From: Allopseudospirillum japonicum
Lineage (GTDB): Bacteria > Pseudomonadota > Gammaproteobacteria > Pseudomonadales > Halomonadaceae
NCBI RefSeq assembly: GCF_900108915.1
Contig: NZ_FNYH01000004.1
Coordinates: 124,001 to 188,000 of the forward strand
Length of the DNA: 64,000 bases
Direction of reading: 5' to 3'
This document shows, piece after piece, positions 1-64,000 of the stretch. Each line of letters opens with the position of its first letter. Within the stretch, counting starts at the first letter, position 1. A model generated the notes under the pieces. The model did not search any database. It was not told the origin of the DNA and saw only the letters and a program-made list of their open reading frames with translations. A program made the translations under genes and the position numbers.

Positions 1-1466
1 GCAATGACAATATCTGTATCTGCACCCAGCCCATTGACAATACGCCCGCCTTTTTCTAGACGCACAGTGACTTCCCCTTGGGAATCTGTGCCACTGGTAA
101 TAGCATTGACTGAGTAAAGTTCAAGCGATGCTTGACTATCGACTAGGGTTTCAATCGCTTTATAAACCGCATCAACTGGGCCAGAACCTTGCGCGCTGAC
201 GCTCTTTTCTTGGCCTTCAATGCTTAAGGTTAACTTAGCTTCTGGAATCTCGCCGGTTTTTGATTGCACTTCTAAAGTGATGAGTTTGAAATGCTCTGCA
301 GCATTAGCCGCACGTGTATCTGTCACTAACGCTTGCAAATCTTCATCATAAATCTCGTGCTTTTTATCTGCCAGTTGCTTGAACAAGGTAAACGCTGTGT
401 TGAGTTCAGATTCAGTTTCAAAGTGAATACCTAGCTCCTGCAAGCGAGTGCGGAAGGCATTACGACCTGAGTGCTTACCTAACACGATGGCATTGGTATG
501 CCAGCCGACATCTTGGGCACGCATGATTTCGTAAGTTTCGCGGTGTTTAAGTACACCATCTTGGTGAATGCCGGATTCGTGTGCAAAAGCATTTTTGCCC
601 ACAATGGCCTTATTAGGCTGGACGGCAAAGCCGGTAATGGTAGAAACCGTACGCGAGGTGGGGACGATATGGACAGGATCAATACGAGTTTCAACAGGAT
701 AAATATCCGCACGAGTACGCACGGCCATTACAATTTCTTCTAACGCGGCATTGCCTGCACGCTCACCCAAACCATTAATGGTACATTCGACTTGACGCGC
801 ACCTTTGAGTACGGCAGCTAAAGAGTTAGCAACCGCTAAACCCAAATCATTGTGGCAATGCACAGAGAAAATGGCTTGATCGGCATTAGGAATGCGGGTA
901 ATTAACTGTTCAATCGTATGGCCAAATTGTTCTGGGCTCGCATAACCTACGGTATCAGGAATATTAATGGTGCGTGCGCCGGCAGCAATCGCAGCTTCTA
1001 CAATGCGGCACAGAAAATCAATCTCTGAACGTCCAGCATCTTCACAAGAAAACTCAACATCATCAATCAGGTTACGTGCAGTTTTCACTGCATGTACAGC
1101 TTGCTCAATGACTTGTTCTGGCTGCATTTGCAGTTTGTACTGCATATGAATGGGGCTGGTGGCAATAAAGGTGTGGATGCGTCCTAAAGCGGCAGGTTGC
1201 AGTGCCTCGGCAGCGACTTGAATATCTTTTTCGAGTGCGCGTGCTAAAGAACACACACGGCTGGTTTGCACGGCTTCGGCAACGGCTTTGACGGCATCAA
1301 AATCGCCAGGACTGGCAATCGCAAAACCGGCTTCAATCACGTCCACACGCATTTTTTCTAGCATTTTGGCAATGCGGACTTTCTCGTCTTTGGTCATGGA
1401 GGCGCCAGGGCTTTGTTCACCATCGCGCAAGGTAGTATCAAAAATAATTAAGGCGTCTTTGCTCAT
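1..1466 (-). CDS. leuA: 2-isopropylmalate synthase, C-terminus cut by window edge
   Basis: Catalyses the first committed step of leucine synthesis, condensing acetyl-CoA with 2-oxoisovalerate. The reverse-strand reading frame is open from the ATG at 1466 to the window edge, about 488 codons, so only the last few dozen residues of a normal ~515-residue LeuA are missing. Seen directly: the N-terminal [12 protein letters not shown] motif of the HMGL-like TIM barrel, the metal-binding HCHND motif, GLGERAGN, and a start into the C-terminal leucine-sensing domain. It reads away from the neighbouring metE in the same direction with a 75-base gap, and no leader peptide or attenuator is evident in that gap. 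The call is secure; only the end is unknown. Confidence 0.96.
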
Positions 1467-1541
1467 GGAAACTCCCATCATCACTTAGGCTAAGGATGAC
1501 AGGAGTTTATCATATTTCCAACAAAGACAAGTGCGCTTGTG

Positions 1542-3836
1542 TTAAGCGGTGACTTGTGCCTGCACACGTAGGGCTTGTGCGGCTTTTACCATGGCTTCCA
1601 ATGCGGGCAGAACTTCTGACCATTGGCGGGTTTTGAGGCCACAATCTGGATTGACCCAAAGGCGCTGTGCAGGAATGAAATCGGCTGCTTTGCGCATTAA
1701 AGCTTCCATCGCCGCTTGTGTGGGGATATTGGGGGAATGAATATCATACACGCCTGGGCCAATTTCATTCGGGTAATGGAAATCTTCAAAGGCTTGCAAT
1801 AACTCCATATCTGAGCGCGATGTTTCTATCGTGATCACATCCGCATCCATAGCAGCAATCGCTTGGATAATATCGTTAAACTCGGAATAACACATATGGG
1901 TATGGATCTGAGTTTGATCACTGACGCCATTGGCTGTGATACGGAAAGCCTGTACGGCCCAATCTAAGTAAGTTTGCCATTGGCTAGCACGTAAGGGTAG
2001 ACCTTCTCGCAAGGCAGCTTCATCAATTTGAATCACTTGAATCCCTGCTGCTTCCAAGTCCAACACTTCATCACGAATGGCTAAAGCTAACTGGTAACAG
2101 GAGGTGGATCTGGGTTGATCATCACGCACAAAAGACCAATTTAAAATGGTGACTGGCCCTGTGAGCATACCTTTCATTGGCTTATCCGTTAAAGATTGCG
2201 CGTAACGGATCCATTCCAAAGTCATAGGTTGCAGGCGTTCAATATCACCAAACAAAATAGGTGGCTTAACACAACGGGAACCATAGGATTGTACCCAGCC
2301 GTTTTGGCTAAAAATATAGCCTTCGAGCTGCTCACCAAAATATTCCACCATATCATTACGTTCGGCTTCACCATGTACGAGTACATCTAAGCCTAAATCT
2401 TCTTGTACCTTGACCGCATGGGCGATTTGTTCACGCATGAGGGTTTGATAAGTGGGCTCATCTAAGCGCCCTAGACGCCAGTCACGACGTGCTTGGCGAA
2501 TGTCTGCAGTTTGCGGGAACGAGCCAATCGTGGTGGTTGGATAAAGAGGTAATTTGAGTTTCTGTGCCTGTTGTGGCGCACGTTGTGCATAAGGGCTCAG
2601 GCGTTGACCTAATTCAGGCGTGATACGTGCTAGACGGGCTTGCACTTCTGGTTTATGGACGCGTTTAGACTGGCGGCGTGCTTGGATTGCGGCTTGATTA
2701 TCTGCTAAATCTTGCGCAACCGAGGCTTCGCCATGATTAAGCGCTTGCTGCAAGATTTTTAACTCCTGTAATTTTTGCACCGCAAAAGCCAGCCAAGTAG
2801 CAACTTCTTGATCAAGTTGGGTTTCTTGTGCTAGATCCACTGGCACATGTAATAAGGAGCAAGAAGGGGCCAACCACAAACGCTCACCTAAACTTTGAGC
2901 AATTGGTTGAAGCGCTGCAAGTGTGGCGGTGAGATTCGTTTTCCAAATATTACGACCGTCAATCACACCTAGGGAAAGGATTTTCTCATCCCCTAAACCA
3001 GCGAGCACTTGGGTAATTTCATGTTGAGCCTTCACTGCATCAAGATGAATCCCCTGTACAGGCAAGCTTAAGGCTAAATCCAAATGCTGTGCCAGATCAC
3101 CAAAATACGTGGTTAACAAAAGGTTCGGCTTGTGGGTAAGCGCATCCAGATACTGATAAGCACTGGTGAAAGCTTGTTGCCATTGGCTATCTAAGTCTGT
3201 GACTAGAGCGCTTTCATCCACTTGCACCCAGCGAACGCCTTCTTGTGCGAGTGCATGAAGCAATTGTGCGTACACACTTAATAATTTAGGCAACAAAGTG
3301 AGTTTATCAGTGGCATCTTTACTTTTACCTAGCCAAAGGTAAGTCACTGGACCTTGAATGACAACTTTCGGGGTATGACCTAAGGCTTGCGCTTGTTTGA
3401 CTTGTGCTAGTAAACGTTGAGGGTTGAGGTTGAAAGCTGTCTCTGCACTAAATTCAGGGACAATATAATGATAATTGGTATCAAACCACTTGGTCATCTC
3501 ACCTGCGGCCACACATTGGCAATCGCTATCTTGGGCTGAGCGACCACGGGCTACGCGGAAATATTGATCCAACTCAGAACCAGATAAGCCTTGTACCCGC
3601 TCAGGCCAGTGACCTAGCAAGCAACTCATATCTAATACATGATCATAGAAAGAAAAATCACCAACGGGGACGAGATCTAAATCAGCCTGTACCTGCCAAT
3701 GATGTGCACGCAGCTCGGCCCCTGTATTTTCTAATGCTTGCTCGCTGATTTCGCCACGCCAAAATTTTTCTAGCGCAAATTTCAATTCACGTTGTGCGCC
3801 AATGCGTGGGAATCCTAAATTATGAATTTTAATCAT
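1542..3836 (-). CDS. metE: Cobalamin-independent methionine synthase
   Basis: 5-methyltetrahydropteroyltriglutamate-homocysteine methyltransferase, the last step of methionine synthesis without B12. The 764 residues match the family length (E. coli 753). The N-terminal half starts with the typical [13 protein letters not shown]. The C-terminal catalytic half holds the zinc ligands in HTHMCYSEF and in [10 protein letters not shown] near the end, and the [10 protein letters not shown] stretch that opens the second barrel. An AAGGAGG ribosome site lies just before the ATG at 3836. I looked for a MetR box (TGAA-N5-TTCA) upstream and found only a TTCA-N8-TGAA inverted repeat near 3906-3921, so regulation is not shown. 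Confidence 0.97.
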
Positions 3837-3913
3837 CTGACAGCCTCCTTAAATGAATGGCCATCAGCATAAAGGGCTTTTAAATTGAAGAAAAACGATA
3901 AAAATTCAAATTT

Positions 3914-4297
3914 TTATGAATTTTCTGCATGAGAAATTTCTAAACGGACTTGGTCACACACTTGGTAAATGGCATCACGTAAGCTCAGTTGGGTTTCTAG
4001 TAAGCGATACTGACCGACAAAATCACGTCCACGCTGATACACAGAGGCGGTACCTTCTTTGGTTAAAGTCCCTGTCACCACATCACCGACGTAAAAATAA
4101 GCACCTTGCGCATGTTGCGCACCAACAAACCAGCCTTCGCGGGTTTTAATCACTAAGTTGCCTTGCGCACATACATTTTCACGCACCACTAAACCAAGAT
4201 CGGATCCTGAAGCCTGTACTTCTTTGCTGAAAGGATACAAGAGGAGACAAAATATGGAAAATAATGTCTGGATTAGATAGTGAGGTGCTTGCTTCAT
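3914..4297 (-). CDS. Small secreted protein of unknown function
   Basis: 127 residues. The first ~29 form a signal peptide: a basic start, a long hydrophobic run (LIQTLFSIFCLLLYPF), then a probable AxA-type cut near VQASG. The mature part is about 100 residues, rich in beta-type sequence, with two cysteines (in NVCAQG and QVCDQV) that could form a disulfide in the periplasm. I do not recognise a family. It lies between metE and the sulfide oxidoreductase pair, in the same direction as both, with a ~200-base gap upstream. An AAAGG ribosome site precedes the ATG. Confidence 0.7.
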   Translation of the reverse strand: MKQAPHYLIQTLFSIFCLLLYPFSKEVQASGSDLGLVVRENVCAQGNLVIKTREGWFVGAQHAQGAYFYVGDVVTGTLTKEGTASVYQRGRDFVGQYRLLETQLSLRDAIYQVCDQVRLEISHAENS

Positions 4298-4442
4298 AAA
4301 TAACCTTTTTTGTTAATAATAATTAAAATATTATAACAAAGTTTTATTATCTTAATCTCTGTGCATATCACATTATTTTGTAATTAATAATGAATAAAGG
4401 TGCAGATTTTGACGTAAAACTGCGAAGGAAAATAGCTTGTCA

Positions 4443-4468
4443 ACCAAGGGCGTTAGATTGCCCTTGGT
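4443..4468 (-). terminator. Perfect 9-bp hairpin below the oxidoreductase pair
   Basis: ACCAAGGGC and GCCCTTGGT form a perfect stem around an 8-base loop. It sits just past the stop of the small membrane gene at 4501-4824. There is no T-run on either side, so it may be a weak or factor-dependent terminator, or an RNA-stabilising 3' end. Confidence 0.4.
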
Positions 4469-4500
4469 CAAACCTCATTAAGATGAGTAACAATAAATAT

Positions 4501-4824
4501 TTAATGAGATGTATCAGAAATGCGCAATAAGGGATTTAAAAGCAAAAAGGCATAGAAACCGCTTCCGAGCATCACAGCCAGTAGTGTCAATATGTCTGTG
4601 CTTGTCTGTACATAATTTAAAGAGGAGCCTGTGATCCAAGGTGCGACTAATGCAGTGAGTAAACCAATTGCCACACAGAGTGGATATAAAAAGCGCGGGC
4701 GTGTCCCTTGATGATGGCGTCCTAAAACTTGCGCACCGATTAAAGCGAGTAAAAGTAGTACAAGTAACCACCAATAAGGCGCAAGTGCATATAAAATAAT
4801 GGTTATTACACCAGCAAATGTCAT
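4501..4824 (-). CDS. Small integral membrane protein paired with sulfide:quinone oxidoreductase
   Basis: 107 residues with three to four hydrophobic segments (about residues 3-32, 45-66 and 75-98) and a short polar link GRHHQGTRPRF after the first pair. It begins 12 bases after the stop of the flavoprotein gene, with its own GGAGAA ribosome site, so the two are almost certainly cotranscribed. It resembles the DUF5368 group found next to such oxidoreductases, recalled without a search. A role as a membrane partner or quinone-side anchor is inference. Confidence 0.6.
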   Translation of the reverse strand: MTFAGVITIILYALAPYWWLLVLLLLALIGAQVLGRHHQGTRPRFLYPLCVAIGLLTALVAPWITGSSLNYVQTSTDILTLLAVMLGSGFYAFLLLNPLLRISDTSH

Positions 4825-4836
4825 AATAGCTTCTCC

Positions 4837-6198
4837 TTATACTTGTCCGTTTAGCATGGCATAATACGCGGGCTGCAACATTTTCTCTTTCATCACCCAG
4901 ACCACCCAAGATTCTTCTGTTGGACTAATAAAGGAGAAAGAAGGCATTAATTTACCTTCATAGCCAAATTCTGCGAGGATCGCTTTACCAATACTGGTAA
5001 TCATAGGGCAGGAAGTGTAACCATCGTATTTGGCTGTGAGGGGATGTCCAGCAAGAAAAGCCAAAATATTCGCTTCTGCAACTGGGGCTTGTTTCTTAAC
5101 ACTGGCAGCTGTCTTCCCAAAAGGTGTCCCTATCACATCCCCAACCCCGAAAATTTCTGGGTAACGCCTATGCTGTAGACTATATTGGTCGATTTCTAAC
5201 CATTGATGTGCCATGGGTCCTTGTTGCCAAGCGAGCTCACTAGAGCGCACTACATCGGGTGCACTCATCGGTGGTACCACATGAATAAAATCGTATTTTT
5301 CTTGCTGGGTACTGCCATCAGCATGAGTAAAGGTCGCCATTTGGCTACCGGCATCTATAGCTGTGAGCACACGTTGATCGTGAAAGCCAACTTGCTGTTC
5401 TTGCCAGCGTTCTAAAACAAATTGGTTGTAAACAGGGACAGAAAATACTTTATTGGCATAGGGTGTGAAAAAATCGACCTGGAATTGCTCGCGTTGGCCG
5501 CTATCTTCTAAGCGTGACAAGGTCGTAAAGGTCATTTTTAAAGGAGCGCCGGCACACTTAATCGGCGTATTACTGAGGGTAAAAATCGCGCGCCCTTGGC
5601 CTTTTTGTAGCAGATTTTCAATTTGTTGATTGGTTGCTGTCGCCGCCTGCGGACTAGCGTACACACTACCTATACCGTGCTTGCCGATAAGATCCGTGCT
5701 CATGCCTTCAATTTGCTGGTAATTGAGTTGGCAACCTGTAGCAATCACCAACACATCGTAAGCTAGCGTTTGTCCGTCTTGTAATTTGACTTGGCGCTGA
5801 TCTGGCATAAATTCGGCGACATCTGCGGGAATCCAATGGACACCTGCAGGAATCCAATCTGCGGTTGCCGTAGCAACCTGATCTTGTGGCCATAATCCAG
5901 AAGCAACGAGCGTATATCCAGGTTGGTATAAATGTTGTTGACGTGCTCCTGCAATCGTAATCTTAACGCCCTCGAGGGCATTGTATAGACGATTGGCCAT
6001 AGCCGTGCCGGCAGCACCTGCACCTAGGATGACAATGCGTGCTTGGCTCGTTGGACGTGCTAAAACCTGACCTGCAGGTAATGCAGATAACGCAAGTGCA
6101 CCTAGGCCAAGTTGGATCAGTTGACGTCTTTGTGGGTTTTGTGGGGCAGCTACTTGTATTGATTGTTTGGGAGAAGATGAGGAAGGTAAAGGGGGCAT
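4837..6198 (-). CDS. Sulfide:quinone oxidoreductase-like flavoprotein with Tat-type signal
   Basis: Probably oxidises sulfide and passes electrons to the quinone pool. After a ~45-residue leader come the FAD-binding VILGAGAAGTAMANRL and the second Rossmann region DVLVIATG. The two redox cysteines are in TPIKCAGAP and YTSCPMITS, each set in the context known from the mitochondrial-like (type II) SQR, followed by IFGVGDV for FAD. The leader QRRQLIQLGLGALAL looks like a twin-arginine signal, suggesting export of the folded flavoprotein. I place the start at the ATG at 6198 because GGAGGAG lies 6 bases before it; the ATG at 6219 has no such site. It forms an operon with the small membrane gene downstream. 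Confidence 0.82.
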   Translation of the reverse strand: MPPLPSSSSPKQSIQVAAPQNPQRRQLIQLGLGALALSALPAGQVLARPTSQARIVILGAGAAGTAMANRLYNALEGVKITIAGARQQHLYQPGYTLVASGLWPQDQVATATADWIPAGVHWIPADVAEFMPDQRQVKLQDGQTLAYDVLVIATGCQLNYQQIEGMSTDLIGKHGIGSVYASPQAATATNQQIENLLQKGQGRAIFTLSNTPIKCAGAPLKMTFTTLSRLEDSGQREQFQVDFFTPYANKVFSVPVYNQFVLERWQEQQVGFHDQRVLTAIDAGSQMATFTHADGSTQQEKYDFIHVVPPMSAPDVVRSSELAWQQGPMAHQWLEIDQYSLQHRRYPEIFGVGDVIGTPFGKTAASVKKQAPVAEANILAFLAGHPLTAKYDGYTSCPMITSIGKAILAEFGYEGKLMPSFSFISPTEESWVVWVMKEKMLQPAYYAMLNGQV

Positions 6199-6320
6199 AG
6201 GATACTCCTCCGTCGCCATTTCTTGTTTTTGTTTAACCTATACTATATTAGAAAATATTTTTTTAATCACTGTTTTATTAGCTTATTCTTTTGTCTTAGC
6301 GAAGTGCTTTCGACAAGCAC

Positions 6321-6350
6321 AAAAAAAGGCCACTGATAAACAGTGACCTT
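6321..6350 (-). terminator. Terminator of eno
   Basis: Read on the minus strand, AAGGTCACTG and CAGTGGCCTT pair with a single mismatch around TTTAT and are followed by seven Ts. It lies 24 bases past the eno stop. Confidence 0.8.
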
Positions 6351-6373
6351 GGTGTACGCTGATGCTTAAAGCT

Positions 6374-7738
<1,365 letters not shown>

Positions 7739-7774
7739 TTATACGCAGTTTATTGAGGTTTCCCAAATGCTTGC

Positions 7775-10312
<2,538 letters not shown>

Positions 10313-10416
10313 TTAACTGATGGAGGGGCGTGCTTTAGATGGGGTTGCAGGTTAGCAGATTTCTTGGGTATCGACAATTAGCAAAACTTTGGAAAAAGCC
10401 AAGGGTAAAAAATACC

Positions 10417-10629
10417 TTAATTGAAATAGTCTTGGTCTTTGGCAGATTCATGTTTTTTGGTTTCGCGTTGGATCAAAGCGATCAAGCCCGAAGCGCATAT
10501 GAGCAAACCACAAGTGACCACTAGTTTGAATACTAACTCAGGATCTAGAGACAGGCCCCAAAGCTGGGCCAGCAAAATACAGGTGACCAGCAGGATACCA
10601 GCAATACTAATCCAAGCGGCAATCCGCAT
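10417..10629 (-). CDS. Small two-helix membrane protein
   Basis: 70 residues with two hydrophobic segments (about 4-25 and 33-52) and a charged tail QRETKKHESAKDQD expected in the cytoplasm. An AAAGGAG ribosome site stands 5 bases before the ATG, which argues for a real gene. Family not recognised. It lies between pyrG and the DUF4177-type gene, in the same direction. Confidence 0.6.
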   Translation of the reverse strand: MRIAAWISIAGILLVTCILLAQLWGLSLDPELVFKLVVTCGLLICASGLIALIQRETKKHESAKDQDYFN

Positions 10630-10730
10630 CTTGATCTCCTTTATTGGAAGGTTTAATGGGAGGCTTGTTCATCTTCCCCCTTGGTTGTCACAAGGAGGAA
10701 CCCAAGCGGTACAGTCGGGATTGCAGGCTT

Positions 10731-10937
10731 TTATCTTTCCAACACCACTAAAAAACCTTCACGTTGGAAAAATAATAACATCCGCCGGACTTCACGTTCC
10801 ATGGTGACCACACGCCAACCTTGACGGGCATGTCGATTTAAAAACTCACTAAAGCCTTCAGGGTCGACTTTCGACTGTCCCAAAAACAAAGAGCCTAGTA
10901 AACCTTCCCGATAAACCACAACCTTGTATTCTTTCAC
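10731..10937 (-). CDS. DUF4177-type small protein
   Basis: 68 residues. The pattern EYKVVVYREGLLGSLFLG, then FLNRHARQGWRVVTMERE, then RRMLLFFQREGFLVVLER matches the compact DUF4177 fold, whose function is unknown. The start is GTG at 10937; AGGATG upstream could serve as ribosome site. Same strand as the neighbouring small membrane gene, with a ~100-base gap. Confidence 0.75.
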   Translation of the reverse strand: MKEYKVVVYREGLLGSLFLGQSKVDPEGFSEFLNRHARQGWRVVTMEREVRRMLLFFQREGFLVVLER

Positions 10938-11073
10938 TGATGTTCATCCTATCTGAAGTGCAAAAAAATCAATTTTCTACTTTACCCGCCGGCTAAATCG
11001 TTTTATATAGGCAAACTTGTAGTTCCTTATTTCTAAGCTTGTTTTATGTAATCATATTTAGGGTGTTCGCCTT

Positions 11074-11277
11074 ATGGGTCAAGAAGAAATTTCCTATACT
11101 GATGATGATGTCTTTGATGATGCTGTCAACGATGAAGATTTTGCCAGCTCGGCTAAAGAGACGCCTTCTCTTGCCTGTCGCCGTCAGATCGAAGCCCGCT
11201 TAGAAGAACGTCGCCTCCAGCAACAATTACAAGAATATTACGATTTTGATGACGACGATGATGACGATGACGAGTAG
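11074..11277 (+). CDS. Small acidic protein, PA3496-like
   Basis: 67 residues. An acidic N-terminus is followed by a basic helical stretch (ACRRQIEARLEERRLQQQL) and an almost pure aspartate tail. The arrangement recalls the short PA3496 family sometimes linked to envelope integrity; this is a recollection, not a search result. The GTG-less ATG start has only a weak ribosome site. The aspartate run is encoded by a GAT/GAC repeat of about 30 bases at 11248-11274, which could vary in length by slippage. Confidence 0.55.
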   Translation: MGQEEISYTDDDVFDDAVNDEDFASSAKETPSLACRRQIEARLEERRLQQQLQEYYDFDDDDDDDDE

Positions 11278-11304
11278 GCATCTTTGAGCGCTTTCATCAA
11301 TTTT

Positions 11305-11415
11305 GCGCGGGAAACCCCGTCCTTTTAGGGCAGGGAGGGGTGGCATGGGGTCAGTCTCCGTGTCCGGTTCTCGATGAATTGGGAATCCCCTTCCTTTAGG
11401 GAGGGGAGCAGTCAA
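11305..11415 (+). mobile_element. Orphan IS200/IS605-type right ends (two tandem copies)
   Basis: Two GGGAAA/TCCCC...hairpin modules stand back to back. The first is around 11309-11340, an imperfect hairpin with loop TTTTA. The second is at 11381-11415: stem CCCCTTCC (11387-11394), loop TTTA, GGGAGGGG (11399-11406), then GCAGTCAAC. This is the form of the 3' end of tnpB transcripts and right ends in many IS200/IS605 elements. No transposase frame is nearby, so these are relics or non-autonomous palindromic copies. They sit between two convergent genes. Confidence 0.6.
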
Positions 11416-11426
11416 CTACAAAATAT

Positions 11427-12290
11427 TTACAAATGCTGACTGGCTTCCCCTGAACATAAGGTTTCTACATATTTTAAATGGTACATACTGACTTGTGGAT
11501 CGAGGAAAAAACCAGCTTCCCAAGGATTTTTATCAATAAAGGCGTGCTGAATCTCTAAATAGGCTGGATGTGTTTTAGGCACTTGATAAGCCTGCATTGC
11601 TAATAGCTCGTAGTTCCAATCGAGCACGCGAGAAAAGGTAAAACTGGCACGTTCATCAATTGCAAACAAACAGCGTTGGTCGCGTGCTAATAGCTGTATT
11701 TTAAAGCTTTGCGGATGCGAGATTAAAAACACATCATCTGCTTGCGTGGATAAAAAAGCCATCACACTGGTATGCGGTTGTTTTTGTGCTCCGGTAACCA
11801 AAACGCCGATTTTGTTATCTTGCTCATCAGGATTCAGTGCCGCTAGATGGGTCATAGGGGTGTTCGGTAAGACAAGGGCGGGGCGTTGATCTGGCGGATA
11901 CTGATAATCTGGGGCTTGATATGCTAATACCACCTCGTTTCCGTAGACCATACTAAATTCGCGTGCTTCCACTTCTAGATGGTGTACAGAATGTACTTGT
12001 GCCACACGTGCTTTATAAGAAAGACGATACACACTCAGGTCAGCATCATACTCATCCACACCCGTACGATTATCTAAATGCAAGGTGAGCAAGTCCCCGA
12101 CTTGCAACGCATGACCACGCGGACAATACAAACTAAGGCGGGTATCGTGCAAAATATCAACCGCGCATACATGTGCTCCTAAAGCGTAAGGCTCCAGCTG
12201 GTGTTGATAAAAAGCAGCAATCGCAATGACTTGCGTGCCTAACGCTTGTTGTAGGCTTTGGGGATGTCCCGCTTGTAAAACCCTTGGCAT
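11427..12290 (-). CDS. Unrecognised cytoplasmic protein, possible split-barrel C-terminal half
   Basis: 287 residues, no signal or membrane segment. The first ~140 residues look like beta-barrel sequence, perhaps PilZ-like. The second half (from LNPDEQDNKIGVLVTG to AFIDKNPWEAGFFLDP) resembles the flavin-binding split barrel of the pyridoxamine-phosphate oxidase superfamily, including ISHPQSFKIQLLARDQRCLF. Both assignments are by eye only. It starts 24 bases after the pabB stop with an AAGGT-type ribosome site, so it probably shares the pabB transcript. Confidence 0.6.
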   Translation of the reverse strand: MPRVLQAGHPQSLQQALGTQVIAIAAFYQHQLEPYALGAHVCAVDILHDTRLSLYCPRGHALQVGDLLTLHLDNRTGVDEYDADLSVYRLSYKARVAQVHSVHHLEVEAREFSMVYGNEVVLAYQAPDYQYPPDQRPALVLPNTPMTHLAALNPDEQDNKIGVLVTGAQKQPHTSVMAFLSTQADDVFLISHPQSFKIQLLARDQRCLFAIDERASFTFSRVLDWNYELLAMQAYQVPKTHPAYLEIQHAFIDKNPWEAGFFLDPQVSMYHLKYVETLCSGEASQHL

Positions 12291-12314
12291 ACCTTGCTCA
12301 CCTTATTGTTGCGG

Positions 12315-13673
12315 TTAACTCAAAGGCGCAAACTCAGGATCAAGAGCTTGCAATAAACGCCCGACTTTTACCAATGTTTCTTGGTATTCGGCGGCGCACT
12401 CAGAATCTGCCACCAAACCACCGCCACCCCAAGCATACAGATGCCCTTGGTCTGCAATCAAAGTGCGAATGCAAATATTCATATCCATGTGGCCTCTGTC
12501 ATCTAAATAACCTAGTGCCCCACAATATAAACTCCTGTGGTGGGGTTCAAGCTCATCAATAATTTGCATGGCGCGGATTTTGGGTGCTCCTGTGATAGAT
12601 CCACCGGGGAAGCTTGCTGCTAGCAAGGGTAATAAAGCATAGGGTGGTGTCAGCTGGCCTTCTACCGTAGACACAAGATGGTGCACATTAGCAAAAGATT
12701 CCAACGCAAATAGATGTGGCACCTTGACGCTATGCGCTTGGCACACACGATTTAAATCATTGCGTAATAAATCAACAATCATCAAGTTTTCGGCTTGATC
12801 TTTAGACGCCTGTTGTAGCTCTTGTGCCAGAGCCGCATCTTCTGCGGGCGTGCGTCCGCGCGCGCGCGTGCCTTTAATCGGTTTGGTTTGTACCTTGCCT
12901 TGAGGATCAACTTGTAAAAAGCGTTCAGGTGAGAGGCTTAACACGGCTTGGCCCTGCCCTAAATCTAAATAGGCTGCAAAAGGTGCGGGGGTTGCTTGTC
13001 GTAACGCCAGATAAGCACTCCAGGTGTCGCCTTGATAAGGGGCGCAAAAACGCTGAGCAAGATTAATCTGATAAGCATCGCCTGCTTGTAAATAAGCCTG
13101 CACTTGTGCAAAAGCCCGAGCATAAGCGGCAAAATCCATATTAGAGCGGAAAGGCGCTAATAAGGAAAAATCTTTTGCTAAAGGCGCCTTGGGTTGGGCT
13201 AACTGAGTGCTGAGTTGCTGGGCAAAGTCCGTGGAATAATCGCCGACTAAATGCGTGGTTTGTGCTTGGTGATCTGTGACTAAAGCCCAAGCATAATAGC
13301 CCCAGTGTGCTAAAGGTAGGCCAACCTCAGTTTGGGTGGATCGTGGTAAGGAAGGCTCAAACCAAGCACCTGCATCATAACTAAGATAACCTATCCAACC
13401 ACTACAAAAAGGCAAATGTGCGCAGGCTGCATCCGTGGGTGTCCGTTGTGGTTCGAGGTCTTGCCAATTAGCAGGCAAGCTGGGGGAGGAGGTACGCCAT
13501 AGCTTTTGTGGATTCGCGCTGACGATATCAAAGCGTCCAAAAGGCGCAGATATCTTGGGTGAATCAAACTGACCGCTATCAAGCAGTACAGGATGTGCTT
13601 GAGTACGTACAAGTTCAAATAATTGATGGCCTGAAGTATAGGGAAGTTGTAACGGGCGTCGAGATAGCGACAT
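12315..13673 (-). CDS. pabB: Aminodeoxychorismate synthase component I
   Basis: Converts chorismate and ammonia to 4-amino-4-deoxychorismate for folate synthesis. 452 residues from the ATG at 13673, preceded by TAGGAAT; the upstream in-frame start at 13727 would add a non-conserved leader. The lysine of PIKGTRARG marks PabB rather than TrpE, which has alanine there. FPGGSITGAPKIRAM and the final AGGGLVADS-type stretch (here GGGGLVADSECAAEYQET) are also present. folB and folK occur elsewhere in the window (34-35 kb). The partner pabA is not in view. Confidence 0.93.
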   Translation of the reverse strand: MSLSRRPLQLPYTSGHQLFELVRTQAHPVLLDSGQFDSPKISAPFGRFDIVSANPQKLWRTSSPSLPANWQDLEPQRTPTDAACAHLPFCSGWIGYLSYDAGAWFEPSLPRSTQTEVGLPLAHWGYYAWALVTDHQAQTTHLVGDYSTDFAQQLSTQLAQPKAPLAKDFSLLAPFRSNMDFAAYARAFAQVQAYLQAGDAYQINLAQRFCAPYQGDTWSAYLALRQATPAPFAAYLDLGQGQAVLSLSPERFLQVDPQGKVQTKPIKGTRARGRTPAEDAALAQELQQASKDQAENLMIVDLLRNDLNRVCQAHSVKVPHLFALESFANVHHLVSTVEGQLTPPYALLPLLAASFPGGSITGAPKIRAMQIIDELEPHHRSLYCGALGYLDDRGHMDMNICIRTLIADQGHLYAWGGGGLVADSECAAEYQETLVKVGRLLQALDPEFAPLS

Positions 13674-13781
13674 GATTCCTAACCTACAAAATGGCATGCA
13701 AGCGCGCAAGCATACCAGAATTAACACCGAAAAGTGTTAATCTAGACGCTGATTTTATTTTGTCTTAGGTTAAAAATTTTT

Positions 13782-14657
13782 ATGTCATCGTCCCTTGCTC
13801 ATTTCCAAGTGCATAGCACCCAACTCACCTTGGCGGACCTGCACTTGCATTATCATTTATACCAAGCGTATCAGACGTCATCACACCCGCGTCCTTTATT
13901 GTTGTTGCACGGTGCTGGCGTCGCAGGCCAAGCCACTTGGGAGCCCCTTATCCATTATCTTGGCCATCAATGGCCGGCATATTTGGTCCCTGATTTGCGC
14001 GGTATGGGTGCCAGCGTGGGCATTCAGCATCCAGAGGCTCCCTTTGATGTGCACCAAGTGTGTGCAGATATACAAGCTTTATTAACACAACAAGGCTGGG
14101 AGAGCTTTGATGTGATCGGTTACTCGTTTGGGGGCTTGATTGCCATGCTCCTCAAACAAGCCTTGGGTAATCAAATTAAGCATACCTTTCTGATCGAACC
14201 TGCGTTATTGGAACGTGAAGATGTGCAGTTAATGCGTCAGGTTCGCCAAGGGTACTCGCAAGCTGCAGCGAAGATGCGCGTACCTGCCACCCAGTTAGCA
14301 GGCATAACAGAATTTTTGGATTTAATTGCTCCTTTGCGTTCGCAAAGTACGCGGGTGGAACAAGCCACCTTGCATCGGTTAGCGCATAGGGTATTAGGAT
14401 TTTCTTATGCTTTAGATGCAGTGACACATGCGGTACACACTTTGGACAGGGCGGCGCTACTGGCTGCACAAAACCAAGTGGTGTGTTTTTATGGTGGCCG
14501 TAGCCCAGCGCCTTTACGCGCTTATCAAGCACACTTAAGCCAGCAACACCCCAGTTGGGCCAGTATCGAAATTGCAGGCACAGATCATGCCTTGCCTTAT
14601 CAAAAACCTAAGCGTTTGGCCCATTGGATGATGCATTATTTAGCGGATGGGGCTTGA
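13782..14657 (+). CDS. Alpha/beta-fold hydrolase
   Basis: 291 residues. LLLHGAGVAGQATWEPLI gives the oxyanion-hole region, GYSFGGL near residue 115 holds the serine nucleophile, and GTDHALPYQKP near the C-terminus supplies the histidine. PDLRGMGAS is also typical. The substrate cannot be told. It is transcribed divergently from pabB with a ~110-base gap, and its 3' end overlaps the convergent DUF2256-type gene by 22 bases. Confidence 0.85.
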   Translation: MSSSLAHFQVHSTQLTLADLHLHYHLYQAYQTSSHPRPLLLLHGAGVAGQATWEPLIHYLGHQWPAYLVPDLRGMGASVGIQHPEAPFDVHQVCADIQALLTQQGWESFDVIGYSFGGLIAMLLKQALGNQIKHTFLIEPALLEREDVQLMRQVRQGYSQAAAKMRVPATQLAGITEFLDLIAPLRSQSTRVEQATLHRLAHRVLGFSYALDAVTHAVHTLDRAALLAAQNQVVCFYGGRSPAPLRAYQAHLSQQHPSWASIEIAGTDHALPYQKPKRLAHWMMHYLADGA

Positions 14658-14806
14658 TGGTTGTTTCGATTGCCTTGCCGCTGGCGGCGGCAAGCTTGAC
14701 TGCAATACTTCACTTCGTCCCATACAAGACACCATTTCTTGCGCCAAGCAAAGGGGCGCTGACAGACACAACAGATTTTCTCTTCTAAGTAAGGTTTTTT
14801 ATGCAT
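14636..14806 (-). CDS. DUF2256-type small zinc-ribbon-like protein
   Basis: 56 residues from the ATG at 14806 (the AGGTG ribosome site favours it over the ATG at 14851). The pattern KICCVCQRPFAWRKKW...VKYCSQACRRQR has four cysteines (CxxC and CxxxC) that could bind zinc and matches the conserved DUF2256 layout. Function unknown. Its end overlaps the convergent hydrolase gene. Confidence 0.85.
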   Translation of the reverse strand: MHKKPYLEEKICCVCQRPFAWRKKWCLVWDEVKYCSQACRRQRQGNRNNHQAPSAK

Positions 14807-14946
14807 GCTGGCACCTGTTTGAGCAAATATGCCGGTAAAAATAAAGCGCATGGTATACGAGGCCTAGGTGTGATTCGGTACCTTATCAATCTAAGGGTAT
14901 GCCTTTTCCAGCTGATGGGCCAACATAAGAAGCGTGCCGTTTTTTC

Positions 14947-15156
14947 CTATAAATGCAGTACACTCAACTGGCTTGCAGTCTTTTTTCGCCAAAAATATCT
15001 TTGATTCTTCAGAGCTGTGCTTTTCAGTACGTGGTTAAATTTCTGATCATTGTCTTGGAACGAAAGATCTACCAAAGTGTTATTAATATACTCATAATAC
15101 ATAGCAAGAATATCTTTTAAATCATCAGGAAAAATAGACCTTACTATCTTAAGTAT
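14947..15156 (-). pseudogene. Coding-like fragment with lost start codon
   Basis: Directly after the TGA that ends the FRG frame, the same frame stays open for about 69 codons on the minus strand. It reads as plausible protein (IFPDDLKDILAMYYEYI, then NTLVDLSFQDNDQKFNH). No ATG, GTG or TTG start is placed for it. However, AAGGAG lies 5 bases before an ATA codon at the exact spot where an ATG would be expected, so a start may have mutated from ATG to ATA. The last ~17 codons may already be flanking DNA. Function unknown. Confidence 0.35.
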
Positions 15157-16458
15157 TCACTCTCCTTGCAATGTATCGTTAGATTTTAACTTGTCCGAAA
15201 TATATTTTGCAGAGTTTTCAATATATGGAAATACTGTGCTTTCATTGATATTTAATAGATCCAGCTCCTTCAAAATAGCCTTTTTGTTCGCGACAGTGAT
15301 TCTTGATAATTTGATTTCCGTAGTACCCTCTTCATCAAAGACTGTATCTAACCCAAACAAAAGGAATGCGCCAGACTGAGATGAGATTCTATCATTGCTC
15401 TGTTTTCCTTTTACGCAAATTATTTTTCTCAAGTCATCCGATATAATTATTGGCTCGAAGAATGGTTTTTCTTCTCTGATAAAGTGAAGTAATCGCTTAA
15501 TTGCTTTTTGTTCATTAAAACCTTGTTCTTCAAAGTTTATTTATTCTTTCTCGGTTTGCAGTAAGCGTGCCAAATTAGCAATGCAGCTAGCTAAATCTGA
15601 ATCGAAGTACTTAATGTCTTCTCGTTTGATTGAGAAAATAATGACTTCGCCTTCTTCGTCGATGGATGATTTACACGCGAAATAGAGAGCAATTAAAGGA
15701 TTGGAAGTTATATCAAGCAGTCTTGTCGGCAATGAGTAATGCTGCATCCTCACAAGACGATCAAGCGTGTAAATGTCTGACTGAAAGTCGGCGGAGTTAG
15801 AGACCAATAATTCTCTGTACAAAATATGTTCATTGTCTTTGTAAAGATAGTTACCTTTTTCATCTTTCCTAAACAGTGAAGGTTCCAACTTGTATTGCTT
15901 CTTATTTGAGTGGCCACGATAAAACACTTCATAACCATCTTCCTGCTCAAGGCCCAAAACCTTTCCAATAAACCCTTGGACCTTTTTTACCTTAGGATTT
16001 GGGGATTTTTCAGTTATAGGTCGATCCAGCTTAGTGGTCTTTATTTGCTTATCAGGTTCGAGAATCCCTTGATGTTGAAGTCTCTGAAACAAATCCTCGT
16101 CTTTTACCGCCCAATGAGTCCTGTTCATTTCCCACTCACGTATATCTAGCAATGTGGCGATTGGCTGGATTTGGGAATATGGTATTGGTTCTACATCTTG
16201 TTCGAGCTCAAATTCTATAAGGAGATTGCGGCCACGCTCTGTAATAGAAGTCAAACAACCAATTCGGGTATTCGAATTTTTCCCTTCATATGCAAATAGA
16301 CAAGGGTAGCTTTTTAGATTTTTGATGTGAGAGTCACTTAACCTTTTAAAAGCAGACGCAATAGTCTCGTTCGTATATTCAAGGAAGCGACTTTTATCAT
16401 ACTCATAAAAACCTTGGTCCCAAGCGCCTTCTATTGCGGTTACTAGTAGGTTGTACAT
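15157..16458 (-). pseudogene. FRG-domain protein gene interrupted by an in-frame ochre codon
   Basis: The frame runs from an ATG at 16458 to 15157 with a single TAA at 15541-15543. Both sides stay in one frame and together give a normal FRG-domain protein. Before the stop are FYRGHSNKKQYKLEPSLFR, RMQHYSLPTRLLDIT and NPLIALYFAC. After it come KRLLHFIREEKPFFEP, DDLRKIICVK, SQSGAFLLFGL and the closing helix NINESTVFPYIEN. FRG domains are of unknown biochemistry and are often found in mobile and defence-type loci. The open frame can be extended upstream to 16533, but that part lies inside the attC site. The ATG at 16458, 22 bases past the attC, with AGGA before it, is the natural cassette start. 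Readthrough or a sequencing error are alternatives to true inactivation. Confidence 0.75.
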
Positions 16459-16479
16459 AGGGTGGTCTATTCCTGAAAA

Positions 16480-16563
16480 ATTTAACGCCTTAAGCAGAGG
16501 TTTATTTTGCATTTTGGAGCGAAGCGACAGCAAAATAAATCCTGCTAACTTGGTTTGTTATAC
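16480..16563 (-). repeat. Integron attC site
   Basis: Read on the minus strand: R'' box GTATAAC (16563-16557), R' box GTTAAAT (16486-16480, perfect GTTRRRY). Between them are long imperfect inverted arms: GCAGGATTTATTTTGC pairs with GCAAAATAAACCTCTGC with one unpaired base. The unpaired centre TGTCGCTTCGCTCC is of a kind common in attC sites. Length is 84 bases, within the known range. It begins one base after the stop codon of the secreted-protein gene, exactly where a cassette keeps its attC. Confidence 0.82.
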
Positions 16564-16564
16564 G

Positions 16565-17113
16565 TTACCACGAGAAACTCTCCATTGTTATCTCCAAACC
16601 ATCTTGCCGTAGGACTCTTACAACTGAATTTTTTACATCAATATGCCAACTATCTGAAGGTAAGATCGTTTTCCCTTTAACTAGATTAGAACCATCTTTT
16701 TCCGCAAAATAAAATGTTTCGTGCTTTGTTTCCACATTACGTGTCAGTATTAGCATCTTAGATTTTGGTTCCCGCGAAGCAATACCATTGTTGTTTTTTA
16801 TTGGCGAAGCATAGTCAATATGAAATTTAACCTCTCCATTCTCTACAGATGTTTCAAAGGCTAGCGCGACCACCTGGAAATTATCTTTTTTTGGAAAAAG
16901 GTATTTCCCTTCGTTGGTTTCAGGGTTGTAAATATACAGATTTACAATTGAGTCACCGCCGCTGCTTAAAAATCCAGACTTCTTCTCACTTTCAACACTT
17001 TTGAAATACAAGCCTGTTTCAGGATCATAGGTATCAATGCTTGGATTGTAATATCCTCCTGCAAAGGAGAAGGTTGATAATACCAATATGCCAACAAATA
17101 CTGCTAACTTCAT
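16565..17113 (-). CDS. Secreted protein of unknown function carried as an integron cassette
   Basis: 182 residues with a clear signal peptide (MKLAVFVGILVLSTFSFAGG), cut probably after FAG or SFA. The mature part is mostly beta-type with no cysteines seen and mentions of YNPETNEGKYLFPKK and ILTRNVETKHETFYF; no family recognised. AAGGAGAG stands before the ATG. The stop codon abuts the attC, and the start lies 13 bases after a GTTATAC boundary, so the gene fills one complete cassette of about 570 bases. Base composition is lower in GC than the flanking chromosome. Confidence 0.75.
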   Translation of the reverse strand: MKLAVFVGILVLSTFSFAGGYYNPSIDTYDPETGLYFKSVESEKKSGFLSSGGDSIVNLYIYNPETNEGKYLFPKKDNFQVVALAFETSVENGEVKFHIDYASPIKNNNGIASREPKSKMLILTRNVETKHETFYFAEKDGSNLVKGKTILPSDSWHIDVKNSVVRVLRQDGLEITMESFSW

Positions 17114-17126
17114 TATCTCTCCTTAC

Positions 17127-17133
17127 GTATAAC
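17127..17133 (-). repeat. 5' boundary of the integron cassette
   Basis: GTTATAC on the minus strand, 13 bases before the ATG of the secreted protein. It is the exact reverse complement of GTATAAC, the R'' box of the attC at the other end of the same cassette. That is what is expected if the cassette once existed as a circle cut between G and TT. No complete attC arm is recognisable upstream of it. Confidence 0.6.
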
Positions 17134-17470
17134 ACTTTCATATCAGGCACGCTTATTTCGCCGATTTCAATATAACGACAACTTTGGAAGTGGTACTTTG
17201 ATAAGAAAGGAAAAATCCATTTTCTGATCTGACTGCTTCCCTGCTAAACGTGCATGCGCGATATCACACTCTTTATCTTAAGAGCTGCCGTGCGCCTGTT
17301 ATTCCGGCCACAACTTTTATCATTTATTGATCTTGCAATTTATCCCATTGCACCGTACCTGTAAACTGCGCATTTAAGCTGGGTAAATCGAGCACATTTT
17401 TTAGTAAGACCAAAAATGTACAGTATTATATTGAACCATAAAAACACAAAGATCATATGGAGGGTGATTT
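17134..17470. other. Gene-free AT-rich spacer in the island
   Basis: No credible reading frame, tRNA or complete attC is visible. It separates the cassette region from the IS200/IS605 relic and is probably eroded accessory DNA. Confidence 0.5.
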
Positions 17471-17700
17471 ATGGTTAACAGTCCATTTTTGGAAAATTTT
17501 GCAAAGTGTCAGGTCAGAGGGATGACGGCGCGGCTACAGGATGCAAACAGAAAAAACCTATATTCATTGGATGAAGCGCTTTATCTTCTGTCATCAACAA
17601 CGTCATCGGCAGTTCAGGGTAATGCGGCCAAGAACACACTTGCGGTTAGGCATAGCCGTCCTGTAGAGGGAATCCCCGTGCTTTAGCACGGGCAGATATC
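17471..17700 (+). pseudogene. Eroded tnpB tail with IS200/IS605 right end
   Basis: A 71-codon frame starts at ATG 17471 after GGAGGGTG and ends at 17686. Its last third (GNAAKNTLAVRHSRPVEGIP) looks like the segment after the zinc ribbon of TnpB, where D-x-NAAKNI is usual. The rest is not recognisable. The end overlaps GGAATCCCC and a perfect hairpin CCCGTGC-TTTA-GCACGGG (17675-17692), the usual right-end and guide-RNA scaffold form. The zinc ribbon and RuvC residues are gone, so this is a relic; whether the small frame is still expressed cannot be told. Confidence 0.45.
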
Positions 17701-17893
17701 AATGCAACCTCTTCCCAGTGAGGTGCAGATTGAGTAGCTTAAGCGGTATTTTACGAAGAATTCCCACAGATACCCAGAATTTTGGTTACAATGCCATTTT
17801 TAAATCGATAGATAAGTCAATGTATATTTAAGTTCATAGCTTTGGCTTGTGCTCGTCTAGGCTTACTCCTTCTTAGTCTACTTGAGATCTTTT

Positions 17894-19900
17894 ATGGCAT
17901 TAGCAATCGCAGCAGAAACCTTTAATGATGTGATGGTGATTCTGAGCGCCTCCGTTGTTGCTTCAGCAATTTTTAGTCGCTGGCGTTTACCACCCGTACT
18001 GGCATACCTTGCGGTAGGCTGTTTAATTGGTCCACATGCGATGGGCTGGATTGAAGAAAGTAAAAATATTGCCTTTCTTTCCGAGTTTGGTTTGGTCTTC
18101 CTCCTTTTTTCCTTAGGTCTAGAATTTTCCCTTCCTCGTATGTATGCCCTGCGCAAAACCGTTTTTGGTTTAGGTGGCGCTCAGGTGGTTTTATGTACCT
18201 TGTTATTTTGGGTAGTTCTACACTTTTTAGGCATGAGTTGGGAAACTGCCCTGATTGCCGCCGGTGCTTTGGCGCTCTCTTCAACGGCGATTGTGTCGCA
18301 AGAATTGACACGTTGGGGAGAAATCAACACCCCGCATGGGCATGCCTCGATTGGTATTTTACTTTTCCAAGATATTGCCGCCGTTGTCTTTTTAATTTTG
18401 GTACCTGCATTAGCCGGTAGTGCAGATCAAAGTTTATCTTTCTCTTTGTTACTCATGGTGCTGAAAGGGATAGGCTTATTTGTCTTCTTGCTTGCAGTGG
18501 GCAAATGGTTAATGCCTGCCTTATTCCATGAAGTTAGTAATACGCACTCGGATGAGTTGTTTGTACTCACTGTCTTATTAGTCGCTTTGACCTCGGCTTG
18601 GATTACCCATGAAATCGGTTTATCCATGGCCCTAGGCGCGTTTATTGCCGGTATGATGTTAGGTGAGAGCCACTACCGCCACCAAATTGAAGCGGATATA
18701 CGTCCTTTCCGTAATATTCTGCTCGGGCTTTTCTTTGTCAGTGTCGGTATGTTGCTGGATCTGAATGTCTTACTCAGCAACATTCACTGGGTGATTGTCA
18801 GTGTTCTCGTGCTTATGCTGGTGAAGTTCATCATGATCACCGCCTTAGCACGTCTGATGGGCAAAACTGCAGATACTTCTATACGTACTGGGATTATTTT
18901 AGCGCAAGGTGGTGAGTTTGGTTTTGCGTTGCTTGCGCTGGCCTCTGAGCATGAGCTGGTAGGTCCATCCCATGTGGCGATTATTATTGCGACTGTGATT
19001 ACCTCCATTGTCGTTACCCCCATGCTGATTAAAAACAGCGGCTTGATTAGTCGTCGTTTATTGCCCAAAAATCAAAATATTGCTGACGATCAAATTCCGC
19101 ATTCCAACGCTGCTTTGGCAGAAGCCACCGCAGAAATGCAAGATCATGTCGTGATTTGTGGATTTGGGCGGGTAGGGCAAACCATTGCGCGTTTTCTTAA
19201 AAAAGAAGATGTCCCCTATATCGCAGTAGATATGGATACAGTACGTGTGCACGAGGCTTCGAGTGCAGGTGAACATGTGGTGTATGGTGATTCTAGTCGG
19301 CACGAAATTTTAGAGGCTTTAGGCGTTGCGCGGGCCCGTTTAGTGGTGGTGACTGTCAATGACAAGCATTTTACCCTGCAAATTTTGGATAGTTTGAAGC
19401 ATTTAGCTATCGAGGTGCCTACCTTAATTCGTACGAAAGATGATAGTGATTTGGAGCTCTATCAACATGCAGGTGCGACTGAGGTTGTCCCTGAGGTCTT
19501 AGAAGGCGGCTTGATGTTAGTGTATCACTCGCTTTTGCTATCGAATATTCCATTCCGTCGCGTCAATCATGTCATTCGTAGCGCACGTAGCGAGCGTTAC
19601 CAATTATTGCGGGGCTATTATCATGGCACTCAATCTTCCGTAGCAGATGCAACTGGCACGCCCTTGGTACGACGCCACCCTGTGGTACTGACAGAGAATG
19701 CTTGGGCTTGTGGACGTTGTGTCGGGGATTTAAATCTAGCCCCTTTGGGAATTGAGGTCTCTAGCTTATTACTGGCAGCCGACGGACAAGAAATCAGTAT
19801 GCCAGAGTTGGAACAAATCCTCTCATCTGGGGATACGGTGATTTTAACCGGTTTAGCGGATCATATCGAAGAAGCAGAAAACCGCTTATTAAGCCGTTAA
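17894..19900 (+). CDS. Kef/YbaL-type monovalent cation:proton antiporter with RCK domain
   Basis: CPA2-family exchanger of the inner membrane, probably K+/H+. 668 residues from the ATG at 17894. A dozen hydrophobic segments span about 5-385, with LGLEFSL, SSTAIVSQEL, GAFIAGMMLGES and GGEFGFALLA typical of the family. Then comes an RCK-N (NAD-binding) domain from VVICGFGRVGQTIA with the acidic end of the second strand in VDMD. A C-terminal RCK-C-like stretch ends at VILTGLADHIEEAE. No kefF/kefG partner is adjacent. The exact ion is inference. Confidence 0.9.
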   Translation: MALAIAAETFNDVMVILSASVVASAIFSRWRLPPVLAYLAVGCLIGPHAMGWIEESKNIAFLSEFGLVFLLFSLGLEFSLPRMYALRKTVFGLGGAQVVLCTLLFWVVLHFLGMSWETALIAAGALALSSTAIVSQELTRWGEINTPHGHASIGILLFQDIAAVVFLILVPALAGSADQSLSFSLLLMVLKGIGLFVFLLAVGKWLMPALFHEVSNTHSDELFVLTVLLVALTSAWITHEIGLSMALGAFIAGMMLGESHYRHQIEADIRPFRNILLGLFFVSVGMLLDLNVLLSNIHWVIVSVLVLMLVKFIMITALARLMGKTADTSIRTGIILAQGGEFGFALLALASEHELVGPSHVAIIIATVITSIVVTPMLIKNSGLISRRLLPKNQNIADDQIPHSNAALAEATAEMQDHVVICGFGRVGQTIARFLKKEDVPYIAVDMDTVRVHEASSAGEHVVYGDSSRHEILEALGVARARLVVVTVNDKHFTLQILDSLKHLAIEVPTLIRTKDDSDLELYQHAGATEVVPEVLEGGLMLVYHSLLLSNIPFRRVNHVIRSARSERYQLLRGYYHGTQSSVADATGTPLVRRHPVVLTENAWACGRCVGDLNLAPLGIEVSSLLLAADGQEISMPELEQILSSGDTVILTGLADHIEEAENRLLSR

Positions 19901-19990
19901 GCTATACTTGAGATAAGCAGGTCCACCCCTATATCAGAAAGTGGATACTTGGGGCACCTGCTGATTTTAAGAAATAACAGGGGGTGGGCC

Positions 19991-20281
19991 ATGCGCATTG
20001 AAAATATCCATAATTATTATGAAAAGCTGCTACGCGATCGTGTTAGTGAAGACACACGCCTTGCTGGGCAAAGCCAAGATTTTATTGAAGATGTGCTTTG
20101 CTTGACCCTGAACCAACTTGAACCTCGCTATATTCGTTTTGATGTGGATATGGCGTTTTTTCTCAGCCCACACGAATATGAGCGTATGCAAGCACGCATT
20201 GATACCGCTTTAAATAATGCGATTGAGCGTGTTAGTCGCTTTCCGGAATATATAGGTCAGCTTCATATTCGTCCGCAATAG
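19991..20281 (+). CDS. ComFB-like protein
   Basis: 96 residues starting at the ATG at 19991 behind a strong AGGGGGTG site; the upstream start at 19949 has none. ENIHNYYEKLLRDRV, DFIEDVLCLTLNQLEPRYIRFDVDM and YERMQARIDTALNNAIERV match the late-competence ComFB family. Some members in other bacteria bind cyclic dinucleotides. It lies between the antiporter and hslO, ending a few bases before the hslO start. Confidence 0.8.
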   Translation: MRIENIHNYYEKLLRDRVSEDTRLAGQSQDFIEDVLCLTLNQLEPRYIRFDVDMAFFLSPHEYERMQARIDTALNNAIERVSRFPEYIGQLHIRPQ

Positions 20282-20295
20282 CTTTGAGTCCCTTT

Positions 20296-21174
20296 ATGTC
20301 TACTGCTGAACCCCAAAATTTTGATCAGATTCAACGTTTTTTAGTGGAAGGTACGCCAGTGCGCGGTGAACTTGTGCAACTGGAAACCAGTTACCAACAG
20401 ATTATCAAACAGCAGGCTTATCCTGTAGGTATTCAAAAAGTACTGGGTGAGCTATTAGCTGCGGTGACCTTGATTACGGAAACGTTAAAACTGGAAGGTA
20501 CCTTATCTTTAGAAGTGCGTTCCTCTGCAGCGGTTTCTTTATTGATGGCAGAATCTAACCCTGGGGGAGATGTGCGCGCTTTAGCACGTTGGCAAGCAGC
20601 GCAGATACAAACACAAGCCCAAGTAAGTTTAGGCGATCTGGTGGGTGATCAAGGGCACTTAGTGATTACCTTAGATCCCAAAAAAGGCAAACGTTATCAA
20701 GGGATTGTGGCATTAAGCTCGCCAAATTTAGCGGAATGTTTGCAAGATTATTTTAGTCAATCAGAGCAACTACCGACACGTTTTTGGTTGATGGCCGATC
20801 CAGCGCAAGGGCGCGCAGCCGGTTTACTCTTACAAAGTTTACCCATGCAAGCCGGTGATGATGAGGATGCTTGGTCACGTTTAACTCAATTAGCAGACAC
20901 GTTAAAAGCGGAAGAAGCCTTACAGCTGGAAGCACAAACTGTGCTGTATCGTTTATACCATGAGGAAACCGTGCGTGTTTTTCCGGCAAAAACGCTACAG
21001 TTTGCGTGCACTTGCTCAAGGGAACGGACACAAGATGCTTTGCTTGGTTTAGGTGCGCAGGAAGTGGAAAGTATATTAGCTGAACAGGGCCAAATCGAAA
21101 CTCAGTGCCAATTTTGTCATACTCAATATGTGTTCACCGAGCAGGATTTGCGCCCATACTTGAGTGTACATTAA
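20296..21174 (+). CDS. hslO: Hsp33 redox-switched chaperone
   Basis: 292 residues. The N-terminal substrate-binding fold includes AAVTLITETLKLEGTLSLE. The C-terminal zinc centre has the CxC in FACTCSRERT and the CxxC in TQCQFCHTQY, all four cysteines present. It is activated by oxidation in the cytoplasm. The ATG at 20296 is preferred; the in-frame TTG at 20284 is only 3 bases after the ComFB stop. Confidence 0.95.
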   Translation: MSTAEPQNFDQIQRFLVEGTPVRGELVQLETSYQQIIKQQAYPVGIQKVLGELLAAVTLITETLKLEGTLSLEVRSSAAVSLLMAESNPGGDVRALARWQAAQIQTQAQVSLGDLVGDQGHLVITLDPKKGKRYQGIVALSSPNLAECLQDYFSQSEQLPTRFWLMADPAQGRAAGLLLQSLPMQAGDDEDAWSRLTQLADTLKAEEALQLEAQTVLYRLYHEETVRVFPAKTLQFACTCSRERTQDALLGLGAQEVESILAEQGQIETQCQFCHTQYVFTEQDLRPYLSVH

Positions 21175-21184
21175 TGTGGCATGT

Positions 21185-21209
21185 GTCCTCGCTACCTAGG
21201 GGCGAGGAC
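21185..21209 (+). terminator. Hairpin after hslO
   Basis: GTCCTCGC and GCGAGGAC form a perfect 8-bp stem 10 bases past the hslO stop and just before the end of the convergent isochorismatase gene. There is no T-run, so its strength is uncertain. Confidence 0.45.
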
Positions 21210-21225
21210 GCAGTACCTCTAAAAT

Positions 21226-21771
21226 CTAGCGAATATAATTTTTACTAATTTTGCGGAAAATTTCTGTACGTGATTTGTGTAACCACTCAAATGCCACCAT
21301 CTCACGAGTGACAATCACGGCACCGGCTTGACGTAAACGTGTCATGGCCGCTTGTTTATCTGTTTGTCGTCGAGAGCCTAAAGCTTCCTCAACTAAAAAA
21401 ACTTGATAACCCTTCTCTAAAAGGGAAAGGGCGGTTTGCAGAACACACACATGGGTTTCCGTGCCCACCAGAATAATTTGTTGACGTCCTAGTTGTGCCA
21501 GTCCGTCTTCAATCTGCTGTTCATACAAGGCACTAAAGTGTTCTTTTTGCCAAATTTCTTGGGTTTGTAATAAGGAAGCCACGGGCGTAACTGTGGCACC
21601 TAAACCTTGTGGATATTGCTCGGTCGCTCGTACTGGAATGTCCAGTTCGCGGGCAATTTGGATCAACCAGCGTGTATGGTTGACCACTTCGCTAATTTGG
21701 TGAATGGCAGGGGTTAGCGCTTGCTGGATATCGATTACCAGCAGTAAAGAACGCTCCGCATAAATACGCAT
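21226..21771 (-). CDS. Isochorismatase-family cysteine hydrolase
   Basis: 181 residues with the family triad: Asp in LLLVIDIQ, Lys in IWQKEHFSA and Cys in ETHVCVLQTAL. The size and the HFSA pattern fit the YcaC-like group better than nicotinamidases. Substrate unknown. It lies downstream of trpB in the same direction, with a hairpin between, so probably a separate transcript. Confidence 0.88.
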   Translation of the reverse strand: MRIYAERSLLLVIDIQQALTPAIHQISEVVNHTRWLIQIARELDIPVRATEQYPQGLGATVTPVASLLQTQEIWQKEHFSALYEQQIEDGLAQLGRQQIILVGTETHVCVLQTALSLLEKGYQVFLVEEALGSRRQTDKQAAMTRLRQAGAVIVTREMVAFEWLHKSRTEIFRKISKNYIR

Positions 21772-21838
21772 AGTTCACATCCTGTTGAGTTGTTATTGTC
21801 ATCGTCTGTCATCTTGCGCAATCTGCTAGCAAATAGCA

Positions 21839-21860
21839 AGGCTCGGAGAAAACCGAGCCT
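21839..21860 (-). terminator. Hairpin after trpB
   Basis: AGGCTCGG and CCGAGCCT pair perfectly around six bases, 25 bases past the trpB stop. On the minus strand it is followed by TTGCTATTTG, a poor T-tract. Confidence 0.5.
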
Positions 21861-21884
21861 AATTAATTGAAATATAAAGACTAA

Positions 21885-23087
21885 CTAGAGGCCAAGCTGT
21901 TCAGCGACAAAATCAGCATCCTTGTCGCCACGACCAGATAAGTTCACTAAAATACAAGCATCTGCATCCAGTTCTGGCGCTTTTTGCATGGCCCAAGCCA
22001 GTGCATGCGCGGATTCTAGCGCTGGAATAATGCCTTCAATACGCGAGAGTTTAATAAAGGCATCTAAACAAGCTTGATCATCCACCGCATGATATTCTGC
22101 ACGGCCTAAATCTTTGAGATAACTATGCTGGGGCCCTACAGAAGGGTAATCTAATCCAGAAGCAATCGAATGCACTGGTAGCGGCTCGCCTTGGGGATCT
22201 TGCAGCATATAGGAATGGAAACCATGCATGGTACCGGGTTGGCCATAGCTTAAAGTCGCGGCATGATCACCGATCGCAAAGCCCCGACCGGCAGGTTCAA
22301 CACCGACTAACTTCACTTCGGGCAGGTCGAGAAAACCGGAGAAAATCCCCATCGCATTGGAACCACCACCCACGCAAGCGGCTACATAATCTGGTTGGCG
22401 GCCGGTGAGTTGTGGGAATTGTGTGCGCGCTTCACGACCAATAATGGATTGGAAATCGCGTACCATCATGGGGAAAGGGTGCGGACCGACGACAGAACCT
22501 ATGGCATAGATAAAGTTTTGTGGGTCTTCTAGATAAGCTTCAAAGGCACTATCGACTGCATCTTTTAAGGTTTGGGTGCCACGAGTCACACTAATCAGGC
22601 GGGCACCGAGAATTTTCATTTTGGTGACATTAGGATGCTCTTTAGCAATATCGACCGCACCCATATGAATTTCACAAGGTAAACCGACCAAAGCACAAGC
22701 GGTCGCCAAAGCCACACCATGTTGGCCTGCACCCGTTTCGGCAATGACTTTGGTTTTGCCCATATGCTTAGCTAAAAGCGCTTCACCTAAACAATGATTA
22801 ATTTTATGGGCACCTGTGTGGTTTAAATCTTCACGTTTTAAGTAAATACGTGCACCGCCACAATGCGCACTCAGGCGTTTAGCAAAATAAATAGGGCTGG
22901 GACGGCCCACATAATATTGATATAACTCGGCTAATTCATCCTGATAGGCTTGAGTTTGGCTAATTTCCACATAGGCTTGGGCGATTTCATCCATAATTTT
23001 TTTTAGATGCTCAGGGACGGCTTGCCCGCCATATGGGCCAAAAAAACCTTGGGCATCAGGTTGCATTAGGGTGTCTACAGAGGTCAT
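21885..23087 (-). CDS. trpB: Tryptophan synthase beta subunit
   Basis: PLP enzyme joining indole and serine to tryptophan. 400 residues from the ATG at 23087, after AAGGA; the start at 23135 adds a non-family leader. The PLP lysine is in [22 protein letters not shown] and the phosphate loop [11 protein letters not shown] are intact, and the end NLSGRGDKD is typical. No trpA follows, which is unusual. The stretch [20 protein letters not shown] and the loop [13 protein letters not shown] differ from the E. coli type and recall a second TrpB lineage; transfer is possible but not shown. It sits 74 bases after cysB, same strand. Confidence 0.94.
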
Positions 23088-23161
23088 ATCCGCTTTCCTT
23101 GGTGGTTGATGTGATCTTTTGTGAGAGGGCAACAAGTATACGCTTTGCAGTACACTGGCCT

Positions 23162-24142
<981 letters not shown>

Positions 24143-24331
24143 CTAAAGGAATAAAAAATAATAATTACATTACTTTAAGCTATATTAAAGCGCATCACAA
24201 GCTTAGGAGGAACACAGCGTGTGCTGATGTGAACAGAAGTTGCGCCGATAAGCCTTTAATGCTGAGCAACAAATACTCTAAACTAGAATGTTCGTCCCTT
24301 TCCCATTGATCTTTGTAATAGGTGATTTCAC

Positions 24332-25084
24332 GTGTCCCTAGGTGTACGTCTTTACACAGGACTCATTTACGCTTTACGTTGGCTCAGGCGTCATATGGCG
24401 CATGGTGTGCCTTTGTTGGCTGCCCTTGCCTTGTTTGCTTGCGCGACTTATGTGTTGACAGCCTTACTCAGTTTTTCTGCACAAGATCCTGGATGGACAC
24501 ATGTCAACGAATTCACCCAAGTAGAAAATTGGCTGGGTATGACAGGTGCTTGGTTGGCAGATGTGCTTTTAAGTGTCTTAGGTTATGGCGCTTATATGGG
24601 CGTTTTTCTGCTGATCTGGTGGGGTATTTGGTTAGCTTTAATGCCGATGCGTCATACGGATTTTGATCCTCTCATGCTGGCTTTACAGGTCTTTGGTGCC
24701 GTGGCTATCTTATTGGCTGCTTGTGCATTATCCGCATTATATTTGTATCATACGCCCAATAATTTTCCTTTTAATTCAGGTGGTTTGTTGGGTGAAAGCC
24801 TGTTGCAGTTCTTGTGGCCTTTGCTTGGTACTTGGGGGGTAACCTTGTTATTTTTTATTGCCTTGCTGGCTGGTTGGGTGCTGTTAACAGGCGTGTCTTG
24901 GTTTAGGGTCATGGATGAAATTGGCTTTGCTTTGGTGAGCATCTGGAACCTGATTCAAGGCCAATGGTATGAGTTGGAACAAGAGCGCCAAGAACTTCAG
25001 CATGAACTTGCGCATCAATACCCTAGCCATGAGGCTTATACGCCTTATGATCCGCCTGATTCGTACTCATCAAAAGGATCTTAA
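24332..25084 (+). CDS. ftsK: FtsK N-terminal membrane domain only, motor absent
   Basis: 250 residues with four hydrophobic segments (about 24-48, 70-98, 108-135 and 150-190) in the pattern of the FtsK 4TM domain: FSAQDPGWTH, then LGYGAYMGVFLLIWWG, NNFPFNSGGLLGES and LFFIALLAGWVLLTG. This domain anchors FtsK at the division septum. A short charged tail follows and the frame ends at TAA 25082-25084. The linker, the P-loop translocase and the gamma domain (about 500 or more residues) are missing, and lolA begins three bases later. The start is GTG at 24332. Either a deletion product or a genuine short gene whose motor is encoded elsewhere. Confidence 0.85.
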   Translation: MSLGVRLYTGLIYALRWLRRHMAHGVPLLAALALFACATYVLTALLSFSAQDPGWTHVNEFTQVENWLGMTGAWLADVLLSVLGYGAYMGVFLLIWWGIWLALMPMRHTDFDPLMLALQVFGAVAILLAACALSALYLYHTPNNFPFNSGGLLGESLLQFLWPLLGTWGVTLLFFIALLAGWVLLTGVSWFRVMDEIGFALVSIWNLIQGQWYELEQERQELQHELAHQYPSHEAYTPYDPPDSYSSKGS

Positions 25085-25087
25085 TTT

Positions 25088-25780
25088 ATGATACGCCTAA
25101 AGGCTTTATGTCAGGTTACTGCTGGGCTTTTGTTTATGCTCCTTAGTACGTTAGGTAGCCTACAAGCTGCGAACCGAGATGCTCAAGCCCTGCATCAACA
25201 TCTGACAAAAATGCACGCGCTCAGTGCGCATTTTACTCAGCAGATTTTAAATGCCAGAGGCACTCAAATACAGCAAGTCAGTGGTTATTTAGCTTTGGAG
25301 CGCCCACATTATTTTTATTGGCAAACGTTGGCCCCTTTTCCGCAGGAAATTGTAAGTAATGGTCAGCAACTTTGGGTGTATGACCCAGATCTTGAGCAGG
25401 TCAGTTTGCATACTTTGGATGAACAAGCCCATAAAACCCCAATTGCTGTGTTACTTGGTAATTTTGAGCAGCTCAGTCGCCACTATCAGGTAAGTCAACT
25501 CGGTGGCACAGCCAAAGCAGTGCAAATGTTCCAATTGGTCCCCTTGACTGAGACTAACTTATTTACCCATTTGCAAGTTCGTTTTGTCGATGGGGTGCTT
25601 GACCAACTGACCTTTGCAGATACCTTAGGGCAACAAACTCGGATTGATTTAGATCGAGTACACCTCAATCCTGAGCTTGATCCTAGCCAGTTTGAATTCC
25701 AGATTCCAGAAAATACCGAGGTGATTCGTGCTTTACAGGCAGAAAGTCCACCACAGCCGCAAAGCCTAACTACAGAGTGA
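25088..25780 (+). CDS. lolA: Outer-membrane lipoprotein carrier LolA
   Basis: Periplasmic chaperone that takes lipoproteins from LolCDE to LolB. 230 residues with a signal peptide cut near SLQAANRDA. The mature part shows HFTQQILNARGTQIQQVSGYLALERPHYFYWQT in pieces, LWVYDPDLEQV, and the usual closing segments. AAAGGA overlaps the end of the shortened ftsK, so translation is coupled to it. Slightly longer at the C-terminus than the E. coli protein. Confidence 0.95.
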   Translation: MIRLKALCQVTAGLLFMLLSTLGSLQAANRDAQALHQHLTKMHALSAHFTQQILNARGTQIQQVSGYLALERPHYFYWQTLAPFPQEIVSNGQQLWVYDPDLEQVSLHTLDEQAHKTPIAVLLGNFEQLSRHYQVSQLGGTAKAVQMFQLVPLTETNLFTHLQVRFVDGVLDQLTFADTLGQQTRIDLDRVHLNPELDPSQFEFQIPENTEVIRALQAESPPQPQSLTTE

Positions 25781-25790
25781 GAAACCTAGC

Positions 25791-26174
25791 ATGCAATATT
25801 GGTGGGCCGTTGCCTTGGGTGGTGCTTTTGGCGCTTTAGCACGTTATGCAGGGGTTGCTTGGGTGAGTGGGCACCTAGGGCGTGCCTTCCCGTGGGGAAC
25901 CTTAAGCGTCAATGTATTAGGCTGCTTCTTGCTCGGTTTTTTGTTTGTTTGGCTGGTGGAGTTCTTAAAAACGGCCCCACATTGGCAAGCCGTTTGTATG
26001 ACGGGATTTGTGGGGGCTTTCACCACTTTTTCCACCTTCGCATTAGAAAGTTTACAATTAGCACAACATCAAGGTTGGTCATTCGCCCTCCTCTATATGG
26101 GCACAAGCCTGATCTTAGGTTTAGGCAGTCTTGCCTTGGGGATTGGCCTAGGCCGTTGGTGTTTTGCTATGTAA
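25791..26174 (+). CDS. crcB: Fluoride channel Fluc
   Basis: 127 residues, four membrane helices. GGAFGALARYAG, LSVNVLGCFLLGF (with the conserved Asn) and GFVGAFTTFSTFALE are hallmarks of the dual-topology fluoride exporter. It is the only copy in view. It starts 10 bases after lolA, so belongs to the same operon. rarA, which usually stands between these two genes in relatives, is absent. Confidence 0.95.
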   Translation: MQYWWAVALGGAFGALARYAGVAWVSGHLGRAFPWGTLSVNVLGCFLLGFLFVWLVEFLKTAPHWQAVCMTGFVGAFTTFSTFALESLQLAQHQGWSFALLYMGTSLILGLGSLALGIGLGRWCFAM

Positions 26175-27488
<1,314 letters not shown>

Positions 27489-27512
27489 TCCTATTAACTC
27501 AACAAAAGTGGG

Positions 27513-27546
27513 ACACCCCTTGTACGCAATTGCATACAAGGGGTGT
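27513..27546 (+). terminator. Strong hairpin after serS
   Basis: ACACCCCTTGTA and TACAAGGGGTGT pair perfectly over 12 bp, 24 bases past the serS stop. No T-run follows. It separates the ftsK-serS operon from the RNA gene downstream. Confidence 0.6.
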
Positions 27547-27608
27547 GTGCGAACAGCAGTAGAAGCAGTATTAAAAACCTGTATTTTGTAGGTTAAAAAC
27601 AGCAAGAC

Positions 27609-27636
27609 TTTGATTTTTAATCTATTTTTTTATACA
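27609..27636 (+). promoter_or_regulatory. Candidate promoter of the GGA-rich RNA
   Basis: TTTGAT (27609-27614) and TATACA (27631-27636) are separated by 16 bases; transcription would start near 27643. The -35 is poor, as expected of an activated promoter. An imperfect CTGT...ACAG inverted repeat lies ~30 bases further upstream, but no clear GacA/UvrY box was found. Confidence 0.35.
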
Positions 27637-27642
27637 TGAAAG

Positions 27643-28190
27643 GTGGTAAACCCAAATATCACCCCCTTGCAGTCTAGGGAGAAGTCTCCTAGTATTAAGT
27701 CATGGGCAGGGACACAAGGACACGGAAAGGCAAAAGCCCTTAAGGAAAAAACCTAGATTAGGATGCGGGTTGAGGGAAGTAAAAAGGCAGGGATCAAAAA
27801 GGAAGAATACTAAGGATAGATAGGATGTCAAGGGTGTAAGGATACCCAAGTAAGGACACGCACCAAGGAGCTATTGGATAATAGAGTAGGGTACACAAGC
27901 GACAGGATGTCACTAAAGTGCAAGGAGTATCACAGGGAGCACAAAGCGAAGGACGCGTTTTTCATCAGGAAGATGTGTTTAGGGAAAGCAAAGGAAGCTC
28001 AAAGGAAGGGAAAGACTTTCAGGATGAAAGTAAGCTTAGGATAAGCATCAAGGAGAGCCAAGGGGTGTTTGCGCTAGGAAGCCAATCAAGGACAAGACAC
28101 CACGTAAAAATAAGGACAGTGTCTAGGATGGATGCTTAGCTGGGGAGAGGCAATGGACGAAATATGGGCGGCAAATATGTCGCCCTTTTT
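27643..28190 (+). ncRNA. Long CsrB/RsmZ-like regulatory RNA that would sequester CsrA
   Basis: A gene-free stretch with about 34 GGA triplets on the + strand and only one on the other. Most are AAGGA, TAGGA or CAGGA, the CsrA/RsmA binding form. Many sit in loops of small perfect hairpins: CTA-AGGA-TAG (27810), CTATT-GGAT-AATAG (27871), GAC-AGGAT-GTC (27901), GCG-AAGGA-CGC (27946), CATC-AGGAA-GATG (27963), ACTTTC-AGGAT-GAAAGT (28015), GCTTA-GGA-TAAGC (28034) and GCT-AGGA-AGC (28073). It ends in a standard terminator. Family knowledge: CsrB-type RNAs titrate the translational repressor CsrA and are switched on by BarA/UvrY (GacS/GacA). At ~550 bases it would be longer than E. coli CsrB (~370). 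The 5' end is a guess. Confidence 0.8.
28166..28190 (+). terminator. Intrinsic terminator of the GGA-rich RNA
   Basis: GGGCGGCA and TGTCGCCC pair (one G-T) around AATA and are followed by TTTTT. The T-run is on the + strand only, so it does not serve the convergent trmA gene and marks a + strand transcript in this gap. Confidence 0.85.
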
Positions 28191-28203
28191 CTGTGCCTGA
28201 ATT

Positions 28204-29325
28204 TTATCTAGGCTGTAAAAAAACGCCGATTTCAGCATGGTGCGTGTAGGGAAATTGATCAAAAAATGCCCAACGCTTAATGACATGTGTGCGCGTTAAC
28301 GTGTGCAAGTTAGCCGCTAGGGTTTCTGGGTTACAAGAAATATAGAGTAAATTTTTATAGCTAGAAACCTGCTGCAAGGTCGCTTCATCCAAGCCAGCAC
28401 GCGGTGGATCGACCAAAACAGTCGAAAATTGGTAATCTGCTAATTTCAAGGCCTGAATCTTACGGCTTTCTGCTAACTCGCCTGCTAAAGCTTGTGCTAG
28501 GGTTTCACTTGAGATAGGTGCTACTTGTAGATTGGCTATTTGGTTAAGCTCTAAATTATAGGCAGCAGATTTTACAGAGGTTTTGGATATTTCTGTGGCG
28601 AGTATCCGTGGGAAATTCTCTGCCAGTGCAAGACTAAAATTGGCATTACCACAATACAATTCTAGTAAATCCCCAGTTAACCCTTGAGTGACTTCCTGTG
28701 CCCAACTTAACATGTGTTGGCACACGCTGGCATTTGGCTGGGTAAAAGTAGTTTCCACTTGCTGATATTGTAAAGTACGCCCTGCCACAACAAATTTTTC
28801 AATCACATAATCTTGTGTCACCACTTTTTTTTGCTTGCGCGCGCGCCCAATTAAATGTAGTTCAGTAGCTAAAGGCGCTAACTGTTGGCGCAGTGCATGG
28901 GCAGCTTCTTCCCAAGTATCATCGAGCTGGCGGTGATAAATTAGGCTAATCACGGCCTGATCTGTGGTACTAGTTAAAAACTCGACTTGAAATAGTTTAT
29001 GACGCAACTGTGGCCAGTGGCGGATGGCATCTAGTAACGCGGGCATTAAGCGATTAATAAGCTGATTTGCGACAGAGTAAGTATCCATACGGACCCGTGC
29101 GGGTTTACCGCGTGCATCCATGTTGTCTGTATCAAACATCACATAGTACAAGTCTTCATCTTGGTGCCAAAGACGAAATTCTGCACGCATTCTGTAATGG
29201 CTGGGTTCTGACGGAAAAATCTCTAACTCAGGAGGAGAAAAGAGCGCAAAATGCTGTTGGAGTGCTTGTGCTTTGTCAGCAAGCAGTTGTGGATATTGTG
29301 TAGGATCGACTTGGGGTAGACTCAC
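28204..29325 (-). CDS. trmA: tRNA (uracil-5-)-methyltransferase
   Basis: Makes 5-methyluridine at position 54 in the T-loop of tRNAs. About 373 residues. The N-terminal half has FRLWHQDEDLYYVMFD. The SAM-binding half has LLELYCGNANFSLALA, DPPRAGLDE and the nucleophile Cys in ISCNPETLAANL. The frame can start at TTG 29331, but GAGG is better spaced for the GTG at 29325, which I choose. Confidence 0.94.
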   Translation of the reverse strand: MSLPQVDPTQYPQLLADKAQALQQHFALFSPPELEIFPSEPSHYRMRAEFRLWHQDEDLYYVMFDTDNMDARGKPARVRMDTYSVANQLINRLMPALLDAIRHWPQLRHKLFQVEFLTSTTDQAVISLIYHRQLDDTWEEAAHALRQQLAPLATELHLIGRARKQKKVVTQDYVIEKFVVAGRTLQYQQVETTFTQPNASVCQHMLSWAQEVTQGLTGDLLELYCGNANFSLALAENFPRILATEISKTSVKSAAYNLELNQIANLQVAPISSETLAQALAGELAESRKIQALKLADYQFSTVLVDPPRAGLDEATLQQVSSYKNLLYISCNPETLAANLHTLTRTHVIKRWAFFDQFPYTHHAEIGVFLQPR

Positions 29326-29347
29326 AAACAAACCTCGATTAAAAAAC

Positions 29348-30211
29348 CTAGAAACTTGATTCTAGGGAATCCAAAGTAACTTCAGGGATTAAGTGGTGAT
29401 GCAGATGTAATGCATAGGCTTGCGAACAGGCCGCTAACTGTGCACGTGCCTGTCCGGATTGGGTGTCGGTGAACCAGACATGCCCACCTTTTTGCATAGG
29501 GATTTGTGGATAAGTATAGTGCAAAGCTAACACTTCTAACGTGCGTCGTGCCACCGCTGCCCCAGAATCGACCCATTGCCAATGAGGGGCTAGGCTGCTG
29601 AGCTCACTTAATAATAAAGGAAAATGTGTACATCCGAGTACGACTGTATCTAAATGCGGATGCAATAATAAAGGCTGTAAACTTTGCATTAATGCCTGAG
29701 GCTTGATTGGGTGACCAGCTAACTTGGCTTCTGCCAAGGGAACTAAATCCGCAGCACCTAAGCGTACCACTTCACAGTCAGCGGCAAAACTTGCTATTAA
29801 AGCATCTGTATAGGGGCGACGAATCGTCGCTGGTGTTGCTAGTAAGGCGAAACAGCGATTTTGACTGATTTGGGCAGCAGGTTTAATAGCAGGCACTACA
29901 CCAATAATGGGCACAGCGAGCACGGCTCTTAGTTGCTCTAAAACTAGAGTGCTGGCGGTATTACAGGCAAGGACGAGAGCACTTGCGGGGGCTTGTGCCA
30001 AGCAAGTATGTAAAACGCTCAAAATACGCTCGATTAACCAAGCATCATCCTTAAGTCCATAAGGGCAAGCAGCATTATCAGCAACATAGTTAATTTCGAG
30101 CTGAGGACACGCATGACGTAAGCTTTGGACAATACTTAAGCCACCCATACCAGAATCAAATACGAGCACAGGCGCAAGAGATATAGGGGTAAAAGAGCGA
30201 GGCATACTCAT
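29348..30211 (-). CDS. murI: Glutamate racemase
   Basis: Supplies D-glutamate for peptidoglycan. 287 residues. VFDSGMGGLSIVQ, the first catalytic Cys in LACNTAST and the second in LGCTHFPLL are intact, and ADNAACPYG is typical. AGGAT precedes the ATG at 30211. The gap to trmA is 22 bases, so they may be cotranscribed. Confidence 0.95.
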   Translation of the reverse strand: MSMPRSFTPISLAPVLVFDSGMGGLSIVQSLRHACPQLEINYVADNAACPYGLKDDAWLIERILSVLHTCLAQAPASALVLACNTASTLVLEQLRAVLAVPIIGVVPAIKPAAQISQNRCFALLATPATIRRPYTDALIASFAADCEVVRLGAADLVPLAEAKLAGHPIKPQALMQSLQPLLLHPHLDTVVLGCTHFPLLLSELSSLAPHWQWVDSGAAVARRTLEVLALHYTYPQIPMQKGGHVWFTDTQSGQARAQLAACSQAYALHLHHHLIPEVTLDSLESSF

Positions 30212-30522
30212 ATCCTAGGGGCTTGGCAAAAGCATTTTACTGAAAACACAAGAATAACATTCCGACCTAGGAAAAGACACGCGAGTCCTTAACTGCTCTG
30301 ACGAAGTGGGCACTTGCAAGGCAAAGACCAACAATCTGGATAAAGAGAAGAGCAATAGAGGTCTATTGATAGGATGGCCACCCGAGCGATCAAGTAGGAT
30401 ACGGACTCAAGATAGTTATTCAGGTCTTTCAAGAAGCCTGCATAAGATAGAAAACTGAAATAAGCAATCGCAAAGAAGGTAGCGTAAACAATACACGCTT
30501 AGGAAGGCACTAACGACCTTGA
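30212..30522. other. Gene-free spacer between murI and the tRNA
   Basis: No reading frame, terminator or clear promoter is visible. It has a few AGGA triplets but no enrichment beyond chance. The murI promoter must lie here on the minus strand. Confidence 0.5.
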
Positions 30523-30599
<77 letters not shown>

Positions 30600-30630
30600 T
30601 GATTGAATCGCGGCATATTATAAAAGGTAT

Positions 30631-30660
30631 TTCCCCTTAAAGCTAGCCCTTAAGGGGGAA
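30631..30660 (-). terminator. Hairpin after flgT
   Basis: TTCCCCTTAA and TTAAGGGGGAA form a long stem with one bulged base, six bases past the flgT stop on the minus strand. It has no proper T-run; it probably separates flgT from the tRNA. Confidence 0.5.
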
Positions 30661-30665
30661 AATAT

Positions 30666-31886
30666 TTACCAAGCCACCACAATATCACCTTGCTGAATAT
30701 TCATGCTCACAGGTAAAGCAGGGATTTCTCCAACAGAAAAATTCGGCTGCACTTTTTTCAAAGTGACGACCATATCTACGCTTTCCATTTCGCGATAAGC
30801 GCGTTGTTGTGCATCAAAGAAGGTGCTAATACGATACAAGCTGAGGGTATCGCCAGGCTGTAATCCAGAACTGGAACCTGCTTCCAGATACAAGTTTTTT
30901 TCTTGTGTGCGTAAAATACGGGTCATAAAAGGTTGGCAACCGAGCAGTTGGTGTGCATCCATAGCTACTAAATCGAGGAGCTGATCGATTTTTAGACCAT
31001 ACTCACTACCCCAAAAACCGGGCGTAGCAAAGCCAGTTTTTAACGTGCGATCTTCCAGCCAATGGCCGGTCAGTTTATATTGGCGCTGGCCAACTAAAGC
31101 GCCACTAAAGCCCTCATAAATGTACAAATCGAGCTTGAATTCACGTAAAAAACGTTCCTCATCATAACGAATGGACTCAATTAAGCCGGGCAAACGCGGA
31201 CGTTCTTGTGCTAACCGAGGATTGACCATCGCCATAGAACGAATCGCGCCAGAAATCACATATTGGGTGCCCATTTGGGTAGCGACTTCTAATACATCTG
31301 TCAGCTGGTTTTGGCGGTTGATGTGTGTCGGCATGCTTTCAGGATCGGGTTGTACCTGAAAGCGCACCGCATCTAAAACGCGCAGGTGTTTTTTATTTTC
31401 CATTCTACGGATTAATTCACGTGGTAAGCTTTGGATGACATCCGCTAACCCCCCCATGCTAGCTTGCGCGGGTTGATCTAAATGGAAGCTGCTAATTGCG
31501 ACACTGCGTTGATAGCCATTACTAAACTCACCCCCGCAAGAGTCACTTTCTACCACTTCGGCACGGATGCTTAAATAAAGGACATTACCACGCACTTGCT
31601 CATGGAGTACTTCTAAATTGCGTACGCGTCCTTCAGAGCTCACGCTTAAATTATCGACGGAAACAGCACCATCTTGCATCCGCTGATGACTAGAAACAGA
31701 AGCACTTCCTTGTAAGGTCGCTTGGGCAATCGCATCACGAATTGCAGCACGGCGTGCGCTAATCAAATCTTGATGTTGAATCATGGCGCTGCCTGTCGCT
31801 TCGATCCAAATTGCATGTGCAGGCAGGCTCACCAATACAGAAAAACACAGCACCACAGCACTGCAAAGACGAATGAAATTACGCAT
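30666..31886 (-). CDS. flgT: Flagellar assembly protein FlgT
   Basis: 406 residues from the ATG at 31886, with a signal peptide ending at PAHAIWIEATG. The N-terminal segment (RRAAIRDAIAQATLQGSASVSSHQ), the middle domain (VAISSFHLDQPAQASMGGLADVIQSLPREL) and the C-terminal SH3-like part fit FlgT, which builds the outer H ring around the flagellar basal body in Vibrio. It follows flgP. Other flagellar genes are not in view, and flgO, the usual third member, is absent here. Confidence 0.85.
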   Translation of the reverse strand: MRNFIRLCSAVVLCFSVLVSLPAHAIWIEATGSAMIQHQDLISARRAAIRDAIAQATLQGSASVSSHQRMQDGAVSVDNLSVSSEGRVRNLEVLHEQVRGNVLYLSIRAEVVESDSCGGEFSNGYQRSVAISSFHLDQPAQASMGGLADVIQSLPRELIRRMENKKHLRVLDAVRFQVQPDPESMPTHINRQNQLTDVLEVATQMGTQYVISGAIRSMAMVNPRLAQERPRLPGLIESIRYDEERFLREFKLDLYIYEGFSGALVGQRQYKLTGHWLEDRTLKTGFATPGFWGSEYGLKIDQLLDLVAMDAHQLLGCQPFMTRILRTQEKNLYLEAGSSSGLQPGDTLSLYRISTFFDAQQRAYREMESVDMVVTLKKVQPNFSVGEIPALPVSMNIQQGDIVVAW

Positions 31887-31925
31887 AGGCAGGTCTCTTG
31901 AGGAAAACTTGATCAAGGTAAACAA

Positions 31926-31946
31926 CTAACCCCCTTAAGGGGTTAG
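31926..31946 (-). terminator. Hairpin between flgP and flgT
   Basis: CTAACCCC and GGGGTTAG pair perfectly around five bases, 11 bases past the flgP stop. Lacking a strong T-run, it may act as a partial terminator or RNA end, lowering flgT relative to flgP. Its CCCCTTAAGGGG core is shared with the hairpin after flgT. Confidence 0.5.
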
Positions 31947-31956
31947 TGATAAAGAC

Positions 31957-32598
31957 TTATTCCACCGCGTAATGGCCACTGGTGCGTCCTGTCACAGTCG
32001 CAGGAGAAATAACCGTGGTTGATCCCATAGGCGTGGCAACGGCGGAATCATAAATAACGCCACGTTGTTGTGGCATTTCACCATGTACGCTGGTGCGCAT
32101 ACAGTAAGGGTGTGCCTGTATGCCTGTTGTGGTCACAAAGTGATCTAAGCAATAACGCGTGGCTGGTTCTAAGACTAATTCCATCACAGTTTCATAACTG
32201 CCACCGCGTAACTCATTGACTTCTAAAACTTTGGCACCGCGAATGATACTATCGACATAACCACGGAACACATCGCTGCGGCTGGCCATATTTTCTACAG
32301 TTGAGTTACCTTGCAAGCGAATACCATAAACACGTTCTGCTAAAGAGCGGTAAGCATCGAGCTTAGATGCCCGCATGGCTAGGAGTTGTTTTTGAGTCGT
32401 ATTTAAACGCGCATTATTGGAAGGTGCACCATAGCCTGTCACACGGACCACGACAGGATCAGGATACATAAGTTTTAGATCATGCACATTGGCAACAGCA
32501 TTCGCGGTGGCTTGGTTGTGAACTACGGTCGTTCCTGCACAACCGCTCAGTACTAAGGCACTGGAAATAACAGCAGCAGCAAGCAAGGTTGGCTTCAT
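31957..32598 (-). CDS. flgP: LPP20-type flagellar lipoprotein FlgP
   Basis: 213 residues. A signal peptide ends in the lipobox LVLSGCAG, giving a lipidated Cys near residue 20. The LPP20 domain is seen in QKQLLAMRASKLDAYRSLAERVYGI, the hallmark of FlgP. It helps form the outer-membrane ring of sheathed or polar flagella in Vibrio and Campylobacter. It is followed by flgT after 70 bases and preceded by a sigma-54-like promoter. Confidence 0.85.
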   Translation of the reverse strand: MKPTLLAAAVISSALVLSGCAGTTVVHNQATANAVANVHDLKLMYPDPVVVRVTGYGAPSNNARLNTTQKQLLAMRASKLDAYRSLAERVYGIRLQGNSTVENMASRSDVFRGYVDSIIRGAKVLEVNELRGGSYETVMELVLEPATRYCLDHFVTTTGIQAHPYCMRTSVHGEMPQQRGVIYDSAVATPMGSTTVISPATVTGRTSGHYAVE

Positions 32599-32677
32599 AG
32601 GTTAAACTCCTTCAGTAATCTTTGCAGGTGCAAGCAAGCAGACTTCAATAAAATCAGGTATAAAAAGCGCGCGGTTT

Positions 32678-32693
32678 TGCAGGCACTATACCA
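32678..32693 (-). promoter_or_regulatory. Candidate sigma-54 promoter of flgP-flgT
   Basis: On the minus strand TGGTATAGTGCCTGCA has GG and GC exactly 10 bases apart, the obligatory spacing of RpoN promoters, and good TGG/TGCA surroundings. It lies 80 bases before the flgP start. Flagellar genes of this class depend on RpoN in Vibrio. No enhancer site was identified. Confidence 0.45.
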
Positions 32694-32844
32694 AAAGCTT
32701 ATGGGGATGTCGTGAAATACCCCGTCTTATGGGCTACGGGGGGCAAGTTCGATGTCGACATCCAAAATGCTAGTGTATCTGGATTTCTTGATAAGTCTTT
32801 ATTTAACGGCCATGGATAGAAAAAATTAATTTTTAGGGGGTGCT

Positions 32845-34020
32845 ATGCAAGTTTACTTGGTTGGCGGTGCTGTACGCGATCAATTATTAGGGTTAGCAGT
32901 ACAGGAGCGTGATTGGGTGGTCGTTGGTGGGACACCGGAAGCCTTAATTGCACAAGGTTATCAAGCGGTTGGCCGAGATTTTCCAGTTTTTTTGCACCCT
33001 AAAACGAAGGAGGAATACGCACTAGCACGTACGGAACGTAAGCAAGGTCATGGTTATCATGGGTTTACTTGTTATGCTGCACCAGATGTTTCTCTAGAAC
33101 AGGATTTGCAGCGTCGCGATTTAACTATTAATGCTATGGCACTGAGTGATACAGGCAAGTTAATCGACCCTTATCAAGGCTATGCAGATTTGCAGGCAGG
33201 GATTTTGCGCCATGTCTCAGAAGCTTTTATTGAAGATCCTTTGCGCGTATTAAGAGTGGCACGCTTTGCCGCTCGATATGCACATTTAGGATTTACAATC
33301 GCACCGGAAACTCTGGCTTTGATGCGAGCTTTAGTCGCACAAGGTGAGTTGGCACACCTTGCCCAAGAACGTGTCTGGAAGGAAACCTGCAAAGCCTTGT
33401 TAAGTCCTTCGCCAGAGGTATATTTTCAAGTATTAGCGCAAGTGGATGCGCAAGCGCTTTACTGGCCCGAGCTTGATCTAACTGCTTTGCAGCGCTATAC
33501 CGATTTTTTGCATGTGCTACCGACTCAAGCACAAGCCTATGGTCGCGACCAGGCGCAGCATCTAGCCGCTTTATGGGCTGGCCTCGGTTTGTGTATGCCG
33601 GAACCCGCATGGCAGCAGGTACAAGAAAGGCTAAAGGTACCCAAGCATATTCGCCAATTTGCCCTGCATAGCCAGTGGTTTTATACCTATACTCTGCAAA
33701 CTTTTGCGGATTTAACCTTACCTAAAACAGCGCTGAAAGCGCATGCAGGTGCAGACTGGGCTTTTGCTTGTTTAAATCATGTAGACGCATGGCGCAAGCC
33801 GTTAAGATTCCAGCAATATTTGGCTTGGATGCGCGTTTTATGGGCCGATCATCCGCAAATACTCGATCAGCTACAAAACAGTTATCAACAAGCACAAGCG
33901 ATTCAGGTTAAACAATTACAGGCGTTAGGTTATCAAGGTGCCGCATTAGGAAATGCCTTACAGCAGGCAAGGCTTAAGTGTATACAGGCGCTTTGGTTAG
34001 CTCAGCTAGATAAGCAATAA
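32845..34020 (+). CDS. cca: tRNA CCA-adding enzyme
   Basis: Adds or repairs the CCA end of tRNAs. 391 residues. LVGGAVRDQLLG, the metal-binding DWVVVGG (EDRDxVVVG type), RRDLTINAMA and EDPLRVLRVARFAARY are standard class II motifs. No HxHD phosphohydrolase motif is found in the C-terminal half, so this is the short form without HD activity. Its last 47 bases overlap the convergent folK. Confidence 0.95.
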   Translation: MQVYLVGGAVRDQLLGLAVQERDWVVVGGTPEALIAQGYQAVGRDFPVFLHPKTKEEYALARTERKQGHGYHGFTCYAAPDVSLEQDLQRRDLTINAMALSDTGKLIDPYQGYADLQAGILRHVSEAFIEDPLRVLRVARFAARYAHLGFTIAPETLALMRALVAQGELAHLAQERVWKETCKALLSPSPEVYFQVLAQVDAQALYWPELDLTALQRYTDFLHVLPTQAQAYGRDQAQHLAALWAGLGLCMPEPAWQQVQERLKVPKHIRQFALHSQWFYTYTLQTFADLTLPKTALKAHAGADWAFACLNHVDAWRKPLRFQQYLAWMRVLWADHPQILDQLQNSYQQAQAIQVKQLQALGYQGAALGNALQQARLKCIQALWLAQLDKQ

Positions 34021-34543
34021 GTTGGGGATCTTGTGGCCAAAGGTGTGCAGGTTGCCAATGAAAATCGATTTGCTGGAGCTTTTGCTCAGGATGTGCATCG
34101 GTTTGCCAGAGTTGCGCATAAGTGGCATCTTGACCTGGTAGATACTCGTGCGGAGCTAAATCTGCTAAGGGGCGTAAGATAAAGTCATATTGTAAGATAG
34201 TTTTGCAAGGTAGTTGGCGTCCATCTTGATAGGCACAAGTCTCGCCATAGGTGAGCAGATCAATATCTAAAGCGCGTGTATAAGTCTTGGTGTGCTTGGG
34301 CTCCGTACGTCGATAATACGCTTCTACCGCTTTGGTGTAGCTATATAGGCTAAAGATGGCCTCTTGGGTATGCAAACCAACCACTAGATTAAGAAAATCG
34401 GCACCACTGACACCCACAGGCGCACATTGATAGACAGGCGAAAGCGCTAGTTCACCAAAACGCGCATGTAAAGCATCGAGGGCACAGCGTAAATGATGCT
34501 GAGGTTGTAGGTTGGTGCCCAAGCTTAAATACACTTGTGTCAT
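33974..34543 (-). CDS. folK: 6-hydroxymethyl-7,8-dihydropterin pyrophosphokinase
   Basis: Folate synthesis step after FolB. 189 residues. LSLGTNLQP, YQCAPVGVSGADFLN, RRTEPKHTKTYTRALDIDLL and PLADLAPHEY are family hallmarks, with the metal aspartates in DIDLL. Slightly long at the C-terminus, where it runs into the convergent cca. It begins one base after the folB stop, so the two are translationally coupled. Confidence 0.95.
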   Translation of the reverse strand: MTQVYLSLGTNLQPQHHLRCALDALHARFGELALSPVYQCAPVGVSGADFLNLVVGLHTQEAIFSLYSYTKAVEAYYRRTEPKHTKTYTRALDIDLLTYGETCAYQDGRQLPCKTILQYDFILRPLADLAPHEYLPGQDATYAQLWQTDAHPEQKLQQIDFHWQPAHLWPQDPQLIAYLAELTKAPVYT

Positions 34544-34544
34544 T

Positions 34545-34934
34545 TTAAATCCTTGTTGCGGCCAAAATCTGTGCGCGTTCGCGGACTAAACGCACGCCTA
34601 CACTTTGGGTATCGGGCACTAACCCCAGCTTATGAATGCATACTTTTATAGATTCAATACGGATAGGCGTGTGTTCGAAGGTAAAGATCTTATCAATGAT
34701 GGCAAGCGCTAAACTTTCTAGTAATTCAAACTGGCTGTTTGCGCCCAGTGCCTGCACGCCTTGTGCAATTGCGGCATAATCCAAGGTATCTGTGAGTTGA
34801 TCGGTCTGAGCAGCCGTTGTTAAATCTGTGTTGATCTCAATATCGACTTGTAAATCTTGGGTATGAGTACGTTCCCAATCATACACCCCGATCAAGGTCG
34901 TGACCTTTAAGCCTTCAATAAAAATAGTATCCAT
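34545..34934 (-). CDS. folB: Dihydroneopterin aldolase
   Basis: 129 residues. MDTIFIEGLKVTTLIGVYDWE (the catalytic loop) and LVPDTQSVGVRLVRER fit FolB; DYAAIAQGV and the helix ELLESLALAIIDKIF follow the usual order. It stands first in the folB-folK pair. Confidence 0.95.
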   Translation of the reverse strand: MDTIFIEGLKVTTLIGVYDWERTHTQDLQVDIEINTDLTTAAQTDQLTDTLDYAAIAQGVQALGANSQFELLESLALAIIDKIFTFEHTPIRIESIKVCIHKLGLVPDTQSVGVRLVRERAQILAATRI

Positions 34935-35019
34935 AATGCCCTAGCGTCTGTGGAATTAAAACCAGGGCATTATTCTACCCAAGGTGTGGCCGATAGGCGA
35001 CCTTAACACAGAGACAAAA

Positions 35020-35045
35020 AAATCCCGTGCATTGGCACGGGATTT
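35020..35045 (-). terminator. Intrinsic terminator stranded between an IS element and folB
   Basis: Read on the minus strand, AAATCCCGTGC and GCACGGGATTT form a perfect 11-bp stem around CAAT, followed by TTTTTTT. It would stop minus-strand transcripts. With the IS200/IS605 element removed, it lies just past the stop of the acyl-CoA dehydrogenase, whose terminator it probably was. Confidence 0.85.
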
Positions 35046-35105
35046 GGGTTGAACATTAAGCTTGCGCAATCTCGCCCTTTTAAGGGCGAGTCAAGCAAGA
35101 GGTCA

Positions 35106-35561
35106 TTAGTCTTTTATTTGACTTAAAGCGCGAGAAGTTTTAACGGCTCTTTCACTTGGCGGTGTATTTTGATTTTCGATGTACTGCTTAACAACATCCA
35201 AACTCGCGCCACCACATGACACGACACAATAACTAGGCGACCAAAAGTGATTACCCCAAAGCATGGTTTTAATGCGATCCCAGTATTCACGTCTAAGCGT
35301 GTATGACGACTTCCCTTTTAGCTTGCTGACGAGGTTAGACACCGCCACCTTTGGGTGAATAGAGATCACCATGTGGATATGGTTATGCTCACCATCAAAC
35401 TCTAAAAGCTCGCAATCCATTTGTTGACAGGTTTCTTCCATGATCTCTTTCGTTCTATCCAACATCTCTTTAGTGAACACACCGCGCCTGTATTTAGTAA
35501 CAAACACTAGATGTGCGTTATTCTTAAAAAGGCAGCTTCTACCAGTTCTCCACTCGTACAT
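35106..35561 (-). CDS. tnpA: IS200-like Y1 HUH transposase
   Basis: 151 residues, the family size. The HUH pair is in EHNHIHMVISI, and the catalytic tyrosine is in the C-terminal helix VVKQYIENQ. It cuts and joins single-stranded DNA at the element ends. No stop or frameshift; probably active. Confidence 0.92.
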   Translation of the reverse strand: MYEWRTGRSCLFKNNAHLVFVTKYRRGVFTKEMLDRTKEIMEETCQQMDCELLEFDGEHNHIHMVISIHPKVAVSNLVSKLKGKSSYTLRREYWDRIKTMLWGNHFWSPSYCVVSCGGASLDVVKQYIENQNTPPSERAVKTSRALSQIKD

Positions 35562-35638
35562 AACAACCTCATACTAGATTGACAACCGTAAGCGCAGTGT
35601 AATAGCATTCGCACAGAAATCAATAAAGGAGAAACACC

Positions 35639-37018
35639 GTGCTCACTGGCATCAAGCTACGCGCTAACCCTACATCAGGCCAAAAGCTGGTATTAAGCCA
35701 GTGGATGGGCTGTGCGCGTAGCATTTGGAATGCCAAAGTGGATGAGGAAAGGTATTATCGCACTTTTGCAAGGAAGTATTACCCGATTGGCACTTATGCA
35801 CCGATTGATCAGAAAACCTCTCAGTTCAAATCCAAAGAGCTCACGCCGTGGCTATACAAATGTCCTAGCCAGATTATCCGCAACAGTGCGGTTAACTGGT
35901 ATCAGACTTATCAAAAATTCATGAAAGGTGCGTGTGGGCGACCTAAGCGCAAACCTAAAACTGATCGCGGTAGTCTCTACCTTACTCGCGAGGTATTTCG
36001 TTTCGACCGTTGCGAAGATGGAAACCTACGTCTATTTATCGGTACAAAGACCAATAATATTGGCTACTTGTCGTTTAAAGCACATGCTAAGTTCCAGATC
36101 CCGAATTCGCTTTATGTGCGTAAAGAACGTGGTCAATATTATGTGTCTTTCTGCTACGAGAACGAAAAGGATGAGTCAGAGTTATTAAGCAACGCTGAAC
36201 ACTTAGCCTTCCTGCAAGGCTCAACCAAAGAGTATTTGGAAGAATACACTATCGGCGTAGACCGTGGTGTTGCGATTCCTGCTCATGCTGGCTCAATGAC
36301 GTTCGACTTCTGCGATAACCAGAAGAAGCATATGAGCAAATCTGACCGCTACATTAAGCGACTTCAACGCAAGCTAGCACGCCAGCAAAAAGGCTCAAGC
36401 CGCCGAAATAAAACCAAGCATCGCATTGCCACGCATCATGCAAAAAAGGCGAACATCCGTAACGATTTCGCACATAAGGCAAGTCGTTCACTAGTCGATT
36501 GCAAAGCAAAGGTTATTGTTTTCGAGGCACTAAGTACCTCACGCATGACGCGCAAGCCAAAGGCTAGGAAGGACGAGCAAGGTCGATACATATCGAACAA
36601 AGCCAAGCAAAAGGCAGGACTAAACAAGTCTATCCTAAACGTTGGTTGGCACATGATAGAAACCTACACCCAATACAAGGCTTACCAAGCGGGTAAAGCC
36701 GTATTCAAAATTCCCGCCCCGTATACCAGTCAGGAGTGCGCTAAGTGCGATCACACTCACCCCGACAACCGTAAATCACAAGAATTATTTGTGTGCGGTC
36801 ACTGTGGCAATACTGACAATGCGGATAACAACGCATCATTGGTCATTAAGAAACGGGCTATAAATCTAATTTTAGACACTGGAACCGTGTTGTCTGACGA
36901 TGGGGTTTTACAACTCAAGTCAGATAGTGGACGTGGAGGCAATCGTAAGACTAGCCGAGCCAAAAGCTCGACTAGCAGTGTCCAACGAAGCGTCAAAAAA
37001 GAAAAGTTAGCGGCTTAG
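35639..37018 (+). CDS. tnpB: TnpB RNA-guided nuclease
   Basis: 459 residues. The RuvC acidic residues are all present: D208 in TIGVDRG, E296 in VIVFEAL and D396 in NADNNAS. A CxxC...CxxC zinc ribbon (ECAKC, CGHCG) sits just before the last. The N-terminal HTH_OrfB-type segment GIKLRANPTSGQKLVLSQW is typical. TnpB proteins cut DNA guided by a right-end RNA and help keep the element in place. The tail after residue 405 is longer and more basic than usual. An AAAGGAG site precedes the GTG at 35639. Confidence 0.93.
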   Translation: MLTGIKLRANPTSGQKLVLSQWMGCARSIWNAKVDEERYYRTFARKYYPIGTYAPIDQKTSQFKSKELTPWLYKCPSQIIRNSAVNWYQTYQKFMKGACGRPKRKPKTDRGSLYLTREVFRFDRCEDGNLRLFIGTKTNNIGYLSFKAHAKFQIPNSLYVRKERGQYYVSFCYENEKDESELLSNAEHLAFLQGSTKEYLEEYTIGVDRGVAIPAHAGSMTFDFCDNQKKHMSKSDRYIKRLQRKLARQQKGSSRRNKTKHRIATHHAKKANIRNDFAHKASRSLVDCKAKVIVFEALSTSRMTRKPKARKDEQGRYISNKAKQKAGLNKSILNVGWHMIETYTQYKAYQAGKAVFKIPAPYTSQECAKCDHTHPDNRKSQELFVCGHCGNTDNADNNASLVIKKRAINLILDTGTVLSDDGVLQLKSDSGRGGNRKTSRAKSSTSSVQRSVKKEKLAA

Positions 37019-37070
37019 GCCGTTATCTTGGAAGCTCGCTGCTTTAGCTGCGAGTAGTTCACACACATCA
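37019..37070 (+). ncRNA. Probable right-end part of the TnpB guide RNA
   Basis: In this family the guide RNA covers the 3' part of tnpB and the right end, with the guide read from flanking DNA. The hairpin at 37035-37054 and TAGTTCAC fit the scaffold end. The guide would begin near 37064 and run into the end of the acyl-CoA dehydrogenase gene. Boundaries are inference. Confidence 0.4.
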
Positions 37071-37080
37071 AACGTGCCCA

Positions 37081-38238
37081 CTAGCTAATTTCACGTAGTA
37101 ATTCACGCGCAATAATGACACGTTGAATTTCGCTAGTACCTTCATAAATAGAAGTCACGCGAGCATCGCGTGTAAAACGCTCTAATGGATATTCCTTGAT
37201 ATATCCATTACCGCCTAACATCTGTAGTGCGGTGTAACAGGCTGCATTGGCTTTTTCCGAGGCAAAAACTTTCGCCATCGAGGCTTCTTTAGCAAAACTT
37301 AAGCCGGATTGTTTACGCCAAGCGGCATTCATCAGCAACATGCGGGCGGCTTCTAAATTCGTGTACTCATCGGCTAACATCCATTGCAATCCTTGGAAGT
37401 TTGCCAAAGGCTGAGCAAATTGTTTGCGTTCTAGCAAATATTGACGGGCATAATCCATCGCCGCTTGGCCAATACCTAAAGCAAGAGAGCCAATACCAAT
37501 ACGTCCACCAGCTAACTCGGCTACTGCAATGCGGAAACCATCATTTTCCTTACCCATCAAGGCATCAGCGGGAATGCGGCAATTTTCGAACACTACTTCA
37601 TTCGTTGCCGAGGCTTTCTGGCCCATTTTATCTTCGGCTTTACCAATACGAATGCCTGGGGTATCTGCAGGTACTAAAAAGCAGGAAATCCCTTTGCCTT
37701 TTGGGGCTTGTTTATCAGTGACTGCCCAGACAACAAAAACACCTGCATATTCCGCGCTAGAAATCCACTGCTTGGCACCATTGAGTATCCAAGCGTCACC
37801 GTCACGGGTTGCAGTTGCTTTCATATTGGCAGGATCAGAACCGGCTTCCGCCTCAGATAAACAAAAGCTACCTGCAGCATATTCGCCTGAACATAATTTA
37901 GGCAGATAAGTTTGCTTTTGTGCTTCTGAACCTATTGCTTGGATGACTTCGCCTACCATATTGGTCACAGACATAGTGACCGCAGTGGAAGCACACGCGC
38001 GCGCCACCTCAGTGACGGCAAGGCTAAAGGCAACTGCACCTGCCTGCGTGCCGCCGTAATCTGCATCTACATTCAGGCCCATAAAGCCTAATTCAGCCAA
38101 CTGGCTCAGGTTATCTTTTAATACTTGCAGATCTTGGGTACGATCCAAATCCGCAGCGCGCGGTGCGAGGACATCCTCAGCAAAGCGGCGCGCGGTTTCT
38201 TGGATCATGCTTTGTTCTTGGGTTAAAGCTAAATCCAT
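37081..38238 (-). CDS. Acyl-CoA dehydrogenase
   Basis: Flavin enzyme introducing a 2,3 double bond in acyl-CoA, probably short or branched-chain. 385 residues. SFCLSEAEAGSDPANM, WISSAEYAGVFVVWA, RKQFAQPLANFQGLQWMLAD and the catalytic glutamate in SIYEGTSEIQRVIIARELL are clear. The short/branched type is suggested by the neighbours. It comes last in the three-gene group starting at 40824. Its stop codon lies a few bases from the IS200/IS605 right end. Confidence 0.93.
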   Translation of the reverse strand: MDLALTQEQSMIQETARRFAEDVLAPRAADLDRTQDLQVLKDNLSQLAELGFMGLNVDADYGGTQAGAVAFSLAVTEVARACASTAVTMSVTNMVGEVIQAIGSEAQKQTYLPKLCSGEYAAGSFCLSEAEAGSDPANMKATATRDGDAWILNGAKQWISSAEYAGVFVVWAVTDKQAPKGKGISCFLVPADTPGIRIGKAEDKMGQKASATNEVVFENCRIPADALMGKENDGFRIAVAELAGGRIGIGSLALGIGQAAMDYARQYLLERKQFAQPLANFQGLQWMLADEYTNLEAARMLLMNAAWRKQSGLSFAKEASMAKVFASEKANAACYTALQMLGGNGYIKEYPLERFTRDARVTSIYEGTSEIQRVIIARELLREIS

Positions 38239-38307
38239 GCGTATTTCCTCAATCGGTCATCTAGAGCAAAAGCCTCTTTGTGCGAGAGGTTTTTATTGGC
38301 ACAGGTA

Positions 38308-39069
38308 TCACACCATACGAATGGCACCATCTAAGCGGATGACTTCACCATTGAGGTAGTCATTCTCGATAATGTGCGCACACAAGCGAGCGAACTCATC
38401 GGGTTTACCGAGACGTTTCGGAAAGGGAACCGCAGCAGAAAGCTGTTGTACGGCTTCGTCGGGAATATCACTCATCATAGGTGTCTCAAAGACCCCAGGT
38501 GCTAAGGTCATCACGCGAATGCCATGACGTGAAAGTTCACGCGCAAGGGGCAACGTCATACCAACAACCCCAGCTTTGGAGCCTGAATAAGAGGCTTGTC
38601 CCACTTGACCATCAAAAGCGGCGATTGAAGCGACATTAATCATCACGCCTTTGCTGCCTGAATCTTGTGCAGGATTTTTAGCCATAGCCGCAGCAGCCAA
38701 GCGATTCACGTTAAAAGTGCCAACAAGATTGATTTTGATGCCGCGGGCAAACTGTTCTAAATCGCCAGGATTGCCTTCGCGATCAAGGACCTTTTGCACA
38801 ACTACAATACCTGCACAGTGCACTACGCCATCTAAACGACCATAAGTTTCCACAGCCAGATTCACGGCGTTACGTACATCTTGTTCTGAAGTCACATCAG
38901 TACAGATAAAACTGGCTTGCTCGCCGAGCTCTGCGGCCAATTTTTGCCCTTCACGATTAATATCCGCAATAACAACATTCGCACCTTGTGCAACGAGGTG
39001 ACGGCTTGTCGCACCACCTAAACCTGAAGCACCGCCTGTCACTAAAAATGTACCTTGTGCAATTTGCAT
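38308..39069 (-). CDS. SDR-family 3-hydroxyacyl-CoA dehydrogenase (HSD10-like)
   Basis: 253 residues from the ATG at 39069. NAD site VTGGASGLGGATS with Asp in IADINREG; catalytic SIAAF (Ser), YSGSK (Tyr, Lys). GIKINLVGTFNVNRLAA and PFPKRLGKPDEFA are those of type 10 hydroxyacyl-CoA dehydrogenases, which oxidise 2-methyl-3-hydroxybutyryl-CoA in isoleucine breakdown as well as straight chains. It stands 69 bases before the acyl-CoA dehydrogenase. A thiolase lies beyond the regulator. Confidence 0.9.
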   Translation of the reverse strand: MQIAQGTFLVTGGASGLGGATSRHLVAQGANVVIADINREGQKLAAELGEQASFICTDVTSEQDVRNAVNLAVETYGRLDGVVHCAGIVVVQKVLDREGNPGDLEQFARGIKINLVGTFNVNRLAAAAMAKNPAQDSGSKGVMINVASIAAFDGQVGQASYSGSKAGVVGMTLPLARELSRHGIRVMTLAPGVFETPMMSDIPDEAVQQLSAAVPFPKRLGKPDEFARLCAHIIENDYLNGEVIRLDGAIRMV

Positions 39070-39150
39070 CCTTGAGGTCTCCAAAGCGAGGGGAAAGTGA
39101 ATATCAAATTGATTGTGTGAGGATGCCGCAGCATCCTCAACGACTGTTCA

Positions 39151-40824
39151 TTATGCCTGTGGGTTTTTAATGACACCTTCATTAGCGGCTTGATTCCGTA
39201 GCATAAAGCGCTGGATTTTACCACTTGGGGTCTTAGGAAGTTCCGCAACAAATTCTATTTCACGCGGGAAGGCATGGGTGGCTAAACGTTCGCGTACTAA
39301 AGCTTGGATTTCTTTGACGAGGGCATCTGAGCCTTGATAGCCGGATTTAAGCACCACATAAGATTTGATAATGTGGCCACGTAAATCATCTGGTTTACCC
39401 ACTGCGGCCGATTCGGCGACAGCTTCGTGCTCTAGTACAGTATTTTCTACATCGGTTGGGCCAACGCGATAGCCCGCGGTGGTGATAATGTCGTCATCAC
39501 GGCCATCAAACCAGAAAGTCCCATCATTACGCTCGTAAACGACATCACCGGTCAGATAATACTTACCGTGGAAGGGTTTTTTCTCTTGCCAAGTGTAACC
39601 TTGGAAGAAGAAAGCCGGTGAATTTTCCATATCAATGGCAAGCTCACCTTCTTGGCCTGGACCCAATTCTTTAAATTCGTTATCCAAAACTGCAAGGCGA
39701 TAACCCGGTAAAGGGACGCCCATAGCGCCGACATGCTTTTCATGCTCAAGTGCATGATGGTTACAACAGGTCATACCAGTTTCAGTCTGACCATATTGAT
39801 CCATCACTGAACAGCCCAACACATCTGCAACCCAGTTGACCACTTCGGTATTCAAAGGCTCACCAGCGGAGTTAGCTACACGTAATTGCAGCTGATCCGT
39901 TTGGCCTTCGAAAATACCGCTGGATTTCATCATCCGATACGCAGTTGGTGCAGAAGCTAGGTTGGTAATCTTACGTTGAACTAGGAAATCTAAAGTGTTT
40001 TCTGCAGTAAAGCCGGCTTCGTTAAAGTGGGTGCCTACACCTAAAAGTAGAGGTCCAGTAATACCATAATACAAACCGTATGCCCAACCTGGATCGGCCA
40101 TATTCCAATAGACATCGTTATCACGCAAATCAATGGCGTAACGCATGTAGAGATAAAAAGCGAGCAAGGCTTTTGTCGGTACCGCAACCCCTTTTGCCTT
40201 ACCTACGGTACCTGAGGTAAACATTTGTAAGAAAGGATCTTCTGCACTGACAATCACAGGTTCGCATACGGTAGATTGTTCTGCAAAAGCACTTGCAAAG
40301 TGTACATCACCCCAGTTTTGTGCTTCTGCTTCTGTGCCCACAAGCACCATCTTAGGGAGCTGGCTAATTGGTTTGAATTTGTCACGATTGGCAGGATCAG
40401 TGAGTACAACCTTGGTTTGTGCTTGACCTAAGCGATATTCCAATGCTTCATAACCAAAAGCGGTAAATAAAGGCTGATAGACAGCACCCAAACGCCATGC
40501 ACCTAGTACAGTAAATAACAACTCTGGTGTACGTGAGAGCATACAGGCAACACGGTCACCCTTTTGCACCCCAAGCGATTGCAATAAATTGGCCATCTGC
40601 GCGGATTTAGCGTCTAACTCCGCGAAGGTATAGCTTTGCTGGCGACCTTCTAGCCCTTCATAGTGCAAAGCAATACGTTCTGCTTTACCTGCTTCTATAT
40701 GCTTAGCACAACATTCCACATAAGCATTAAAGCCCTGCTCTAAGCTCCCTTGCATCAAAGCTTCTACTGAATCAAGGGAAAATTCTGCCATAAAGGCGGC
40801 ATAGTGTGTTGTATTTAGCGTCAT
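39151..40824 (-). CDS. AMP-forming acyl-CoA synthetase
   Basis: Activates a carboxylic acid with ATP and CoA. 557 residues from the ATG at 40824, behind AGGAGAG. MFTSGTVGKAKGVAVP is the P-loop (a V replaces the usual T), DQYGQTETGMTC the A5 motif, YYLTGDVVYERNDG the hinge aspartate and TPSGKIQRFMLR the catalytic lysine. The acetyl/medium-chain group is most likely; the substrate is not settled. First gene of the group, directly under the operator at 40901. Confidence 0.9.
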   Translation of the reverse strand: MTLNTTHYAAFMAEFSLDSVEALMQGSLEQGFNAYVECCAKHIEAGKAERIALHYEGLEGRQQSYTFAELDAKSAQMANLLQSLGVQKGDRVACMLSRTPELLFTVLGAWRLGAVYQPLFTAFGYEALEYRLGQAQTKVVLTDPANRDKFKPISQLPKMVLVGTEAEAQNWGDVHFASAFAEQSTVCEPVIVSAEDPFLQMFTSGTVGKAKGVAVPTKALLAFYLYMRYAIDLRDNDVYWNMADPGWAYGLYYGITGPLLLGVGTHFNEAGFTAENTLDFLVQRKITNLASAPTAYRMMKSSGIFEGQTDQLQLRVANSAGEPLNTEVVNWVADVLGCSVMDQYGQTETGMTCCNHHALEHEKHVGAMGVPLPGYRLAVLDNEFKELGPGQEGELAIDMENSPAFFFQGYTWQEKKPFHGKYYLTGDVVYERNDGTFWFDGRDDDIITTAGYRVGPTDVENTVLEHEAVAESAAVGKPDDLRGHIIKSYVVLKSGYQGSDALVKEIQALVRERLATHAFPREIEFVAELPKTPSGKIQRFMLRNQAANEGVIKNPQA

Positions 40825-40900
40825 CTGCTCTCTCCTAGAAGATGCTGTAGGTCTATTATTCTTGTTATCCGCAGTACCGGAAAAAGGCGTCAAAGCTTAA

Positions 40901-40920
40901 TGACTTTAACGTTAACGTCA
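40901..40920. promoter_or_regulatory. TetR-type operator before the acyl-CoA synthetase
   Basis: TGACTTTAACGTTAACGTCA, an inverted repeat with nine of ten matching positions. It matches the repeat at 41837-41856 at 17 of 20 bases. It lies 77 bases before the synthetase start. Confidence 0.7.
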
Positions 40921-40931
40921 ATCTAACGCTA

Positions 40932-40958
40932 AATAAAAAGGGGACGCAAGCCCCCTTT
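40932..40958 (-). terminator. Terminator of the TetR gene
   Basis: On the minus strand AAAGGGGG...CCCCTTT forms a 7-bp stem and is followed by TTATTT. It lies about 160 bases past the regulator stop and before the operator of the catabolic genes. Confidence 0.6.
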
Positions 40959-41116
40959 AAGATCAAATTTTGCTGGCCAAGGGATACTTTGGATGTACCA
41001 AGAGATTTTTAGCCTGCAAGGTACCCTAAGCTAGGGTTAATGGGCACCCTATTCAAACTAGCAAGCGCTTGGTTTGGCTTCAATCTAACGTATTTTAATG
41101 TAAAAGCCAAGATGCT

Positions 41117-41698
41117 CTAGTTGAAATGCGTTCGATCCATCAATAAGTTCACCAAAGCCAATGCCAGGTCATCTGGCGTGCGCTGACCTTGAGGGTCATA
41201 CCATTGCACTGTCCAATTTAAAGCACCTAAAGCAAAGTGTCTTACAACACTCTCTTCCCCGTGCAGCACATCGGCTTGGATACATTCCTGAATCACACTA
41301 CGCCATAAACTTTCATATTCATCACGTAAGCCTACTAAATGATGCAGGGACTCAGGCGTGAGACTGCGCCATTCATACAAGGCAACCACATGTGCATTTC
41401 TATCTGTGAGCAAGGTACTTAAATGCGCCTTGGTCAAGGCCAAAAGTTTATCCTGTGGATCTTGTACACCTTCCAAAGCTTCGTGAGCAATTTGCATGGC
41501 AGATTGCATGCCGCTTTCAATCACTGCACATAAAATGGCCTGTTTGTCAGTAAAATGGTGAAAGAGGCTGCCTGATTTAATCCCCATCGCCTCAGCGAGA
41601 ATTCGCACTGTAGTGCGCTCATAGCCTTGTTCAAAAAAGAGGCGAGCTGCAATGGCAACCAGCTCCTTGCGTCGTTTTGAGTTATTAGTTAGAGTCAT
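41117..41698 (-). CDS. TetR-family regulator of the acyl-CoA genes
   Basis: 193 residues. The N-terminal HTH is in RRKELVAIAARLFFEQGYERTTVRILAEAMGIKSGSLFHHF, read in parts, with the family pattern GSLFHHFTDK. The C-terminal half is the ligand part. It lies between the two groups it probably controls, reading divergently from the thiolase; the operator at 41837 is inside that shared region, so it likely represses its own gene too. Acyl-CoA is the likely effector (inference). Confidence 0.88.
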   Translation of the reverse strand: MTLTNNSKRRKELVAIAARLFFEQGYERTTVRILAEAMGIKSGSLFHHFTDKQAILCAVIESGMQSAMQIAHEALEGVQDPQDKLLALTKAHLSTLLTDRNAHVVALYEWRSLTPESLHHLVGLRDEYESLWRSVIQECIQADVLHGEESVVRHFALGALNWTVQWYDPQGQRTPDDLALALVNLLMDRTHFN

Positions 41699-41836
41699 TC
41701 TTATTCTAGCGCTTGCTCGGTTTTAGATAAAAAGTGTTTAAAATTAAGCATAGTCCACTGGTAGAGGTCAACCTATTGACTGGGATAAGCCAAGGTTCAG
41801 CTCAAGCTTGTATTCAGTGATTTAGGTATTAATGCT

Positions 41837-41856
41837 TGACGTTAACGTATACGTCA
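41837..41856. promoter_or_regulatory. TetR-type operator between the regulator and thiolase
   Basis: TGACGTTAACGTATACGTCA, an inverted repeat centred in the divergent region, 56 bases before the thiolase ATG. It shares TGAC-N-TTAACGT-NN-ACGTCA with the site at 40901. Confidence 0.72.
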
Positions 41857-41911
41857 TGGAAATAATGTCATTATGGCTGTTATTCATCATCAGAAGATTA
41901 AAGAGGTTTTT

Positions 41912-43093
41912 ATGCAAGAAGATGCCATCGTTATTGTACAAGGTGCGCGTACTCCTATGGGCGGTATGATGGGTTGTTTTGCTAGCATGACGGCACCTGA
42001 ACTAGGCGCAGTTGCTATTAAAGAAGCCATTGCACGTGCTGGTTTGCAACCGGCAGATATTCAAGAAGTGATTATGGGCTGTGTTTTGCCCGGTGGTGTA
42101 AAACAAGGCCCTGCGCGTCAAGCGATGATGCAAGCCGGTATTCCTGTAGAAACAGGTGCAACCACAATCAATAAATTGTGCGGCTCTGGCATGAAAGCCG
42201 TCATGTTAGCGCACGATCTGATCAAAGCTGGCACCAATGACATCATGGTTGCAGGCGGTATGGAAAGCATGAGTAATGCGCCTTATGTGATGACTAAAGC
42301 GCGTGCTGGCTTGCGTTTAGGGCATGGTGAAATCAAAGATCATATGTTCCTTGATGGTTTGGAAGATGCGCGTACAGGCAAGTTGATGGGGGTGTTTGCC
42401 CAAGATATCGCTGATGAGCGCGGTTACACACGCGAATCTATGGATCAATTTGCCATTGAATCCCTCAATCGTGCAAAAACTGCGATTGAGCAAGGTAAGT
42501 TAAAAGCAGAAACGGCATCTGTCACTGTCAGCACACGCAAAGGTGACGTGCAAGTGGTGGATGATGAGCAGCCACACAATGCCAACATTGAGAAAATCCC
42601 TAGTTTGCGTCCTGCATTCAAAAAAGATGGTACTGTGACCGCAGCGAACGCCAGTTCGATTTCTGATGGTGCTTCTGCGCTTGTGTTGATGCGTGAATCC
42701 ACTGCAAAAGCCCGTGGTCTTACGCCTATGGCGCGTATTGTCGCACACGCAACTAATTCACGTGAGCCGTCCGAGTTTACCTTGGCACCAATTGGCTCGA
42801 TTGAAAAAGTACTTGCCAAAGCTGGCTGGAGCCTAGATGACGTTGATTTATTTGAAATCAACGAAGCCTTTGCTGTTGTTACCATGTTGGCTATGGATGG
42901 GCTAAATATTCCTCATGAAAAAGTCAATATTTATGGAGGCGCTTGTGCGCAAGGCCATCCTATCGGGTCTACCGGTTCGCGTATTCTTGTGACCCTGATG
43001 TATGCCTTGCAACAAGAAGGTAAGCGTAAAGGGATTGCTTCTTTATGTATCGGTGGCGGGGAAGCCACTGCCGTTGCGATTGAATTGCTTTAA
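41912..43093 (+). CDS. Acetyl-CoA acyltransferase (thiolase)
   Basis: 393 residues from the ATG at 41912, preceded by AGAGG; the upstream ATG at 41873 is rejected because thiolases begin near IVIVQGARTPMG. The acyl Cys is in NKLCGSGMKA, the catalytic His in NEAFAVV and GHPIGSTGSR, and the second Cys in GGACAQGHP. With the dehydrogenases it would complete beta-oxidation of a short or methyl-branched acyl-CoA. Confidence 0.93.
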   Translation: MQEDAIVIVQGARTPMGGMMGCFASMTAPELGAVAIKEAIARAGLQPADIQEVIMGCVLPGGVKQGPARQAMMQAGIPVETGATTINKLCGSGMKAVMLAHDLIKAGTNDIMVAGGMESMSNAPYVMTKARAGLRLGHGEIKDHMFLDGLEDARTGKLMGVFAQDIADERGYTRESMDQFAIESLNRAKTAIEQGKLKAETASVTVSTRKGDVQVVDDEQPHNANIEKIPSLRPAFKKDGTVTAANASSISDGASALVLMRESTAKARGLTPMARIVAHATNSREPSEFTLAPIGSIEKVLAKAGWSLDDVDLFEINEAFAVVTMLAMDGLNIPHEKVNIYGGACAQGHPIGSTGSRILVTLMYALQQEGKRKGIASLCIGGGEATAVAIELL

Positions 43094-43112
43094 GCTGATT
43101 TTGATCTGCCTA

Positions 43113-43141
43113 AACCGCTTACTCAAAGTAAGCGGTTTTTT
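43113..43141 (+). terminator. Intrinsic terminator of the thiolase gene
   Basis: AACCGCTTAC and GTAAGCGGTT pair perfectly around TCAAA and are followed by TTTT. It lies 20 bases past the stop. Confidence 0.9.
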
Positions 43142-43163
43142 ATAGGTAGGATCACAAAAGCCT

Positions 43164-44690
43164 TTAATGGCTATGTGGATATTGGTATTTAACGATTACT
43201 TCTTCACCTTCACAGCTTTGCAAATGTACTGGAAAACCCCAAAGCGCATGGATATGTCGCAACACGGCAAAAGTATGCTTATCTAACGGGCGCCGTTGGC
43301 TACGCTGGTGTCGTAAAGTTAAAGAGCGATTGCCACGAATGTCGGCATTCCACACTTGAATATCAGGCTCACGCAAACTCAAATTATATTGACTGGCTAA
43401 CAAACGCCGCACTTCTCGATACCCCATCTCATCATGAATCGCGCTAATTTCGAGCTCACTTTTTTGATCATCATCTAACACAGAGAAAAGATGCAAATCA
43501 CGCATCACCTTGGGTGAGAGATACTGCAAAATAAAAGACTCATCCTTAAAATGACGCATCGCAAAATGCAGGGTTTCTAACCAATCTGCCCCAGCAATTT
43601 CGGGGAACCACTGTCGGTCTTCTTCTGTTGGTTGCTCGCAGATACGCTTAATATCCGTGTAAATTGCAAAGCCTAGTGCGTAAGGATTAATCCCTGAATA
43701 ATGAGGACTATCAAAAGGCGGTTGATAAATCACACTGGTATGTGATTGCAAAAATTCAAGGATAAACCCCTCAGTGACCAAGCCATCATCATATAAGCGG
43801 TTCATTAGGGTGTAGTGCCAAAAGGTCGCCCAGCCCTCATTCATGACTTGCGTTTGTCGTTGTGGGTAAAAATATTGTGCGATTTTGCGCACAATACGCA
43901 CCACCTCACGTTGCCAAGGTTCCAATAAGGGTGCATTTTTTTCAATAAAGTAAAGAAGGTTTTCTTGCGGCTCTGTGGGGTAACGTGGCGGAGATTGAGC
44001 ATCCGCTTGTTTATCTCTAGCTTGCGGAATCGTCGTCCATAAAGCATTCACTTGTTGTTGTAGATAGTTTTCACGTTCGGCTTGACGCTTACGTTCTTCT
44101 TCTGCAGAAATGGGTACAGGACGCTTATAACGATCTACCCCATAATTTTGCAAGGCATGGCAGGCATCGAGCAAATTTTCTACGGCATCGACACCATATT
44201 TTTGCTCACACTCACTCAGGTATTGGCGCGCAAACATCAAGTAATCAATAATGGCACTGGCATCAGTCCAAGTTTGGAATAAGTAGTTGTTCTTGAAGAA
44301 ACTATTATGACCGTAGCACGCGTGTGCAATCACTAAAGCCTGCATCATCAGGGTATTTTCTTCCATCAGATAGGCAATACAAGGATTAGAGTTAATCACT
44401 AACTCATAGGCAAGTCCCATTTGTCCACGTTTGTAAGATTGCTCTACAGAAAGAAAATGCTTACCAAAAGACCAATGATGATAACCTACAGGCATCCCAA
44501 TTGCTGCATAAGCATCCATCATTTGTTCACTGGAGATAATCTCAATTTGGTTGGGGTAAGTGTCTAAACCATACTCACGCGCTAAACGAGCAAAAGCTTG
44601 GTCATAGGCTTCGATCAGTTCAAAGGTCCACTCAGAGGTGTTAGACAGTGGTTGTTTGTCTTTCTTGGTAGTATAAGACGTTGGACTCAT
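43164..44690 (-). CDS. SpoVR/YcgB-family protein
   Basis: 508 residues. The order [11 protein letters not shown]-like start (here [17 protein letters not shown]), [44 protein letters not shown] and [11 protein letters not shown] is that of the SpoVR family, named from Bacillus spore cortex but wide-spread in non-spore formers. Function unresolved. The start overlaps the upstream yeaH stop by four bases (ATGA), so the two are coupled. Confidence 0.93.
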
Positions 44691-45970
44691 AGACTGGCCC
44701 TCCGCTTAAAGAGCTCACGAAATACTGGGAAAATGTCTTTTTGGTCCACAATCTGTTGCATCGCAAAACGTTCTGGATGCTGGGCACGGATTTGCTCGTA
44801 TTCTTGCCATAATGCTTGATGTTCGTGCGGCGTGATTTCTACATAAGCAAAATAGCGTACTTTGGGCAGCAAAGCCTCTTCTAATAAGCTGGCACACTGG
44901 CTGGAATCATCATCCCAATTATCACCATCGGAAGCCTGTGCACAGTAAATATTCCATAAGCTGGTAGGATACCGTTTATCAATGATCTCATTGACCAGCT
45001 TGAGGGCGCTGGAAACAATAGTACCGCCGGTCTCACGTGAGTAGAAAAAATCTTGCTCATTCACTTCACGCGCACTGGTATGGTGACGCACGAAAACTAA
45101 ATCAATGCGTTCATAATGGCGCTCTAAAAATAGATACAGTAATAAAAAAAAGCGTTTAGCAATGTCTTTGTGGTTTTGAGTCATCGAACCTGAAACATCC
45201 ATAATGCAAAACATGACCGCTTGACTGGATGCCACCGGCTCTTGTGCAAAATGGTTGTAACGTAAATCATAGGTGTCAAGAAACGGGATTTTCTGTAAAC
45301 GCTTTTGCAAGTGTGCAATTTGTTGTTCCAATTCAGCGACTGCTTGGAGATCGACAGGCGCTTGCGCTTGCAAGTGTGCCAACTCTTGTTCAGCGGCTTT
45401 CAGGGCTTGGCGTAGACTAGAACCCATGGCTAAACGTCGGCCATAAGCAGAACGCATAGAACGCACTACATTGATTCGTGAGGGTGTTCCTTCACGAATA
45501 ATGCCAGCATGGACTTGACGTGTATGCTCAATTTGCGCCAATTCGGTACGCTCAAGATTGGGCAATTCTAGGTCATCAAACAGAAAGTCTAAAAATTCTT
45601 CCCGAGTCAGTGAAAATACGAAGGTATCTTCTCCTTGACCATCGGGACTTGCAGATCCAGAACCACCGCCACCGCCTTGGCCTTGCCCACCTGCAGGAGG
45701 ACGTGCAATACGATCACCTGCGTGAAACTCACGGTTGCCAGGATGTACATATTGACGACGCCCACCTTGTCCATGCTGAAAATTGGGCTCATCAATTTCA
45801 CGTGTTGGAATACTGATTTCTTCACCACGCTCCATATCTGTAATAGAGCGCCGATTGACTGCATCTGCTACCGCTTTACGAATATGCTCTCGGTAACGCC
45901 GCAAAAAACGTTGACGGTTCACGGCGCTTTTATTGCGCCCATTCAGGCGACGATCGACAATATAACTCAT
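44687..45970 (-). CDS. YeaH-family (DUF444) protein
   Basis: 427 residues from the ATG at 45970, behind GGGGGAG; the frame from 46003 has no site. [25 protein letters not shown] is the family start, a glycine-rich linker is near residue 90-105, and the VWA-like core has [12 protein letters not shown] (MIDAS) and [11 protein letters not shown]. It is always found with prkA and spoVR; the three help adaptation to starvation and stress in enteric bacteria. Molecular role not known. Confidence 0.93.
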
Positions 45971-46104
45971 ACATTTTGCTCCCCCTGCCCAAAGTAGCTG
46001 CACCTTATATTGACATTTTTGCTTGTGTACTTTGGTAGCAGCGCCTTGATACCAACCTTTTAGGAGCAGTTTGGTCAGCCAGCCTGCCCCTTTATGTTTG
46101 CGGC

Positions 46105-48027
46105 CTAGTGGGATTTACGCACTCTCAGATACCACTCGGAAAGCAAACGCACTTGTTTTTCGGTATAGCCACGTGCCTTCATACGAGCGACAAAATCTTC
46201 ATGCTTTTTCTGATCCGATGTAGAAGCTTTCGCATTAAAGGAGATGACCGGCAGCAATTCTTCTGTGTTAGCGAACATCTTGTGTTCAATGACACTTTTG
46301 AGTTTTTCATAGCTTTGCCAGCTGGGGTTGTGGCCGTTATTTTGTGCCCGTGCTCTAAGGACAAAATTCACTACCTCATGGCGGAAGTCTTTTGGGTTAG
46401 AAATCCCTGCTGGTTTTTCAATCTTTTCTAGCTCTTCGTTTAAAGCACTACGATCGAAAAGCTCCCCAGTTTCTGGATCTCGGTACTCTTGATCTTGAAT
46501 CCAGAAATCGGCATAAGTGACATAGCGATCAAAAATATTTTGTCCATATTCACTATAAGATTCTAGATAAGCGGTCTGGATTTCTTTACCAATAAACTCG
46601 ATATAGCGCGGTGCTAACCACTCTTTTAACACACGTACATAATGTTCGCGTGTTTCTTCGGGAAATTGCTCTTGCTCGATTTGCTGCTCCAAAATGTACA
46701 AAAGGTGCACAGGGTTAGCAGCGACCTCTGTGGTGTCAAAGTTAAAAACACGTGACAAAATCTTAAAGGCAAAACGGGTGGATAAACCGTTCATTCCTTC
46801 ATTGACGCCGGCATCATCTCGATATTCTTGAATAGATTTCGCTTTAGGATCTGTATCCTTTAAATTTTCACCATCGTAGACGCGCATTTTCGAGAAAATA
46901 CTGGAGTTTTCTGGATCTTTCAGTCGTGATAATACAGAAAATTGCGCCAGCATTTTGAGGGTATCAGGAGCACACGGTGCCTCTTTCAAAGAAGAGGTCT
47001 CTAGTAACTTTTGATAGATTTTAATTTCATCGCTGACACGTAAACAGTACGGCACTTTGACGATATAAACCCGATCAAGAAAGGCTTCATTTTTCTTATT
47101 ATTTTTAAAATTTTGCCATTCACTTTCGTTAGAGTGGGCCAAGACAATCCCATCAAAAGGAATAGCACCCATGCCTTCGGTTGGATTGTAATTGCCCTCT
47201 TGCGTGGCTGTTAACAAAGGATGCAAGACTTTAATGGGGGCTTTGAACATCTCGACAAACTCAAGTAACCCTTGGTTGGCACGACATAGGCCACCTGAGA
47301 AGCTATAAGCATCTGGATCATCTTGTGCGTAATGTTCTAATTGACGAATATCGACCTTACCCACCAAAGAGGAAATATCTTGGTTATTTTCATCACCAGG
47401 CTCGGTTTTAGCGACCGCAATTTGATTCATCCGTGAGGGATACACTTTAACGACACGAAATTGGCTAATATCGCCACCAAATTCACGCAGGCGCTTGACT
47501 GCCCAAGGGGAAGGAATGGCACGTAAATAACGCTTGGCAATGCCATATTCATTAAAGAGCAAATCGCTATCTTCTTCTGCATCAAAAAGACCTAAAGGGG
47601 ATTCGTAAACAGGGGAGCCTTTTAAAGCATAGAAGGGTTCGTGTTCCATTAAAGCTTTAAGACGTTCTGCTAACGAGGATTTGCCTCCACCGACAGGCCC
47701 TAACAAATATAGAATTTGTTTGCGTTCTTCCAAACCTTGCGCTGCATGGCGGAAGTAAGACACAATTTGTTCGATAGCCTCTTCCATGCCATAAAATTCA
47801 GTAAAGGCTGGATAACGACGAATCACCTTATTAGAAAAAATACGCGATAGCCGTGGGTGCCGTGAAGTATCAATCACTTCTGGCTCACCAATGGCCATCA
47901 GCAAGCGTTCTGCCGCACTGGCGTAGGCTTTTGGATTATCACGACATAATTGCAAATATTCTTGCAATGAATATTCTTCTTGGCAGGTACGCTCGTAGCG
48001 GTTTTGAAAATGCTCAAAGATGCTCAT
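46105..48027 (-). CDS. prkA: PrkA-type serine protein kinase / AAA protein
   Basis: 640 residues (E. coli YeaG 644). The N-terminal AAA domain has the P-loop in [17 protein letters not shown], then [15 protein letters not shown], a Walker B-like [10 protein letters not shown] and the C-terminal PrkA part. Starts with [11 protein letters not shown]. Gene order prkA-yeaH-spoVR is conserved. In enteric bacteria the group is under RpoS/RpoN-type stress control; no such promoter was identified here. Confidence 0.95.
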
Positions 48028-48637
48028 AAGTCGCCTCCTCGATGGCCTCGGCTGCGTCTACAGGCAAAAGGGCGCTTGCAACTAGCCTAAGGAACCATAA
48101 ATTGTCTGTGGATCTGCTATAGGTAGAACACAAGGCTCGGTGAGCATTGGCTCACTAGAAACCAACTAGAAAAGAATTCTAACTGCTTTCTAGGTTGATC
48201 ATCACGATAGGGTGAACAAGTCAACTCATCAAGCTAGCACGATTGTATGGCACTATTGTTAATGAAGTTATCATTAAAACTCTTGATGATTGTTATGAAT
48301 GTAGCATTAATTGAGCACTTGTACAGAGTTAAAGAAAAAGATATCTACTAAATGACACTTTGTTCGGGTAGAAATCGCTTGAGGCAAGCAAGCTGCTTTT
48401 TTAGCAACTCGATTAACACTTGCACTCCTTGCAGGAGCTAGTTAGAATTGCCGCCGCTGTTTTATTAGGGTACCTTGCTTGAAGCTAGGTTCCGCAATTT
48501 TCGAATTCGGTTGTAATCTGTCCTACGTATCCCGTCTACAGGTTATCTTCCCTCCTTGCTTCTTTACCTTCACACCATCTCTGCTAGCTAGCAAGGTTTG
48601 TTAGGGAAAAGAAGCTGCAAAACCGCAAGGAGTTATA
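48028..48637. other. 610-base divergent region between prkA and rpsF
   Basis: No credible gene. It must hold the prkA promoter and the promoter and leader of rpsF. A perfect palindrome TGCTAGCTAGCA lies at 48592-48603, 35 bases before rpsF. I looked for the S6:S18 leader motif and could not place it by eye. Confidence 0.5.
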
Positions 48638-49063
48638 ATGCGTCATTACGAAATCGTATTTATGGTTCACCCTGATCAGAGTGAACAAGTTCCAGCGATG
48701 ATCGAACGTTACACTACCATGGTGACTGAATCTGGTGGTCAAGTACATCGTTTGGAAGATTGGGGCCGTCGCCACCTTGCTTACCCAATCAACAAATTGC
48801 ACAAAGCGCACTACGTCTTGATGAACGTAGAAACAACAGGTGATGTTGTTGATGAGCTTAGCGATATTTTCCGTTATAACGACGCTATCATCCGTAACAT
48901 GATCCTGCGCACGGATGAAGCCGTTACTGAAGCCTCTCCTATCATGTCTGCACCTGCACGTGATGAGCGTAAGCGTGACGACCGTGCAGAAGCACGTGCC
49001 GCTGCTGCAGGCGATGATGACGATGAAGACGAAGACGACGATTTAGACGCGTCTGACGATTAA
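48638..49063 (+). CDS. rpsF: Ribosomal protein S6
   Basis: 141 residues. [38 protein letters not shown] and [13 protein letters not shown] are S6. After the fold ends near residue 100, a long charged tail finishes with a run of about 17 mostly Asp/Glu residues; E. coli S6 also has an acidic, glutamylated tail, but shorter. AAGGAG precedes the ATG. First gene of rpsF-rpsR-(membrane protein)-rplI. Confidence 0.98.
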
Positions 49064-49094
49064 TCCCATCCACTTAACTTTAGGAGAGTAACTC

Positions 49095-49322
49095 ATGGCA
49101 CGTTTTTTCCGTCGTCGTAAGTTCTGCCGTTTTACCGCTGAAGGCGTTCAGCAAATCGATTATAAAGATATCGAAACTTTGAAAGGCTACATCACAGAAA
49201 CAGGTAAAATTGTTCCTAGCCGTATTACAGGAACCAAAGCACGTTATCAGCGTCAATTAGCCACTGCAATTAAACGTGCACGTTACTTGGCTTTGTTGCC
49301 TTACACTGATCGTCACCTATAA
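49095..49322 (+). CDS. rpsR: Ribosomal protein S18
   Basis: 75 residues. [39 protein letters not shown] and [22 protein letters not shown] are standard. Binds next to S6 on the small subunit; AGGAGAG before the ATG. Confidence 0.98.
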
Positions 49323-49400
49323 ACACCTGAATTCAGGCAAGTTCTGCGCACTTTAGGCAGCTAATTTCCTAAAGGCGCAAGTTACCAGCTTAGGCTTATC

Positions 49401-50249
49401 ATGCGAGTACTCGCCGAGTTTGCACTCAAAAGCCCGCTTCAAGGGATGTTTATTGCTGCTTTATCCGCGGCTATACCCTTTATGTTTTGGCTTAGCGCTG
49501 CCCTTGTGGCTTTGGTCAGTCTGCGTCAGGGGGCAGCCAAAGGTGCAAACTTGTTGGCAGCTGCCTTGTTACCTAGCCTGTATTGGTGGCAACAAGGCGA
49601 CCCAACGACCTTAATTATGGTGCTGGGTGCTTGGCTATTAGCCGTGTACTTGCGTGCAAGCATTAGTTGGCCGCAAACCTTGATGTTAGCCACGGCTTAC
49701 ATGGCTTTAGTGTCCATAAACATCCAGTGGTTAACACCTGAGGTCATGCAAGCCTTATTGCAAAACTTACAGACACAAGCCGTTGGGGATTGGTCTGAGC
49801 TTGGCTTGGGTGCTAGCTTTGATGTGCAAACTGCACTTGCTGGCATCATTGAAGGGTTAATCAGTGCTGTACAGTTGATCTTTTTGCTCGCTAGCTTGAT
49901 GCTAGCGCGTTACTGGCAGGCGCATTTGTTTAACCCAGGTGGCTTTGGCACAGAATTTAAAGCACTGCGCCTTAAGTCTTGGCAAATGCTCACTTTAGTT
50001 TTGGTAATATTGCTCGCGCCTAGTTTGGGAGCTTCTGGGGTATTTTTAATACCTTTGTTAAGCATCCCTTTGATTTTGGCAGGGCTTGCTTTGGTGCACG
50101 GTGTATTAACGATCAAAGACATGGGAAGTACCTGGATCGTGCTTGTATATGCAGGCATCTTCTTTGTAGGGCCTCCCCTTATTCTGTTATTGATTCTGGC
50201 AGCTGTAATAGATACTTGGGTCGATTTTCGCGGCCGTGTATCCAAATAG
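49401..50249 (+). CDS. DUF2232-like membrane protein
   Basis: 282 residues with about eight hydrophobic segments. A membrane protein of this type stands between rpsR and rplI in Pseudomonas and relatives; I compare it with DUF2232 by context and layout only. WPQTLMLATAYMALVSINIQW and the long C-terminal hydrophobic run with PPLILLLILAAVIDTWVDFR are notable. Function unknown; same operon. Confidence 0.8.
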   Translation: MRVLAEFALKSPLQGMFIAALSAAIPFMFWLSAALVALVSLRQGAAKGANLLAAALLPSLYWWQQGDPTTLIMVLGAWLLAVYLRASISWPQTLMLATAYMALVSINIQWLTPEVMQALLQNLQTQAVGDWSELGLGASFDVQTALAGIIEGLISAVQLIFLLASLMLARYWQAHLFNPGGFGTEFKALRLKSWQMLTLVLVILLAPSLGASGVFLIPLLSIPLILAGLALVHGVLTIKDMGSTWIVLVYAGIFFVGPPLILLLILAAVIDTWVDFRGRVSK

Positions 50250-50282
50250 CAGTTTGTTAGGAGCAAACGAGAGGTTAACGAG

Positions 50283-50729
50283 ATGGAAGTTATTCTACTC
50301 GAGAAAGTAGGTAAATTAGGCGGCTTAGGCGACGTCGTTAAAGTAAAAAATGGCTATGGCCGTAACTTCTTATTGCCTTACGGTAAAGCAGTGCCTGCCA
50401 CTGAAGAAAACAAAGCAGGCTTTGATCAGCGTCGCGCAGAACTCGAAGCAGCTGCTCGTGCGCGCTTTGAAGACGCCCAAGCACGCGCAGAAGGCTTGAA
50501 CGAAATCGAATTGTCGATCTCTGCAAAAGCCGGTGATGAAGGCAAATTGTTTGGTTCTATTGGTCCACGTGATCTTGCAGAAGCTGTGAGCCAATCAGGT
50601 ATCCAAGTAGCGAAAAGTGAAGTGCGTATGCCTGACGGTCCTATTCGCACTGTAGGTGAGTACGATATCCGTGTTCATTTACACCCAGAAGTTGATGCCT
50701 TGGTGCGTGTGATCGTTGTTGCTGAATAA
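50283..50729 (+). CDS. rplI: Ribosomal protein L9
   Basis: 148 residues. [19 protein letters not shown] and [19 protein letters not shown] are the N-terminal domain, the long connecting helix follows, and the end [16 protein letters not shown] is typical. Last ribosomal gene before the terminator. Confidence 0.98.
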
Positions 50730-50774
50730 TTTCAACTAAGCGATTTTTACTAATCGCACATAGTGGAAACACTC

Positions 50775-50808
50775 AAAGGCATAGACATTTTCGTCTATGC
50801 CTTTTTTT
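50775..50808 (+). terminator. Intrinsic terminator after rplI
   Basis: AAAGGCATAGAC and GTCTATGCCTTT pair perfectly over 12 bp around ATTTTC and are followed by further Ts. It separates the ribosomal operon from dnaB. Confidence 0.92.
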
Positions 50809-50841
50809 GTCTTGCCTGATGACCCAAAAAGGTGATTTTTT

Positions 50842-52239
50842 ATGCATGCTCAGCATTCGCTTATGCCGACCGCCGCTCATCCTAGCAAAACACCTTTATA
50901 TTCAATGGAATCTGAGCAATCTGTGTTAGGCGCACTTTTGATTGATGAGGAGGTTTGGGAGCAGGTACAAGAAAAAATTAGTAGCCACGAATTTTATCGT
51001 TTAGAACATCGCCAAATTTATCAAGCTATTGCTGATTTAATTAGCGCACAAAAAGCCGTCGATTTGATTACTGTCTTTGATTATTTAAAAAATAAGCAAC
51101 AAGACGAACAAATAGGTGGTATGAATTACCTAAGTGCTCTAATCGAAAATACACCCAGTGTACGAAATATTAGTGCATATGCGGATATTATCCATGAATA
51201 TTATCTCGTACGTAGCTTATTAAAAGCAGCGAATGAAATTGCAGATCAAGCAGCAAACTATAATAACGCGAGTGCAGAAACCTTACTCAATGAAGCAGAA
51301 AGGCGCATTTTTGCGTTAAATGAGCAAAAATCGCAGCAGAATAAAGCTTTAGGCATGTCTGAGCTTTTAGCTAGTACGATTAATCGTTTAGATGAATTGT
51401 ACCGATTAAAAGGTGGTTTAACTGGGCTGGGTACTGGATTTGATGAATTAGATCGCATGACCTCAGGACTGCAAGCAGGTGAATTAGCGATTATTGCTGG
51501 ACGTCCGTCCATGGGGAAAACAACCTTTGCGATGAACTTGGTTGAAAATGCCCTCCTGCATACCAGTGCTCCTGTGGTGGTTTTTTCTTTAGAGATGCCT
51601 GCCGAGCAGCTGATGATGCGTATGTTTTCCTCTTTAGGGCGGATTGATCAAACGCGTGTACGTACAGGACAGCTAGAAGATAACGACTGGCCTAAAATCA
51701 CCAGCGTGATGAATATGTTGCAGGGCAAGCCTTTATTTGTGGATGCGTCTGCTGGTTTAAGTCCAAACGATTTATTTACCCGTACACGCCGTATTGCCCG
51801 TGAGCAAGGGCAAAACCCTGCTTTGATTATGGTCGATTATTTGCAACTGATGCAGGTACCAGGTGCGGAAAGCCGTACAGCAGAAATTTCCGAAATTTCG
51901 CGTGCGCTGAAAAGTCTTGCCAAAGAGTTTAAATGCCCTGTGGTTGCTTTATCCCAGCTCAGTCGTAAGGTTGAAGAAAGGGTAAATAAACGCCCTATGA
52001 TGTCGGATTTACGTGAATCAGGTGCAATTGAGCAAGATGCTGACTTGATTGCTTTTGTGTACCGTGATGAAGTTTACAATAAGGATAATCCAGAAAATAA
52101 AGGACTAGCAGAAATTATTATTGGTAAACAAAGAAATGGGCCAACAGGAACCGTACATTTAGTCTTCTGTGGCCAGTTTACCCGCTTTGATAATCTGGCA
52201 GATGAGAGTTTGCAAGATTATGCACAAGCTTATCAATAA
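50842..52239 (+). CDS. dnaB: Replicative DNA helicase
   Basis: 465 residues. The N-terminal domain has MESEQSVLGALLIDEEVWEQV; the RecA core has AGRPSMGKTTFAMNL (Walker A), PALIMVDYLQLM (Walker B) and LSRKVEERVNKRPMMSDLRESGAIEQDAD. No intein or insertion. It hexamerises at the fork with DnaG and DnaC-type loader. dnaB after rplI is the usual order. Confidence 0.97.
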   Translation: MHAQHSLMPTAAHPSKTPLYSMESEQSVLGALLIDEEVWEQVQEKISSHEFYRLEHRQIYQAIADLISAQKAVDLITVFDYLKNKQQDEQIGGMNYLSALIENTPSVRNISAYADIIHEYYLVRSLLKAANEIADQAANYNNASAETLLNEAERRIFALNEQKSQQNKALGMSELLASTINRLDELYRLKGGLTGLGTGFDELDRMTSGLQAGELAIIAGRPSMGKTTFAMNLVENALLHTSAPVVVFSLEMPAEQLMMRMFSSLGRIDQTRVRTGQLEDNDWPKITSVMNMLQGKPLFVDASAGLSPNDLFTRTRRIAREQGQNPALIMVDYLQLMQVPGAESRTAEISEISRALKSLAKEFKCPVVALSQLSRKVEERVNKRPMMSDLRESGAIEQDADLIAFVYRDEVYNKDNPENKGLAEIIIGKQRNGPTGTVHLVFCGQFTRFDNLADESLQDYAQAYQ

Positions 52240-52257
52240 AGATCTCACCTTGCGTTT

Positions 52258-52710
52258 TTAACATAAAGCGCAACGCAGACGGCGGGTATCATAATGCTGA
52301 TACATGCGTTGCCACATGATAGGTGCTTGATCTGCTCCCAAGGTTTCTTGGTGCAGATCCGCAGTATAAAAAATCTCTAATGCCTGTAAATCTTCTGTTA
52401 GCGTTCGAATCACATATCCACTAAAAGCCGTCCCAAAATGACCTACAGGTGCGGGGGCAGGTGCATCTTGCGTTAGCCAAGCTTGGACGTCTTGATCATC
52501 TAGGCGTACTTGAATACAGGTTTTTGCTTCCTGCAAATAGCGTGCTTGCATGGTTGCGATAGTCGCTTGATCAGCAAAAACCCCTAAATGATAGACAGGC
52601 TCACCTTCTTGTAAAGCCAGTAAAAAATCTTCCTGTGTGCTGACATATAACGCCCAGTAAGGCCCTTGCTGATTCGGCCAAGCAGCCTGTTTAAAATGCA
52701 CCTGATTCAT
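52258..52710 (-). CDS. Hypothetical cytoplasmic protein
   Basis: 150 residues, no membrane or signal segment. The start MNQVHFKQAAWPNQQGPYWALYV and the end MYQHYDTRRLRCALC suggest a small alpha/beta protein. Family not recognised. It lies 25 bases after the GGDEF-EAL gene on the same strand and converges on dnaB. Confidence 0.6.
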   Translation of the reverse strand: MNQVHFKQAAWPNQQGPYWALYVSTQEDFLLALQEGEPVYHLGVFADQATIATMQARYLQEAKTCIQVRLDDQDVQAWLTQDAPAPAPVGHFGTAFSGYVIRTLTEDLQALEIFYTADLHQETLGADQAPIMWQRMYQHYDTRRLRCALC

Positions 52711-52735
52711 TCAATTGATCTCCAAAAATAAGGGT

Positions 52736-55582
52736 TTAAGCCTGCCATTGTTGTAACTGCTGACGGATTTGAACACAACGTTCCGCCAACTCTTGTGCTG
52801 TGACTGGCGGACTAAATAAATAACCCTGAATCAAATCACATTGATGGTCTGCCAGAAAATCAAGTTGCTCGCGTGTTTCTACCCCTTCGGCAACGACCGC
52901 AATTTTTAGTTTTTGCGTCATTGCAGTGACTGCACTAATAATGCTCATATCATCTTGATCATGTGGAATTTCTTGAATGAAGGAGCGATCAATTTTCAAG
53001 GAATGTACAGGCAGTTGCTTTAAATAACTTAAAGAAGAATAACCAGTTCCAAAATCATCAATAGATAAAGAAATGCCTAACTGCTCCAAATCATGCATCA
53101 TAGGTAAACTTTGATCAATTTGCTCCATCAAGGTGGACTCGGTAATTTCTAGCTCTAGTTGATGCGGGTTGAGCCCAGTACGCTGCAAAATGGCTCGAAT
53201 GGCTTCCACTAACTCAATATCTCTAAACTGGCGTGGTGAAATATTGACAGCCATATATACTGGCTCTCCCAGTAAATGTTGGAACTTCACTGCATCTTGG
53301 CAAGCTTGCTCAAGAATTTGATAGCCTAACTCGACAATGAGGCCAGTTTCCTCGGCGACAGGCACAAAATCTAAAGGGGAAATAGTGCCGCGCTCAGGAT
53401 GCTCCCAACGTACTAAAGCTTCTAAACCGACGACACGTCCTTGCGATAAGCTAATTTGTGGCTGGTATCTTAGGCTAAATTCGTGGCGCTTTAACGCATG
53501 ACGTAACTCGCTTTCTAGCATCAGCTGTTCAGAAGCGCGCAAGTTCATCTCTGCGGTGAAAAATTGATAATTATTGCGGCCTTCGCTTTTAGCGCGATAC
53601 ATAGCCAAATCAGCATTTTTCATTAACTCAGTGATATCATCGCCATCATTTGGGGCCAAAGTGATTCCAATCGAGGTAGTTACAATCACATTGTGATTTC
53701 CCAGTTGAATTGGATCGGTTAACGCGGCAATGATTTTTCTTGCCACAATGGCCGCATGTTCTAAATGCTGGAGCTGCGGCAAAAGTACCGTAAATTCATC
53801 ACCACCTAAACGCGCAATACTATCTGAACTGCGTACACAACGGCGTAAGCGTTGCGCCACTGTGACTAAAAGCTGATCCCCTGCATCATGGCCCAAGGTG
53901 TCATTGATGCGTTTAAAACGATCTAAATCGAGATATAACAGCGCGGCCTGTTCACGGGTACGTTTTGCCGCGCGTATGGCTTGTTTGAGACGCTCGCGGA
54001 ATAAACGGCGGTTTTCTAATCCTGTTAAAGTGTCATAAAAAGCCAGTTTTTCCATCTGTTGATGGGCGCGCTTTAGTTCGCTGATATCTTCACTCACTAC
54101 GACGTAATGGGTAATTTCTTGCTTGCGATTACGTATAGGGGAGATGGAAACCATAGACCAGTAAGGTGCACCTTCCTTGCGTTGAAACTGTACCTCACCT
54201 CGCCAATGACCATATTTGCGTAAATTGCGCCAAATGCGCATACGTGCTTCTGGGCGTGTATTGGCATTAAATAAATGCTGAATGGGCTGGCCTGTGACTT
54301 CTTCTGGGGCATAGCCAGTTAAAGCGGCAAAGCGATTATTGATATACTGGATTTCACCTTGGCGCGCAGCAATCAAAATAGCACTACCGCTGTGTTCTAA
54401 CGCATTGGAAAGTAAGCGTAATTTGAGTTCTTGCTGACGTTGTTGCGTCACATCAATCGACACACTTAACACTGCGGAATTAAAACCTAAATCATCCTGA
54501 TAAATTAATTTACTCGTATGAAATAAGCGTTCTTCACCTTGCGCATTGCGAATACGTTCTTCTTCCATATTGCGCGCTTGTCCTGTATCCAAGACTTGGC
54601 GATCGCTGCGCTGGGCTTGCTGGTGGGCTTCTTGATCATTGGTTAGCTCACCGACAGTACGCCCTATCATTTGTTTAGGTGAGCAATGATAAAGCTTTGC
54701 CGTGGCATGATTGGCCAGAATAAAGCGTCCGTATTTGTCACGGGCATAAATCATATGAGGGACAAGATCAATCACATGACGTAAACGTGTTTGGCTTTTC
54801 TCACGTTGGCGCACTAATTGGGCCATTTGGCGCGCCATGATTAATGCAATGCTCATAATCAACAAGATGCCTGCAAATAAGGGCATCAGTACACTGCGTA
54901 CTAAATCACGCCCCGGTGTAGGACGTGTGTATACCAGATAACCGACCACATCTTGACTTGGTGAATATAAGGCATGGCCCTGCATGTCTTTAAGTCTTGG
55001 GCGAAAGGTGCTGAACTGCAATTCAGGAAGTCGATAATTTGCTTGTAGATGTTGTAACCAAAATGTATCAACTACTTGTAATTTAAGTAGTAATTGTCGC
55101 CGCGCATCTTGTGCAGGTACAGGAGCCAAAGCATATAAATAGGGGGTTGCTTCTATTAATAAACTGCCTTGCTGTGGTGCCGTATATTTGAGTGGTGGTA
55201 ATTTCTGGATATGCTTATATTCAGGAGCGCAAGTATAACGTGCTAATAAGCTCAGTTCTCGATCGAGCAATAATAAACACGTGGATCCCATACTTGCTTG
55301 TAAACGTGGATTGACAGCAGCTGGTGATGGGGTATCAGGTAATAAACTTAGCCAAGCTGCTCCCTGTTGTGCTTGGGCACGCAAACTCGCTTGCACTTCT
55401 TGCAAAGCCACCTCTAGACGATGGGCCGTTTCTTGTGCCGCCTGTTGGTCTAAACGACTGGCAGCCACAAGTAAAATCGCCACTAACGCAGCAATACTGC
55501 ACAAGGTGACGGCTAAAAAAGGGGTAAGGGTTCGCAAAGACCACATAGATAACTTAAGGCTCTTGTCTTGAGAAGGTTTCAA
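52736..55582 (-). CDS. Membrane-bound PAS-GGDEF-EAL cyclic-di-GMP protein
   Basis: 948 residues. A membrane helix near 18-42, a periplasmic sensor of ~190 residues, a second helix near 232-250, two PAS domains (about 265-385 and 395-515), GGDEF (about 525-685) and EAL (about 695-945). The GGDEF signature RLGGDEFTVLL is intact, with an RxxD inhibitory site (RSSD) five residues before it. EAL motifs LEALVRW, NISPRQF, ESTLMEQ and IDDFGTGYSS are also intact, so it could both make and break cyclic di-GMP. The start is TTG at 55582; the ATG at 55546 is an alternative. Confidence 0.9.
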   Translation of the reverse strand: MKPSQDKSLKLSMWSLRTLTPFLAVTLCSIAALVAILLVAASRLDQQAAQETAHRLEVALQEVQASLRAQAQQGAAWLSLLPDTPSPAAVNPRLQASMGSTCLLLLDRELSLLARYTCAPEYKHIQKLPPLKYTAPQQGSLLIEATPYLYALAPVPAQDARRQLLLKLQVVDTFWLQHLQANYRLPELQFSTFRPRLKDMQGHALYSPSQDVVGYLVYTRPTPGRDLVRSVLMPLFAGILLIMSIALIMARQMAQLVRQREKSQTRLRHVIDLVPHMIYARDKYGRFILANHATAKLYHCSPKQMIGRTVGELTNDQEAHQQAQRSDRQVLDTGQARNMEEERIRNAQGEERLFHTSKLIYQDDLGFNSAVLSVSIDVTQQRQQELKLRLLSNALEHSGSAILIAARQGEIQYINNRFAALTGYAPEEVTGQPIQHLFNANTRPEARMRIWRNLRKYGHWRGEVQFQRKEGAPYWSMVSISPIRNRKQEITHYVVVSEDISELKRAHQQMEKLAFYDTLTGLENRRLFRERLKQAIRAAKRTREQAALLYLDLDRFKRINDTLGHDAGDQLLVTVAQRLRRCVRSSDSIARLGGDEFTVLLPQLQHLEHAAIVARKIIAALTDPIQLGNHNVIVTTSIGITLAPNDGDDITELMKNADLAMYRAKSEGRNNYQFFTAEMNLRASEQLMLESELRHALKRHEFSLRYQPQISLSQGRVVGLEALVRWEHPERGTISPLDFVPVAEETGLIVELGYQILEQACQDAVKFQHLLGEPVYMAVNISPRQFRDIELVEAIRAILQRTGLNPHQLELEITESTLMEQIDQSLPMMHDLEQLGISLSIDDFGTGYSSLSYLKQLPVHSLKIDRSFIQEIPHDQDDMSIISAVTAMTQKLKIAVVAEGVETREQLDFLADHQCDLIQGYLFSPPVTAQELAERCVQIRQQLQQWQA

Positions 55583-55749
55583 TCGTTGGTTCCCGTTTTC
55601 CTACCTAAGCAAAGAGTCCATCTGCAAAAGGGCACACAAGGGCCTTGTCCTGAATTTAGTCGACTTAGAAAACATGCGTGCAGCATGCTAGCAAATACCC
55701 AATAGAAAAGAAGGGTTGATACTGCATCAATTTGTGAACTTATCAAATA

Positions 55750-56706
55750 TCACGCGGATAAATTGAGCAAACTACCCGAAGGATAAGGCATGCGTGCGCC
55801 TGACATACCTACAAGGTGCGAAAAGAGAATTTGCCCTAGAGGTGAATAGGCATCGTTAGGAAAAGCAGGACGAATACTTGCTACCTGCAAAGATTGTGGC
55901 CGTTTGCGTGCAAACTGGATACTCGGTAAACCTGCGTCTTCTTGTTTGTTTGCGCTCGCAGACTCAACCGGTGTGCCGGAGAAGGTAAAAGATGCACCAG
56001 CACGACCATGTAACGCTTGCTGTTCTGTACGCTGGCGTGCTATTTCAGCACGTGCTTGACTGACGACTGCTTGGGCTTCGGCGTGCACACGTCTATCTTG
56101 CGATGAGGGTTGCTCTGGTGCCAAAGCGGCTTGCATGACTTTTTCAGCATTACGCAAGGTCGCTTCCGGATCACCACTGACAGGCGAGAACTGAATGTCA
56201 ACCTCACCACTGACAGCATACTGACGCCCATCTGGGCCTTCAACATAATCATATTGAGGTGAACCAGCAAGTTCACCGCCTGCAGCAGCATGGGCTTGCT
56301 CGTGGCGACGTACCTCAGCATCACGCGCGGCGAGTTCGCGCACAATCGCTTCTTGCTCTTGCTCAATTTGCTGTTGCTGTTTTGCTAAGGCTTGACGTTT
56401 TTGTTCTAGCTCATCATCAGAAAAACGGCCATAAGTGGCCGCTTCCTGCGCTTGACTATCAGTGGCACTAGTTTTTGTGCTGATACCCTTAGCGGCACTT
56501 GCATCTTTAGTATGACGTGTATTTTGCACTTCCTGCGCTTGTGATGAACTAGAGATTGCTTGAACAGCTTGCTGAAAACCCACTTGATTTGCCGAGGCAG
56601 CCTGATTGGCTCCAGCTTTATGTGCTGGAGTGACCTGAGGCGTTTGTTGGTAGCGGCGAACAAGCTGCATGTAATAATTGTCGTTACCTGTGGATGTAGC
56701 ACGCAT
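55750..56706 (-). CDS. Putative metalloprotease of the CJM1_0395/SprA-related family
   Basis: 318 residues, low-complexity Ala/Gln-rich N-terminal third. The conserved core runs from a coiled coil (DDELEQKRQALAKQQQ) through RRHEQAHAAAGGEL, an HExxH-like metal site, to YVEGPDGRQYAVSGEVDIQFS and DPEATLRNAEKVMQAALAP. Metalloprotease function in the family is a prediction. No signal peptide is visible. It stands alone between two larger genes. Confidence 0.82.
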   Translation of the reverse strand: MRATSTGNDNYYMQLVRRYQQTPQVTPAHKAGANQAASANQVGFQQAVQAISSSSQAQEVQNTRHTKDASAAKGISTKTSATDSQAQEAATYGRFSDDELEQKRQALAKQQQQIEQEQEAIVRELAARDAEVRRHEQAHAAAGGELAGSPQYDYVEGPDGRQYAVSGEVDIQFSPVSGDPEATLRNAEKVMQAALAPEQPSSQDRRVHAEAQAVVSQARAEIARQRTEQQALHGRAGASFTFSGTPVESASANKQEDAGLPSIQFARKRPQSLQVASIRPAFPNDAYSPLGQILFSHLVGMSGARMPYPSGSLLNLSA

Positions 56707-56955
56707 GGGGCGGGCCTCGTAAGTTAGTCGCCCTAAAGTTAGGCTCGCAAAAGAAATCTTTCCCTATAAAACGACCAAAACTGATCAATCTTGAGCCTTT
56801 TAGCGCGGATAAGTTACCTAAATCACCTATGCATGCACTTAGCATAAAATTCTGGGATGCCTCTCGCATGCGTCTGATGCTAAGTATACTCTATTTTTCA
56901 CAAGAAGATGTAAGCTCCTACCAATAAAAGATAGCTTATACACACAAGTTTTTTG
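56707..56955. other. Upstream region of iscR
   Basis: No gene seen. It carries the promoter of the minus-strand metalloprotease-like gene and leads into the iscR promoter. Confidence 0.5.
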
Positions 56956-56990
56956 ATAAACTTGACCATAATACTAGGTCTTAGCATAAT
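56956..56990 (+). promoter_or_regulatory. iscR promoter with type 1 IscR site
   Basis: A -35 TTGACC (56962-56967) and -10 CATAAT (56985-56990) have an ideal 17-base spacing. Over it lies the half-symmetric GACC-N9-GGTC (56964-56980) within ATAAACTTGACC...AGGTCTTAGCAT, the form bound by [2Fe-2S]-IscR for autorepression. Confidence 0.75.
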
Positions 56991-57049
56991 GCCTGTTAAT
57001 AAGCCGCAATTTTATGACCCATCTTGATGAGCACAACAGGTATTCCCTT

Positions 57050-57529
57050 ATGCGACTGACCACTAAAGGACGCTATGCAGTCACCGCCATGCTGGATTTG
57101 GCACTGAATGCAGAGTCCGGCCCGATTAGCTTGGCAGATATTTCTCGCCGCCAAGAAATTTCTCTTTCTTATTTAGAACAGCTTTTTGCGAAATTAAGGC
57201 GTCAGCATCTTGTAATCAGTGTTCGTGGCCCGGGAGGGGGTTATCGCTTGAGCCGCTCAAGTGATACCATTTCTATTGCACAAGTGATTGATGCAGTTAA
57301 TGAATCGGTTGATGCAACTCGTTGTAATGGGCGTGGTGATTGTCGCCAAGGTGATACCTGTTTAACGCACCACCTGTGGTGTCGTCTTAGCCGACAAATT
57401 CATGATTTTCTCAGCGCCATTACCTTGGCCGAGCTGGTCGAACAGCAACAACAAGGGTGTCGCACTTCAGCTCACAAACTGGCATCTCAGGATCAATTTA
57501 CCCCAATTTCTCTGTTATCCTCTTCTTAA
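57050..57529 (+). CDS. iscR: Iron-sulfur cluster regulator IscR
   Basis: 159 residues from the ATG at 57050; the ATG at 57014 adds 12 residues before the conserved [19 protein letters not shown]. Rrf2-type winged helix with [14 protein letters not shown]. The three cluster cysteines in [20 protein letters not shown] and the following His are present, so it should bind a [2Fe-2S] cluster and repress the isc genes. Confidence 0.95.
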
Positions 57530-57562
57530 TGTGTCATTTACAGAGATAACAAGGAGCTTGAG

Positions 57563-58702
57563 GTGATTTATTTAGATTATGCTGCAACTACACCGATAAG
57601 TGCAGAAATTGCGCAAAAAATGCTGCAATTTATGACCTTAGAAGGTTGTTTTGCTAACCCTGCATCACGTTCGCATATGTTAGGTTGGCAAGCAGAACAA
57701 GCCGTCGAACACGCGCGCGCGCAAGTTGCCGATTTGATTAAGGCCGATGCTCGTGAGCTGGTGTGGACTTCTGGGGCTACAGAGGCGAATAATCTGGCAA
57801 TTTTAGGTTTAGCTGCGCAATTTCCACAGAAGCGTCACCTGATTACCTCTCAAATTGAGCACAAAGCGGTTTTAGATCCTTGCAAAGTATTGCAACAGCA
57901 AGGCTATCAAGTGACCTATCTAGCGCCAGATGCCCAAGGACGTATTCAAACACAGCAAGTGCTTGAAGCTTTGCGTGAAGATACCTTGTTGGTCTCTTTA
58001 ATGTATGTCAACAATGAATTGGGTAGCCTTAACCCTATTGCGGATATCAGCGCACATCTGGCTTCTCATCCGGCGCATTTTCATGTGGATGCTGCACAAG
58101 CCGTAGGTAAATTTCCACTCGATTTGCAAGCGTTGCAAGGGATAGATCTTCTATCAATAAGTGCTCATAAAATGTATGGCCCTAAAGGGGTTGGTGCTTT
58201 ATTTGTACGCAGAGGCTTACGTTTGCAAGCGCAAATGCATGGTGGTGGGCATGAAAGAGGGATGCGTTCAGGAACGCTGGCAACCCACCAATTAGTCGGT
58301 ATGGGAGAGGCAGCGCAGCTTGCACACACTTGCTATCAAGAAGACCATGCGCATGCGTATAGGCTAAGACAGACCTTGCTAGAGATCTTATCTGATTTGC
58401 ATGATTGGCAAGTCAACGGGGCCGATGAAAATCACCAAGCTCCCCATATTGTCAGTCTAACTTTTGCGGGTATTGATGCAGAAGCGCTACTGATGGCTGT
58501 GCCTGAATTAGCACTGTCTACAGGCTCTGCTTGTAATTCAGCCACGTTAGACCCTTCTTATGTATTAACCGCCATCGGCTTAACACGCCAACAAGCATTG
58601 GCGTCTATCCGTCTTAGTATGGGCCGCTATACCAAGGTGCAAGAAATTCAGATTGCAGGTGAGCAATTAAAAGCAGCCGTCAAGCGCTTAAGAGGTTCAT
58701 AA
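57563..58702 (+). CDS. iscS: Cysteine desulfurase, short at the C-terminus
   Basis: PLP enzyme taking sulfur from cysteine for Fe-S clusters and thiolated tRNA. 379 residues (E. coli IscS 404). YLDYAATTP, TSGATEANNLAI, the PLP lysine in SISAHKMYGPKG and the active-site Cys loop in STGSACNSA are intact. The start is GTG at 57563 behind AAGGAG. The protein ends in EQLKAAVKRLRGS and lacks the final ~20-25 residues which in E. coli IscS help dock IscU. iscU is also absent downstream. Confidence 0.93.
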   Translation: MIYLDYAATTPISAEIAQKMLQFMTLEGCFANPASRSHMLGWQAEQAVEHARAQVADLIKADARELVWTSGATEANNLAILGLAAQFPQKRHLITSQIEHKAVLDPCKVLQQQGYQVTYLAPDAQGRIQTQQVLEALREDTLLVSLMYVNNELGSLNPIADISAHLASHPAHFHVDAAQAVGKFPLDLQALQGIDLLSISAHKMYGPKGVGALFVRRGLRLQAQMHGGGHERGMRSGTLATHQLVGMGEAAQLAHTCYQEDHAHAYRLRQTLLEILSDLHDWQVNGADENHQAPHIVSLTFAGIDAEALLMAVPELALSTGSACNSATLDPSYVLTAIGLTRQQALASIRLSMGRYTKVQEIQIAGEQLKAAVKRLRGS

Positions 58703-58725
58703 TCCATCATTAAAGGAGTTTTCTC

Positions 58726-59049
58726 ATGGGCATTCGTTTAACATCCAGCGCATTAGCACATGTTCAGCAGTGTTTACAGCAGCAAACCCAAAGTATAGGT
58801 TTGCGTATCAAAGTGAAACCGAGCGGTTGTTCTGGTTATGCCTATGTTCTTGATTTTGCTGAACATATAGATGAAAAAGATCAAGTTTTCGAGCAAGAAG
58901 GGGTCAAAGTACTTGTCGATACGGAAAGCCTCAAGGTAATTGATGGTACTGAGGTTGATTACGTCCAAGAAGGCGTAAATCGCTTTTTCCGTTTTAATAA
59001 CCCAAATGTCAAAGATGAATGCGGCTGTGGTGAAAGTTTTAACATCTGA
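58726..59049 (+). CDS. iscA: A-type iron-sulfur carrier IscA
   Basis: 107 residues. The three cluster cysteines are present: one in KPSGCSGYAYVL and two in VKDECGCGESF. It is closer to IscA than to ErpA or SufA in the end DECGCGESFNI. AAAGGAG precedes the ATG. It follows iscS by 23 bases; iscU would normally stand between them. Confidence 0.95.
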   Translation: MGIRLTSSALAHVQQCLQQQTQSIGLRIKVKPSGCSGYAYVLDFAEHIDEKDQVFEQEGVKVLVDTESLKVIDGTEVDYVQEGVNRFFRFNNPNVKDECGCGESFNI

Positions 59050-59360
59050 CCTCGCGTGAGCTCAAAACCCAATGAGCGTCTTACCTCCTACTTGATAGGC
59101 TTTTGGGATGGGACAGCGTATAATGCCGGCCTTAAATTGTTTCGGCAGGACGCTTGTGTGATTTTGTTGACCTCCTTGCAAAAGATACGCACTTTTTTCC
59201 TGTATTGACATCCTAATAAGCGTGTCAACACTGGTGAGTATCAAAATGCCAGTAAAATAGGGATGAAATCTCAATTACCCAAGGTCCCAATGCTATACTT
59301 TCTTTTCTTGGGCGCTGCTTGAACTAGGTGCGCACCGGTTTTTTATATGGAGATCAACTC
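59050..59360. other. Spacer where hscB-hscA-fdx-iscX normally lie
   Basis: No reading frame of hscB, hscA, fdx or iscX. Possible -10 boxes for ndk are TATAAT at 59119-59124 and TATACT at 59294-59299; neither has a good -35 at 17 bases. Confidence 0.5.
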
Positions 59361-59789
59361 ATGGCTGTTGAACATACTTTATCTATTATCAAACCTGACG
59401 CCGTTGCAAAAAATGTCATTGGTGAAATTTATGCTCGTTTCGAAAAAGCAGGTCTGCGCATCGTTGCGGCTAAAATGCAGCATCTATCACGTGAGCAAGC
59501 CGAAGGTTTTTATGCGGAGCATAAAGAGCGTCCTTTCTTTAAAGACTTGGTTGATTTTATGACATCCGGTCCAGTGATGGTTCAAGTACTGGCTGGTGAA
59601 GACGCCATTGCGCGCAACCGTGAACTGATGGGCGCGACTGATCCGCAAAAAGCAGCGGCAGGCAGTATTCGTGCTGATTTTGCTTCTTCTATTGATGCCA
59701 ACGCGGTTCACGGTTCAGATTCTGCCACCTCTGCAGAACGCGAAGTGGCCTACTTCTTTAGTGATGATGAAATCTGTCCGCGCGACTAA
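59361..59789 (+). CDS. ndk: Nucleoside diphosphate kinase
   Basis: Balances NTP pools by phosphate transfer through a phosphohistidine. 142 residues from the ATG at 59361 behind [23 protein letters not shown], the nucleotide-binding pocket and the active histidine in NAVHGSDS are intact. Confidence 0.97.
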
Positions 59790-59807
59790 TTAACAACTGC
59801 ATCATCT

Positions 59808-59839
59808 GGCCAAAATCTAGTCTAGATTAGGTTTTGGCC
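59808..59839 (+). terminator. Hairpin after ndk
   Basis: GGCCAAAA and TTTTGGCC form a perfect outer stem, with TCTA/TAGA pairing inside. It lies 19 bases past ndk and 42 before rlmN; there is no T-run. It may only partly separate the two. Confidence 0.5.
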
Positions 59840-59880
59840 TTGGCTCTTCGGTTTCCTCCTGCCCAATTAAAGATACCTTT

Positions 59881-61050
59881 ATGTCTATGCCGTCTTCTTC
59901 CTTATCTTTAGCCACTGATGCTGCAGATCTTGCCTCTGCGACCACAGAGAAAACGAATCTTCTTGGCATGACGCCCCAAGCGTTAATCGACTTTTTTCAA
60001 ACTTTAGGCGAGAAAAGTTTCCGTGCGACTCAAGTGCTTAAATGGATGCACCATTATGGGGTCGATGATTTTAGTCAAATGACGGACTTAAGTAAGGGGT
60101 TGCGTCAACGCCTGAGCGAGGTTGCCGAAATTCGTGCGCCTAAGGTGGTGTACCACCACTATTCAGAAGATGGCACGCGCAAATGGGTATTAGAGGTGGA
60201 TGCTGGCAGCTATGTTGAAACCGTGTTAATTCCAGCGGAAAGTCATCGGCGGACCTTATGCGTGTCCTCACAAGTCGGGTGCTCACTTGATTGCAGCTTT
60301 TGCTCCACAGGTAAACAAGGCTTTCAGCGTAATTTATCTGCGGCTGAAATTATTGGCCAAGTTTGGGTCGCGCAGCGTTCCTTTGGGCCACGTAAAGATA
60401 CCAGTAACCGTCCAGTGACCAATGTGGTGATGATGGGAATGGGCGAGCCTTTACTGAATTATGAACCTGTACTCGATGCCATGCGTTTGATGCTGGACGA
60501 TAAAGGCTACGGTTTATCAAAGCGCCGTGTCACCTTGTCGACGTCTGGAGTGGTGCCTATGATTGAGCGCCTTGGTGATGACATCGATGTTTCTTTGGCT
60601 ATCTCGTTACATGCGGCAACCGATGAACTAAGAAATGAGCTAGTACCGATTAACAAAAAATACAACATTGATGCTTTGATCACAGCTTGCCAAGGTTACT
60701 TAAAAAAATGTGGGGATAAGCGTGTGATCACCATAGAGTACACCTTGATTGATGGCGTCAATGATAGCGTCACAGATGCCAAGGTGTTAGCACAGCGCTT
60801 GCAAAGCTTACCGTGCAAAATTAATCTGATTCCTTTTAACCCTTTCCCAAATACTCAGTATCGAAAGCCTTCTCGTAACCGTGTGATGGCATTCCAGCAA
60901 GCCTTGTACGATCTTGGGTATACGGCTACGATTCGTTCCACCCGTGGTGATGATATTGATGCCGCTTGTGGGCAACTAGTAGGTCAAGTGCAGGATAAAA
61001 CACGACGCAGTGCAAAATATCAGCAGGTCATCGCGACTTCCGCGCCCTAG
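59881..61050 (+). CDS. rlmN: Dual-specificity 23S rRNA/tRNA adenine-C2 methyltransferase
   Basis: Radical-SAM enzyme methylating A2503 of 23S rRNA and A37 of some tRNAs. 389 residues. The cluster motif [15 protein letters not shown] is intact, as are [11 protein letters not shown] and the second cysteine near the end in [12 protein letters not shown]. An N-terminal extension of ~25 residues precedes the usual LLGMTPQAL. Confidence 0.96.
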
Positions 61051-61131
61051 AAATAACCGCGTGACCTGATACTTGTATTTTGCGTTTAACGTCTTGTGTT
61101 TAACCAAGCTGTCTACGACATGGAGAACCTG

Positions 61132-61899
61132 ATGATCAAGATTTTCGCTTATATCAGCTTACTTTTCTTGAGTATCAGTCTAGGTGCTTGTGGCTCTATG
61201 GCACCTTCTCCAAAGTTACAAAGCGCTCAAAATGTGCAAGAAGCCTATACCGCCTTAGGCATTGGGTATTTGCAAAAACAAGACTTAGAACGTGCTCGCT
61301 ACGCCTTTGCACGTGTTTTGGAATCCAACCCGCAACACGCACAAGCTTTGCAAGGGATGGCGCTGATTTATCAAACCGAACAAGAATCTCGGTTGGCTGA
61401 AACTTATTTTCAGCAAGCACTTAAAGCACAACCAGAATTTACCTTGGCACGTTATAATTACGGTGTTTTTTTATATCGACAACAAAAATATGCGCTTGCT
61501 TGTGCTGAATTTGAACGCGCATCCCAAGACACTTTCTATCCACAGCGGGCACGTATTTTTGAAAACATTGGTCTTTGTCAATTACAACGAGGACGTACCC
61601 AAGCGGCACAAGCGGCCTTTATCCGTGCACTTCAGTTAGAACCTCAGAATTCGCGTGTACATCTGCAGTTAGCACGTTTATATTCTCAAGATCATGACTA
61701 TGTCACCGCTTGGAAGCATTTTCAGCATTATTATCACTTGGGCAATGTGGATGCTGAGGGGTTAGGTTTAGGCATCCAAATTGCGGATGCCTTGCCACAA
61801 ACCCCTGCTTTGCTTTCTCAGGTGATTAAGCATCTTGCCCGAGTTTATCCAGATTCACCTGAGTATTTACACTATAAGGATTCCTTGCATCATGAGTGA
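61132..61899 (+). CDS. pilF: Type IV pilus assembly lipoprotein PilF/PilW
   Basis: 255 residues from the ATG at 61132 (GGAGA before it). A lipoprotein signal with lipobox SLGACGS is followed by six TPR repeats (AYTALGIGYLQKQDLERARYAF first). It is needed to multimerise the PilQ secretin in the outer membrane. Its TGA overlaps the rodZ ATG by eight bases. Confidence 0.93.
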   Translation: MIKIFAYISLLFLSISLGACGSMAPSPKLQSAQNVQEAYTALGIGYLQKQDLERARYAFARVLESNPQHAQALQGMALIYQTEQESRLAETYFQQALKAQPEFTLARYNYGVFLYRQQKYALACAEFERASQDTFYPQRARIFENIGLCQLQRGRTQAAQAAFIRALQLEPQNSRVHLQLARLYSQDHDYVTAWKHFQHYYHLGNVDAEGLGLGIQIADALPQTPALLSQVIKHLARVYPDSPEYLHYKDSLHHE

Positions 61900-62878
61900 A
61901 AAAACGGAAGCCCCATCTACACAGGAATCATCCACACCTGAGATTAAGCGTCCTGGAGAAATTTTACGTGCTGCCCGTGAAGCACGTGGCTGGACACAAG
62001 AAGAAGTTTGCCAGAAACTGAATCTATTACCCTCGTATGTCCCTGCATTAGAAAATCATGAATTTGATATTTTGCCTGGCAAAACTTTCGTGCGTGGTTA
62101 TTTGCGCACGTATGCGCGCTTGTTAGATATCGGCCCTGATGAAATCATGACGGCCTATTACCACTATTTCGCCGAACAAGATGCAGAACCCCAACATAGC
62201 CCTTTACAAAGCATCAAGCCAGAACGTGAAGAAAGCACTTGGGCCCCCAAAATTATGACCTTGCTGGTCGTTGTGGTGGTTGTGGGTTTAGCTGTTTTCT
62301 GGTGGCAAAGCCGCAATCCAAGCGAAGTGGTTGCCATGCTTAATGATAATAATGCACCGATTGCTGTCGATACCCTAGATGGGCGCACTATCCTTGAACC
62401 TGTGACAAGCCCGCAAGCCACTCCTAACCCAGAAATTGCACAAGATCCAGCGAATCCTTCGGTGACAGAGGAGGAGGCAACAGCGGATGCAGAGGCAACG
62501 GAAGTCAGTACCACACAGGAAGCGCAAGCGACAACAGAAGAAACACCTGCCACACCAGAGACTGAGGAAACTGCGACAGATCAAGCATCAGCGGCACCAG
62601 AAAATACTCAAGGTCCAGCGGCAGCGGCTAATGCACAGAACAAACTGGTTTTGGTTTTTAAAGAACGCTGCTGGCTACAGATTAAAGATGCTGATAATAA
62701 AACTCTACTTTCAGGTATCCGTCAGCAAGGTGAAGAAGTGACTTTAGAAGGTCGCGCACCCTTTAACTTGAATATTGGTAATGGTGGCGGTGTGCGTGTG
62801 TATTATCAGGGCGAAGAAATTTCTGTTGCAGAGCATGTCCGTGCCAATGGAACCGCGCGTTTTAATGTAGGCGCTTAA
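61892..62878 (+). CDS. rodZ: Cytoskeletal cell-shape protein RodZ
   Basis: 328 residues from the ATG at 61892. An N-terminal HTH_25 domain (REARGWTQEEVCQKLNLLPSYVPALENHEFDILPGKTFVRGYLRTYARLL, read in pieces) binds MreB. A membrane helix near 125-145, a long Thr/Glu/Ala-rich periplasmic linker of ~110 residues and a C-terminal DUF4115 domain (ERCWLQIKDADN) follow. Coupled to pilF. Confidence 0.94.
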   Translation: MSEKTEAPSTQESSTPEIKRPGEILRAAREARGWTQEEVCQKLNLLPSYVPALENHEFDILPGKTFVRGYLRTYARLLDIGPDEIMTAYYHYFAEQDAEPQHSPLQSIKPEREESTWAPKIMTLLVVVVVVGLAVFWWQSRNPSEVVAMLNDNNAPIAVDTLDGRTILEPVTSPQATPNPEIAQDPANPSVTEEEATADAEATEVSTTQEAQATTEETPATPETEETATDQASAAPENTQGPAAAANAQNKLVLVFKERCWLQIKDADNKTLLSGIRQQGEEVTLEGRAPFNLNIGNGGGVRVYYQGEEISVAEHVRANGTARFNVGA

Positions 62879-62905
62879 TTTACTTATGGATTCACTGAGC
62901 TGAGT

Positions 62906-64000
62906 ATGCAAACTCCATCTCCTATCAAACGACGTCAATCGCGTAAAATTTATGTCGGAAAGGTGCCTGTTGGTGGCGATGCCCCTATTAGTGTGCAAAG
63001 TATGACCAACACGGAAACATGCGATGTGCCAGCGACAGTGGCGCAAATCCGCAGTCTTGAACAAGCTGGTGCGGATATTGTGCGGGTTTCTGTACCAACT
63101 TTAGACGCTGCAGAAGCCTTCGGCAAGATTCGCCAACAGGTGGAAGTTCCTTTGGTGGCAGATATCCACTTTGATTATAAAATTGCCTTGCGTGTCGCTG
63201 AGTTAGGCGTGGACTGTCTGCGTATTAATCCCGGTAATATTGGCCGTGAAGATAGAGTCCGTTCTGTTGTAAGTGCCGCTCGCGATTGCAATATACCTAT
63301 TCGTATTGGTGTCAATGCTGGTTCTTTAGAAAAAGATTTACAAAAAAAATATGGTGAACCAACCCCCCAAGCTTTGGTTGAGTCCGCCATGCGTCATATT
63401 GATATTTTAGATCGCTTGGACTTTCAAAATTACAAGTTAAGCCTTAAAGCGTCTGATATTTTTATGACGGTAGCCGCTTATCGGCAAATTGCCTCGCAAA
63501 TCGAGCAACCCTTACATTTGGGAATTACGGAAGCCGGTGGTTTACGTTCAGGCACAGTCAAGTCTGCGGTGGGCTTGGGCCTACTCTTGATGGAAGGGAT
63601 TGGTGATACTTTGCGCATCTCTTTAGCAGCAGACCCTGTAGAAGAAGTGAAAGTCGGCTTTGATTTACTCAAAAGTTTACGCTTGCGTAGTCGTGGGATC
63701 AATTTTATTGCTTGCCCAAGTTGTTCACGCCAAAATTTTGATGTGATTTCTGTAGTCAATGCGTTAGAAACCCGTCTGGAAGATGTACGCACGGCTTTAG
63801 ATGTTGCCATTATTGGTTGTGTTGTCAACGGCCCTGGAGAAGCACGCGAAGCTCATATTGGTCTCACCGGTGGGACACCGAATTTGATTTATGCCCAAGG
63901 GCAGCCTGAATCTAAGGTGGATAATGCAGCACTTTTAGACACGCTAGAGGCGCGCATTCGCAAACAGGTAGCGCAACAAGACGCCTTGATCGCCAAAGGT
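62906..64000 (+). CDS. ispG: 4-hydroxy-3-methylbut-2-enyl diphosphate synthase, C-terminus cut by window edge
   Basis: Penultimate step of the MEP route to isoprenoids. 365 codons are in the window, almost all of the ~370-residue bacterial form. [29 protein letters not shown] and the [4Fe-4S] cysteines in [11 protein letters not shown] and [12 protein letters not shown] are intact. It begins 27 bases after rodZ. Confidence 0.96.

Follow-up and report, generated by a model that had tools for sequence, protein, structure and literature searches.

The window analysed here, the whole 64,000-nucleotide stretch G000:C14:124001-188000, very probably contains a decayed chromosomal integron with two cassettes. 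Both cassettes bear the signature of integron insertion, as their boundary boxes indicate, and the 5' end of an integrase gene (intI) lies beside them. Cassette 1 is intact. Cassette 2, which carries a gene for an FRG-domain protein, is very likely dead, given its premature stop codon and its truncated attC. As no functional integrase is present at the locus, it is a relic and not a working integron. The original prediction of an integron cassette with its attC, in what would be the relic of a chromosomal integron, is supported by the cassette boundaries of homologues and by the intI stump. The features are, in order of position:

15155-15184, minus strand: truncated attC of cassette 2, with the R'' counterpart ATCTAAC at 15178-15184 and part of the left arm.
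15157-16458, minus strand: gene of cassette 2, FRG-domain protein (PADLOC PDC-S15; PF08867, E 1.3e-21), start codon ATG at 16458.
16480-16563, minus strand: attC of cassette 1, with R'' GTATAAC at 16557-16563 and R' GTTAAAT at 16480-16486.
16565-17113, minus strand: gene of cassette 1, 182 amino acids, filling the space between the attC and the upstream box.
17127-17133, minus strand: boundary box GTTATAC of cassette 1, either attI or the R box of a lost attC, with the crossover after G.
17134-17470, no strand assigned: leader between the intI stump and the first cassette, from its position the expected site of attI and of the cassette promoter.
17471-17612, plus strand: 5' remnant of intI (TIGR02249 positions 1-39, translation and DNA matches).
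17621-17709, plus strand: 3' end of an IS200/IS605-type tnpB, fused to the intI stump.

In cassette insertion, IntI recombines the attC of the circular cassette, as a folded bottom strand, with attI; the crossover falls between the G and the TT of the box. In the standard layout of an integron, intI points away from the cassettes. The boxes of an attC were taken to be an R'' resembling RYYYAAC and an R' of the form GTTRRRY.

On the minus strand, the gene of cassette 1 ends with the stop codon TAA (16567-16565), which is followed after one base by R'' GTATAAC (16563-16557), the arms, and R' GTTAAAT (16486-16480). A 70-base imperfect palindrome lies between the two boxes. With R'', R' and imperfectly complementary arms placed after a gene, the site has the architecture of an attC, its R'' being one base off RYYYAAC. 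At the other end of the cassette, the start box GTTATAC (17133-17127) is the exact reverse complement of this R''. The same rule, by which a cassette starts with the reverse complement of its own R'', recurs in the array on contig C11 of this genome and in many integron loci. The letters of the 84-base site and of its R'' and R' boxes, the GTTATAC box at 17127-17133 with its exact complementarity to R'', and the end of the gene one base before the site had all been put forward in the original prediction, and all were found as described. For the plus strand, the bottom strand of the attC, folding is stronger than in 199 of 200 dinucleotide shuffles (z = -2.97); it is less marked for the other strand (z = -1.82). 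From the reading of the sequence, the extra unpaired base appears to be on the L' side, the typical location being L''.

The product of cassette 1 has an N-terminus that reads like a signal peptide. It gave no family match above cut-off and no recognised domain in Pfam, PHROG or PADLOC, and no plasmid or viral relative or credible PDB relative was found. A homologue with 72% identity is present in one of the 389 other genomes of the order (G153). This homologue ends like cassette 1 with TAA, one base, and GTATAAC, and its 5.2 kb contig carries two attC sites on the same strand, with no complete attC directly after the gene. Its start is abutted by a transposase-like sequence and the first residues are lost. 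This contig (L126, G153:C217) harbours an array of small minus-strand open reading frames with attC sites.

Scoring of the attC of cassette 1 gave a less clear result. With the curated thresholds of Rfam, one tRNA and no attC were matched in the window, and the matches at the locus were all sub-threshold chance matches. A covariance model was built from 36 other sites obeying the boundary rule (R' being the reverse complement of the next R''), drawn from the C11 array and from integron loci found with the C11 integrase. The structure of this set is supported by 110 cells changed on both sides, versus 49.7 in shuffles. With this first model, no site in the window outscored the attC of cassette 1, which reached 11.9 bits (E = 1.4 per 64 kb). 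A second model, with AT-richer sites, scored the site no higher: it came second in the window with 10.7 bits (E = 0.14 in the 2.8 kb locus). The weakest boundary-validated attC listed in six other loci reached 13.3 bits (model R1), above the site of cassette 1. The latter was not significant genome-wide and was absent from the genome-wide lists; it falls below the covariance-model threshold, which is a criterion of detection and not a biological definition. By its score alone, the attC of cassette 1 would be doubtful. It is the context that carries the case, not the model.

The gene of cassette 2 is matched by PDC-S15 models in both of its pieces, which are separated by an in-frame TAA at 15541-15543. 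A frameshift was considered and rejected, as the two open reading frames are in one frame and align without gaps, leaving a single in-frame stop. Homologues with 70-71% identity are found in two of the 389 other genomes of the order (G069 and G138). In G069, the FRG gene has an attC on each side: upstream, one that ends with GTTAAAT, and downstream, one that begins with ATTTAAC. In G138, the sequence upstream of the FRG gene ends with GCGTTAAAT and the downstream attC also begins with ATTTAAC. For a cassette starting with GTTAAAT, ATTTAAC is the R'' expected from the boundary rule. The three-way alignment turns continuous at the GTTAAAT box. Since the homology starts exactly at this box, the FRG cassette starts with the R' visible in the 16480-16563 site, which bears out the earlier proposal that this R' belongs to the next cassette. 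Judging from these homologues, which share the start box and adjoin attC sites, the FRG gene was itself an integron cassette. The gene of cassette 2 is thereby found as a cassette in G069 and G138, and that of cassette 1 has an attC-linked homologue in G153.

Alignment with the homologues whose attC begins with ATTTAAC indicates that the attC of cassette 2 has lost its right arm and R'. No attC was scored by the covariance model at this truncated site. An ATTTAAC at 15034-15040 was examined as the possible R'' of cassette 2 and rejected, as it has no arms and the homologues place the box at 15178-15184. Further downstream on the minus strand, a decayed open reading frame at 14890-15150, with no convincing Pfam family match, may be either the ruin of a third cassette or a host gene that has broken down.

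The original prediction saw no integrase in view. This part does not hold, as the 5' end of intI occupies 17471-17612, 338 bp past the cassette boundary and divergent from the cassettes. The TIGR02249 profile matches the plus strand at 17496-17612. The translation reads MVNSPFLENF in frame 1, then LQSVRSEG, a stop, and RRGYRMQTEKTYIHWMKRFIFCHQQRHRQ in frame 2, which is the N-terminus of IntI. At the DNA level, the best match is 77% over 77 positions to the start of the integrase gene of L118 (E = 1e-8), and many other intI starts match. At the protein level, tblastn found 54% identity, across the full length of the fragment, to records from plasmids, annotated IntI2 among them. About 47 residues are left. 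Of the intI expected beside the cassettes of a chromosomal integron, only this 5' remnant is present, and the frame change, the TGA stop and the missing 3' part show that no functional integrase is encoded.

The tnpB relic fused to the stump matches a Neptuniibacter transposase at 85% and a gene of the TnpB family at 78%. A similar tnpB end is found at L015:14151-14233, near the integron on contig C20; IS200/IS605-type tnpB 3' ends adjoin two of the broken integrons of the genome. In the leader at 17134-17470, no attC was scored and no significant match to the leaders of other integrons was obtained. The attI was not identified by homology, although an R-type box, GTTATAC, is at the right place. 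Gene order around the neighbouring kefB-like gene in relatives gave no useful information.

The genome holds other integron loci. A complete integron is present on C11, with an IntI scoring 420 bits and at least ten attC; its integrase shares 88% identity with the one from Hydrogenovibrio sp. SC-1. At this locus (L014, G000:C11:57000-76900), intI spans 9854-10804 with the attC to its left, and consecutive attC obey the R'/R'' boundary rule. The intI on C20 is near-complete but broken, with stops and frame changes (L015, 9137-10076). That on C13 is truncated (L016, 10986-11330), of the same type as the C20 gene and near-identical to it at the 5' end. Candidate attC in the expected orientation were found for both (L015:13159-13213 on C20 and L016:8552-8603 on C13). 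The intI stump at 17471-17612 does not belong to the type of the C11, C13 or C20 integrases. Two solitary high-scoring attC were also noted, with no integrase found nearby: one on C27 (L105:1501-1570, C27:51881-51950) and one 7 kb to the left of the window (L108:1501-1577, C14:116966-117042). The attC of cassette 1, used as a DNA query, has no near-identical copy in the genome. The proposed search for matching attC sites elsewhere thus identified no parent array; a complete integron and other attC do exist in the genome.

The alternatives to a decayed integron bear on the attC, on the FRG gene and on the origin of the cassettes. An AT-rich palindrome such as a terminator may follow an ordinary gene, with the boxes arising by coincidence. 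The weak covariance scores are compatible with this, and palindromes resembling an attC are not rare by themselves: 60 first-order Markov resamples of the window contained 123 that reached the chosen score, about two per 64 kb of random sequence. The full composite of a palindrome, a matching upstream box and an open reading frame filling the gap, however, occurs once in the window and in none of the 60 resamples, and homologues from three other genomes keep the R'' and R' boxes in the corresponding positions. Chance is refuted by these homologue boundaries and its probability is negligible. Another reading is that the FRG gene was an ordinary chromosomal gene, that an integrase inserted cassette 1 at a secondary GTT site there, and that the stump is unrelated. 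Integrases are known to insert at secondary sites, and FRG genes occur apart from annotated integrons on plasmids, for instance in Paraburkholderia. Against this, two FRG homologues of the same subtype adjoin attC sites and share this start box, implying that the FRG gene was a cassette, and the stump is intI at both the DNA and protein levels. This explanation is largely refuted by the FRG alignment and is very improbable.

It could also be that the cassettes never had an integrase of their own at this place and broke away from an array at another place in the genome, forming a CALIN. The complete integron on C11 and the solitary attC on C27 and C14 speak for such an origin. Yet the 5' remnant of intI adjoins the first boundary in the canonical orientation, the stump is unlike the integrases of C11, C13 and C20, and no attC of C11 resembles that of cassette 1. 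In addition, a single complete attC is left, whereas by the default of IntegronFinder 2 a CALIN has at least two attC and no integrase (PMC9024848). We regard this origin as very unlikely, and the earlier alternative of a cluster of attC sites without integrase is not supported, given the adjoining remnant and the single complete attC. In favour of the decayed integron, the sporadic spread of the genes was also counted, cassette 1 and the FRG type being found in one and two of the 389 other genomes, respectively. Counted against it were the low attC score, the unpaired base on the L' side, the attI without homology, and the shortness of the intI stump.

A history of the decayed integron can be proposed. 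In the original, standard layout, intI would have occupied the plus strand, with attI next to its 5' end and the cassettes reading away on the minus strand. The integrase would have inserted cassette 1 and the FRG cassette via the folded bottom strand of their attC. Later, intI would have lost most of its length, with a frame change, a stop, and fusion to the IS200/IS605 tnpB relic. In cassette 2, the premature stop would have arisen and the right half of the attC would have gone; the end of the array would also have been deleted. The order of these losses is presumed. Loss of intI would freeze the array, and recombination has presumably stopped here unless an integrase from another locus, such as the complete C11 enzyme, acts in trans. 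The box at 17127-17133 may be attI, and cassette 1 was probably driven from the leader. It is possible, though rather doubtful, that FRG (PDC-S15) genes form a recurrent cassette class through which a candidate anti-phage function spreads among distant bacteria, and that the C11 integrase can still move cassette 1 in trans.

This integron relic would be missed by attC model scores alone and is recovered by matching cassette boundaries between species. The most useful part of the result is the candidate defence gene travelling as a cassette, which is common to three genomes. Our literature search found no paper containing both 'FRG domain' and 'integron', an absence from a search that is not proof of novelty. 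The locus is otherwise one more case of the known gain and decay of integrons.

The FRG gene resembles the PDC-S15 candidate anti-phage genes, matching PF08867 and the PADLOC models, but it is interrupted by a stop and borne by an integron, as it is in the two other genomes. The locus resembles a CALIN in having cassettes with attC but no working integrase next to them, and differs by its intI stump and its single complete attC. In a survey of intI genes, nearly a third were pseudogenes, and among the bacteria bearing integrons 20% had more than one (PMC2426708, Nemergut et al. 2008). In the IntegronFinder 2 survey, more than one integrase was encoded by 22% of intI-bearing genomes (PMC9024848). 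The pseudo-integrons of the former survey (PMC2426708) likewise combine a broken intI, remaining cassettes, and more than one intI in the genome. The present case differs in that a stump of about 47 codons is fused to a tnpB relic and one attC is intact. It is a relic of a known kind, real but ordinary, as such wrecks are common.

Follow-up and report, generated by a model that had tools for sequence, protein, structure and literature searches.

FtsK couples septation to chromosome segregation in most bacteria. Its motor and gamma domain serve mainly to draw the terminus to the septum and to switch on XerD at dif. The locus described here lies in a window of 64,000 nucleotides (the whole stretch of DNA analysed) from Allopseudospirillum japonicum and carries an ftsK gene that stops shortly after its membrane domain. 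It raises the question of whether a free-standing division half of FtsK is all that this bacterium has kept, and what then becomes of its chromosome dimers. The assembly to which the window belongs (G000) comprises 2,744,234 bases in 30 contigs and is 99.24% complete; the window sits in contig 14, where the truncated gene stands about 148 kb into a 204 kb contig, away from the contig ends.

The ftsK locus

The gene, termed ftsK-N below, occupies positions 24332-25084 of the forward strand and runs for 250 codons from a GTG start at 24332 to a TAA stop at 25082-25084, with a probable ribosome site, AGGTGA, at 24320-24325. Its coordinates, start and reading frame are those of the original prediction. 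In the product, a four-transmembrane divisome domain is followed by one cytoplasmic helix and a tail that is short and disordered. The FtsK_4TM profile (PF13491) matches residues 30-198 with an E value of 1.9e-36, some 50 residues following beyond it, and the protein retains 17 of the 18 positions that are conserved across 90% or more of 25 relatives. An AlphaFold model (mean pLDDT 90) places helices at residues 3-46, 69-83, 86-103, 113-137, 151-186 and 190-229, which include the transmembrane helices and a cytoplasmic helix reaching residue 229, after which the tail is disordered. Foldseek comparison of this model with the PDB returned no meaningful match, and the protein found no close relative when used as a query against the named genome contigs. 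The FtsK N-domain is intact and not decaying.

No FtsK linker, motor (PF01580) or gamma (winged-helix) domain is present in the 24332-25084 gene. The stop codon and three further bases (25082-25087) lead straight into lolA (25088-25780, forward strand; PF03548, E 1e-40), which begins with an ATG at 25088 and whose ribosome site, AAGGA at about 25074-25078, is embedded in the final codons of ftsK. At this junction the linker, motor and gamma domain of relatives take up about 500-950 codons, and not one of their residues is left here. A gap of only ten bases (25781-25790), the site of rarA in relatives, separates lolA from crcB (25791-26174, forward strand; PF02537, E 3.9e-28), and serS (26217-27488, forward strand) closes the conserved gene order. 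The order is ftsK-N, lolA, crcB, serS, and the position beside lolA-(rarA)-(crcB)-serS is the one expected of ftsK. Dozens of named relatives show ftsK-lolA-rarA, in most with crcB, and then serS, with ftsK frames of roughly 760-980 codons that contain the motor in frame. Sequence and profile matches agree with the original reading of an FtsK reduced to its membrane domain, with a stop after residue 250 and lolA three bases on, and the gene order and longer ftsK that it ascribed to relatives were likewise seen. A serS search of the named collection found relatives, though more distant ones, the closest match being that of Terasakiispira papahanaumokuakeensis, at 73% identity.

Absence of the motor and of RarA across the genome

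A search of the entire genome with the FtsK/SpoIIIE motor profile PF01580, which detects the members of E. coli and B. subtilis, gave no match at E 0.001, and no SpoIIIE-like gene was found. FtsK_4TM occurs in exactly one copy, and full-length E. coli FtsK, compared with 93.4% of the genome, matches only through its residues 38-191. A single FtsK_4TM and zero PF01580 matches exclude the possibility that ftsK-N is a duplicate fragment of a full-length gene elsewhere. The earlier suggestion of a split FtsK, with the motor gene at another place, is refuted for the same genome, which is without any FtsK/SpoIIIE motor. The loss of rarA proposed from the locus holds more widely: the gene is gone from its usual slot, and the RarA C-terminal domain (PF12002) has no match in the genome. 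RarA is also missing from five other genomes of the order (G118, G231, G069, G047 and G079).

The motor is otherwise nearly ubiquitous: it occurs in every one of the 24 other family members, in 36 of 38 relatives and, across the order, in 387 of 391 genomes. The exceptions are G000, G118, G231 and G047. Since G118 and G231 are without FtsK_4TM as well, an N-domain without a motor occurs within the order sample in G000 only. These two genomes, drafts of 230 and 500 contigs from genus g94 of family f8, are missing both FtsK domains, XerC, XerD and RarA; in their genus the whole system was lost a second time, independently. The simplest account is that FtsK went altogether in their lineage, while its N-domain stayed in G000. 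G047 was considered as a further loss and set aside: it lacks both FtsK domains, but it is 96% complete, has XerCD and has a congener (G079) with FtsK, and its missing FtsK is probably a gap.

Xer recombinases and the dif site

Profile models run over the whole genome found no canonical XerC or XerD. The best score against the XerD model is 122 bits, all others being lower; genomes with a Xer system reach 340-400 bits for XerD and about 240-300 bits for XerC. The slot for xerD before dsbC is empty (the E. coli order is xerD-dsbC-recJ). Apart from a protein of 344 residues discussed below, the tyrosine recombinases of the genome comprise only an intact integron integrase (TIGR02249, 421 bits), a degraded copy of an integron integrase and a fragment of an integrase. 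The integron integrases lie on contig 20 at about 324 kb, the intact one at L031:1168-2148 and the second copy, degraded and interrupted by stops, at L033/L035.

The dif pattern used has zero mismatches to four published gammaproteobacterial sites (Hahella, Haemophilus, Methylococcus and Sodalis HS). A scan of 93.4% of the genome (all but 180 kb at C13:100001-148666 and C18:20001-151684) revealed no 28-bp site with three or fewer mismatches. The original prediction had offered, as an alternative to a split FtsK, that XerCD/dif resolution works differently here; the direction was right and the wording too mild, since canonical XerC and XerD are absent, the scan of 93.4% of the genome showed no dif, and KOPS polarity is gone. 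Elsewhere in the order, four of the four genomes tested from family f6 (G029, G067, G095 and G139) are without canonical XerC and XerD and keep a full FtsK motor, which points to an old, family-wide Xer loss and makes these genomes the appropriate control for the decay of KOPS.

Loss of KOPS polarity

If the motor was lost long ago, the polar sequences that it reads should lose their direction. The KOPS motif GGGNAGGG was counted on the leading and lagging strands, with GC skew deciding which strand is which, and ranked against 41 further motifs of equal composition (42 in all). KOPS stands at 64:45 (leading:lagging) in G000, with rank 29 of 42 and an odds ratio of 0.92, like the other motifs; contig 14 itself contributes 6:7. 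In relatives, sampled as serS-region loci (one region per genome rather than whole genomes, from named gamma- and betaproteobacteria, nearly all FtsK-bearing), the count is 194:20 in all and 183:16 in loci longer than 15 kb, and KOPS is the most polar of the 42 motifs. The loci below 56% G+C give 33:0, and those of E. coli 6:0. Fisher's test of G000 against the relatives' loci below 56% G+C yields a p of about 7e-7; the control set contains no XerCD-less, FtsK-positive genome.

GC skew in G000 is single-signed along contigs of 350-500 kb. Because the skew is intact, KOPS polarity was not lost through inversions. The bias whose presence the original prediction left to be checked is gone, and its genome-wide decay is independent evidence that the absence of the motor is real and old. 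The most polar octamers of the genome resembled a private KOPS but proved to be CRISPR repeats; no other strongly polar octamer was seen. The repeats belong to two large arrays on contig 8 (L267:9177-16137 and L274:3699-9122). One has about 117 repeats with the core TGCCACACAGGC and a 60-base period and is I-F-like, and the second has about 60 repeats, GTCTTCCCCACGCCCGTGGGGGTGTTTC, with a 61-base period and is I-E-like.

Dimer formation and the remaining segregation machinery

RecA is intact, RecB, RecC and RecD are long open frames, and RuvAB is present. A loss of Holliday junction resolution was also considered and dropped once the whole-genome search located RuvC on contig 18. With RecA, RecBCD and RuvABC retained, dimers of the chromosome are expected to arise in this cell, from which the usual route of resolution is absent. 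SMC, ParB, topoisomerase IV (ParCE), MinCDE and the division proteins FtsQ, A, Z, I, W and L are all present. MatP and MukBEF, which are not expected outside their own lineages, have no match in 93.4% of the genome. The parB gene directly follows rsmG (L229:2017-3596, contig 15, just past 200 kb) and the usual parA is missing; solitary ParA-like ATPases are found on contigs 20, 26 and 8. Another piece of the segregation machinery has perhaps been rearranged here.

Alternative explanations

The main rival reading assigns dimer resolution to the 344-residue tyrosine recombinase, which would act without FtsK at some other site. Its gene lies divergent from recC, 59 bases apart (L145:14472-19291, contig 21, about 44.5-49.3 kb). 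XerH-like, XerA-like and plasmid resolvase systems all work without FtsK. The protein is of full length and contains the catalytic-type motifs GLRRNEL, YGKGDKER, HPHGLRK, LLGHAS and TTTQMY, and it is the sole intact tyrosine recombinase of the genome apart from the integron integrase. Its best relatives show 38% identity across 98% of the length and are found on over 2,000 plasmids, but there they sit amid mercury, tellurite and IS genes and look like cargo integrases rather than resolvases. Relatives are sporadic in the order, with 10 of 293 genomes having one, and other XerCD-less genomes such as G029 are without any, which argues against a general replacement. Its scores fall far below the cut-offs of the known families: 148 bits for XerC (cut-off 335), 122 for XerD (330), 49 of 267 for XerS and 110 of 220 for XerA; the XerH model is not among its profile matches. 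A plasmid-type recombinase of this kind is possible as a substitute for the Xer system; that it does resolve dimers in this way seems unlikely. Ordinary genome erosion in a host-restricted lineage is improbable too. It would fit a size of 2.74 Mb, at the small end of the family, the accompanying loss of RarA and the cut of FtsK to its N-terminal part in Serratia symbiotica SCc and STs (PMC5013485). Against this, G017, a relative whose genome is as small (2.7 Mb), retains FtsK and XerCD, and G000 has flagellar and chemotaxis genes, an integron integrase, dense coding in the window, two large CRISPR arrays and the full RecA-RecBCD-RuvABC set.

The remaining explanations are far less probable. 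A linear chromosome would form no dimers, and dif is dispensable for linear E. coli chromosomes (Cui et al. 2007, as cited in PMC2731167). No telomere resolvase of the ResT/TelK type (PF16684) was found in the genome, a result that covers the telomere-resolvase route only, and linearity is judged highly improbable. No more credible is a divergent, unrecognised motor gene acting in trans on a split FtsK, even though in E. coli a separate FtsK motor can complement in trans, going by the entry for Dubarry and Barre 2010 in the reference list of PMC3025954. The PF01580 search that recovers the E. coli and B. subtilis members was negative here, full-length E. coli FtsK matched only by its N-domain in the 93.4% of the genome compared, and a working motor should retain KOPS-like polarity, whereas the only strongly polar octamers are those of the CRISPR repeats. 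That motor and rarA were simply dropped in sequencing or assembly has a next to negligible chance. The genome is admittedly a 30-contig draft with 0.76% of marker genes missing, but an artefact would need two clean deletions flanking lolA inside a 204 kb contig, with stops and ribosome sites left perfect. XerC and XerD are missing independently, and a local error cannot cause a genome-wide loss of KOPS polarity; an assembly error at the end of ftsK-N is very unlikely.

A proposed order of loss

The explanation that fits best, and that is probably correct, is that evolution trimmed FtsK to the half that acts in cell division after the Xer-dif module had been lost. XerD scoring above the cut-off is missing in 14 of 59 genomes tested, 11 of which keep the FtsK motor; among these 14, a single XerC-like gene is retained in G031 and in G096, and G039 has XerCD-like copies only. 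The other three of the 14 are without the motor, and the only motor-less genome outside this group is the probably incomplete G047. Motor loss in 3 of 14 genomes without XerD, as against 1 of 45 with it, gives a p of 0.04, a weak figure uncorrected for phylogeny. Because several genomes without XerCD keep the motor, XerCD loss probably preceded motor loss, and the simplest history is one in which XerCD-dif was lost before the motor at least twice, a history that rests on only two independent motor losses.

In this sequence of events, once the Xer-dif module had disappeared, little would have remained for the motor and gamma domain to do. A clean deletion would then have removed the motor, with the N-domain held by selection. 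By analogy with E. coli, the N-domain may assemble at the septum and support FtsQLB and septal peptidoglycan work, which would make it a pure divisome scaffold. Dimers would be kept rare, with bulk segregation carried by SMC, ParB and topoisomerase IV, and those that do arise would most likely be tolerated at a cost: the septum would cut them and RecBCD mend the break, or they would disappear along with a daughter cell. There is about an even chance that this is a normal-sized, recombination-proficient circular chromosome that does without the FtsK motor, XerCD, dif and KOPS, with either a plasmid-derived, FtsK-free recombinase or no dimer resolution at all.

Comparison with known systems

In a partial coverage of the literature, no report was found of FtsK-N truncation, Xer/dif absence and KOPS decay together outside eroded genomes. 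Two of the components are already known separately, namely truncation to the N-terminal part of FtsK in endosymbionts and Xer/dif absence in RecA-positive gammaproteobacteria. If the reading offered here is true, the division role of FtsK has been separated naturally from its DNA role outside eroded endosymbionts. The protein of 250 residues could then serve structural and divisome studies as a naturally minimal FtsK-N, and the decay of KOPS polarity where no motor reads it would provide a simple genome-wide test of motor use.

With E. coli FtsK, a DNA translocase of the FtsK/SpoIIIE family, the gene shares the neighbourhood of lolA and serS and an N-terminal four-transmembrane domain with its conserved residues. 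It differs in having no linker, no RecA-like motor and no KOPS-reading, XerD-activating gamma domain, and in being alone in its genome. In E. coli the N-domain of about 200 residues is the essential part of the protein (PMC5821084, PMC3870252). In laboratory strains FtsK 1-210, although it lacks the motor, forms hexamers at midcell and allows cells to divide, at the price of filamentation and lower viability (PMC3870252). The statement in the original prediction that the E. coli N-domain suffices for division is sound in the light of both papers. Part of the cost to E. coli ftsK-N strains arises because E. coli carries dif and makes dimers; in those strains XerCD-dif is still there, whereas in G000 the XerCD-dif-KOPS system is gone.

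Among natural cases, the aphid endosymbionts S. symbiotica SCc and STs have an FtsK shortened to roughly the N-terminal part that serves division (Manzano-Marin and Latorre 2016, PMC5013485). The cut is common to both systems, but theirs are shrinking insect-endosymbiont genomes, in contrast to the 2.74 Mb of G000 with flagella, CRISPR, an integron and full homologous recombination. Candidatus Sodalis pierantonius SOPE resembles G000 in its disturbed KOPS distribution and its loss of dif; there, GC skew is scrambled by IS-driven rearrangement (PMC3914690), whereas G000 has kept its skew and lost KOPS polarity alone. Xer/dif is also missing in RecA-positive gammaproteobacteria with large genomes (Legionellales, Saccharophagus and Colwellia), for which dimer handling was left open (Carnoy and Roten 2009, PMC2731167). 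G000 is like them in having RecA and RecBCD and no dif or Xer, and differs in being without the FtsK motor as well, which the tested XerCD-less genomes of the order keep, except G118 and G231. It thereby poses the question of Carnoy and Roten, how Xer-less, RecA-positive bacteria handle their dimers, in a stronger and testable form.

Follow-up and report, generated by a model that had tools for sequence, protein, structure and literature searches.

CsrA sponge RNAs of the CsrB/RsmZ type are short intergenic RNAs with many A(N)GGA motifs, without coding capacity and with a Rho-independent terminator of their own, which are preceded by a far-upstream GacA/UvrY palindrome and belong to genomes that also encode CsrA and a BarA/UvrY-type system. 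GGA counts in the literature are 22 for CsrB, 14 for CsrC, and 25 for Pf1 (PMC11882849); the Pseudoalteromonas Pf RNAs were expressed in laboratory E. coli K-12 and assayed for glycogen with iodine (PMC11882849). At csrB and csrC, the binding site of UvrY is an inverted repeat of 18 nt located far upstream (PMC4682653). The window analyzed here, a stretch of 64,000 nucleotides from Allopseudospirillum japonicum, contains a gap between serS and trmA with a GGA motif array, an upstream palindrome, and a terminator, and partner genes are present in the same genome. From this combination of array, palindrome, terminator, and partner genes, we infer that the gap very probably encodes a GacA-controlled CsrA sponge of the CsrB/RsmZ type. 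The features of the locus, together with a second candidate elsewhere in the genome, are as follows.

Ending at 27488, + strand: serS, the 5' flank of the gap.
27520..27539, no strand assigned: predicted GacA/UvrY-type upstream palindrome (UAS), TTGTACGCAATTGCATACAA, identified by consensus match, position, relatives, and E. coli csrB.
27672..28190, + strand: predicted gene for a CsrB/RsmZ-type CsrA-sponge RNA, ~519 nt with 34 GGA, supported by GGA count, shuffles, spacing, relatives, E. coli CsrB, and the lack of a coding match.
27901..27911, + strand: hairpin with GGA in the loop, GACAGGATGTC (short-stem scan, folding).
28015..28031, + strand: hairpin with GGA in the loop, ACTTTCAGGATGAAAGT (short-stem scan, folding).
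28034..28046, + strand: hairpin with GGA in the loop, GCTTAGGATAAGC (short-stem scan, folding).
28166..28190, + strand: intrinsic terminator, GGGCGGCAAATATGTCGCCC-TTTTT (hairpin at 28166-28185 plus T tail), with similar ones in relatives.
28204-29331, - strand: trmA, the 3' flank of the gap.
Contig C8 of the same genome, ~46437-46187, - strand: second candidate Csr RNA (L121), with 17 GGA in ~250 nt and its own terminator.

The GGA array and its upstream palindrome

Between 27640 and 28195, the + strand carries 34 GGA and a single TCC, the strand asymmetry reported in the initial annotation. The motif context is that of A(N)GGA: 22 of the 34 sites are AGGA, and 32 have an A at position -1 or -2. 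The stretch has a strong A/G bias, and single-base shuffles of it are expected to contain 18.1 GGA; dinucleotide-preserving shuffles yield 18.2 ± 2.8, with a maximum of 28 (n = 2,000). The average across the whole window is only 5.1 GGA per 515 nt, so that the earlier estimate of about eight by chance falls between two baselines, and the densest stretch of the window outside the cluster reaches no more than 13. The sites are also evenly spaced, at a mean of 14.5 nt with a coefficient of variation (CV) of 0.43, compared with 0.76 ± 0.12 for random placement, in which the observed evenness was reached in 0 of 5,000 trials.

The palindrome TTGTACGCAATTGCATACAA was initially read as a serS terminator, a reading that was dropped after comparison within the GTDB family. 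It aligns with palindromes located before GGA-rich RNAs of that family, for example, TTGTAAGAGATTGCCTACAA (G027, after rpoS) and TTGTAAGTAATATCCTACAA (G004), as well as with the E. coli sequence TGTGAGAGATCTCTTACA, which precedes csrB. The pattern TTGTANNNNNTNNCNTACA has one match in the 2.74-Mb genome, which is this site, and the reversed control pattern also matches once; therefore, the position of the palindrome weighs more than its rarity. The first two GGAs of the array follow it by 157 and 189 nt; the corresponding interval between UAS and first GGA is 168 to 210 nt in most UAS-linked RNAs of the family and 199 nt in E. coli csrB. At 27514-27545, the palindrome is prolonged by the complementary arms ACACCCC and GGGGTGT, with a similar extension in copy 1 of G004. 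Because of these additional arms, the UAS might double as a 3' hairpin of the serS mRNA.

The location downstream of serS, in the same orientation, and the extended palindrome (ACACCCCTTGTA...TACAAGGGGTGT), which could form an mRNA hairpin, would suit a different reading, in which the GGA-rich stretch is no separate gene but the 3' end of the serS mRNA, serving by read-through as a CsrA-binding or CsrA-titrating tail. We consider this highly improbable: the palindrome matches the GacA/UvrY consensus and is as far from a GGA array as is usual, a situation also seen in relatives in which the RNA follows rpoS, eno, or gyrA, and no such array was found downstream of serS in any of the 29 relatives' loci scanned.

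The terminator at 28166-28190, oriented in the + direction, was confirmed. For the sponge RNA gene, aligning TTGCAGTC to both copies of G004 points to a 5' end at 27672, and the usual UAS distance of ~190 nt would place it at ~27700 instead; depending on the start chosen, the RNA would be ~490 to 519 nt long. That the stretch is merely purine rich, coding or functionless, with the GGAs representing SD-like sites or skewed composition, is barely credible given the GGA excess over composition-preserving shuffles, the even spacing, the UAS, and the terminator: the A/G bias is indeed strong and the + strand of the gap holds two short open reading frames (56 and 73 amino acids), but neither has a Pfam match, and a search of the array stretch for a tandem repeat found none.

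Folding of the RNA and partner genes

The three hairpins named in the initial annotation, GACAGGATGTC, ACTTTCAGGATGAAAGT, and GCTTAGGATAAGC, each fold with GGA in the loop. Two analyses of the enrichment of looped GGAs gave differing results. In a permissive short-stem scan, 13 of the 34 GGAs lie in loops, compared with an expected 16% ± 8%, and the observed share is attained in only 3 of 500 shuffles. Conversely, in local folding of the whole RNA (pairs limited to 60 nt; 60 shuffles per RNA), hairpin loops hold 8 of the 34, a number matched by 18 of the 60 shuffles, and GGA accessibility over the whole fold likewise shows no excess above shuffles. Under the same local folding, E. coli CsrB has 9 of 22 GGAs in hairpin loops (0 of 60 shuffles match), and the RNA of G043, from another family of the order, has 15 of 33, above all 60 shuffles. 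Part of the modeled array therefore resembles linear AAGGA sites set in A-rich surroundings. A more doubtful extension of this idea is an enlarged CsrA sponge that would rely mainly on close-set single-stranded AAGGA rather than on hairpin-loop sites and might accommodate up to ~17 CsrA dimers per RNA.

The genome (2.74 Mb in 30 contigs, 99% complete) was searched by pattern and by family for partner genes and additional RNAs. It contains one csrA (120 bits, above the cut-off), so that the partner on whose presence the earlier reading depended is in place. A gene for a UvrY/GacA-type regulator adjoins uvrC; its best NCBIfam match is UvrY/SirA/GacA, at 240.7 bits, below the equivalog cut-off of 280, and it is 48% identical to a UvrY query. 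Similarly, a BarA-like kinase has BarA as its best match, at 758.9 bits, below the NCBI equivalog cut-off of 890. Thus, csrA coexists with a BarA/UvrY-type system, of which both components are best matches under the respective equivalog cut-offs. The second candidate Csr RNA, on contig C8, has an imperfect palindrome close upstream; two or three Csr-type RNAs per genome are usual (PMC6262261). Two other GGA clusters were rejected, one (C20:346713) because it lies inside a coding frame on the other strand and one (C13:95219) because it is a short repeat.

Taken together, the array, the UAS at the usual distance, the terminator, csrA, UvrY, and the BarA-like kinase strongly support the original proposal of a CsrB/RsmZ-like RNA. 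In the predicted pathway, phosphorylated GacA/UvrY would bind the palindrome at 27520 and activate transcription, yielding an untranslated RNA that would start at ~27672-27700 and end at 28190. CsrA dimers would bind this RNA at ~34 evenly spaced A(N)GGA sites, of which some are in hairpin loops and many fall in single-stranded segments rich in A, and CsrA would be drawn off mRNAs, relieving its control.

Csr RNAs in the family and order

Neighboring genes in the relatives were named from their translated sequences. Within the GTDB family, Csr RNAs are located after rpoS (G027 and G022), between eno and fdxA (G001, G021, and G024), as a tandem pair after gyrA (G004), and elsewhere (G002). Most are 160 to 270 nt long with 9 to 19 GGA, and that of G027 reaches about 340 to 350 nt with 25. 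Terminators of the GGGCGGC...GCCGCCC type, resembling that of the window RNA, end the Csr RNAs of G002, G004, G022, and G027. Tandem pairs of Csr-like RNAs were seen at two loci (L148, G004:C22; L156, G022:C1), and both members of the G004 pair are equipped with a GacA-type palindrome and a terminator of their own.

Three further families of the order contain long RNAs, of ~430 to 510 nt with 26 to 33 GGA: ~510 nt with 33 GGA in G043, ~500 nt in G178, and ~430 nt with 26 GGA in G085. A cluster in G294 (L183, contig C11) with 31 GGA over 667 nt was not counted as a single RNA, since an internal terminator splits it into two tandem Csr-like RNAs.

Among the genomes scanned, the serS-trmA placement is seen in A. 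japonicum alone. A DNA-level search with the window RNA in 58 relatives gave no match outside its own genome, and a trmA-based scan of named genomes yielded 11 loci, all distant (Oceanisphaera, Gilliamella, Shewanella, and others), of which none has a comparable GGA array. An 11-GGA cluster upstream of serS in G002 proved to be where the coding sequence of the preceding gene ends, with a CAAGGACAG repeat.

Because similar RNAs sit elsewhere in relatives, with the same UAS and often the same terminator throughout the family, and long ones occur in three other families, the window RNA is not a separate branch, contrary to the suggestion in the initial annotation. Rather, with counts in relatives and in the literature reaching 33 GGA or fewer, it is at the top of a size continuum, which is not claimed as a record.

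The Rfam models check proposed earlier came out negative. RF00166 (PrrB_RsmZ) scores 22.3 bits on the locus (E = 0.025), under its gathering threshold of 44, and RF00018 (CsrB; gathering threshold, 71 bits) has no match in the genome at an E value of ≤1 and none listed in the locus at ≤10. Since these models place no other genome of the GTDB family over threshold either, the miss appears to be a limitation of the models themselves.

Across this gammaproteobacterial order, Csr sponge RNAs thus span an approximately threefold size range in changing gene neighborhoods, while the GacA palindrome and its distance are kept and the terminator is often kept. The Rfam models miss most of them; therefore, a search by upstream palindrome and GGA density would find many that are unannotated.

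Comparison with known Csr RNAs

The G043 RNA (L044/L159, contig C77) is similar in size to the window RNA but differs in its regular CAGGA hairpins and in a partial RF00018 match (55 bits). A check of 420 nt upstream of it did not reveal the standard UAS; the closest 18-mer there has 4 mismatches from the GacA consensus. The Csr RNA of G027 (L030) shares the UAS (TTGTAAGAGATTGCCTACA), a GGA array (median spacing, 12.5), and the terminator type, and differs in length (~350 nt), in genomic place, and in having no nucleotide-level match to the window RNA.

The weak RF00166 match links the window RNA to Pseudomonas RsmZ over its last 140 nt, including the terminator, and a further likeness is that its family relatives place Csr RNAs beside rpoS or fdxA. 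Unlike RsmZ, however, the window RNA is ~4 times the length of the model (133 positions) and is located between serS and trmA.

E. coli CsrB (RF00018) shares the evenness of the GGA array (CV, 0.43), a UAS ~190 to 199 nt upstream, the terminator, and partners of the csrA/UvrY/BarA type. The difference is one of size and site architecture. The window RNA has more GGA sites than CsrB, as initially claimed (34 versus 22), and is also longer (~490 to 519 versus 369 nt), by 33 to 41% rather than by the ~50% first estimated. Linear AAGGA sites are more numerous in it, and its GGAs are less enriched in hairpin loops. The window RNA is, in short, a large, relocated member of the known Csr sponge RNAs.
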